NCBI GenBank assembly: GCA_017503285.1
Contig: JAFVTH010000024.1
Span: 1-33,781 of the forward strand
Length of the DNA: 33,781 nt
Source of the DNA: Clostridia bacterium
GTDB lineage: Bacteria; Bacillota; Clostridia; Oscillospirales; CAG-272
Direction: 5' to 3'
Shown here: positions 1-33,781 of the stretch, one piece after another
Layout: every line of letters begins with the position of its first letter
Position numbering within the stretch: the first letter of the stretch is position 1
Position numbers and translations under genes: made by a program
Notes under the pieces: model-generated
What the model saw: the letters and a program-made list of their open reading frames with translations, nothing else
Database searches by the model: none
Told to the model about the DNA's origin: nothing

Positions 1-36
1 AAATAGCTTTAACGACTTATGTATAGCTGTGTTCAT
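1..36 (-). CDS. Start of a gene running off the left edge (partial)
   Basis: Only the first twelve codons are visible (MNTAIHKSLKAI). The ATG at 34-36 is preceded on the minus strand by AAAAAAGGAGAATATT, a good ribosome binding site at normal spacing, and further upstream by a promoter at 128-156. Nothing can be said about function. It is placed like the lipoprotein genes, downstream of a copy of the hairpin/palindrome/promoter element, but the visible residues do not match their signal peptide. Confidence 0.45.
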   Translation of the reverse strand, partial: MNTAIHKSLKLF

Positions 37-127
37 AATATTCTCCTTTTTTATGTTGTTATTACTTTCCTTTGATAATGCTTACCTTGCCATTGGACCT
101 TACCTCCGTTTTTCGTTCTTCACTCTG

Positions 128-156
128 ATTTTACCATTTTTTGGAAATTTTGTCAA
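128..156 (-). promoter_or_regulatory. Sigma-A promoter inside element copy A
   Basis: On the minus strand TTGACA (151-156) and TAAAAT (128-133) are separated by exactly 17 bases, with TG one base upstream of the -10 (extended -10). It points at the partial gene at the left edge. The same arrangement recurs in all four copies of the dispersed element. Confidence 0.7.
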
Positions 157-260
157 CCCTGTTTAGGTTAAAAGAGGTAGAGCTCCCCTATTAACATATT
201 AAACCAAGGCTTTTATAAAATGCTGATGGTTTTTTGAAGATTTACAAAACATTTTAAGGA

Positions 261-299
261 AAAACAAAAAATGCGACACAGGGTCGCATTTTTTGTTTT
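261..299. terminator. Symmetric bidirectional terminator hairpin A
   Basis: AAAACAAAAAATGCGAC pairs perfectly with GTCGCATTTTTTGTTTT around the loop ACAGG, giving a 17-base-pair stem with a T run on both strands. It lies just after the stop of the minus-strand lipoprotein gene, so it should terminate that transcript. The same hairpin occurs four more times in the window. Confidence 0.85.
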
Positions 300-315
300 A
301 TTGATTATAAAGCCT

Positions 316-1362
316 CTATTTTTTATATTTTGCCAAGCTTGTATTTACCTCTGTTACAATGAAATGGACAACTATATCCTCCGACTCATAGCCCTCCATT
401 TCGGGCACGGTTATGTAGTATAGACAGCTTTTATCAGTTGTTTCCCATTCCTTACTATATTCTAATGATATATACAGGTTGTTGCCCGCTGTACTAACAC
501 TATGAAAGGTGTATTCTGGTAGGCTTTTAACTGTATTTTCTACATAAATCAGCAAATACACATTTGTAGATGCGTCCCATGGACGAAGCGGAAGATTTAA
601 GCCGGGGTGCTTTTCGTTCAGCTTCTCTATTTCTTGGTTGCCTCGCACATATATCACGGTGTTGCTTGGCAAATCAAGCTCACAATTTCTTTCGGAATAG
701 CCGTTGTAACCATCGGTATTTGTTACATCCACATGGGACTTTGCTTGGATTTTTATTTCCCCCTCTAACTCGTGGGGTTGAGAAAATTCATATCGATTAA
801 TTATAAAGTAGTGCCAATAGTAGACAAAGTCATCCGGCTCAGGACACTTATCCGGAGCGCCATCAAATCTCACCTCTTGATAGTAGTGATCTATAGTGGA
901 GCCTTCCGCACTGAGGTTTATGCCCTTAAATCCATATTCGCCGGATTCTATTCGACCATAAAGGTAGGTGTCCGCTTCTCTCACTATAACAAATTTGTTA
1001 TTTGAAAGGTTTATTTCGTTTAATTGCTCTTGGGTTATATTCGGAATTAGCTCTCTTATTTTTTCATAGGTGTCTATAATCTTGTAGTATGACACCATTT
1101 CCGGAAAGTCCTCTCCGATATAATCGCTTCCATCTATATTCAAGTCTAACTTTTTGTAAAAGCCTTCATATTTTATGTTTCGTGTGTACGCCACGTTGAC
1201 GGTGTTTCCAATAGTGCCTTTGTCCTCGTTATCGGCTACCAATCCACCACTTATGCCCGTTTCCGTTTGGCTAGACTCACTACCATTAGGTGGCAAAGGA
1301 GTGTTGCAGGCACATAGGCATAAAGCCAAAAGCATTGATAGGACCATAATTAGCTTTTTCAT
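316..1362 (-). CDS. Putative surface lipoprotein, paralogue 1 of 3
   Basis: 348 residues of unrecognised family. The N-terminus is a clear lipoprotein signal: Lys-Lys, a hydrophobic stretch of about 13 residues, then Leu-Cys-Ala-Cys with the lipidated cysteine probably at residue 19, followed by a Pro/Asn/Ser-rich linker. The mature part is polar, with alternating beta-like segments and aromatic residues, and is expected outside the cell on the membrane. It is homologous to the proteins at 30785-31837 and 31878-32924, sharing the signal peptide, motifs of the type YIGEDFP, FVIVREA and YGFKG, and a C-terminal HFIV/LT segment. The start is supported by GGGAGGTAACATT before ATG and by the promoter at 1397-1425. 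Role unknown. Confidence 0.85.
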   Translation of the reverse strand: MKKLIMVLSMLLALCLCACNTPLPPNGSESSQTETGISGGLVADNEDKGTIGNTVNVAYTRNIKYEGFYKKLDLNIDGSDYIGEDFPEMVSYYKIIDTYEKIRELIPNITQEQLNEINLSNNKFVIVREADTYLYGRIESGEYGFKGINLSAEGSTIDHYYQEVRFDGAPDKCPEPDDFVYYWHYFIINRYEFSQPHELEGEIKIQAKSHVDVTNTDGYNGYSERNCELDLPSNTVIYVRGNQEIEKLNEKHPGLNLPLRPWDASTNVYLLIYVENTVKSLPEYTFHSVSTAGNNLYISLEYSKEWETTDKSCLYYITVPEMEGYESEDIVVHFIVTEVNTSLAKYKK

Positions 1363-1396
1363 AATGTTACCTCCCTTGGTTTTGCTCTTTGACTAA

Positions 1397-1425
1397 ATTT
1401 TATCATATGCTTGTAAGAATTTCAA
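1397..1425 (-). promoter_or_regulatory. Promoter of lipoprotein 1 (element copy B)
   Basis: On the minus strand TTGAAA (1420-1425), a 17-base spacer and TAAAAT (1397-1402), with TGA giving an extended -10. The start codon lies 35 bases further on. An inverted repeat just upstream (GTTAATAGGGG facing CCCTTATTAAC, 1436-1465) may be a regulator site. Confidence 0.75.
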
Positions 1426-1530
1426 CCTTGTTCAGGTTAATAAGGGATATAGCTCCCCTATTAACATATTAAACCAAGACTTTGATAAAATGCTGATGGT
1501 TTTTTGAAGATTTGCAAATTTTTTTGAGAA

Positions 1531-1568
1531 AACAAAAAAATGCGACACAGGGTCGCATTTTTTGTTTT
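1531..1568. terminator. Symmetric terminator hairpin B
   Basis: Same GCGAC-ACAGG-GTCGC hairpin with flanking A and T runs. Here no minus-strand gene precedes it closely, and the plus-strand fucosidase starts beyond it, so it probably insulates the divergent units. Confidence 0.75.
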
Positions 1569-1755
1569 GTTTTCTTTTAGCCGCTTAGCCATCTGCCCTT
1601 TTGCCTGGTAAAGTTACAAGACAGACCACCGTCCCCTGTCTCCCGACCACCGTCCCCTGTCTCCCGTCCCCTGTCTCCTTACTTTGGGTACAACCCTAAC
1701 AAGGCTTCCTTTTTGCTGTGTTTTCCAAAAGTGAAATAGTTTCATAAAACTCCTA
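1569..1755. other. Intergenic stretch with shared 60-base segment and repeats
   Basis: No gene is seen. The segment after the hairpin containing AGCCGCTTAGCCATCTGCCC (about 1555-1613) recurs at about 30661-30721, again next to the hairpin's T run. It is followed by three tandem copies of the CCGTCCCCTGTCTCC repeat (1620-1678) and then the fucosidase promoter region. Confidence 0.6.
1620..1678. repeat. Three tandem CCGTCCCCTGTCTCC repeats
   Basis: GACAGACCACCGTCCCCTG and its continuation TCTCC can fold through AGACAG/CTGTCT. Two near-complete units and one short unit follow each other without real spacers. Related copies occur at 3521, 29060, 29531, 29588, 30050 and 30752, mostly in the same orientation and only in the variable flanks. 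Confidence 0.8.
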
Positions 1756-1784
1756 TGGACAATGTAATTTCCTTGTGATATAAT
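1756..1784 (+). promoter_or_regulatory. Promoter of the fucosidase gene
   Basis: TGGACA (1756-1761), a 17-base spacer and TATAAT (1779-1784), with TGA immediately before the -10. It lies 55 bases upstream of the chosen start codon and is overlapped by a perfect inverted repeat. Confidence 0.75.
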
Positions 1785-1804
1785 GTGTTCATAAACATTA
1801 TATC
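1777..1804. promoter_or_regulatory. Probable operator overlapping the fucosidase -10
   Basis: Perfect 10-base inverted repeat GATATAATGT / ACATTATATC with an 8-base centre, covering the -10 and the expected start of transcription. This is typical placement for a repressor site. A second small hairpin, CACCGC/GCGGTG (1804-1821), follows directly before the ribosome binding site. No regulator gene is nearby. Confidence 0.55.
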
Positions 1805-1838
1805 ACCGCAAGATGGCGGTGTCAACAAAGGAGAAAAA

Positions 1839-3506
1839 ATGAACAGCTTATATGAAAAATACGGTTTAAAGCCCTGTGGGGCGGTGCCGAATGAGAGGCA
1901 AATAGAATGGTATGGTCGAGAAAAGACAATATTCTTCCATTTTGGTATGAACACCTTTACAGGACGCGAGTGGGGAGACGGTACGGAAAGCCCGTCACTG
2001 TTTAACCCAACGGAGCTTGATGTGGAGCAATGGATAAGGACAATAAAGGACAGTGGCTTTACCACCGCAATTTTAACCGCTAAGCATCATGACGGCTTTT
2101 GCCTGTGGCAAACTAAATACACAGAGCATTCTGTGAAAAATTCTCCTTACAAAAACGGACAGGGTGACATAGTGCGTGAGTTTACAGAGGCTTGCCAAAA
2201 GTACGGCATCAAGGCAGGAATTTATTTGTCCCCTTGGGACAGGCACGAAAAAACTTGGGGAAGCCCTGAATATAACGATTTTTATGTGGGTCAGCTAACA
2301 GAGCTGCTTACTAATTACGGCAAGATTTGGGAATGCTGGTGGGACGGAGCAGGAAGCACCGAGGCAGTTTACGATTGGGAGCGCTGGGCAAAAACAGTGC
2401 GAAGCTTACAGCCCCATGCGGTTATTTTCGGTTCTCTTGGCGCTACTCCTTGGGTTGATGTGCGATGGGTAGGAAACGAAAAGGGCGTAGCGGGCAAGCC
2501 CTGCTATGCAACAATTAACCCTTACTCCTTAGTAGTTGAAAATACAAAGGAATTAAACCGGGGTAAATTGGGTGGCGAGCGCTTTATCCCTGCCGAGGTG
2601 GACGTTTCTATCCGTCCCGGCTGGTTTTACCACAGTGAGCAGGACGGACAGGTAAGAACGCCCGAAAATCTGATAGAGCTTTGGTTTACCTCAATTGGCA
2701 GTAATGCAGGCTTGCTTTTGAATTTGCCGCCTGACAAGCGTGGCTTGATACACGAAAATGACGCTTTGGCTGTGCGTAAATTCAATGAAATATTAAAAAG
2801 CACCCTGTCAAATAACTTGGCTGAAAATGCTAAAATAACAGGTAAGCATACAGGTGACTGCGTAGCGCAAAATTTGCTTGATAAAGGCAAATTTTACATA
2901 CCCGAAAGCAATGAAGCAACAATTGAAATTGATATAAGCGAGCCAAAGAAATTTAACACCTTGATTATAGGTGAAGGTATAGAACTTGGACACAGGGTGA
3001 CCAAAATCAAGGCAAAAGCCCTTGTGAATGGGGAATATACAACCCTTTTTGAAAGAGATATGATAGGTAACAAGCTGGCTGAACGCTTTGACACTGTTGT
3101 TAGCGATAAGCTGACAATAGAAATATCCGCCCTTGATTTACCGATTCTTAAGGATTTTGGCCTTTACCTTTTTGAAAACAGTCTTGACCGAAAGGCAAAA
3201 GCGGACAAAACCAAAAACCTTTTAGACAGCACCGTGGCAAGTGTTGATTACGGTATAAAAGAAATAGGCGTTAATTTAGGAGGCATTATCCCGTTTAACT
3301 TGATAAAAGCAAAAAACGTGGGGGACGTATCGTTTAAATTGTATGTTTTCAACGGCTCAGCCTTTGAATTGCTTGAAGAAGGTGAAAGCAATATGGGAAA
3401 CGTTGAGTGCTGTCTTAGCACAACCGTGGACACAGCCTACCGCTTCAAGTTAACCTTTGATAAGGAAATAAACGAAAACGTAAAAATAGAAGTTTTTAAT
3501 ACATAA
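1839..3506 (+). CDS. Alpha-L-fucosidase, GH29 family
   Basis: 555 residues. Releases L-fucose from fucosylated glycans. The N-terminal two thirds (about 10-350) form the GH29 barrel: IFFHFGMNTF near 31, AKHHDGFCLW (81-90), the sugar-binding His pair, and ECWWDGAG, with Asp169 the likely nucleophile. The C-terminal part (about 360-480) looks like a beta-sandwich of the F5/8 type C kind, with a further beta-rich tail. There is no signal peptide, so it is expected in the cytoplasm, acting on imported oligosaccharides. The start at 1839 is chosen for AAAGGAG seven bases upstream; the frame is open from GTG at 1785, but that would begin inside the operator. It stands alone between CCGTCCCCTGTCTCC repeats with no transporter beside it, which suggests acquisition as a single cassette. 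GH29 subfamily not decided. Confidence 0.9.
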   Translation: MNSLYEKYGLKPCGAVPNERQIEWYGREKTIFFHFGMNTFTGREWGDGTESPSLFNPTELDVEQWIRTIKDSGFTTAILTAKHHDGFCLWQTKYTEHSVKNSPYKNGQGDIVREFTEACQKYGIKAGIYLSPWDRHEKTWGSPEYNDFYVGQLTELLTNYGKIWECWWDGAGSTEAVYDWERWAKTVRSLQPHAVIFGSLGATPWVDVRWVGNEKGVAGKPCYATINPYSLVVENTKELNRGKLGGERFIPAEVDVSIRPGWFYHSEQDGQVRTPENLIELWFTSIGSNAGLLLNLPPDKRGLIHENDALAVRKFNEILKSTLSNNLAENAKITGKHTGDCVAQNLLDKGKFYIPESNEATIEIDISEPKKFNTLIIGEGIELGHRVTKIKAKALVNGEYTTLFERDMIGNKLAERFDTVVSDKLTIEISALDLPILKDFGLYLFENSLDRKAKADKTKNLLDSTVASVDYGIKEIGVNLGGIIPFNLIKAKNVGDVSFKLYVFNGSAFELLEEGESNMGNVECCLSTTVDTAYRFKLTFDKEINENVKIEVFNT

Positions 3507-3520
3507 GGAGATAAAAAGGA

Positions 3521-3557
3521 AGACAGGGGGGAAGACAGACCTCCGTCCCCTGTCTCA
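3521..3557. repeat. CCGTCCCCTGTCTC repeat after the fucosidase
   Basis: AGACAGGGGGGAAGACAGAC continues into CTCCGTCCCCTGTCTC, a variant of the dispersed repeat. It starts 14 bases after the fucosidase stop codon. With the copies at 1620-1678 the gene is bracketed on both sides. Confidence 0.75.
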
Positions 3558-3568
3558 CCTTCATTCTA

Positions 3569-3597
3569 ATTTTACCATTTTTTGGAAATTTCGTCAA
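3569..3597 (-). promoter_or_regulatory. Promoter in element copy C, pointing into the fucosidase 3' end
   Basis: On the minus strand TTGACG (3592-3597), 17 bases, TAAAAT (3569-3574), with an extended -10. Unlike the other copies no minus-strand gene follows; transcription would run antisense through the fucosidase gene. It may be a promoter left without its gene. Confidence 0.55.
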
Positions 3598-3705
3598 CCC
3601 TATTTAGGTTAAAAGAGGTAGAGCTCCCCTATTAACATATTAAACCAAGACTTTGATAAAATGCTGATGGTTTTTTGAAGATTTGCAAATTTTTTTGAGA
3701 AAACA

Positions 3706-3734
3706 AAAAAATGCGACACAGGGTCGCATTTTTT
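3706..3734. terminator. Terminator of the rluD operon (hairpin C)
   Basis: AAAAAATGCGAC / GTCGCATTTTTT with loop ACAGG. The end of the stem overlaps the rluD stop codon (3733-3735), so it should end transcription of the queA-to-rluD group. It also marks the left border of the conserved core. Confidence 0.8.
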
Positions 3735-4662
3735 ATTGCTTTTGTCTTAATCTTGTAAGAAGAGCTTTGAAGTCCTTGGGTAGGTCTGCCTTAAAGGTCA
3801 CTATTTCCCTTGTTCTTGGGTGGGGAAAGGATAGCTCCCCTGCGTGCAGGGCTTGACCCTCAATTATGCTTTTGTTTGCTTTTTCAAACCGGGTTTTGCC
3901 ACCGCCATAGGTTTCGTCCCCTAAAATTGGGTGTCCTATGCTACTCATATGTACTCTGATTTGGTGGGTTCTACCTGTTTCAAGCTCCATTTTTGCAAGG
4001 CAATAGCCGGAAAATTCCTCTATTACCTCATAGTTGGTTATGGCTTCCCTTGCGCCTGTGTGGGTAGGGGCAACAACTGCCATTTTCTTTCTGTCAACAG
4101 GGTGGCGAGCCATATAATTTTGGATTTTTCCCCTTGGCTCTCTTGGGTGACCTATCAAAATGGCATAATACACTCTTTTTATTTGGTGGTCCTTCAGAAG
4201 GGAGGACAAAAACACATGGCTCTCGTCGTTTTTTGCCACAACCAAAAGCCCACTTGTGTCCTTGTCTATCCTGTGGACAATGCCGGGGCGCACAATGCCA
4301 TTTATGCCGGAAAGCCTGTTTTTACAATGGTACAAAAGTGCGTTTACAAGAGTCCCGTTTTCGTTACCCGGTGCAGGATGCACCACCATACCGGAGGGCT
4401 TATTTATAACTATAATATCATCATCCTCAAAAACAATATCAAGGGGGATGTTTTCAGCCTCTACATTTAGCTCCTTAGGCTCTCTTTCCTCTATCTCCAC
4501 GTTGTCCCCTGCTCTTAGGCGGTAGTTCTTTGCCTCGGTTTTGTTATTAACCAAAACAAAGCCGTCGTCAATCAAGCCCTGGGCACCGGAGCGAGTAATT
4601 TCCAAGGTCTCGGAAACATAAACGTCAAGGCGCTTTTTTATATCATTTGGAGTTATTTCCAT
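3733..4662 (-). CDS. rluD: RluA/RluD family 23S rRNA pseudouridine synthase
   Basis: 309 residues, normal for the family. Converts specific uridines of large-subunit rRNA to pseudouridine. An N-terminal S4-type RNA-binding domain (about 1-60) is followed by the catalytic domain, with HRIDKDTSGLLVVAKND near 130 (Asp133 catalytic) and a late GRTHQIRVHMSSIGHPILGD block, both hallmarks of the family. GAGGAG precedes the ATG, which lies inside the end of lspA (20-base overlap), indicating translational coupling. lspA-rluD is a standard Firmicutes pair. The exact target uridines cannot be read from sequence, so the RluD rather than RluB/C/YlyB assignment rests on context. Confidence 0.92.
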   Translation of the reverse strand: MEITPNDIKKRLDVYVSETLEITRSGAQGLIDDGFVLVNNKTEAKNYRLRAGDNVEIEEREPKELNVEAENIPLDIVFEDDDIIVINKPSGMVVHPAPGNENGTLVNALLYHCKNRLSGINGIVRPGIVHRIDKDTSGLLVVAKNDESHVFLSSLLKDHQIKRVYYAILIGHPREPRGKIQNYMARHPVDRKKMAVVAPTHTGAREAITNYEVIEEFSGYCLAKMELETGRTHQIRVHMSSIGHPILGDETYGGGKTRFEKANKSIIEGQALHAGELSFPHPRTREIVTFKADLPKDFKALLTRLRQKQ

Positions 4663-5164
4663 CGTTATTCTCCTCGCTTGGGGAGCTTTTTTTATTTTTC
4701 TTGTCCTTTATAATGTCTAAAATAAGGGCTAAAACCACAACCCCTGCGCCAACGCAAACAAATGCGTCTGCCACGTTGAAAACATATTTCCAAATACCGC
4801 AGAAGTCTATCATATCAACAACATTATAACGGAAAATGCGGTCTATCATATTGCCGATGCCGCCACTTATAATCATAGCAAGTCCGACCTTTAGAAGCAT
4901 CCTTTCCTTGCAGAAGCGGAAGAGATAAACCCCTATGCCGATTATGGCAATGGTGGAAACCACCATAAAGATAACTCTGCCCACGCTATCGTCAGCCAAG
5001 CCAAATGCCATACCATCGTTTTCTACAAAGGTCAGGTGCAAAAAACCGGGTATTAGCGGTATGGAGTCCCCCACCTGCATAAACGCAACAACAAGCGCCT
5101 TTGTCAGCTGGTCAATGCCTACGCCCACTACGATTATGCCAATTAAAATCAAAATTTGTGTCAT
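4643..5164 (-). CDS. lspA: Lipoprotein signal peptidase (signal peptidase II)
   Basis: 173 residues with four membrane-spanning segments. Removes signal peptides from lipidated prolipoproteins in the cytoplasmic membrane, so it would process the five lipoproteins in this window. Both aspartate motifs are present: GGIGNMIDRI (Asp108) and FNVADAF (Asp133), along with the FVENDGMAFGL block near 47. The C-terminal tail is charged and low in complexity. AGGAG precedes the start; yggT ends eight bases upstream and rluD begins inside its 3' end. Confidence 0.95.
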   Translation of the reverse strand: MTQILILIGIIVVGVGIDQLTKALVVAFMQVGDSIPLIPGFLHLTFVENDGMAFGLADDSVGRVIFMVVSTIAIIGIGVYLFRFCKERMLLKVGLAMIISGGIGNMIDRIFRYNVVDMIDFCGIWKYVFNVADAFVCVGAGVVVLALILDIIKDKKNKKSSPSEENNDGNNSK

Positions 5165-5172
5165 TTTTTCTC

Positions 5173-5457
5173 CTAAATAACGGTCATTAAAATGTATACG
5201 CAGTTTGATGCAAGGCTTATTATCAATACAAGCGCAAGAAAGGATAGGTCAATGGGGCAACGCCTTACCCACTCAAACCTGAAAAGGAATTTCCTTATGG
5301 GGTTTAGAATCGGACCTATGATTTTTTCTATAAATGCGTAAAACTTTGACTCTCTTGCCGGCGGAATCCAAGAAAGGATTGCGCTAACCAGCATAAGAAG
5401 ACTAAATGCGTCAAGCAAATAGTAAATTATTAAAAGAATTATTCTTACAGCTCCCAT
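5173..5457 (-). CDS. YggT family membrane protein
   Basis: 94 residues, small integral membrane protein with two hydrophobic segments (about 5-30 and 70-92) around the SAILSWIPPARES and IGPILNPIRKFL region typical of YggT/YlmG. The family is linked to cell division and membrane organisation through its constant position next to sepF, but its biochemical role is not settled. It sits four bases after sepF and eight before lspA, clearly co-transcribed. Confidence 0.88.
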   Translation of the reverse strand: MGAVRIILLIIYYLLDAFSLLMLVSAILSWIPPARESKFYAFIEKIIGPILNPIRKFLFRFEWVRRCPIDLSFLALVLIISLASNCVYILMTVI

Positions 5458-5460
5458 ATT

Positions 5461-5850
5461 TTATACCGTAAAGAATTCCTCATCTCCTGCATCGCCGTCA
5501 AAAACCTCACCGCTGACATCAACCTCTCTTGGTGCAATCAAGAAGGAATCATTTGTTGCCTTTTTAATTGTTACTCCGAGGGCATATGCAGCACCGCTTA
5601 TAAAGTCAATCATTCTGCGATATAGTGTTTTTTCAACGCCCTCTAAATTTAATAAAACAGTTCTGCCAAGCAAAAGATAATCAACCGCATCAAGCATTTG
5701 GTCAAAGGTCTTTGGCTTGCAAATCTTAAGCTCAAGCGCACCCTCAAGAGAAACCGACGCCTCTACCTCTTTACCCTCGTTCTCGTCCTCGTATTCCTCG
5801 TCGTCCTCGTCGTAATCTCTCTTTTTCTTAAACCAATCAAAAAGTCCCAT
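5461..5850 (-). CDS. sepF: Cell division protein SepF
   Basis: 129 residues. SepF binds FtsZ and anchors it to the membrane through an N-terminal amphipathic helix; MGLFDWFKK matches that helix. An acidic linker (about 12-30, Asp/Glu-rich) leads to the conserved core (about 30-115) containing KPKTFDQMLDAVDYLLLGRTVLLNLEG and the segment IDFISGAAYALG. The ATG at 5850 is chosen over an in-frame TTG seven codons upstream because GGAGAAAGG lies at sensible distance and the protein then begins with the canonical helix. It starts just after the stop of the MiaA-YggS fusion. Confidence 0.93.
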   Translation of the reverse strand: MGLFDWFKKKRDYDEDDEEYEDENEGKEVEASVSLEGALELKICKPKTFDQMLDAVDYLLLGRTVLLNLEGVEKTLYRRMIDFISGAAYALGVTIKKATNDSFLIAPREVDVSGEVFDGDAGDEEFFTV

Positions 5851-5851
5851 T

Positions 5852-7447
5852 TTAGTATTTCCTTTCTCCAAAAATTTTACTGCCCACCCTTACAAGATTT
5901 GCTCCTGCCTCAATTGCGTAGGTGTAGCTTTCACTCATACCCATTGATAAAATTGCGTCCTTGTCGTCCTTAAATAGTGTGTCAAAAAGGTCCTTCACAA
6001 TGCCAAAGTAGTGTAGGTACTCCTCTCTGCATTGGCACCTTGGCGCCATTGTCATAAGCCCACGGACGCGCACGGAGCTATACCCCTTAGCCTTTTCGTA
6101 AAAATCAGACACGTCCTCGGGGAAAATGCCACCCTTTGCCTCCTCCCTGCCACTATTTACCTCTATTAATATATCCATAACTCTGCCGATTTTTTCAGCC
6201 CTTTTATTAATTTCCTCTAAAAGTCCTATGGAATCAACAGAATGTATAAGATCAACCTTATCTATTATATATTTTACCTTGTTCTTTTGCAGGGTGCCTA
6301 TAAAGTGCAGCTCTGCGCTCTTGTCGTATCGGTCGTACTTTTCAAGCAGCTCATTTACACGGTTTTCGCCAATGATTTTACAGCCCCTTGAAATTAAGTA
6401 GTTTATATCCTCGGCGCTTTGCATTTTTGTTGCGGCAAGGAGCTTTACATCCCTCTTGTCGCTTAGGCTGTTTATGTTATTTATAACATCTTTATAGTTT
6501 TTATCAATTTGCTCTTTTCTTGTATCCATTTTTCCCTCTAATATGTTGAGGACTGTCTTTAGCGCATCTTCCTCATCTACGAAGATTTTGTGATAATCCT
6601 GATGTCTTGAAAACCAGGTAAGCTGGCGCTTTGCGTAATGCCTTGTGGATTTTTTAAGCTCCTCGGCGCATATGTCAAGCCCACATTCTCCCCTTAAAAA
6701 GGGCAACAGCTCCTTGTAGCCTATGGCACTTGAGGCTGTGTACTGCTTTTCTAAAAAGCTGTTTTCATAAAGCCATTTTGCTTCCTTGGCAAGCCCCTCG
6801 GAAAGCATAATATCAACACGTCTGTCGATTCTTTCATAAAGGTTGCTTCTGTCCTTGCAGGTTAAGAAAAATACCTCTTTTTCATAGGGTGGCTTTTGCT
6901 CCCTAGAGCGTTTGTCCCACTCTGTTTTTGTAATGCCTGTGCATTTATATATTTCAAGGGCACGGATAACCCTTTTTAGGTTGTTTGCGTGAGTAGCCTC
7001 AGCGCTTTCCTTGTCTACCTGCTTTAGCATTTGGTGTACTGCTTCGTTGCCGTGTTCAAGCGCATAGCCTTCAAGATAAGATCTATATTCCTCATCCTTT
7101 GCAGTTTCTGTAAAGGCAGGGATTTCCAAAACACTGTCAAGATAAAGCCCTGTGCCACCACAAAAGATTGGTGTTTTGCCACGGCTGACAATGTCCTCAA
7201 TGGCTCTTTTTGCAAGAACCTGATAATCGGCGCAGGAAAACTGCTCATCTGGATTTTTTATGTCTATAAGATGGTGTGGCACCTGTGCCCTTTCCTCGTA
7301 GGTAGGCTTGGCTGTGCCTATGTCCATATAACGATAAATCTGCATAGAGTCGCAGGAGATAATCTCGCCATTTAAGCGCTTTGCCAGCTCTATGCTAAGG
7401 GCTGTCTTGCCCACAGCAGTAGGCCCAACAATTGCAATTACCTTCAT
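5852..7447 (-). CDS. MiaA-YggS fusion: tRNA dimethylallyltransferase joined to a PLP-binding YggS domain
   Basis: 531 residues in one frame. Residues 1-306 are MiaA, which transfers a dimethylallyl group to A37 of tRNAs reading UNN codons: P-loop GPTAVGKT near 7-14, ISCDSMQIYRYMDIGTAKP, FCGGTGLYLDSV and the late TRHYAKRQLTWFSRH. Residues 307-531 are YggS/YlmE, a pyridoxal-phosphate carrier with LLAATKMQ (PLP lysine), IGENRVNELLEKY, HFIGTLQKNK, MGMSESYTYAIEAGANLVRVGSKIFGE. Each half has full family length. The internal Met307 (ATG 6527-6529) is preceded by GAGGG, so separate YggS could also be made. In relatives these are separate genes, with yggS next to sepF as here. Start chosen at 7447 for AAAGGAG; the frame opens five codons earlier at a TTG. 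Confidence 0.9.
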   Translation of the reverse strand: MKVIAIVGPTAVGKTALSIELAKRLNGEIISCDSMQIYRYMDIGTAKPTYEERAQVPHHLIDIKNPDEQFSCADYQVLAKRAIEDIVSRGKTPIFCGGTGLYLDSVLEIPAFTETAKDEEYRSYLEGYALEHGNEAVHQMLKQVDKESAEATHANNLKRVIRALEIYKCTGITKTEWDKRSREQKPPYEKEVFFLTCKDRSNLYERIDRRVDIMLSEGLAKEAKWLYENSFLEKQYTASSAIGYKELLPFLRGECGLDICAEELKKSTRHYAKRQLTWFSRHQDYHKIFVDEEDALKTVLNILEGKMDTRKEQIDKNYKDVINNINSLSDKRDVKLLAATKMQSAEDINYLISRGCKIIGENRVNELLEKYDRYDKSAELHFIGTLQKNKVKYIIDKVDLIHSVDSIGLLEEINKRAEKIGRVMDILIEVNSGREEAKGGIFPEDVSDFYEKAKGYSSVRVRGLMTMAPRCQCREEYLHYFGIVKDLFDTLFKDDKDAILSMGMSESYTYAIEAGANLVRVGSKIFGERKY

Positions 7448-7733
7448 ATTGACTCCTTTCAAGATTTATTGTTATAGATTCGATGAGCGCCCGTGTTGGT
7501 TGTAATAGACACAGAAAATCAAGGCGTAAGGCTGTAAGCCTGCCGAAGATGTAGTTGAGTCTACATCGAGGTTGGTGCATCAGCCGACAACAAAGATTTT
7601 CAAAGTCTATTCGATGAGCACCCGTGTTGGTTTAATAGACGCAGAAAAGCAAGGCGCAAACGAGCTTGCAGACGAAGGCTATCCTTTCGATAGTCGAGGT
7701 TGCAAGCAATGTGGCAACACAGCTTTTCAAAGT
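7448..7733. other. queA-miaA intergenic region filled by two structured repeats
   Basis: No gene is seen. The interval is occupied by the miaA ribosome binding site and by two tandem copies of a 105-108 base palindromic element, each preceded on the plus strand by a conserved CGATGAGCRCCCGTGTTGGTT segment (about 7481 and 7612). Confidence 0.7.
7504..7611. repeat. Structured palindromic element, copy 1
   Basis: Ends pair as AATAGAC-ACA-GAAAATC with GATTTTC-AAA-GTCTATT (14 pairs around a 3-by-3 internal loop). The centre holds the 7-base stem GATGTAG/CTACATC with loop TTGAGT, flanked by CCGAA and GAGG. It would be transcribed with queA-miaA. Function unknown; could be a processing signal or a small mobile palindrome. 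Confidence 0.75.
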
Positions 7734-7738
7734 CTATT
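7634..7738. repeat. Structured palindromic element, copy 2
   Basis: Same plan as copy 1 with compensated changes: AATAGAC-GCA-GAAAAGC pairs with GCTTTTC-AAA-GTCTATT, and the apical stem is GGCTATC/GATAGTC. An extra GCTTGCA/TGCAAGC stem is clear. Its right edge supplies the queA stop codon (7734-7736). Confidence 0.75.
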
Positions 7739-8816
7739 CAATCAACATTGCGTCGCCAAAGGAAAAGAACCTATACTTATCCCCAACCGCCTTTTCGTAG
7801 GCGCGCATGATATAGTCCTTGCCTGCCAGGGCAGACACTAACATAAGCAGGGTGCTTTCCGGCAGGTGGAAGTTTGTTATTAAGGTATCTACTGCTTTGA
7901 ATTTATAGCCCGGGTAGATAAATATGCCTGTATTGCCCGAAATCGGCTCGATTATGCCGTCCTCGGTTGCAACGCTTTCAAGGGTACGCGCGGAGGTTGT
8001 GCCAACGGCAATTATCCTGCCGCCCTTTTTCTTTCTTTCGTTTATTATATCGGCACTTTCCTTGGTAACCTCAATATACTCGGAGTGCATAATGTGGTCC
8101 GTTATCTTTTCTGCTTTAACAGGACGGAAGGTGCCAAGACCAACGTGAAGCATAACCGGCACGATTTTTACGCCCTTTGCCTCTATTTTTTCAAGAAGCT
8201 CCTTGGTAAAGTGCAGTCCGGCAGTAGGGGCTGCGGAGCTACCGTTTTCCCTTGCGTAGACGGTTTGATATCTTTCCTTATCCTCTAATTTCTTTGTGAT
8301 ATATGGGGGCAAGGGCATTGAGCCGATAATATTAAGCACCTCGAAAATGCTTTGATATTTTTCCTTATCAAAGGAAAACTCCACAATCCTGTTGCCATCC
8401 TCAACCACCTCAAGGACAGTAGCTGTCAGCACATCTCCATAGTTAATCTTGCCACCGATTTTTATCTTTTTGGCAGGACGGAGCAAGACCTCCCAGCGAT
8501 TGGCTGTATGCTGCTTCAGAAGAAGGGTTTCAATTTTTGACGGAGCTGATACAAATGTGCCCTCTTGTCTTACCTTTTCTCCGTAAATCCTTGCAGGAAT
8601 AACACGGGAGTCGTTTATAACAAGGGTATCCTCGGGTCTTAGGTAGTCTATGATATCATAAAAATGCTTATTCTCAATTTCCCCATTTTTATGAAGCACC
8701 ATAAGGCGTGAATGGTCCCTTGGAGTTATTGGTGTTTGGGCAATTAGCTCCTGGGGCAAATCGTAATAAAAATCACTTGTTTTAAGTGTTGTTTCTGTAA
8801 GCTTATTCTTAATCAT
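7734..8816 (-). CDS. queA: S-adenosylmethionine:tRNA ribosyltransferase-isomerase
   Basis: 360 residues. Makes epoxyqueuosine by transferring the ribosyl part of SAM onto preQ1-modified tRNA in the queuosine pathway. Family blocks seen are [14 protein letters not shown] near 17, [54 protein letters not shown] and the C-terminal [18 protein letters not shown]. The N-terminus is about ten residues longer than usual, so a start nearer MKTSDF-like positions is possible, but the ATG at 8816 has AGGA upstream. The stop codon lies within structured element copy 2, suggesting that the element displaced the original 3' end. It is followed by miaA. Confidence 0.95.
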
Positions 8817-8860
8817 CTAAAAATCCTGTTATCAAATGTAAAAAATCAATCATAAAATAT

Positions 8861-8882
8861 AAGTGGCAATACTGCCTTACTT
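8861..8882. promoter_or_regulatory. Inverted repeat between queA and dapA
   Basis: AAGTGGCA-ATAC-TGCCTTACTT is a short imperfect inverted repeat in the 119-base divergent region. It could be an operator for either gene. No clear -35/-10 pair could be assigned on either strand here. Confidence 0.3.
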
Positions 8883-8935
8883 TATATTATATATTATCTT
8901 AAAAAATTTTTCAACCATTTTGGAGGTTTTAGTCG

Positions 8936-9811
8936 GTGAGCAGAAAAAGAAATTTATTCAAGGGGAGCGCCTGCGCCCTTGTCACCCCTTTTAAGAACGG
9001 AGAAATTGACTATAGATCCCTTGAGGGTCTTATTGATTTTCAGATTTCAAACGGCACAGACGCCATTGTTTTACTTGGCACAACAGGCGAGGCATCAACG
9101 GTAAACGAGGACGAAAGAGAAAAAATCATCCCCTTTGCAAAAGAGAAAATCGGTGGACGAGTGCCGCTTATTGTAGGCACGGGAACAAACTCCACCGAGG
9201 TTAGTGTGCGATACACGAAAATGGCAGAAAAATTAGGCGCTGACGGCTGCCTTGTTGTAACCCCCTATTACAATAAATCTACGGAGCAGGGGCTTATTGA
9301 CCATTACAAAAACGTGGCGGGGAGTGTGGATATTCCCATAATTTTATACAACGTTCCCTCAAGAACAGGCATGTCAATTTCAAGGCGAGCCTACGAGGCG
9401 CTTTCCCTTGTTGACAACATTGTGGGAGTAAAGGAGGCATCGGGTAATATTACATATGTAACCCAGCTTATTTCCGAGTTTTCGGACTATTTTGATATTT
9501 ACTCCGGCTGTGACGAGCTAACCTTTACAACACTTGCCTTAGGTGGCTCAGGCGTTGTTTCTGTGGTGGCAAACATTATCCCAAGCCATATGCACCAGCT
9601 TTGTATGGAATTTTTGCAGGGCGATGTTACAAAAAGCCGACAGCTGCAGCTGCAAATTTCCCCTCTTATCAAGGAAATGTTTATGGAGGTAAACCCTGTG
9701 CCCATAAAAACCGCCCTTTATCTGCTCGGGCTTTGTGAAAATGAGTTCAGACTGCCCCTTTCCCCCTCTCGGCGTGTTGACGAAATTTTAGCCACTCTTT
9801 CCTCTCTATAA
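8936..9811 (+). CDS. dapA: 4-hydroxy-tetrahydrodipicolinate synthase
   Basis: 291 residues. Condenses pyruvate with aspartate semialdehyde, the first committed step to diaminopimelate and lysine. The Schiff-base lysine is in GVKEASGN (Lys166), the catalytic tyrosine in ILYNVPSRTG (Tyr138), and the LLGTTGEAST motif lies at 46-55. Start is GTG at 8936, nine bases after GGAGG; no better ATG exists. It is a stand-alone gene, divergent from queA and closed by its own terminator. Related pyruvate lyases share the fold, but the GTTGE and Tyr/Lys pattern fit DapA best. Confidence 0.94.
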   Translation: MSRKRNLFKGSACALVTPFKNGEIDYRSLEGLIDFQISNGTDAIVLLGTTGEASTVNEDEREKIIPFAKEKIGGRVPLIVGTGTNSTEVSVRYTKMAEKLGADGCLVVTPYYNKSTEQGLIDHYKNVAGSVDIPIILYNVPSRTGMSISRRAYEALSLVDNIVGVKEASGNITYVTQLISEFSDYFDIYSGCDELTFTTLALGGSGVVSVVANIIPSHMHQLCMEFLQGDVTKSRQLQLQISPLIKEMFMEVNPVPIKTALYLLGLCENEFRLPLSPSRRVDEILATLSSL

Positions 9812-9847
9812 AAAAAGCCTTCCGCGCTGATTGGCGGAAGGCTTTTT
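9812..9847. terminator. Bidirectional terminator between dapA and the GNAT gene
   Basis: AAAAAGCCTTCCGC pairs with GCGGAAGGCTTTTT (14 pairs, 8-base loop). It has T runs on both strands and serves convergent genes: it begins one base after the dapA stop and ends one base before the GNAT stop. Confidence 0.92.
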
Positions 9848-9848
9848 A

Positions 9849-10379
9849 TTATATTTTCTTTACGAACAAAATTCTTTTAAGTCCACCGTACTTTTTAAGG
9901 ATTTTGTGCACGGTAAAGCCACATCTTTGAAGGTTGTTTTGACTCCACGGATTTACAGGAGAAACGGTTGACGAAAGCCAAGTAAAGCCACAGCTTCTTG
10001 CGTGCTCCTCTAATTTTGTAATTAAATTATATTGAAGGCTGTTTCCTCTATACTGAGGACGAACTATGGTAAGCTTTACGTTGGCATTTTCGGTAACGTC
10101 ATCCACGCCGTCAATGTCCTTTGCCAAGTTTTCCTCGGTTTTGCCCGCAACGTACAAAATGCCGAAGGCAATGAGAGCTTCTTCATAATAAGCGCCCAAA
10201 ACAAGGCTTGGCGCATCAAAGCAAACGGCAAGGGTTTCGTAGGTATTTCTGCGAAGAAAATCCGGGTCTACTCCGTTTTCCTCTGCCACCTTAAAGGTTT
10301 CCTCTTGCATTTCAAGAAGCTGAGGAATTACCTCAATGCCAAGGGCCTTATATATAATTTTCGACTGATCTAATTTCAT
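9849..10379 (-). CDS. GNAT family N-acetyltransferase
   Basis: 176 residues. The central part has the GNAT pattern: LVLGAYYEEALIAFGILYV (beta strands 2-4), NVKLTIVRPQYRGNSLQYNLI (acetyl-CoA pyrophosphate loop with Q-Y-R-G-N-S) and a C-terminal NPWSQNNLQRCGFTVHKI segment, typical of acceptor-side ends in this family. Substrate cannot be predicted. AAGGAG overlaps the end of the TIR-methyltransferase gene only nine bases upstream, so the two are translated from one message and may act together. Together they form a unit with its own promoter and terminator. Confidence 0.82.
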   Translation of the reverse strand: MKLDQSKIIYKALGIEVIPQLLEMQEETFKVAEENGVDPDFLRRNTYETLAVCFDAPSLVLGAYYEEALIAFGILYVAGKTEENLAKDIDGVDDVTENANVKLTIVRPQYRGNSLQYNLITKLEEHARSCGFTWLSSTVSPVNPWSQNNLQRCGFTVHKILKKYGGLKRILFVKKI

Positions 10380-10388
10380 TTTTTCTCC

Positions 10389-11789
10389 TTAATACTTTGC
10401 AACCACGATTAAAAATCCGAAATTGACAAAGCTATCCGTTGACAAAAACTGCTCCTCAAGGTCCTCAAAGTGTTCCTCAAGCCACTCCCTCTCTACCTCG
10501 ATTTCTTGGTTATAAGGGTTATTTTTAGCTGTTACATTAATACTGTTTTTAAGGAACATAAATATGGTATCGAAAAGGGCTTCCTTCTCGCTGTAATCCA
10601 TTTGCGCGGAGTTTATGCCCATCTTTTCGTACACAATGTCCCTGTATCCCGAGCGATGAAGTAAAGTAAAAAGCTCCCTGCCGGAATAACGATAGCCTGT
10701 GGTGTCACACTTGGCTATCATATTAAATGAGCGCTCAAACATCATTTTCTCGTCCGGGTACACGAAGTTAAGGCCGTCATCTATATTCCTTATAAATATA
10801 ACTGCGCCACGGTTACAAACCTTACGTATGTTTTTAAGCACGTGATAAGGGGACTTTAAGTGAGACATTACCGCAAGAATGTTAATAAAGTCAAAGCCGT
10901 CAATGCCTTCTTTTTCCATTATATCCTTTAGGCTTTCAACAAACTCCTCACTCTCAACGTCCATTTGATAGAAGCTTGCCTTTGTGCCCTGATAATCTGC
11001 CTTTGCCTTTTCCACAAAGGTGCTGTCAAACTCAACGCCTATGATTTTCGAAACCTCGTCTCTGCTTCCAAGACGCTTCATAAGTGCCTTTCCGTTTCCA
11101 CAGCCTATATCAAGCACGTTAAGGTCGCTCTTGCCCTCTAAATGCTTTTCGTAAACGGGCATATCAAAATCAAAAAGCAGGCGCTGTTGAGTATCAAGCC
11201 TTCTTGCCTCGGTTTTATTTTCCTGGCTGAAAAAGCCTGTCTTTTCCTTGTTTTGAATATGTACGCGCCTCTTGGTACGGGCTTGCTTACCCTTAAGCTC
11301 TGCCTCAATAAGCTCGTCATAGTCGGTAACGCCAACCTTATCCTTTAGGATAGGAAGTAAAAGCTCAACGGAGTTAAAGGAATAAACATCGTTGTACTTG
11401 ATTGCGTTTATATGCTTAATTCTGTCAATTTCCTGCTCGGTAAAAAACTCCTCAAGGGCAACGTTGTCGTAAACAAAGCCGGGAGTTATAATAGGCAAAA
11501 ATGTGCACATTGGGTTTCTTAATGCAGAACGAAGCTCCTGCAAAACAACATCATCCTCGTTTCTGCATTGCTTAAAGAAATTAGGGGTAAGTATCATTAT
11601 CATAAGCGACACACCGCCTGCAATCTCCTTGCAAATTGACATGAAATTATCTCCGTGCTTAATGCACTTTGGAGCGTAAAAAAGCTTTAGCTTGTTTTTT
11701 GAATAGGTACAAAGGTCAGAGTAAATGTTTGATGCCAGCATAGCGCCCTCGCCACGGTAGCACAAAAATACGTTATAATCTCTCTCCAT
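10389..11789 (-). CDS. TIR-domain / class I SAM-dependent methyltransferase fusion protein
   Basis: 466 residues. Residues 1-150 are a TIR domain: YNVFLCYRGEGAMLASNIYS (first strand and helix), LFYAPKCIKHGDNF (BB-loop region), SLMIMILTPNFF, then CRNEDDVVLQELRSAL, in which Glu85 occupies the place of the NAD-hydrolase glutamate, and TFLPIITPGF. A charged linker (155-205) follows. Residues 206-400 are a Rossmann methyltransferase with VLDIGCGNG (225-233), acidic GVEFD (251-255) and YQMDVES. The tail (401-466) is acidic and ends in FGFLIVVAKY. Bacterial TIR domains are often NAD-consuming effectors in anti-phage systems, but some serve only in protein contacts. The methyltransferase target is unknown. 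It lies directly after jag, where mnmE usually stands. Confidence 0.85.
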   Translation of the reverse strand: MERDYNVFLCYRGEGAMLASNIYSDLCTYSKNKLKLFYAPKCIKHGDNFMSICKEIAGGVSLMIMILTPNFFKQCRNEDDVVLQELRSALRNPMCTFLPIITPGFVYDNVALEEFFTEQEIDRIKHINAIKYNDVYSFNSVELLLPILKDKVGVTDYDELIEAELKGKQARTKRRVHIQNKEKTGFFSQENKTEARRLDTQQRLLFDFDMPVYEKHLEGKSDLNVLDIGCGNGKALMKRLGSRDEVSKIIGVEFDSTFVEKAKADYQGTKASFYQMDVESEEFVESLKDIMEKEGIDGFDFINILAVMSHLKSPYHVLKNIRKVCNRGAVIFIRNIDDGLNFVYPDEKMMFERSFNMIAKCDTTGYRYSGRELFTLLHRSGYRDIVYEKMGINSAQMDYSEKEALFDTIFMFLKNSINVTAKNNPYNQEIEVEREWLEEHFEDLEEQFLSTDSFVNFGFLIVVAKY

Positions 11790-11825
11790 GCTTTCTTCCT
11801 TTCGACAAAATTCTACTTTATCATA

Positions 11826-11854
11826 AGTATATCATAACATAAAGCCAAAATCAA
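11826..11854 (-). promoter_or_regulatory. Promoter of the TIR-methyltransferase/GNAT unit
   Basis: On the minus strand TTGATT (11849-11854), 17-base spacer, TATACT (11826-11831), with TGA giving an extended -10. It lies just after the jag terminator and 37 bases before the start codon, so the unit is transcribed independently of the rnpA operon. Confidence 0.75.
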
Positions 11855-11860
11855 GCGACA

Positions 11861-11895
11861 GAAAAACAAAACCCGTGCCTTTTGATGGGCACGGG
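11861..11895. terminator. Terminator of the rpmH/rnpA-jag operon
   Basis: CCCGTGCC pairs with GGCACGGG around CATCAAAA on the minus strand, followed by TTTTGTTTTT. It begins a few bases after the jag stop codon. A T run also follows on the plus strand. Confidence 0.9.
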
Positions 11896-11901
11896 AATTT
11901 T

Positions 11902-12792
11902 TTATTTCTTGTTTTTCTTTTTGTTTTCACAGGTAATAACGATTTTACGGTTCTCGTCATAGCCAACAGAGTGGGTAGAAACACCCTCAATGCCTTGAAT
12001 TTCAGAGTGGATAATCATTCTCTCATATGGGTTCATTGGCTCAAGAAGAACATTTCTTTGATACTTAAGTGCCTTTTCTGCCATTCTTCTTGCAAGGGCA
12101 CGAAGTGTCTGCTCTCTCTTCTCTCTGTAATTTTCAATGTCGATAATAACCTTAACGTACTCCTTATGCTCGCCCTCGCTCTTGCGTGCTAAGCAAAGGT
12201 TTGAAAGGTACTGGATAGCATCAAGCATTTCACCACGGTGACCGATAAGTGCAGGTGCGTCCTCGCCCTCGATTGTGATAAGCCTTGTAACAAAGCCCTT
12301 TTCGTTAACGGTCAAATCTCCATTAACCTGGCAATTAAAGCCGATATCCTTAATAAAGCCCTTTAGGAAGTTCATAGCAAGAGTCTTTTCCTCAACGGTA
12401 ACGTTGATGCTTTCTTCCTTTTCCTCCATGGTCTTTGTAGCCTCAGCCTTTTGCTCAGCCTTTTGCTCAACCTTTTGCTCAGCCTTTGGTTGCTTTGGCT
12501 CTGCCTTTTGCGGCTTTGGCTCTGTCTTTTGCGGCTTTGGCTTGTTTTCCTTTTTCTTTGGCGCCTCAGCCCTCTTTTCCTGCTTTGGCTCTACCTTTGG
12601 CTGCTTTGGCTCTTCAATTCCGTCATCAACGATAACCTTGATTTCAGCAGGCACTCTGCCGATGCCCAAAAAGCCCTTCTTGCCTTGATTTATAACCTCA
12701 ATTGTAAGCTCGCCAAGCGCGTCATAAATGTCATGCGCCTTTGCATAAGCCTCTTCAACGGTTTTTGCTTGTATTGTAAATTCCTGTTTCAT
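11902..12792 (-). CDS. jag: Jag/KhpB RNA-binding protein
   Basis: 296 residues. Jag/KhpB binds many RNAs and affects cell elongation in Firmicutes. Three parts are visible: an N-terminal Jag domain (1-55, ending KKGFLGIGRVPAEI), a Lys/Pro/Gln/Glu linker (about 70-125) built of short repeats such as KPQKTEPKPQKAEPKQPKAE, a KH domain (about 130-215, with LIGHRGEMLDAIQYL in the GxxG region) and an R3H domain (about 215-285, with the arginine/histidine motif near YERMIIHSEIQG). Start ATG overlaps the yidC stop (TAATG). The long linker is unusual but in frame and free of stops; its antisense strand gives spurious frames. Confidence 0.94.
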   Translation of the reverse strand: MKQEFTIQAKTVEEAYAKAHDIYDALGELTIEVINQGKKGFLGIGRVPAEIKVIVDDGIEEPKQPKVEPKQEKRAEAPKKKENKPKPQKTEPKPQKAEPKQPKAEQKVEQKAEQKAEATKTMEEKEESINVTVEEKTLAMNFLKGFIKDIGFNCQVNGDLTVNEKGFVTRLITIEGEDAPALIGHRGEMLDAIQYLSNLCLARKSEGEHKEYVKVIIDIENYREKREQTLRALARRMAEKALKYQRNVLLEPMNPYERMIIHSEIQGIEGVSTHSVGYDENRKIVITCENKKKNKK

Positions 12793-13868
12793 TATTCGTC
12801 TCCCTCGTCATCTGCGCTATTTGTAACGTCTATCTCACGGCGCTTCTTGTTTTTGCCCCTTGCGGCTTCCTTCATTTCCTTTTCTATATTCTTAATATCC
12901 TCTTCGGTATACCTTGGATAAGGCATTGCCTTAGACAAAATAAACTGCTGTAGGGTGTTAAGGATTGTTCTGAAAATCCAGTAAATACCGATAGCTGCCG
13001 GGAACGAGAAGGTGAAGAACATTGACATAAGCGGCATTGCGTAAAGCATAATCTTCATAGAGTTCATGCCTGCAGCCTGCTGACCCTCCTGGGCAGGCTG
13101 ATATGTCATCTTCCTTGAGAGGAACTGTGAAAGGTAGGTAATTGCAAGGTTGAGAATCGGAATAAGAATCAACCAACCAACCGTGCTAAACATACCAAAC
13201 GCATCAAACGGTGTAATACCAAGGTCTGTGCCAAACATTGTTACGTCCGGTAGGAACTTTGCGTTGTTTTCAAGAAGGTACTCAACCTCGCTGATTGCAG
13301 CGTTTGCGTGGTCCTGTGTGAAAAGCTCCGTTTCGCTCCAGTATGGCTTGCCAACCATTGCCTGTACCTTTGCAGTAATATCTGCAAGTGAATGATTTCT
13401 TATGTTGGTTGCTGTGCTAATCTGAATAGCTGTGCCGTTAAAGTTAAGTCCGAAGGCGCTTGCAAGTATGTTACAAGAATCCTGTGCAAAGCCGGAAATA
13501 AACTCAAGCGGACGTCTTACAACCTCATAAAGTGGGAAAATGATGATAAGCTGAACGAGCATTGGTAGGCATCCGCCAAGGGGGCTGTAGCCCTCCCTTT
13601 GATAAAGACCCATAATTTCGTCCTGCATCTTTTTCATTGTAGCTTGGTCTGTTCTACCAGCGTACTTTTTACGAATTATCGCCTCGTAGGGGCGAAGCTT
13701 AGCTTGCTTAATCATGTTCTTTTGCTGTCTTATGCCGAACAAAAGACACATAAAAATTTGCATCACTAATGCAAATAGGAGTAAGGCTAAAACATAGTTC
13801 TGTGTCAGCCAGTAGCAGCCCTTCATAACATAGGCAAAGGGCGTTGCTAAAATATCCCAAAAGTTCAT
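12792..13868 (-). CDS. yidC: YidC/Oxa1 membrane protein insertase
   Basis: 358 residues. Inserts and folds inner-membrane proteins, alone or with SecYEG. First membrane helix about 24-46; a positively charged cytoplasmic hairpin (IRQQKNMIKQAKLRPYEAIIRKKY onward, 46-90); then GGCLPMLVQLIIIFPLYEVVRRPL, the conserved second helix. Between this and the last helices lies an unusually long external loop of about 100 residues (about 130-225). The C-terminus is rich in Lys/Arg/Glu. There is no lipobox cysteine, unlike many Firmicutes YidC proteins. It overlaps yidD (ATGA) and jag (TAATG). Confidence 0.93.
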   Translation of the reverse strand: MNFWDILATPFAYVMKGCYWLTQNYVLALLLFALVMQIFMCLLFGIRQQKNMIKQAKLRPYEAIIRKKYAGRTDQATMKKMQDEIMGLYQREGYSPLGGCLPMLVQLIIIFPLYEVVRRPLEFISGFAQDSCNILASAFGLNFNGTAIQISTATNIRNHSLADITAKVQAMVGKPYWSETELFTQDHANAAISEVEYLLENNAKFLPDVTMFGTDLGITPFDAFGMFSTVGWLILIPILNLAITYLSQFLSRKMTYQPAQEGQQAAGMNSMKIMLYAMPLMSMFFTFSFPAAIGIYWIFRTILNTLQQFILSKAMPYPRYTEEDIKNIEKEMKEAARGKNKKRREIDVTNSADDEGDE

Positions 13869-14134
13869 TTATTTGTTTCTCCTGTAATTTGTTGTTGCCT
13901 TTTGAAGGTAAACTTCTCAGGCACAGGGTCATAGCCGCCCTTTGAGTATGGATTACAGCGCAAAATCCTGTATCCAGCCAAAAGGCTACCCCTTATAACA
14001 CCGAAGCGCTCTATTGCCTCAATGGCATATTCAGAGCAGGTGGGCGTAAATCTACACGCCTTTGGTAAATACGGGGAAATGTATTTTTTATAACCCTTAA
14101 GTGGTAATGTAAATACTTTTCTAATTATTTTCAT
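13865..14134 (-). CDS. yidD: Membrane protein insertion efficiency factor YidD
   Basis: 89 residues. Small basic membrane-associated protein that assists YidC-dependent insertion. The family signature is complete: YKKYISPYLPKACRFTPTCSEYA, a second conserved block RFGVIRGSLLAGYRILRCNPYSKGGYDPVP. The ATG at 14134 lies within the end of rnpA (14-base overlap) and has no separate binding site, so it is probably translationally coupled. An in-frame TTG two codons earlier is less likely. Confidence 0.94.
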   Translation of the reverse strand: MKIIRKVFTLPLKGYKKYISPYLPKACRFTPTCSEYAIEAIERFGVIRGSLLAGYRILRCNPYSKGGYDPVPEKFTFKRQQQITGETNK

Positions 14135-14507
14135 TATCAATAATTTTCAGCGCAATAAGCGCCTTTTCTAAATCCTTTGCTACCTGTGTGCTTTTCATTT
14201 CAGCAGTGGCCGGTCTTGCCACAAGCACCAAAAGGTAGCCCTTTTTTGTTTGAAATTCCTTTTCTGTTTGTCTTAAGCCCTCGCGCAAAACACGCTTAAC
14301 CCTGCTTCTCACAGTTGCCTTGCCGATTTTTTTAGAAACCGTAAGTCCAATTCTGTTTACATACTGCTTTTGTGGGTGGGCAAGCATAAGCCTTTTAGCC
14401 TTTAAGTCCTTTAGGGCATAAACTATAACCGATTTGGTAACAAATTTTCCGCCCTTGGCATATGCCTTAGAGTATAAATGATTTTCAGTGATTGCTATAT
14501 GCTTCAT
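14121..14507 (-). CDS. rnpA: Ribonuclease P protein component
   Basis: 128 residues from the chosen start. Protein subunit of RNase P, which removes 5' leaders from tRNA precursors. The central basic helix KATVRSRVKRVLREGLRQ holds the family RNR-like motif, preceded by IGLTVSKKIG. ATG at 14507 has AGGAAGG ten bases upstream; an upstream in-frame extension of ten codons has no support. It follows rpmH after a strong hairpin, so expression may depend on read-through or on a promoter in 14508-14590. Confidence 0.94.
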   Translation of the reverse strand: MKHIAITENHLYSKAYAKGGKFVTKSVIVYALKDLKAKRLMLAHPQKQYVNRIGLTVSKKIGKATVRSRVKRVLREGLRQTEKEFQTKKGYLLVLVARPATAEMKSTQVAKDLEKALIALKIIDNENN

Positions 14508-14593
14508 AACCGCTTCCTTCCTAAAATTTGCAGGCAAATTTCTGCACTTTATCCTTCACGATTACTGTGTGGTGTTTAGTTCTCCACAGAACG

Positions 14594-14627
14594 AAAAAAC
14601 GGGACTGCTTTAATCCAAGCAGTCCCG
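14594..14627 (-). terminator. Terminator/attenuator between rpmH and rnpA
   Basis: CGGGACTGCTT pairs with AAGCAGTCCCG (11 perfect pairs, 6-base loop) followed by TTTTTT on the minus strand. It should reduce transcription from the very strong rpmH promoter before rnpA, fitting the different amounts of L34 and RNase P protein needed. Confidence 0.88.
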
Positions 14628-14650
14628 AACTTAAAGCATGCAATTAACGA

Positions 14651-14785
14651 TTAGTAAGTAAGTCTTGCTCTGCCTTTAGCGCGTCTTCTCTTCAAAACCT
14701 TTCTGCCGTCAGCGGTTCTCATTCTCTTTCTGAAGCCGTGCTCTTTCTTTCTTTGACGCTTCTTTGGTTGGTAAGTTCTTAACAT
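14651..14785 (-). CDS. rpmH: 50S ribosomal protein L34
   Basis: 44 residues, the normal size, too short for usual frame cut-offs. Sequence [20 protein letters not shown] followed by a further basic block ending RARLTY is the typical L34 pattern (the usual second block TRNGRKVL appears as TADGRKVL). AAGGAGGTG precedes the ATG at 14785, and a consensus promoter lies about 90 bases upstream. In most Firmicutes it is the neighbour of dnaA; here the upstream gene is a YgiQ-type protein on the same strand. Confidence 0.97.
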
Positions 14786-14874
14786 AGTAGCACCTCCTTG
14801 ATTCAAATTGGAAGCCGTATTTACATACGCAATCTGATAGATAATTTATATCTCTATTTTTTAAGACAAGTTAT

Positions 14875-14903
14875 ATTATACACAAAGGACCTTATTTTGT
14901 CAA
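14875..14903 (-). promoter_or_regulatory. Consensus sigma-A promoter of rpmH
   Basis: TTGACA (14898-14903), 17 bases, TATAAT (14875-14880) on the minus strand: both hexamers are perfect. The leader to the L34 start is about 80-85 bases. This is the strongest promoter in the window by match to consensus. Confidence 0.93.
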
Positions 14904-14947
14904 GTGTTTTTTTATGCAAATGTCTTTTTTTGAATTTTGACAGTCGT

Positions 14948-16927
14948 TTATTTCTTGCCCTTTTTAGGCTTTTTATCGGGGGAGTGTCTGTTATTTGATG
15001 CTTTTACCCCTTTTTTGCCCCTTGTATTTTTCTTTTGCTCGCCCCCACTTTTGGGTGATTTTTTAGGCAATTTAGAACTGTTTTTAGGCTTTTTGCCCTG
15101 CTTTTCAAAATATTCGGAGCCTACTCTAAGGTCCGGCTTTACAAGGCAGGATGAGTCAAAGCCGATAAGGTCCTCTCTGCCTGCTTTAACAAGCGCCTCT
15201 CTTACTAGGTTTCGGTTTTCGGGCTTTCTAAACTGCAAAAGCGCCCTTTGCATCAGCTTTTCACGATAGTCATCGGGCTGATAAACCGGCTTGCCATCTA
15301 AGGGGTTTATGCCTGTGTAATACATAACCGTTGAGGCTGTGCCCGGTGTTGGGTAAAAGTCCTGCACCTGCTCCGGATTCAAGCCCAAATCCTTTAGGTA
15401 AAGGGCAAGCTCAATTGCGTCCTCGATTTTTGAGCCGGGGTGTGAGGACATAAGATATGGCACAAGATACTGCTCAAGCCCACACTCGTTACAAAGACGG
15501 AAATACTTTTCTCTGAATTTGTCGTAGACCTTAACATCCGGCTTGCCCATATATTTAAGCACGTTTGACGAGCAATGCTCCGGCGCTACCTTTAGCTGGC
15601 CGCTAACATGCTCCTTAACCAGCTTTCTGAAGAAAGTATCGCTTTTGTCGTAAATCATATAGTCAAAGCGTATGCCGGAACGGATAAACACCTTTTTTAC
15701 CCTTGGCAGGCTTTGAATTTTGTCAAGCAGCTCAATATACTCACTGTGGTCAACCTCAAGATTTTTACAGGGTGTTGGCACAAGGCATTTTCTGCCTGTG
15801 CAAACGCCGTCCTTTAGCTGCTTTTTGCAGGCAGGATATCTAAAGTTGGCTGTTGGACCGCCAACGTCGTGTATGTAGCCCTTAAAATCACTCATTTCGG
15901 TAATGAGCCTTGCCTCCTCAACGCAGGACTCTATACTGCGTGAGCGCACCTGTCTGCCCTGATGAAACGCAAGGGCGCAGAAGTTACACGCGCCAAAGCA
16001 GCCACGGTTGTGGGTTATGGAGAATTTTACCTCGTTGATAGCAGGCACACCACCCTCTTTTTCATACACAGGGTGGGGCATTCTCATATATGGAAGTGCA
16101 TAAACCCTATCAAGCTCCTCTCTTTCAAGAGGGAACGCAGGTGGATTTTGTACCAGCTTTTTATTGTCGTAATATTCAACTATTGCCTTGCCGGAAATTG
16201 CGTCCTGGTTTTTGTATTGCACCCCAAAGGCACGCGCGTATTCCTGCTTGTCCTCTTTAATCTTGTTAAAGTCAAGCTCACAGCATACCTCAAAGGGCAC
16301 CTCGTCCTCTCTTTTGCAGAGGTAAACACAGCCACGCTCTCCGCGGATTTTCTTAATCGGCACGCCTCTATCCAGAAGCTTGGCAATTCTTAAAATAATA
16401 TTCTCGCCCATACCATAGGTAAGAATATCGGCACGAGAGTCCACAAGGACGCTGCGCCTTATTTTGTTGTCCCAATAGTCGTAGTGGGCAAAGCGGCGCA
16501 GGGACGCCTCAAGACCGCCAAGGATAATCGGCACATCTCCATAAGCCTCTCTGATTCTGTTTGAATAAACTATCAAGGCTCTGTCCGGACGGTAGCCCAT
16601 TTTGCCACCCGGAGAATAGTAATCATAGGAGCGCTTTTTCTTTGAAGCTGTGTAGTGGGCAACCATTGAGTCTATGTTGCCGGCGCTAACAAGAAAGCCA
16701 AGACGAGGCTTGCCAAAGCGCTTAAAGTCCTCACAGCTTTTATAGTCAGGCTGGGCAAGTACCGCAACCCTAAAGCCTGCATTTTCAAGGACCCTTGTTA
16801 TAATAGCCGTGCCAAAGGACGGATGGTCCACATAGGCATCGCCACTTACATATACAAAGTCCGGTGCGTCCCAGCCAAGTGCGTCGCACTCTGCCTTAGT
16901 TATTGGCAAAAAAGCCTTCCCCTTCAT
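14948..16927 (-). CDS. YgiQ family radical SAM protein (UPF0313)
   Basis: 659 residues. Radical SAM enzyme of unknown reaction. An N-terminal B12-binding-like region (about 20-200) precedes the iron-sulfur motif [20 protein letters not shown], with Cys310, Cys314 and Cys317 (the CX3CX2C cluster). Other family blocks are [15 protein letters not shown] near the start, [40 protein letters not shown] and [12 protein letters not shown]. The last 50 residues are a Lys/Pro/Ser-rich tail probably not folded. AAGGAG is well spaced from the ATG. It follows a lipoprotein gene with a 20-base gap and may be the last gene of the gdpP-dnaB transcript. Confidence 0.92.
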
Positions 16928-16947
16928 AGTTTTCTCCTTTTTTGTTT

Positions 16948-17931
16948 TTAGCTTATGCTTTTATACCCAAAAATTACCATATTACTAATCAAAATCGTAA
17001 AATCACTCACAGCAAGAGGTATACTAGACTTTTCCAAGCTAAAGGTAAAGACAACTACTCTTTGTCCGTGGCACTCGCCTGCCATTATAAGTGGAGCGTC
17101 ATCTGCTTCATAAATGGTTGTAAGTCCACTTTCATTCTTTGTAATTGGGCTATATGCTCCTGTTGCAATCTTTATGACTGTATCACCAGTTTTTATATCA
17201 TCAAGCGAAACATCCTTCTTAATGATAGTGGAAATTTTATCCGTTGCCTCACTATCATATTCCTCAATAGCAAAGCCATCATTTGAAGATGCCTCTATGG
17301 TATTTCCAAACTCTATTCCCTTACTGGTTGGCTCGGTATTTATATACCAAATCATACCGTCTGTCGGTGGGTTTTCCGGCTCGCTAACGCTCTCAAACAC
17401 ATATAAGTAATAGCCCGAAAGCTTTTCCTTTGGCACATCCTCAACAGAGGCATACATATCCTCAACATTTATCGTGTATCCACTAGCGCGCAACGCTTGT
17501 TGCAATAAAGGCAATCTGTTAGTATCAATTTGCCCATCCTCTTTAAGCTTAAGTTGGCTACTTACGTACAGAATGTTATATTCATCCGGTTTTGTTTCCT
17601 CTTCAAGCTCAGGGTCAGGAGAAAGTGTTCCGTTATTCCCGCTACCCGTTGAAGTAATGGCACTACCAAGCTCCGGATCTGGATATAGTGTTTCACCATT
17701 TCCGCTACTTGTCTGTGTGGTGGTGCTTCCTATCTCCGGGTCAGAAAAAAGTCCACCGCCTTCATTATTTGTTTTATCTCCAGCACCGTTTCCTGATGTT
17801 TGGTTAATCTCGCCCCCGCTAATCAAGGAAGAACCTGTATTAATGCCATCTAAAACACTATCAAAATCGCAACCGATAAGCGTGGTGCATACAAGCGCAA
17901 GCAACAAAGCTATAGCTACTATTCTTTTCAT
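16948..17931 (-). CDS. Putative lipoprotein with three degenerate DPEL repeats
   Basis: 327 residues, family not recognised. The signal peptide (1-20, two basic residues then a hydrophobic core) ends TTLIG before Cys21, a good lipobox. Residues 61-110 hold three tandem repeats of about 20 residues, each with a D-P-E-L/I core ([24 protein letters not shown]) in a Gly/Ser/Thr/Asn-rich spacer, a likely wall-spanning or exposed linker. The rest (118-327) is a folded domain beginning [12 protein letters not shown] and rich in beta strands, resembling part of an extracellular ABC-transport-type auxiliary region, but no assignment is made. Start at 17931 is chosen for AAGGAG; the frame is open 24 codons further, but that would hide the signal peptide. 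Confidence 0.78.
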
Positions 17932-17956
17932 TTTTTTCTCCTTGCAAGATATCGAA

Positions 17957-17980
17957 TGTGCCACCAGGACTGGTGGCACA
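17957..17980. terminator. Strong hairpin between the DUF1292 gene and the lipoprotein
   Basis: TGTGCCACCAG / CTGGTGGCACA, 11 perfect pairs with a 2-base loop. It follows the DUF1292 stop codon, but no T run follows on the minus strand, so it may act as an RNA-stability or partial termination structure, not a full terminator. Confidence 0.45.
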
Positions 17981-17986
17981 TTTTCA

Positions 17987-18277
17987 TTATTCCTCGTCGT
18001 CAAGCATTTCTATAAATGCATCGAAAACCTTTTCCAAAAGCTCCTCGTCCTCAAGGTAAACAACACAGTCGTTTTCCTCGTCGATAAGGAACACCATAAG
18101 CTCGTCCTCCTCGACACCGTCAATTTTGGTAACAGGCTCTAAGATTGCGTAATAGTTTGCCTCGTAGTCTACAACAGCAACCTGCTTAAACTCAATCTCC
18201 TTACCGTCGTTATCCTTTATAAAAACATTGTCCTCGTCCTCGCCGAAGAGCTTATCTACAAATCTTTCGTTTTTCAT
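17987..18277 (-). CDS. DUF1292 family protein
   Basis: 96 residues, very acidic. The pattern VFIKDNDGKEIEFKQVAVVDYEANYYAILEP, then VFLIDEENDCVVYLEDEELLEKVFDAFIEML, is that of DUF1292, small cytoplasmic proteins widespread in Firmicutes, often near mltG, ruvX or alaS. Function unknown. It starts nine bases after the dnaB stop and is co-transcribed. Confidence 0.85.
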   Translation of the reverse strand: MKNERFVDKLFGEDEDNVFIKDNDGKEIEFKQVAVVDYEANYYAILEPVTKIDGVEEDELMVFLIDEENDCVVYLEDEELLEKVFDAFIEMLDDEE

Positions 18278-18286
18278 AACTACTCC

Positions 18287-19627
18287 TTAATATTCAACTA
18301 TTCCATTTTCAAGAGTTGAGAACTTGGTGTACTGACCAAGCCAGCTCATTTGAACTGTGCCAAGTCCACCGTGACGGTTCTTTGCAACGATAACGTCAAC
18401 AAGGTTTGCCTTTTCCGGGTCGTTGCCATAATAGTCTCTTGAAAGGAAGATAACCATATCTGCGTCCTGCTCAATAGAACCGGAGTCACGAAGGTCGGAA
18501 AGCATAGGCTTTCTCTCCTTTTCCTTCTCTGTGCCACGGGAAAGCTGTGAGCAGGTGATAACAGGAACATTAAGCTCCTTGGCAAGAATCTTAAGTCCTC
18601 TTGAAATTTCTGCAATTTCGTTTACACGGCTACCGTCTCTGCGCTTATTTTCCGATTCCATAAGCTGTAGGTAGTCCACAACAACAAGACCAAGGTTTTT
18701 AATTCTTCTGAGCTTTGCCTTCATAGCTGTTATAGAAACATCGGTTGTGTCGTCTATGTAAATATTTGTTTCGGAAAGAATTGCTGTCGCGTTTGCAATC
18801 TTTTCCCAGTCAGATGGCTCAAGAGCGCCTGTACGGAGCTTTTGAGAGTCAACCATAGCCTCGCTGGCTATAATTCTTGAAACAAGCTGCTCGTTTGACA
18901 TTTCAAGCGAGAACATACAAACAGCCTTCTTTGATTTTTTAGCGATATTTGTGCCAAGGTTAAGGCAGAACGAGGTCTTACCTACACCCGGACGTGCGCC
19001 GACAATAACAAGGTCGCCCTTGCCGAAGCCCACAACAACCTTATCAAGGTCGGAGTAGCCTGTTGGCAAGCCCAAAATATCCTCCTTGGATGCTGTTTGA
19101 AGCTGATTAAGATGCTCATAGGTTTTGTAGATAACGTCCTTAATGTGGACAAAATCTCTCTTTTCGTTGTTTTGTGCAATCTCAAAAATCCTTTGCTCTG
19201 CAGCGTCAACAATATTTTCAACCTTATCCCCCTCGCTATAGGCATCCTTTTGGATTTCCTCAGATGCCAAAATCAAGCGACGAAGCACGCTTTTGTCGTA
19301 GACAATCTTTGCGTAGTCCTTAACGTTTGAGGTGGTTGGGGTTGTATCAATGAGAAGCTTAACATAGGAGCGCGCCTCAGCCTCATCATTATAAACACCG
19401 CCGCTAACTAAATTTGCAAGCAGGGTAACTAGGTCAATGGGCTTACTGTTATATTTGAAGTCCATCATAACCTCGTAGATTCTTGCGTGGGTGTCGTGAT
19501 AAAAATCGTCTGCCTTCAATATCTGCGCAACCACGTCAAAGCACTTCTCGGGGTCAATGATAATTGAGCCTAAAACTGCCTGCTCCGCATCTATTGAATA
19601 GGGCATTTTTCTCTGTAATGCGTCCAT
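18287..19627 (-). CDS. dnaB: Replicative DNA helicase DnaB
   Basis: 446 residues. Hexameric 5'-3' helicase of the replication fork (DnaC in Bacillus naming). N-terminal domain (about 8-110, MPYSIDAEQAVLGSIIID), then the RecA-like domain with Walker A GARPGVGKT (210-218), LVVVDYLQLM as Walker B, and DLRDSGSIEQDADMVIFLSRD, the conserved arginine-finger region. The ATG at 19627 comes one base after the rplI stop, with GGAG inside the end of rplI. The order gdpP-rplI-dnaB is standard in Firmicutes. Confidence 0.97.
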   Translation of the reverse strand: MDALQRKMPYSIDAEQAVLGSIIIDPEKCFDVVAQILKADDFYHDTHARIYEVMMDFKYNSKPIDLVTLLANLVSGGVYNDEAEARSYVKLLIDTTPTTSNVKDYAKIVYDKSVLRRLILASEEIQKDAYSEGDKVENIVDAAEQRIFEIAQNNEKRDFVHIKDVIYKTYEHLNQLQTASKEDILGLPTGYSDLDKVVVGFGKGDLVIVGARPGVGKTSFCLNLGTNIAKKSKKAVCMFSLEMSNEQLVSRIIASEAMVDSQKLRTGALEPSDWEKIANATAILSETNIYIDDTTDVSITAMKAKLRRIKNLGLVVVDYLQLMESENKRRDGSRVNEIAEISRGLKILAKELNVPVITCSQLSRGTEKEKERKPMLSDLRDSGSIEQDADMVIFLSRDYYGNDPEKANLVDVIVAKNRHGGLGTVQMSWLGQYTKFSTLENGIVEY

Positions 19628-19628
19628 A

Positions 19629-20075
19629 TTATTTCTCCACAACAGTAACTGTCAGCTTACCAACAACGTCAGGATAAACCTTAACGTCAAGCTTATATGT
19701 GCCAAATGCCTTAATTGGTGCATCAAGCACGATTTTTCTCTTATCAACCTCAAGACCGAACTGAGCCTTTACCGCCTCGGAAATATCCTTTGCGGTAACT
19801 GCACCGTAAAATCTACCGTCATTTCCTGCCTCGCAAGAAAGCTTTACTGTAAGCTCGGAGATTTTGTCGGCAAGAGCCTTTGCCTCTGCCTTTTCAACCT
19901 CCTTCTTGTGCTTGTCGGAGCTTTCCTTGTTCTTAACGTCATTTATAGCCTTTGCGTCCGCAACAACTGCAAGCTTTCTTGGGAAAAGAAAGTTTCTTGC
20001 ATAGCCCTCGGACACATCAATAATCTGATTTTTCTTGCCTTGGGATTTTACATCCTGTAAAAGTACTACCTTCAT
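19629..20075 (-). CDS. rplI: 50S ribosomal protein L9
   Basis: 148 residues, the usual length. N-terminal RNA-binding domain MKVVLLQDVKSQGKKNQIID with GYARNFLFPRKLA, a long connecting helix (about 45-75, Lys/Glu/Ala-rich) and the C-terminal domain with FYGAVTAKDISEAVKAQFG. It starts directly after the gdpP stop and is followed by dnaB. Confidence 0.97.
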   Translation of the reverse strand: MKVVLLQDVKSQGKKNQIIDVSEGYARNFLFPRKLAVVADAKAINDVKNKESSDKHKKEVEKAEAKALADKISELTVKLSCEAGNDGRFYGAVTAKDISEAVKAQFGLEVDKRKIVLDAPIKAFGTYKLDVKVYPDVVGKLTVTVVEK

Positions 20076-22067
20076 TTATTCCTCCAAATTAATGTATTCG
20101 TCAATAGCCTGCTTAAGCCTTAGAAGCACCTGTGCAACCTCGCAATCCTTAACCTGTGCGCCTGCCTCATCGTATCTACCGCCACCGCCAAGCTTTTCAA
20201 CAATAAGCTGAACGTTGATTGTGCCGTTTGAACGGGCAGAAATGTGAACAGCGTTGCCCACCTTAACAAGGGCAAAGCTTGCGCTAACCCCCTCAAGGGT
20301 AAGAAGGTCGTCTGCAACCTTGGCAGCAAGAATCTTATCCGAGGAGTCCGCCCCTGCTGCGTTTACAACAATTGCAACGCAGTTACGATAAATTTCTGCC
20401 TTTTCTCCCAGCTTTGCTTCCTTTTTGTAGTCCGCAATATTTGTCTTAAACAAATCCTGTATGCTTTCATAGCTTGCGCCATGGTCACGCAGGAACATAG
20501 CGGCAGAGTGTGTCTTTGTGCCTGTGCCCTTTACAAAATGCTTTGTATCAAGGATAATGCCTGCATATAGCATATCTGCGTCGGTGGGAGTTAAGTAGTC
20601 AGTTGGCAGCGCATGCTCCAAAATCTCTGTAACTATTTCGCTGGCGCTGGATGCAGACGGCTCAATGTATGTAAGCACCGGCTCTCTTTCAAACTCGCCT
20701 GTCTTTCTGTGGTGGTCAATAAAGATAATGTCATCAACCTGCTTTGCAATATCCTTTGACTCAAACATCCAAGGGTTATTTACGTCCACAACAATAAGAA
20801 GAGTATCGGGCTTTACAAGGTCAAGACCCTTTGATGCGTTTACAAAAACGCCCTTATAATGCTCATCCTTCTCAAGGATTTTCATACATCTTTTAACGTT
20901 GGAATCCTTAAAGTTTGTAACAATATTTACCTTAACGCCACAGTACATAGCAAGGCGGGCAATACCCACAGCAGAGCCAATAGCGTCATAGTCCGGAAAG
21001 GCGTGACCCATAACAAGCACGTTAGAGGCGCTGGCAATCCTATTTGCAAGCTCGTTTGCGATAACGCGGGAACGAACCTTTGTTCTGTTTTGCAGTGTAT
21101 TTGTTTTTCCGCCATAGAAGGTGATTTGGTCGCCAATCTTAACGGCAGCCTGGTCGCCACCGCGTTGAAGCGCCATATCAAGTGCAATATGTGCAGTTTT
21201 TTCCTTTTCCGCCATAGAGCCCTTAACCCTTGAAACACCGATTGAGAGTGTAACGGGAATACTGCCGGAGCCAACACGGATTTCCCTAACCTTGTCAAGA
21301 ATTGAGAACTTGTCCTCAACAAAGCGATCAAGGTTAATTCCGTTGAATATAAAGATATATTTATCCTTTTCGTATTCCTTCAAAAGTCCACCGACGGAGT
21401 CACACCAACCCCTTAGCATAGCCTCAACCTTAGCAGCAATTTCACGATATCTTTCCTGCTCAAAGCGAAGAAGCTCATCAAGGTTATCAATGATAACGTA
21501 TGAAACGATTGTTTCCTCGTCTACAATAAACTGCTCAAGCCTTGCCTGCTCGGTAATGTTGCGAAGGGTCAAAAGATAATAGCGCTCATTACCGCTATTT
21601 ATACCCTCCTCCTCAACGATATAGGTGTTTTCGCCAAGGACAAGCCTTGTTTCCTCATCACTCTTCTGTGATTTTTCCTCGCCTATATGGTAGGAAAGAA
21701 GATTTGAGGCATTATCCCCAAGGACGGACCTTTTACCAACTGCCGTAGCAGTATATGGGTTTGCCCAAACAATCTTATGGTTAATGTCGCAAATGAGCGC
21801 AGGCTCGTTTAGCGAATTAATCTTGTTATACATAATGTTGCTAAGCACAGGCTTCATCTTCTCATTTGTGCGCGGGGACGCGGAAATAAAGAATATAACC
21901 CAAATAACCATAATTGCGCTAAATATAGCAACACCGCCTATTCCGAGAGGAATAGCCTTGTCCGGGTTTTTCACAACCAAAATAATATCAGCCACAAGTG
22001 CAAGCAACGCAATAAATGGCAAAATAGATTTTATAATTATAGATTTGAAGTCAATTTTTTTCTTCAT
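20076..22067 (-). CDS. gdpP: GdpP-type cyclic-di-AMP phosphodiesterase
   Basis: 663 residues. Membrane-bound enzyme hydrolysing c-di-AMP, which controls osmotic and wall homeostasis. Two membrane segments (about 12-60), a PAS domain (about 85-170), a degenerate GGDEF domain (about 175-310), then DHH (about 345-500; VMGHAFPDYDAIGSAVG and IIFIDHHRKTG) and DHHA1 (to 655). The metal-binding aspartates and DHH are intact. One deviation: the usual GGGGH of DHHA1 is GGGGR (Arg near 628). AAGGAGG is well placed before ATG. Confidence 0.93.
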   Translation of the reverse strand: MKKKIDFKSIIIKSILPFIALLALVADIILVVKNPDKAIPLGIGGVAIFSAIMVIWVIFFISASPRTNEKMKPVLSNIMYNKINSLNEPALICDINHKIVWANPYTATAVGKRSVLGDNASNLLSYHIGEEKSQKSDEETRLVLGENTYIVEEEGINSGNERYYLLTLRNITEQARLEQFIVDEETIVSYVIIDNLDELLRFEQERYREIAAKVEAMLRGWCDSVGGLLKEYEKDKYIFIFNGINLDRFVEDKFSILDKVREIRVGSGSIPVTLSIGVSRVKGSMAEKEKTAHIALDMALQRGGDQAAVKIGDQITFYGGKTNTLQNRTKVRSRVIANELANRIASASNVLVMGHAFPDYDAIGSAVGIARLAMYCGVKVNIVTNFKDSNVKRCMKILEKDEHYKGVFVNASKGLDLVKPDTLLIVVDVNNPWMFESKDIAKQVDDIIFIDHHRKTGEFEREPVLTYIEPSASSASEIVTEILEHALPTDYLTPTDADMLYAGIILDTKHFVKGTGTKTHSAAMFLRDHGASYESIQDLFKTNIADYKKEAKLGEKAEIYRNCVAIVVNAAGADSSDKILAAKVADDLLTLEGVSASFALVKVGNAVHISARSNGTINVQLIVEKLGGGGRYDEAGAQVKDCEVAQVLLRLKQAIDEYINLEE

Positions 22068-22158
22068 AAAACGACCTCCTTTTCACTAATTTCTTTATAA
22101 TTATATTATATCTTAACATATTTTTATTATTTTGTAAAGTGGTTTTAATGATTTGTAC

Positions 22159-22187
22159 TTGCAACCTTGCCTGTTTTGTGATATACT
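22159..22187 (+). promoter_or_regulatory. Promoter of the GlmU-like gene
   Basis: TTGCAA (22159-22164), 17 bases, TATACT (22182-22187), with TGA before the -10 (extended -10). It is 35 bases before the start codon and probably drives the GlmU-like gene and pth together. The opposite strand (22068-22140) is AT-rich and should hold the gdpP promoter, though no clear hexamer pair was found. Confidence 0.75.
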
Positions 22188-22222
22188 TTTAATGAAATTT
22201 TACGAAAAAGCGAGGTACATGT

Positions 22223-23392
22223 ATGAGAAAGCTGTTTGTTACCATATGCAACATGGATACAGTTCCTTACTTGCCAAACGGCGTTAAAACCGTTGCCTTT
22301 GGCGCTCCTGTTTACGAGCACACCTTTAGAAAAATTGAAAACGCAACCTACAGGCTTGGGCTTAATGTGGAGCTTGTGCGCGCCTCTAACTACGACGAGG
22401 TTATGGACGCAACACACAAGATAAACCCATCCTTTGACGATATTGTTATTTTTGCCTCCCCTCTTGCATTTCTTGCAGGGGCTAAGGATATTGAGGGGGC
22501 TATTGACTATGTTATCAAAAGCGATGTTGGATATTCTACCGTAGGTAGCCTAAGAAGCCTTTATCTTTCCGTTGGTCAGGGCAAGATGCTGTCCGATTGC
22601 CAGGTTTGTTCCTGTGCGGACTTTGTTGCGGCTATGAATTCAAATGCTGCAAAGACATTTCCTGCACATTTTCTTGACACAGAAAAGTCTGTGCCACCAA
22701 CAAAGCTTGATTATCTAAAAAAGCTTGAGGCTTACAGGCAGGAATATCTTGACTACCTTGTTATGGATGGTGTTGAGATTGAAATCCGTGACGGGGTTTG
22801 TGTTTCCCCACTTTCAAAAATCGGTCAAGGGGCAAGCATCAAGGCCGGATCAACTATCGGCTCTGGCTCTGTTATCAGCGAGGGCTGTGTTATCGGTCCA
22901 AACGCTACTATTATTAATTCTGAAATTGGCGAAAACTGCATTATCGGCAGCTCCACTATTGAAAATAGTGATATTGAAAAGGGTGTTTTCATAGAGTCCT
23001 ATACAACAATAAAGGGCGCGCACATTCTTTCCGAATGTAAAATCCAAGGCTCCTGCCTTATTAACACCTGCACAATTAGCGGTGGCTCTCTTGTCTGCGC
23101 CGGCAGTATTTTGCACGATACCACAATTGGCGCAAGGGGTGTTATTGGCAGCGGCGTTGTTACCGTTGATTTCAGCGATGCCAAAAAGCCTGTTGCTGTA
23201 AAAATCGGAGATGATGTTATTATCGGCAACAACTCCACTCTTATTTCCCCTGTTTCTATCGGCTCTCATTCTCTTATTGCCGCCGGCTCAACTATTACAG
23301 ACGACGTTCCGCAGGGTCACCTCGGCATTGCTCGTGAGTATCAGGTAAACCGTCCCGGCTGGGCAAGAAAGAAAAGGCACAAGAGGTTTTAA
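22223..23392 (+). CDS. GlmU-like left-handed beta-helix protein with an eroded nucleotidyltransferase domain
   Basis: 389 residues against about 455 for true GlmU. Residues 160-186 match the GlmU linker pattern before the helix (LKKLEAYRQEYLDYLVMDGV), residues 187-365 are hexapeptide repeats forming a left-handed beta-helix, and the C-terminus REYQVNRPGW followed by basic residues matches GlmU ends. His298 (ILHDTTIG) may correspond to the acetyltransferase histidine, but the NYDG block is replaced by DFSD. The N-terminal 155 residues lack the LAAGxGTRM uridylyltransferase signature and are shorter than the 230 expected. The position before pth and mfd is the usual place of glmU. It could be an acyltransferase of changed substrate or a scaffold. 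Confidence 0.75.
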   Translation: MRKLFVTICNMDTVPYLPNGVKTVAFGAPVYEHTFRKIENATYRLGLNVELVRASNYDEVMDATHKINPSFDDIVIFASPLAFLAGAKDIEGAIDYVIKSDVGYSTVGSLRSLYLSVGQGKMLSDCQVCSCADFVAAMNSNAAKTFPAHFLDTEKSVPPTKLDYLKKLEAYRQEYLDYLVMDGVEIEIRDGVCVSPLSKIGQGASIKAGSTIGSGSVISEGCVIGPNATIINSEIGENCIIGSSTIENSDIEKGVFIESYTTIKGAHILSECKIQGSCLINTCTISGGSLVCAGSILHDTTIGARGVIGSGVVTVDFSDAKKPVAVKIGDDVIIGNNSTLISPVSIGSHSLIAAGSTITDDVPQGHLGIAREYQVNRPGWARKKRHKRF

Positions 23393-23398
23393 GGTTCT

Positions 23399-24025
23399 AT
23401 GTCCATATTTGATTTGTTTAAGAAAATTGAGAAAAAGGAAGACACCTTACCCATTTCTCACCTTATTGTTGGTCTTGGCAACCCCGAGGCAAAATACAAT
23501 CGCACAAGGCACAATGCAGGCTTTGCCGCTATTGATTTTCTTTGTGACGAAAGGGGCTTTAGATGCGACAGGCTAAAGCACAAGGCACTTGTTGGCGAGG
23601 GCAAGGTTGGGGGCAAGCGCGTTCTTCTTATGAAGCCGCAGACCTATATGAACCTTTCCGGCGAGGCGGTTATAGAGGCAGCAGCCTTTTATAAAATTCC
23701 GGCGGAGAACATTATTATCATCTCTGATGATATTTCCCTTGATGTTGGCAGGCTTCGCATACGCAAGGGTGGTAGTGCCGGTGGACACAATGGTCTAAAA
23801 AGCATAAATCAGCACCTTGGCACAGAGTCCTATCCAAGGATAAAGCTGGGTGTTGGTCAAAAGCCAAAGGAATACGACCAGGTTGACTGGGTTCTTGGTA
23901 AAATGACCGAGGACGACGAAAAAAGGTTTATGGAAATCATAAAATTAGTACCCGGTGCCCTTGACAAAATGGTTGCAGGGGATATTGAGAGCGCAATGTG
24001 CGACTTTAACGGGGTTATAAAGTAA
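23399..24025 (+). CDS. pth: Peptidyl-tRNA hydrolase
   Basis: 208 residues. Releases peptides from prematurely dropped peptidyl-tRNA. Catalytic histidine is His38 in TRHNAGF; other blocks are HLIVGLGNPEAKYNRTRHNA, LMKPQTYMNLSGEAV, ISDDISLDVGRLRIRKGGSA and GHNGLKSI. An extra N-terminal stretch of about 18 residues (SIFDLFKKIEKKED) precedes the conserved start, longer than most. Six bases separate it from the GlmU-like gene. Confidence 0.97.
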   Translation: MSIFDLFKKIEKKEDTLPISHLIVGLGNPEAKYNRTRHNAGFAAIDFLCDERGFRCDRLKHKALVGEGKVGGKRVLLMKPQTYMNLSGEAVIEAAAFYKIPAENIIIISDDISLDVGRLRIRKGGSAGGHNGLKSINQHLGTESYPRIKLGVGQKPKEYDQVDWVLGKMTEDDEKRFMEIIKLVPGALDKMVAGDIESAMCDFNGVIK

Positions 24026-24036
24026 ATATTCATAGA

Positions 24037-24126
24037 GCCACTTTGAAAAAAGTGGCATTCTGTGTTTATATTTCTTTCAAAAAACTGAAAATTCTACAAA
24101 TTATGCCGATATAAAAATCGGCCTTT
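24037..24126 (+). terminator. Two hairpins between pth and mfd
   Basis: GCCACTTT-GAAA-AAAGTGGC (24037-24056) and GCCGAT/ATCGGC (24105-24122) followed by CTTTTCC. Neither has a strong T run, so partial termination or RNA stabilisation is as likely as full termination. No separate mfd promoter could be assigned with confidence. Confidence 0.4.
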
Positions 24127-24147
24127 TCCACTTTACAAGGAGGCAAA

Positions 24148-27100
24148 ATGGAAGTTAAGGATTTAGCCGGCTTAATAAAGGAAAGCAAGCAATATAAGGA
24201 GCTTCTTGCAAGGTACAAGGAGCTAACTAAAGAAAAAACACCACTACCACTTTTGGTTGATGGTGTTTCTGATGGTGCTTTTTTTGCCCTTGCTTATTCC
24301 TTAATCAGCGATATAAGAGCAAAAGCAAAGTCCCCCCTGCTTCTTTTGACAGGCGAGGAAAGACGTGGCTACAAGCTCAATGAGTTTTTGCAAAAATGCG
24401 GTGTAAAAAGCGAGTTTTATCCAAAAAGGGACTTTAACTTTTATGACCTTACCGCCTCACACGAGTTAGAGCATGAAAGGCTAAAGACCCTATCCGGCAT
24501 TACCCTTTCATCTCTTGATGTTGTTATTGCGACGCCCGACTCTGCTCTGCAATTTACTATGCCGCAAAAGGAGCTAAAAAAGAGGTCAATTTATGTAAAT
24601 CTAGACACTCCCCTGGATATTTCTGATTTTTCAAGACAGCTTTACGACCTTGGATATACCCAAGCCGAGGCTGTTGAAGGACCCGGACAATACGCGGTTC
24701 GTGGTGGCATTATTGATATTTTCCCAACAAAATGCGAGTACACCAAGGACGGAAATAGCTTTATAGAGCAAAAGCCTATTAGAATTGAGCTTTTTGGCGA
24801 TGAAATTGACAGGCTTGTTACCTTTGACACGCAAAGCCAACGTATGGTTGACAAAATCGACTCATTTTTAATTACTCCATCAAGAGAAATTATTATAAAC
24901 AACTCCCAAAGAGGGGAAATTAAGTCTATTATTGAGGAGCTTTTGGTGGGCAACAAAAGCGAGGCCTCCGTTACCGAGCTAAAGAGGGAGCTTGCCTCTC
25001 TTTCCACAGAGGACTCCTCTTACCCATTTCTTGATAAGCTTGTTTCCTATGTTTACAAGGACTCCTCTTGCCTTTTTGACTATTTTAGCAAGGACTCAAC
25101 CGTAATCGTTGCTGATTCCTCAAGCGTTTCTGCCAAGGCAAAATCAGCCATGGAGGAGGAAAACGAAATTGCAAATAGCCTTATCGAAAGCCAGCTTTTA
25201 CCATCGAAATACGCTAATTTTAGCGCACCTGTGTCGATAATTGACAAATTTATAAGAGCGCATCAGTCTATTTACATCGACCCATTTATTATGTCAAGGC
25301 TTGATATGGAGGGTGGTATTTATCGCTTTAACACAAAGGGCGTTACCTTTGCAAACCACTCCCTTGGCTCTGTTATAGAGGAGCTTAGCTATTTTGCAAA
25401 AAACAAATATAAGACAATCCTTATTTGCCAAACGGATACCGAGGCAAAAAGCACCGTTAAGATGCTTAACGAGGAGGATATACCCGCTTTTTTAATAAAG
25501 GACAAAAAGGAGCTTAAGGCAGGCACGGTTGGTGTTATTTCCACCACCTTCCCCTCCGGGTTTGAAATCCCGGAAAGCAAGCTTGCCCTTGTGGTGCTTT
25601 CCTCGAAGGCGCGCACGGATAAAAAGAAAAGCGTAAGGCTTAAGTCCTTTTCCAAAAATGCAGGAGAGAAAATCCTTTCCTATAACGACCTTAATGTAGG
25701 CGACCTTGTTGTTCACATAAAGCACGGTATCGGTAGATATCTTGGCATACAAAACCTTTTTGTTATGGGCGCACACAGGGATTATATTGCAATACAGTAC
25801 TCGGGCGCTGAAAAGCTTTACCTGCCTGTTGACCAGCTTGATATGGTTGCAAAATATATCGGCTCCGGCTCAAATAGCGGCACAGTTAAGCTATCAAAAA
25901 TGGGCGGTGCTGAATGGAAAAGAGCCACCACCAAGGCAAAGACCGCCGCTAAGGATATGGCAAAGCAGCTAATTGACCTTTATGCAAGGCGTACAAGAAC
26001 CCCCGGCTACGCATTTTTGCCGGACGACCTTATGGAAAGGGAGTTTGACTCCTCCTTTGAGTTCGAGGAAACAGAAAGCCAGCTTGTGGCAATCAGCGAA
26101 ATCAAGAGTGATATGGAGCGCCCCTATCCTATGGATAGAGTCCTTTGTGGCGACGTGGGCTACGGCAAAACCGAGGTTGCCTTTCGTGGAGCTATGAAGG
26201 CTGTTGCCAACAACAAGCAGGTGGCAATCCTAGTGCCTACCACTATTCTTGCTATGCAGCATTATCAAACTGCCCTTGCCCGCTTTGCAGGCACAGGGGT
26301 TACTGTTGATATGCTCTCTCGCTTCAGAACAGCCAAGGAGCAAAGAAAAATCCTTGAAAGGCTGAAAAACGGCGACCTTGATATTATTATCGGCACACAT
26401 AAGCTGCTTGGTAGCAAGGTTGTTTTCAAGGACCTTGGACTTTTGATAGTTGACGAGGAGCAGCGCTTTGGCGTTGCCCAAAAGGAAAAGATAAAGGAAG
26501 CATTTCCGCAGGTAGATGCCCTTACTCTTTCCGCAACACCTATTCCAAGAACCCTTAGCATGGCTATGGGTGGCATACGCGACCTTTCCGTCCTTGACGA
26601 AGCGCCTCTTGGCAGGGTTGGTATACAATCCTATGTTTTGGAGCACGATGACAACATTGTAAACGACGCCATCAAGCGCGAGCTGCACCGTGGCGGACAG
26701 GTTTTCTATCTCCACAACAGCGTTGACGATATTTACTATACTGCCTCAAAGCTGCAAAAGGCGTTTCCCGATGCAGTTGTTGCTGTGGGACACGGTCAAA
26801 TGGATAAGGATAGCCTTGAGGAAATTTGGCACAGGCTTGTGCTTGGCGAGGTTGATATTCTTGTCAGCACCACTATTATTGAAACGGGAATTGATATTCC
26901 AAACGCAAACACCCTTATTATTGAAAACGCAGACAGAATGGGGCTTTCTCAGCTGCACCAAATCCGTGGCAGAGTTGGCAGGAGCCATCGTCGCGCCTAT
27001 GCTCTGTTTACCTATCGCCGCGGCAAGGAGCTTTCCGAGGTTGCAAGGCAACGCCTTAGTGCCATACGCGATTTTTGCGAGTTTGGCGCAGGCTTCAAAA

Positions 27101-27693
27101 TCGCCATGAAGGACCTTGAAATCCGTGGCGCGGGCAACCTTTTGGGCGCTGAGCAGCACGGTCACCTTGACGCAGTCGGCTATGACCTATATATAAGACT
27201 GCTTAACGAGGCTGTTTTAGAGGAAAAGGGTCAGGCGGTGCCTGATGAGCTTGAAACAAAAATGGTTATTTCTCTTGATGCCTTTTTGCCTGAATATTAT
27301 GTGGAGTCCCCATCACAGCGAATGGAGCTTTACAAAAAAATCGCCCACATTAAAACCGAAGAGGACCTTTTGGATATCGAAAACGAGCTGACGGACCGCT
27401 TTGGCAAAATGCCGAGGGAAGCCAAAAATCTTTTCTCCGTTGCTATCGTTAAGGCTTATGCCCAGAGGGCGAAGTTCAAAAAGGTTGAGCAGCTAAGGGC
27501 TGAGGTTAGGCTTTATCCAAGTGAGGTAAATTTACCGCTTTTTGTGGAAATTTCTCAATTTGACAGAAAAAATGTGCAAATTTGCGGCATAAAGCAAACC
27601 CCTTACATTTCAGTAAAGCACGACCCAAGCGAGGACTTTAGCAAGCGCGCCCTTGAGGTTATAAAATTTTATATACAAAAAAGTAACAACTAA
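24148..27693 (+). CDS. mfd: Transcription-repair coupling factor Mfd
   Basis: 1181 residues. Displaces RNA polymerase stalled at DNA damage and recruits the UvrABC excision system. UvrB-like N-terminal part (about 1-350, with YAVRGGIIDIFP), RNA polymerase interaction domain (about 510-575, VGDLVVHIKHGIGRYLG), then the RecG-like translocase: Walker A CGDVGYGKTEVAFRGA (about 667), DEEQRFGV (about 768), LSATPIPRTL and the helicase C block QIRGRVGRSHRRAYALF, and the C-terminal TRCF domain. AAGGAGG precedes the ATG. Standard neighbour of pth. Confidence 0.97.
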   Translation: MEVKDLAGLIKESKQYKELLARYKELTKEKTPLPLLVDGVSDGAFFALAYSLISDIRAKAKSPLLLLTGEERRGYKLNEFLQKCGVKSEFYPKRDFNFYDLTASHELEHERLKTLSGITLSSLDVVIATPDSALQFTMPQKELKKRSIYVNLDTPLDISDFSRQLYDLGYTQAEAVEGPGQYAVRGGIIDIFPTKCEYTKDGNSFIEQKPIRIELFGDEIDRLVTFDTQSQRMVDKIDSFLITPSREIIINNSQRGEIKSIIEELLVGNKSEASVTELKRELASLSTEDSSYPFLDKLVSYVYKDSSCLFDYFSKDSTVIVADSSSVSAKAKSAMEEENEIANSLIESQLLPSKYANFSAPVSIIDKFIRAHQSIYIDPFIMSRLDMEGGIYRFNTKGVTFANHSLGSVIEELSYFAKNKYKTILICQTDTEAKSTVKMLNEEDIPAFLIKDKKELKAGTVGVISTTFPSGFEIPESKLALVVLSSKARTDKKKSVRLKSFSKNAGEKILSYNDLNVGDLVVHIKHGIGRYLGIQNLFVMGAHRDYIAIQYSGAEKLYLPVDQLDMVAKYIGSGSNSGTVKLSKMGGAEWKRATTKAKTAAKDMAKQLIDLYARRTRTPGYAFLPDDLMEREFDSSFEFEETESQLVAISEIKSDMERPYPMDRVLCGDVGYGKTEVAFRGAMKAVANNKQVAILVPTTILAMQHYQTALARFAGTGVTVDMLSRFRTAKEQRKILERLKNGDLDIIIGTHKLLGSKVVFKDLGLLIVDEEQRFGVAQKEKIKEAFPQVDALTLSATPIPRTLSMAMGGIRDLSVLDEAPLGRVGIQSYVLEHDDNIVNDAIKRELHRGGQVFYLHNSVDDIYYTASKLQKAFPDAVVAVGHGQMDKDSLEEIWHRLVLGEVDILVSTTIIETGIDIPNANTLIIENADRMGLSQLHQIRGRVGRSHRRAYALFTYRRGKELSEVARQRLSAIRDFCEFGAGFKIAMKDLEIRGAGNLLGAEQHGHLDAVGYDLYIRLLNEAVLEEKGQAVPDELETKMVISLDAFLPEYYVESPSQRMELYKKIAHIKTEEDLLDIENELTDRFGKMPREAKNLFSVAIVKAYAQRAKFKKVEQLRAEVRLYPSEVNLPLFVEISQFDRKNVQICGIKQTPYISVKHDPSEDFSKRALEVIKFYIQKSNN

Positions 27694-27697
27694 AATG

Positions 27698-27726
27698 TAG
27701 ACTTTTGTCCCTTTATGTGATAAAAT
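27698..27726 (+). promoter_or_regulatory. Possible promoter of the foldase-like lipoprotein
   Basis: TAGACT (27698-27703), 17 bases, TAAAAT (27721-27726) with TGA extended -10. The -35 is a weak match. It lies 33 bases before the TTG start and just after the mfd stop codon. Confidence 0.5.
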
Positions 27727-27759
27727 CTAATGGAATAAAACAAAAAAGGAATTGTTAAA

Positions 27760-29004
27760 TTGAAGAAAACTGTTTTAAGATTTTTTGCCCTTGTCCTTTG
27801 CTTGCTTCTTGTCTTACCTGCGGTAAGCTCCTGCGACCAAAACGGCACTGTTTACACACTTGGTGCGTACACCATAAAATCTGACGAGTATAGCTATCTG
27901 CTTGGTATGTTCAAAAAGCAGCTTATGGTATCCTTTGAATGCACAAGCGAAAGCGACCTTTCCTACGAGGTGCGCGAGGGGGTCACCCTTGGCGAATATT
28001 GGGAGGCTGTGTATCGCCCCGGCTTTGAGCAATCTGTTTTAAGGCTACTCTTTGCACAGGCGCTCTTTGACGATTATGGTCTTTCTATAAACGAGGAGGC
28101 AAAGAAAAACTCCGACGAGGTTCTAAACACCCTCATAAAATATTACGGCGGCTTTAACGAAAAGTATTTTAACACCTATCTTAACACAAACGGCTATGGC
28201 TACAGCGCAGACACCATTCGCCGTGTTTACGAAATGCAGCTTAAGGAAAGCGCAGTTATGGAGTACCTTTACGGGCTTGATAACTCCAAGGTTACACCGG
28301 AGCAAAAGGAATCCTACTACAAGGACAACTATATGCATTTCCAGGTGCTTGTTATTAACACACTTTACAAAAAGCATGAGGACTCACAGGGGAATGTAAC
28401 ATATATCAACCTTTCCGAAAATGAGGTATCCTATCAAAAGCTTCTTGCAAAGGAGCTAACCGAGCTTTTGGTAAGCAAGAACCTGGACTACGATTACAAA
28501 ATCATCGACAAAACCCTTTCCTACGAGGAGCTTTGGGAAAAATACTCCGACGATAAGGAATTTCCACAGGGCTGGTATATGTTAGAGCCAACAGCAACAC
28601 AGATGGCAACCTCTGACACTCTTGCTACTGCCCTTGTTTTACGAGAAGGGGACTGTGGTGTGGTTGATGCAAAAAGATACTTTGACGGAGATGGCACTAT
28701 CAAAACCGAAAACGGCGACGAGGAAATTAAAGAGGGCGACTACTTTGCTTACGGCTCTGCCTTTATAAAGAAGCTGACCCTTGACGACGGCGCATATGCA
28801 AGAGAGGAAAACAAGGACTTCTTTGATGAAAAAACCTTTCTTTCAAACACCGCCGAGGATGCCTTTATTAAAAAGCTGAACCAGTACGAAACGGAAAACG
28901 ACATAACCGTTTGGTACTCTGACCTAAAAAACAGCTTCACCCTTGACGGAGTTAAGGCAAACGAGCTTGACTACTACGCCTTTTACGGCTCAACCGAAAA
29001 CTAA
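27760..29004 (+). CDS. SurA/PrsA-like foldase lipoprotein with a degenerate parvulin region
   Basis: 414 residues. Signal peptide with lipobox VSSC (Cys25), so expected on the outer face of the membrane. Residues 27-190 are helix-rich as in SurA_N/PrsA chaperone domains, with TPEQKESYYKDNYMHFQVLVI, the usual entry to a parvulin domain. The segment LSYEELWEKYSDDKEFPQGWYM (about 250-272) resembles a parvulin middle part, but the catalytic pattern is not convincing, so prolyl isomerase activity is doubtful. Such genes normally follow mfd. Start is TTG at 27760, preceded by AAAAAAGGA; it gives the complete signal peptide. It ends directly in a hairpin terminator. Confidence 0.8.
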   Translation: MKKTVLRFFALVLCLLLVLPAVSSCDQNGTVYTLGAYTIKSDEYSYLLGMFKKQLMVSFECTSESDLSYEVREGVTLGEYWEAVYRPGFEQSVLRLLFAQALFDDYGLSINEEAKKNSDEVLNTLIKYYGGFNEKYFNTYLNTNGYGYSADTIRRVYEMQLKESAVMEYLYGLDNSKVTPEQKESYYKDNYMHFQVLVINTLYKKHEDSQGNVTYINLSENEVSYQKLLAKELTELLVSKNLDYDYKIIDKTLSYEELWEKYSDDKEFPQGWYMLEPTATQMATSDTLATALVLREGDCGVVDAKRYFDGDGTIKTENGDEEIKEGDYFAYGSAFIKKLTLDDGAYAREENKDFFDEKTFLSNTAEDAFIKKLNQYETENDITVWYSDLKNSFTLDGVKANELDYYAFYGSTEN

Positions 29005-29045
29005 AAAACAAAAAATGCGACACAGGGTCGCATTTTTTTGTTTTG
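29005..29045. terminator. Terminator of the foldase-like gene (hairpin E)
   Basis: Same AAAAAATGCGAC-ACAGG-GTCGCATTTTTT hairpin, starting one base after the stop codon and followed by TGTTTTGTTT. It lacks the promoter and palindrome parts of the longer element. It marks the right border of the conserved core. Confidence 0.88.
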
Positions 29046-29059
29046 TTTAAGACAGCGAA

Positions 29060-29084
29060 GACAGACCACCGTCCCCTGTCTCCC
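29060..29084. repeat. CCGTCCCCTGTCTCC repeat after small gene 3
   Basis: AGACAGACCACCGTCCCCTG with TCTCCC following. On the minus strand it begins three bases after the TAG stop of the gene at 29088-29456, so it closes that cassette. It is also close to the core-side hairpin. Confidence 0.8.
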
Positions 29085-29087
29085 GTT

Positions 29088-29456
29088 CTAGATAGAGAAA
29101 GATATTTTTTGACATGTAATATATATCTTTTTTCCGGAATGCTTTTCTATTAAAAAAGTTAACAGGGTATCGTTTTCGCTCGGTAAATCTTTAGGACACT
29201 TTTCCTCCAACGTTAATGATGATATCTCTTCATTATCCCCCCATATGTCGTTGCAATCAAAAATTACAGATTCAACTTGATAAAAAGTTACACAAGCCTC
29301 GCAAGAATAATAATTATTTTTCAAACAAATAACTGCGTTATCATTTTCAAAGATAAATTCTAAAATTCTTGCATCGTGTATGTAACTAGCACCGTATAAA
29401 AATGTTTTCAAACGAGCTTTTTCGTTCTTTGAAAATATTATTAAATCATTATTCAT
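29088..29456 (-). CDS. Small orphan protein 3, possible immunity protein
   Basis: 122 residues, no recognised family. Predominantly beta-strand and acidic, with a Cys-containing middle (YYSCEACVTFYQVESVIFDC) that may be a compact single domain; no signal peptide or membrane segment. The ATG at 29456 has GGAGG nine bases upstream, and overlaps the TGA of an upstream open tail (TGATG), which shows it was translated together with a protein now reduced to 24 codons. Such toxin-tail to immunity-gene coupling is typical of polymorphic toxin loci; the immunity role is inferred from layout alone. Confidence 0.6.
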   Translation of the reverse strand: MNNDLIIFSKNEKARLKTFLYGASYIHDARILEFIFENDNAVICLKNNYYSCEACVTFYQVESVIFDCNDIWGDNEEISSLTLEEKCPKDLPSENDTLLTFLIEKHSGKKIYITCQKISFSI

Positions 29457-29530
29457 CACCAACAACCTCCAAAATACATACTCGCATATGGTTCCGGAAC
29501 TTCATCTCCAAAATAAAAGTGTTTTCCTAG
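29456..29530 (-). pseudogene. 24-codon C-terminal tail 3, start missing
   Basis: Reads LGKHFYFGDEVPEPYASMYF and four more residues ending in Cys-Trp, then TGA. There is no start codon; the frame begins at the edge of a GACAAGGG-type repeat (29531). The stop shares one base with the start of the next gene. Probably the end of a larger protein, displaced or cut at the repeat. Fold not recognised. Confidence 0.5.
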
Positions 29531-29556
29531 AAGACAAGGGACAAGCCCCTGTCTCC
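29531..29556. repeat. Variant CCCCTGTCTCC repeat
   Basis: AAGACAAGGGACAAGCCCCT continues into GTCTCC. It belongs to the variant with GACAAGGGACAAGC in the left arm, also present at 30752-30778. Tail 3 begins at its edge. Confidence 0.7.
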
Positions 29557-29570
29557 TTTATAAATTTCAA

Positions 29571-29978
29571 TCACGAAGGCGCACCCTCGTCTCCTGTCTC
29601 CCACTTATTCATCGCAAATGTAATGTTTCCTTCTTGCCACTGATGTAACCAAAGCCTTTCAACAAATTTATTCTCGTCAGGCATTTCGTCAATTGAATCA
29701 ACCAAAATGCCGACACAGTAATTTAATTCGTCTCTATTCATTTTTACCTTTATAATTAGCCATTCGGCGGCAAAGATTCTCACTACTGCTTCTTCATGAT
29801 TTAAAAGTGCCTTAAATTCGATTATCTCCTCATTGTCTTCAAAGTTAATTTTTGAAAACTCTTTGTGGATTTTATCGCTTGTGCGATTATATTTTCTCAC
29901 TGATTTTGGCAATTCATAATCTACAGCTTTTTGTTGAATTATGTACTTTATCATCTTTTGGAAATTGCATTTTTTCAC
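29571..29978 (-). CDS. Small orphan protein 2, DUF2019-like, possible immunity protein
   Basis: 135 residues, cytoplasmic. The central segment ALLNHEEAVVRIFAAEWLI resembles DUF2019, helical-repeat-like small proteins often found as orphans; this is a pattern-based suggestion. The start is GTG at 29976-29978 and overlaps the TGA of the preceding tail (GTGA). At the other end the last residues (TGDEGAPS) are encoded by the repeat itself (CCTCGTCTCCTGTCTCC in the plus strand), so the native C-terminus was probably replaced when the repeat joined here. Confidence 0.6.
   Translation of the reverse strand: MKKCNFQKMIKYIIQQKAVDYELPKSVRKYNRTSDKIHKEFSKINFEDNEEIIEFKALLNHEEAVVRIFAAEWLIIKVKMNRDELNYCVGILVDSIDEMPDENKFVERLWLHQWQEGNITFAMNKWETGDEGAPS
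29588..29602. repeat. Short CGTCTCCTGTCTCCC repeat inside the end of small gene 2
   Basis: A degenerate copy of the repeat lying within the last codons of the minus-strand gene at 29571-29978. Confidence 0.55.
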
Positions 29979-30049
29979 TTTAACTCAACCCCTAGCTCTC
30001 TTAAAATGTTTTTTCCAAAACTAGTTTGCATTTCAAAGGATTTTCCCAA
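29975..30049 (-). pseudogene. 24-codon C-terminal tail 2, start missing
   Basis: Reads LGKSFEMQTSFGKNILRELG and four more residues (Val-Glu-Leu-Lys), then TGA. No start codon; the frame begins exactly where the CCGTCCCCTGTCTCC repeat ends (30050). Its stop overlaps the GTG of small gene 2. Same length and the same Leu-Gly-Lys entry as tail 3. Likely the C-terminal end of a lost toxin or other large protein. Confidence 0.55.
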
Positions 30050-30097
30050 GACAGACCACCGTCCCCTGTCTCCATGGACCACCGTCCCCTGTCTCCA
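30050..30097. repeat. Two tandem CCGTCCCCTGTCTCC repeats
   Basis: GACAGACCACCGTCCCCTGT then CTCCATG and a second GACCACCGTCCCCTGTCTCC. On the minus strand they separate the stop of small gene 1 (30104) from tail 2. Confidence 0.8.
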
Positions 30098-30103
30098 TGT
30101 GAT

Positions 30104-30424
30104 TTATTCCCAATCATACTTGTACCTTTTTTTAACGTCTCCAGTTTCGAAATACTCCGTCATCAAGTTTATCAAAATATCAAACATATCCTTAATCTCT
30201 CCTTCGCTATACCCAGCTAGCCAAAGTGCTTTTTTGTTGCGATATATTTCCGATCTATCTATACCAAATTCTTCCCTTTGTCCTTGGTACTCAAATACTA
30301 TTATTAAATTCCCAAAGTACTTATAATAGTATTGAAAATCTATCAAAACCGCATTATATTTGCTTAGCAGTTCCATTATTTTTTCTTTTTTTCTTTTTTC
30401 TTCTCTTTTAGCAGCAAAGAACAT
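30104..30424 (-). CDS. Small orphan protein 1, possible immunity protein
   Basis: 106 residues, no recognised family. A strongly basic first 15 residues (KREEKRKKEK) is followed by a mixed alpha/beta region with several Tyr residues (FQYYYKYFGNLIIVFEYQG) and an acidic C-terminus. GGAGG lies ten bases before ATG; the stop of the upstream tail lies 16 bases before the start, so they form one translation unit. Another possible start is Met17, but it has no binding site. Immunity role is inferred only from its position behind an open tail. Confidence 0.6.
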   Translation of the reverse strand: MFFAAKREEKRKKEKIMELLSKYNAVLIDFQYYYKYFGNLIIVFEYQGQREEFGIDRSEIYRNKKALWLAGYSEGEIKDMFDILINLMTEYFETGDVKKRYKYDWE

Positions 30425-30440
30425 GAACCCCTTACCTCCG

Positions 30441-30662
30441 TTAAAAACTCATCCATGGTATATTGTTGGCAATCAAATAGTGTATTTCGTGCCACGGCCC
30501 TGTTCCTGCTTGCACGACTTGATCTGCACATACAACAAATCTAGTTCCTAATGTATTGGCATCTTTAAGATACATCATATTATGAATATATTGATTCATA
30601 TCTCCAATTCTTCTGTATAGATTTTCGGATATGTAATAATAACCCGCGCCAACACTCGCCGC
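30441..30662 (-). pseudogene. 73-codon C-terminal tail 1, start missing
   Basis: An open frame of 73 codons without a start at its beginning: AASVGAGYYYISENLYRRIG at the broken end, then a central segment and GPWHEIHYLIANNIPWMSF before TAA. The N-terminal break falls at the T run of a hairpin copy (AAAAAATGCG joined to GCGAGTG). Its stop is 16 bases before small gene 1. It looks like the last domain or half-domain of a larger secreted or toxin-type protein; the conserved-looking Trp-His-Glu-Ile-His is notable. Family not recognised. Confidence 0.6.
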
Positions 30663-30721
30663 ATTTTTTGTTTTGTTTTTCTGTTTAGCCGCTTAGCCAT
30701 CTGCCCTTTTGATAAGGTAAG
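30661..30721. repeat. Segment shared with 1555-1613
   Basis: GCATTTTTTGTTTTGTTTT followed by TTAGCCGCTTAGCCATCTGC and CCTTTTG: nearly the same sequence stands at 1555-1613 after hairpin B. Here only half of the hairpin remains, because tail 1 is joined at its base. Confidence 0.75.
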
Positions 30722-30751
30722 GCGCAAAGCCTTTAAGAATCCGAAGGGTGG

Positions 30752-30778
30752 GGAGACAAGGGACAAGCCCCCGTCTTT
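30752..30778. repeat. Variant GACAAGGGACAAGCCCC repeat
   Basis: GGAGACAAGGGACAAGCCCC then CGTCTTTT. Same variant as 29531-29556. It lies directly after the stop of lipoprotein 2 on the minus strand. Confidence 0.65.
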
Positions 30779-30784
30779 TCTTGA

Positions 30785-31837
30785 CTAAATTTTTTCTTTG
30801 ATTACATATTCCTCTGTTAAAAAGTGAAGCTGCACATATTTAGTATTTATATCCTCTATTTTGCTATCGGATACGTAAATAAAGAATGTTCTACTTTTCG
30901 TTTCCTTGTTTAGGTTTTGTATTAGCTTCATATCGAGATATATGTTGTTACTATCGCTCCTTATATCGTTAAAGGTGTCAAGCAGTGGCTCAAAGCTTGT
31001 TTCCTCTAAGTACAGAACAACAATTGTATCCTCAAACTTCATATTTTCAGGCAAGGTAAGATTTGGATATTCTTCTCTAATTTGCTCCAGCTCATTAGGA
31101 TATCTTATTATAAACGAGGATTTGTCCGGGATATCCTGCTTGCCGTCAACATAGTCATATCTGAAAAACCTTTCATTTCCCTTACTATATTCCCAGCCGT
31201 TCCAGCTTGTATATTCACATACATCCTCGGTAACTATTTTGCCACAGGTTATTTTTTCCTGTTCAACTATACGGCTTATCTCATCCTTTGGCACTAATAG
31301 ATAATGATATGTGTATATAAAATCCTTTGGCTCAACAAGCCCCACATCCGGCATTGCATAATCGGTTTTTTCGTACCACGCCTGGCTTATGGTTGCACCA
31401 CATTTTGTTAACCTAAGGTCCTTAAAGCCATATTCTATTTTCCTTGCATAATACTCGTACTCGTTAACTACCTCACGGATTACAACCAAATAATTATTAT
31501 AGCCGATTTTGGCTTGCTCCTCAGAGGTAATGCCGGCAACATTTTCGTGTATTTCAGACAAGGTTGTTAAGACTTGAAAGTATTCGCCCGTTTCAGGAAT
31601 CGCGTTGCCGATATATTCCTTATCGGTGCTATCAAGCTCTAAATACGTGTCAAAATATGTTGGCTCACAGCTCATTATTTTTGCAATAGAGCCAAACGGA
31701 AGCTCTTGTGGACCTTCGTCCTGTGTCAAGCTACCATTTCCTGTTTGAGTGCCGCTACCATTAGGTGGCAAAGGAGTGTTGCAGGCACACAGGCATAAAG
31801 CCATCATAAGAGCAACTAACATTAAAAGCTTTTTCAT
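30785..31837 (-). CDS. Putative surface lipoprotein, paralogue 2 of 3
   Basis: 350 residues. Signal peptide MKKLLMLVALMMALCLCACN with the lipidated Cys at 19, then the same PLPPNG linker as the other two copies. Shared blocks with paralogues: YIGNAIPETGEYFQVL, NYLVVIREVVNEYEYYARKI, YGFKDLRL, a YTYHYLLVPK segment and a C-terminal YVQLHFLTEEYVIKEKI. The mature sequence differs strongly from both others, while the codons around the lipobox are nearly identical to lipoprotein 1. It follows lipoprotein 3 with a 40-base gap and a weak binding site (GAGGGGGG), so it is probably co-transcribed with it. Function unknown. Confidence 0.85.
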   Translation of the reverse strand: MKKLLMLVALMMALCLCACNTPLPPNGSGTQTGNGSLTQDEGPQELPFGSIAKIMSCEPTYFDTYLELDSTDKEYIGNAIPETGEYFQVLTTLSEIHENVAGITSEEQAKIGYNNYLVVIREVVNEYEYYARKIEYGFKDLRLTKCGATISQAWYEKTDYAMPDVGLVEPKDFIYTYHYLLVPKDEISRIVEQEKITCGKIVTEDVCEYTSWNGWEYSKGNERFFRYDYVDGKQDIPDKSSFIIRYPNELEQIREEYPNLTLPENMKFEDTIVVLYLEETSFEPLLDTFNDIRSDSNNIYLDMKLIQNLNKETKSRTFFIYVSDSKIEDINTKYVQLHFLTEEYVIKEKI

Positions 31838-31877
31838 AATTTCGCCCCCCTCGCTAACTGTTGGAAAACTTGGAACC

Positions 31878-32924
31878 TTATTCTGTTTTTGCAGGTATTT
31901 TCTCCCTGGTGGTGTATTCGCTTACTATTAAATGTATTTCTGCATTTTCCAAATCTACATCTCTCATTTCAATACTCGGCAATTTAATCATATACAGCAT
32001 TTTTCTCGTCTTTTTCCACGCCTTGTTCTGTTCTGCTGTTATATAAATATCTTTCTCGTTTATTGACAAGTTATAGAATATACATTCAGGAGTATCAATG
32101 TATGCGTTTCCCTCTAAATAAAGATACATATAGTAACAAATTTGATTATCCTTTTCATCCGGATACAGCGGCAGATTCAGAGTTGGAAAATCCTCATTTA
32201 ATTCTTTAATTTGCTCGTTTCCTCTGAACAATATAGCTGTGTTCACCTCTAAAGGAAGCTCTTCTACGGTAGAACCCCAATAGCTCACATGCCTTTCCTC
32301 AATATCCATGTTATATGAACCTTCGTATATAGAGCTGTTTTGTATTGTTATTTTACCAAATGTGTTTAGCGTGTTAATTTTTCTTTCCGATTTTGGCACA
32401 ATTAAATAATAATAGGTATAGCTATAATCCTCAGGCTCTATCGGTGACGCGTCCGCACAACCATGCGCCATAATTTCATGCCAGTTAAAGGTTACACTTG
32501 CGCCATCGTCAGATATTTCCAGGTTTTTAAAGCCATTTTCGCCTTTTCTTGTTTCTCCTATATAACGCATTGGGTGCGCTTCACGTATTACCACAAAATA
32601 ATTGTTTTCCAAATCTATTGCTTCAAGATCATCGTTTGTAACATTGGAAATCTTTTCAACAATTTTATCGTTAGTATTAAAAATTTGATAGTAGCTACCG
32701 GTTTTTGGAAAGTCATCGCCTATATACTCTCTCCCCTCGGTGTCTAATTCCAAATAGAAATCGTCATATTTTGCTCCACCGGCATATATAACATTAAATT
32801 CATTGCCTATTTCTATTATCTCTTCTCCGGTCTGTGGCTCGTCATCATTCGGCGGCAAAGGAGTGTTGCAGGCGCACAGGCATAAAGCCAAAAGCATTGA
32901 TAGGACCATAATTAGCTTTTTCAT
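31878..32924 (-). CDS. Putative surface lipoprotein, paralogue 3 of 3
   Basis: 348 residues. Signal peptide identical to paralogue 1 (MKKLIMVLSMLLALCLCACN, lipidated Cys at 19). Family blocks: YIGDDFPKTGSYYQIF, NNYFVVIREA, NGFKNLEIS, YTYYYLIVPKSERK, a region LNLPLYPD shared with paralogue 1 (LNLPLRPW), and the ending IHLIVSEYTTREKI. The start has GGGAGGTAACATT and the promoter at 32959-32987. From the promoter into the signal peptide the DNA is almost identical to paralogue 1, though the mature proteins are only distantly alike. Confidence 0.86.
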   Translation of the reverse strand: MKKLIMVLSMLLALCLCACNTPLPPNDDEPQTGEEIIEIGNEFNVIYAGGAKYDDFYLELDTEGREYIGDDFPKTGSYYQIFNTNDKIVEKISNVTNDDLEAIDLENNYFVVIREAHPMRYIGETRKGENGFKNLEISDDGASVTFNWHEIMAHGCADASPIEPEDYSYTYYYLIVPKSERKINTLNTFGKITIQNSSIYEGSYNMDIEERHVSYWGSTVEELPLEVNTAILFRGNEQIKELNEDFPTLNLPLYPDEKDNQICYYMYLYLEGNAYIDTPECIFYNLSINEKDIYITAEQNKAWKKTRKMLYMIKLPSIEMRDVDLENAEIHLIVSEYTTREKIPAKTE

Positions 32925-32958
32925 AATGTTACCTCCCTTGGTTTTGCTCTTTGACTAA

Positions 32959-32987
32959 ATTTTATCATATGCTTGTAATAATTTCAA
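32959..32987 (-). promoter_or_regulatory. Promoter of lipoproteins 3 and 2 (element copy D)
   Basis: TTGAAA (32982-32987), 17 bases, TAAAAT (32959-32964), with extended -10, on the minus strand. Upstream inverted repeat at 32998-33028 (GTAAATAGAGG facing CCTCTTGTTAAC). Confidence 0.75.
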
Positions 32988-33098
32988 CCTTGTTCAGGTT
33001 AACAAGAGGTATAACTTCCTCTATTTACATATTAAACCAAGACTTTGACAAAAAACTGATGGTTTTTTGAAGATTTACAAAAAATTTTAAGGAAAAAC

Positions 33099-33127
33099 AA
33101 AAAATGCGACACAGGGTCGCATTTTTT
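33099..33127. terminator. Symmetric terminator hairpin D
   Basis: AAAAAATGCGAC / GTCGCATTTTTT with loop ACAGG. Either ends a transcript from the right or insulates the promoter of lipoprotein 3. Confidence 0.75.
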
Positions 33128-33254
33128 ATGATTTGATAATTATAAAGGTTCGTTTTGGTCGGGCAGTCGGACACACCTGCCCCCTACGGTTTTCTGTTTG
33201 TGTCCTTTCTGTCGGGCAGTCAGAAACGCCTGCCCTACGATTTTTATCTTTCAA

Positions 33255-33422
33255 CGGGCAGATATGGAATCTGCCCCTACGGGTACAAACCTCTCTTATG
33301 AAATAAATATAGATAACAATCTCTTTTAAAAGCCCCCTTGTGAAAGGGGGGAGAGCCACGATAGTGGAGGGGGGATTGTTTCATTTGTGTGAGGACCACA
33401 ATCCCTCCGTCATTTTCTCTCG
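33255..33422. repeat. Long direct repeat, left copy
   Basis: About 168 bases nearly identical to 33613-33781 (one extra C and a few substitutions). Begins with the palindrome GGGCAGATATGGAATCTGCCC-like sequence written here as GGGCAGATATGG / AATCTGCCC and continues into the MITE-like element. The period of about 359 bases and the cut at the window edge suggest that the array goes on. Confidence 0.85.
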
Positions 33423-33455
33423 AAAATGCCACCTCCCTTTAACAAGGGAGGCTTT
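33328..33455. mobile_element. MITE-like palindromic element
   Basis: About 128 bases with imperfect terminal inverted repeats: AAAGCCCCCTTGTGAAAGGG at the left and CCTCCCTTTAACAAGGGAGG followed by CTTT at the right. Inside, GGAGGGGGGATTGT faces ACAATCCCTCC. No coding capacity. A second copy starts at 33686 and runs off the window. No target-site duplication was established. Confidence 0.6.
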
Positions 33456-33612
33456 GAAGAAAGACATACCTTGAGAATTTTCGGTGAGAGATACGTCCCT
33501 GCCCTACGGGTTTGTATGTATTCCTCTTCCCTTCGGTGGGCTTTGCCACGTTGTTGCGGGCAGTCGGACACGCCTGCCCTACGGGGAAGTAAGAGCGAGC
33601 TTTGCGATATTT

Positions 33613-33781
33613 CGGGCAGATATGGAATCTACCCCTACGGGTACAAACCTCTCTTTTGAAATAAATATAGATAACAATCTCTTTTAAAAGCCCCCCTTGT
33701 GAAAGGGGGGAGAGCCACGATAGTGGAGGGGGGATTGTTTCATTTGTGTGAGGACCACAATCCCTCCGTCATTTTCTCTCG
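33613..33781. repeat. Long direct repeat, right copy (cut by window end)
   Basis: Second copy of 33255-33422, including the left part of a second MITE-like element (from 33686). Confidence 0.85.

What the first reader, a model, noticed from the sequence alone, without database searches (positions are those of the whole stretch)
29050..30780. Array of start-less C-terminal tails, each coupled to a small orphan gene and bounded by repeats: a possible toxin-tail/immunity cassette store
Read on the minus strand, three modules follow each other: tail 1 (73 codons) with a 106-residue gene, tail 2 (24 codons) with a 135-residue gene, and tail 3 (24 codons) with a 122-residue gene. None of the tails has a start codon and each begins at a repeat or hairpin edge. 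Their stops lie 16 bases before, overlap (GTGA) or overlap (TGATG) the start of the next gene. Orphan toxin tips with cognate immunity genes are known from Rhs, CDI and WXG/LXG loci, but there the tips usually keep a recombination homology region. Here a short CCGTCCCCTGTCTCC repeat seems to take that place. Direct evidence: frames, overlaps, repeat edges. Toxin/immunity identity is inference.
Basis: partly seen in the sequence, partly recalled or inferred. Interest (0 to 1): 0.78.

Follow-up and report, generated by a model that had tools for sequence, protein, structure and literature searches.

The report
Orphan immunity genes with toxin stubs
A gut bacterium appears to keep a row of antidote genes against rival bacteria's Rhs toxins, each still attached to the broken-off last few codons of the toxin it once came with and mostly fenced by small DNA hairpins; this is a variant of a known kind of antidote array.

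Summary
The three modules are real. All three tails resemble C-terminal ends of Rhs toxin tips, and each is still followed by a gene of the family that usually partners that tip.

Tail 1 is 67% identical over 76 residues to the end of a 1904-codon Rhs frame elsewhere in the same genome, with a homologous gene next to it there. Tail 3 matches Rhs tips whose next gene is of the 122-aa family in 16 of 17 named loci. Tail 2 matches HNH-type Rhs tips; in 3 of 4 loci the next gene is of the 135-aa family.

Two tails keep 24 codons and one 73, while the partner genes are open. Best reading: a heterogeneous polyimmunity array, made of displaced Rhs modules that lost the toxin and kept the immunity gene with its ribosome site.

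The repeats look like REP hairpins. In same-genus genomes they lie beside a Y1 (RAYT-like) transposase, but also at many places without Rhs. By layout alone, such modules are not clearly commoner beside repeats than at random sites. A recombination role for the repeat is unproven. Immunity arrays with effector remnants are known from Vibrio; this is a variant in uncultured gut Clostridia.

The parts
30663..30783 (-). Flank: REP-type hairpin plus spacer ending in the 5' half of a terminator (AAAACAAAACAAAAAATGCG); the 3' arm is missing and replaced by tail 1
   Evidence: 116 of 122 aligned columns identical to L010 8267-8388 (own genome, contig 8), where the terminator is complete; the two diverge right after ATGCG
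30441..30662 (-). Tail 1: last 73 codons and stop of an Rhs toxin tip (tip 1 family)
   Evidence: 67% identity over 76 aa to the C-terminus of a 1904-aa Rhs frame at G000:C8; third member G016:C17 ends a 2177-aa Rhs frame; alignment A6
30104..30424 (-). Immunity-type gene 1, 106 aa
   Evidence: 47% and 34% identity to the genes directly after the two other tip 1 copies; no Pfam match above cut-off
30048..30096 (-). Two tandem REP-like hairpins (GGAGACAGGGGACGGTGG...)
   Evidence: hairpin fold -3.8 kcal/mol, z -2.1 for 30048-30073
29975..30049 (-). Tail 2: last 24 codons and stop of an HNH-type Rhs tip, starting at the repeat edge
   Evidence: Score 53 to the L094 tip with 0 of 5000 shuffles as good, 41 to L095 (0 of 5000), 39 to L093 (1 of 5000), 22 to L096 (757 of 5000, not significant); alignment A2
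29571..29978 (-). Immunity-type gene 2, 135 aa, distantly DUF2019/HEAT-like family; last residues encoded by a degenerate repeat
   Evidence: Window protein matches a profile of its relatives built without it, E 4e-13 against 0.48 for the best shuffle; relatives follow HNH tips in L093 and L094 and, fused to ankyrin repeats, in L096; no Pfam hit for the window protein itself
29531..29556 (-). REP-like hairpin, second type (GGAGACAGGGGCTTGTCCCTTGTCTT)
   Evidence: fold -6.5 kcal/mol, z -3.7
29456..29530 (-). Tail 3: last 24 codons and stop of an Rhs tip (tip 3 family, HYxxGxxVPEP[YW]..YF end), starting at the repeat edge
   Evidence: Scores 60-73 to six tips, 0 of 5000 shuffles as good in each; found on its own by the tip 3 search, E 0.009; alignment A1
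29088..29456 (-). Immunity-type gene 3, 122 aa, with conserved HD
   Evidence: 39% identity, E 5e-14, to the gene after a tip 3 Rhs fragment in G026; next gene in 16 of 17 tip 3 loci matches the family profile
29058..29083 (-). REP-like hairpin closing the array
   Evidence: identical to 30048-30073; a nearly identical REP-plus-terminator end occurs at G000:C17
29004..29041 (-). Intrinsic terminator at the end of the array
   Evidence: 12-pair stem followed by T run; fold z -6.1; the 25-mer core occurs 19 times in the genome

Best explanation
This is a heterogeneous polyimmunity array made from displaced Rhs tip-immunity modules. In each module the toxin part has been cut back from its 5' side, leaving 73, 24 and 24 codons, while the immunity gene stayed open. 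Shown: the homology of the three tails and the coupling of each gene family to its tip in other genomes. Inferred: the stub is kept because the immunity gene starts inside or just after it and takes its ribosome site from there (GGAGG 9 nt before the ATG in tail 3, GGAGG in the 16-nt spacer after tail 1, a weaker AGGGG before the GTG in tail 2). Also inferred: the terminator that would separate the array from the lipoprotein genes upstream lost its 3' arm when tail 1 was joined, so the array is probably transcribed together with those genes and ends at 29010-29038. The proteins would then protect the cell against Rhs toxins of relatives that still carry the full tips. The hairpins are most likely REP elements that mark break or insertion points at module edges.
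For: Tail 1 and gene 1 have a complete counterpart in the same genome, and a third pair lies in G016. Tip 3 and gene 3 family: the next gene matched in 16 of 17 loci, 12 of the 16 not used to build the profile. Tip 2 and gene 2 family: 3 of 4 loci, checked with leave-one-out profiles. The five host proteins scanned are Rhs (TIGR03696, E 3e-19 to 3e-21). Intermediate stages exist: in G026 a 384-codon Rhs fragment with tip 3 and its partner lies behind a REP, downstream of a longer Rhs gene with another tip, and their cores are 92% identical over 190 residues. In own contig 8 a second Rhs piece with tip and partner starts behind two REPs. In G016 an open tip frame starts 3 nt from a REP, and another G016 contig holds four small genes among REP-like repeats with no Rhs core found. 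Ribosome sites. Terminator.
Against: No expression or activity data. Window gene 2 itself has no Pfam hit, and in its family only one of the members scanned passes the DUF2019 cut-off (L021; others below). A direct search with it reached the gene beside one HNH tip only weakly (G393, E 1.7e-3) and not those of G338 and G044; the link rests on the profile test. One of four HNH tips has a different next gene (L095, DMP19-like). Tail 2 is not significant against one of four tips (L096). dN/dS of gene 1 (0.43/2.85, dS saturated) and tail 1 (0.24/0.93) against contig 8 mostly reflects time before the truncation, so it does not prove present selection. The tandem layout is not clearly commoner at repeats than at random sites.
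Confidence: 0.78

Rival explanations
1. Neutral debris: an old Rhs locus is being broken up by REP elements and the small genes are still open only because the breaks are recent; nothing is selected.
For: Toxin parts are gone; a REP-encoded end already runs into gene 2; many same-genus REP sites lie beside other small frames.
Against: The three partner genes are of the length of their relatives while the three toxins are truncated, each up to the partner's start. Arrays of small genes among REPs recur in G016 and in own contig 17.
Confidence: 0.17
2. A mobile cassette system: REP hairpins at both ends of tip-immunity modules are used by a RAYT-type Y1 transposase to move or rearrange the modules.
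For: REPs flank modules 2 and 3 on both sides. A Y1_Tnp gene (PF01797, E 1.3e-16) lies among six REPs directly after a complete tip 1-immunity pair in G016. Pieces of the same transposase lie by REPs in four more of 32 regions. Rhs or tip homology starts 3 to about 104 nt from the nearest REP in L071, L030, L010 and L073.
Against: REPs also lie far from Rhs: 6 of 31 REP-bearing regions hold Rhs core (most of these regions were fetched because they hold REPs). The generic layout is not clearly enriched at REPs. Tail 1 is joined at a terminator, not a REP. The only Y1 gene found in the window's genome has no such REP in its fetched 3.4 kb, though the genome is about 75% complete. In G024 a similar Y1 gene has no REP in the 2.3 kb fetched. 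No empty site was looked for.
Confidence: 0.08
3. A store of toxin tips that can be recombined back onto an Rhs core.
For: Orphan tips serve this way in other Rhs and CDI loci (established knowledge, and passages of PMC5361080).
Against: Tails 2 and 3 keep only 24 codons and have lost the WHH and HYH parts seen in the complete tips; no Rhs core sequence was found in the window.
Confidence: 0.03
4. The tails are short leader peptides that regulate the small genes by translational coupling.
For: Stop-start overlaps GTGA and TGATG; in-frame ATGs inside the tails.
Against: Close or overlapping stop-start spacing is also found behind full Rhs tips, so it may simply be inherited; no leader is needed to explain it.
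Confidence: 0.05

Closest known systems
Orphan immunity gene arrays of Vibrio cholerae T6SS clusters (Kirchberger et al. 2017, PMC5361080; passages and section 13 read)
   Same: Several unrelated immunity genes in a row after displacement of effectors; that paper describes a displaced effector 3' end in the array and proposes homology-facilitated illegitimate recombination, like the 4-nt overlap at tail 1.
   Different: There T6SS effectors next to an active locus; here Rhs tips of Clostridia, no Rhs core found on this contig, and REP-like hairpins at most module edges.
Heterogeneous polyimmunity loci (Zhang et al. 2012, PMC3482391; passages read)
   Same: Tandem, structurally unrelated immunity genes without their toxins; recombinase genes sometimes nearby.
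   Different: Each gene here keeps the end of its toxin; the window genes have no Pfam family. The term DUF2019 does not occur in the held part of that text (300,000 of 357,715 characters).
Displaced or orphan Rhs tip-immunity pairs (PMC10539506 passages read; enterobacterial Rhs otherwise recalled)
   Same: Rhs core with exchangeable tips, and downstream orphan immunity genes shown to protect in Serratia.
   Different: Tips cut down to stubs; REPs at boundaries; Gram-positive gut lineage with a signal-peptide-like N-terminus on the full-length Rhs protein of G016 (read by eye).
REP elements and RAYT transposases (PMC3733652 passages read)
   Same: Short imperfect hairpins in tandem groups, beside a Y1 transposase in same-genus genomes.
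   Different: The words Firmicutes and Clostridi do not occur in that text; these hairpins were not assigned to its GTAG or CGTC classes here.

Membership tests
Rhs tip-immunity pair | Toxin domain sits at the C-terminus of an Rhs/YD protein | tested here: met
   For homologues of all three tails: by profile for five proteins and by tblastn of the core for G016; the rest read by eye
Rhs tip-immunity pair | Window copy carries a complete toxin domain on an Rhs core | tested here: not met
   73, 24 and 24 codons only; no core match in the window
Rhs tip-immunity pair | Cognate immunity gene directly downstream of the tip | tested here: met
   16 of 17 (tip 3), 3 of 4 (tip 2), 2 of 2 other copies (tip 1)
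Rhs tip-immunity pair | The gene neutralises the toxin | not testable with these tools
   Needs co-expression
Heterogeneous polyimmunity locus / immunity gene array | Several unrelated immunity-family genes in tandem on one strand without toxins | tested here: met
   Three families on the minus strand, toxins truncated
Heterogeneous polyimmunity locus / immunity gene array | Single polycistronic transcript | not testable with these tools
   Consistent only: broken terminator before, intact terminator after
REP/RAYT element | Short hairpin repeat, often in tandem, mostly outside genes, many copies | tested here: inconclusive
   Hairpin and tandem met; only 10 copies of the pattern in this genome and 41 in 29 genomes of the genus, own included; the backward control pattern gave 8
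REP/RAYT element | REPs flank a Y1 transposase gene | tested here: met
   In G016 contig 17; not seen in the window's own genome
Integron-like cassette array | Integrase, and a recombination site at every cassette edge | tested here: inconclusive
   The tail 1 edge has no repeat; no integrase was noticed in the window's ORF list (by reading; not scanned by profile)

The most novel reading that the evidence does not exclude
RAYT transposases and REP hairpins act as a cassette-trimming and cassette-moving machine for Rhs loci in gut Clostridia: single-strand cuts at REP edges separate immunity genes from their toxins and line them up as self-standing defence cassettes, each carrying its own ribosome site in a toxin stub.
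Probability: 0.08. Interest if true: 0.78.

Novelty: new variant of a known kind. Interest (0 to 1): 0.42.

Why it matters
It extends orphan immunity arrays with toxin remnants to Rhs loci of uncultured gut Clostridia. It names three tip-immunity pairs whose immunity genes have no Pfam family or only a distant one, and gives a candidate immunity role to DUF2019-like proteins beside HNH tips. It also offers a simple account of why such stubs survive (they carry the antidote's ribosome site) and raises a testable link between REP hairpins and the breakdown of toxin loci.

Tried and rejected
Metabolic or structural origin of the tails: rejected for the strong homologues, which are Rhs ends. Two weak tip 3 places are not Rhs-like (L104 in a repetitive 923-codon frame, E 0.002; L105 with two stops, E 0.007). 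Pfam and NCBIfam on the window's small genes: no hit above cut-off. Rfam at gathering score and tRNA search of the window: none. A scan of genome contigs with tail 1: nothing. PDB by sequence: nothing convincing for tip 3, tip 2 or gene 2 profiles (best E 0.044 and 0.062). Pfam TumE touches 2 of 8 tip 3 rows at E up to 0.1, best 0.007; left as a lead only. Layout test at REPs: negative. The upstream lipoproteins as further immunity genes: four copies, found only in this genome among 28 searched, so no toxin partner could be looked for. Literature: searches for 'REP-associated tyrosine transposase' with Rhs, DUF2019 with immunity, Rhs/orphan/immunity/Firmicutes/polymorphic toxin/remnant, and RAYT/REP sequences/Firmicutes gave no papers; this covers only the held open library. 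Searches gave listings from which the papers named here were taken.

Dropped or uncertain before counts: L104 and L105 were left out of the tip 3 alignment and neighbour count. The ORF reading for L122 did not recover the tip frame, although its next gene matched. L116 had no gene within 250 nt; an imm3-like gene lies further on in locus L101, which I take to be the same contig (equal length). Five of the 17 named loci carry sequences used to build the gene 3 profile (judged by equal contig length and sequence). L099 was left out. L031 has no REP and was left out as a REP region.
Full report
What was checked. The window is a whole contig (G000:C25, 33,781 bases) of a genome held as 32 contigs, 74.7% complete. 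On the minus strand the three modules stand as described: 73-codon tail, 16-nt gap, 106-aa gene; 24-codon tail overlapping (GTGA) a 135-aa gene; 24-codon tail overlapping (TGATG) a 122-aa gene. In-frame ATGs exist inside each tail, so 'no start codon' holds only for their beginnings. Tail 1 starts in a broken terminator, tails 2 and 3 at hairpin repeats.

Is it more than chance? By layout, not clearly. In 31 regions (the window plus 30 others; the REP-free region L031 was left out), a frame of at least 15 codons abutting an ORF of 80-300 aa was found at 3126 of 24800 random sites (12.6%), at 8 of 64 REP clusters on the 3' side and at 13 of 64 on the 5' side. By homology, yes. Tail 1 hits the last 76 residues of a 1904-codon frame in contig 8 of the same genome (E 2.4e-31, 67%), which is an Rhs protein (PF05593 and TIGR03696). 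Tail 3 scores 60-73 against six Rhs tips with 0 of 5000 shuffles as good each time, and tail 2 scores 53, 41, 39 and 22 against four HNH tips with 0, 0, 1 and 757 of 5000 shuffles as good. Crossed controls (tail 2 against tip 3, tail 3 against tip 2) were reached by 44 to 991 of 1000 shuffles. A search with the complete tip 3 domain also found window tail 3 on its own, at E 0.009.

Partner genes. The gene after tip 1 in contig 8 is 47% identical to window gene 1, and the one after the third tip 1 copy, behind a 2177-codon Rhs frame in G016, is 34% identical. In 395 genomes of the family, tip 1 was found in 2 genomes at 3 places, the window included. Tip 2 (HNH type by its WHH motif, read by eye and recalled) was found in 4 of 395 genomes. 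The next gene is of the gene 2 family in three (L093, L094, L096) and DMP19-like in L095. With profiles built without the tested member, window gene 2 scored E 4e-13, the L093 gene (as L028) 4e-28 and the L094 gene 1.5e-9. The L096 gene scored 4e-7 to 0.013 depending on the profile, and L095 was not among the top matches shown. The best shuffle was 0.2 and the best unrelated small gene 0.5. Pfam DUF2019 hits 3 of 6 members of the gene 2 alignment at E 0.1 or better, one of them over the cut-off, and not the window protein. Tip 3 was found in 10 of 395 genomes at E 0.01 or better: seven strong Rhs ends, the window, and two weak places that are not Rhs-like. A second search in named genomes gave 17 loci, all Clostridia by their titles or, from recall, their genus names. 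In 16 of 17 the next gene matches a profile of gene 3 relatives; 12 of the 16 were not used to build it.

Intermediate stages in relatives. Own contig 8: Rhs with tip 1 and its partner, two REPs, then a shorter Rhs piece with another tip and a 179-aa lipoprotein-like gene, then the flank that also precedes the window array. G026: a longer Rhs gene with one tip, a REP, then a 384-codon Rhs piece with tip 3 and its partner; the cores are 92% identical over 190 residues and homology begins 28 nt from the REP. G016 contig 27: a REP, an open tip frame starting 3 nt away and homologous (41%) to an Rhs tip of G393, then a small gene. G003 contig 20: Rhs pieces and small genes among REPs. G016 contig 19: four small genes among REP-like repeats and no Rhs core, one of them DUF2019 and one resembling (by eye) the contig 8 lipoprotein. 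I read these as a series from full toxin to bare immunity gene.

The repeats. They fold as short hairpins. The pattern GAGACAGGGGNNNGT occurs in 12 of 29 genomes of the genus, 41 places in all, 10 of them in this genome; the backward control gave 8 places. In G016 six copies surround a Y1 transposase next to the tip 1 pair, and pieces of that transposase occur near REPs in four more of 32 fetched regions. But only 6 of 31 REP-bearing regions contain Rhs core, so the repeats are not specific to Rhs loci. Y1 genes were found in 12 of 28 genomes; the one in the window's genome has none of these REPs in its fetched 3.4 kb.

How it most likely works. Incoming Rhs modules displace older tips; displaced pairs lose their toxin from the 5' side by illegitimate joins, and cells that keep the immunity gene with its ribosome site are favoured. 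Tail 1 shows one such join directly: a terminator stem and a toxin sequence meet at the shared letters TGCG. The missing terminator arm should let transcription from the lipoprotein genes run on to the terminator at 29010-29038. Protection against Rhs toxins of relatives is inferred; nothing here tests it.

Compared with what is known. Vibrio immunity arrays (PMC5361080, passages and section 13 read) and polyimmunity loci (PMC3482391, passages) are the same kind of thing. Orphan Rhs immunity has been shown to protect in Serratia (PMC10539506, passages). REP classes are described in PMC3733652 (passages). What differs here is the uniform stub-plus-gene form, the REP hairpins at most edges, the gut Clostridia host, and the tip and immunity families.

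Noticed in passing
30785-31837, 31878-32924, 316-1362 (minus): Three lipoprotein paralogues (33-34% identical to the first) plus a fourth on contig 12, found in no other of 28 genomes of the genus searched; copies of one identical terminator stand beside several of them.
   Followed up: partly
29012-29036, 33101-33125, 268-292, 1537-1561, 3708-3732: An identical 25-nt terminator core occurs 19 times in the genome, five times on this contig.
   Followed up: partly
33255-33781: A duplicated stretch with about 358-nt spacing and further hairpin repeats (CGGGCAGATATGGAATCTGCCC) at the contig end; judging from translated letters, a similar repeat lies beside the only Y1 transposase found in the genome, on contig 31.
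   Followed up: no
1628-1678 and 3542: Further copies of the same REP-like repeat around the fucosidase-like gene 1785-3506 (name from recall).
   Followed up: no
L067 8226-10550 (G000 contig 17): Small membrane-like and lipoprotein-like genes (by eye) among REPs, ending in nearly the same REP-plus-terminator unit as the window array; possibly a second polyimmunity locus.
   Followed up: partly
L096 1825-2673 (G044): Gene 2-like region fused to ankyrin repeats (Pfam Ank, E 1e-13) directly after an HNH Rhs tip.
   Followed up: partly
L073 7374-7817 and L080 5437-5982: More open frames that begin at a REP and run into small genes; homology to known tips not established.
   Followed up: no
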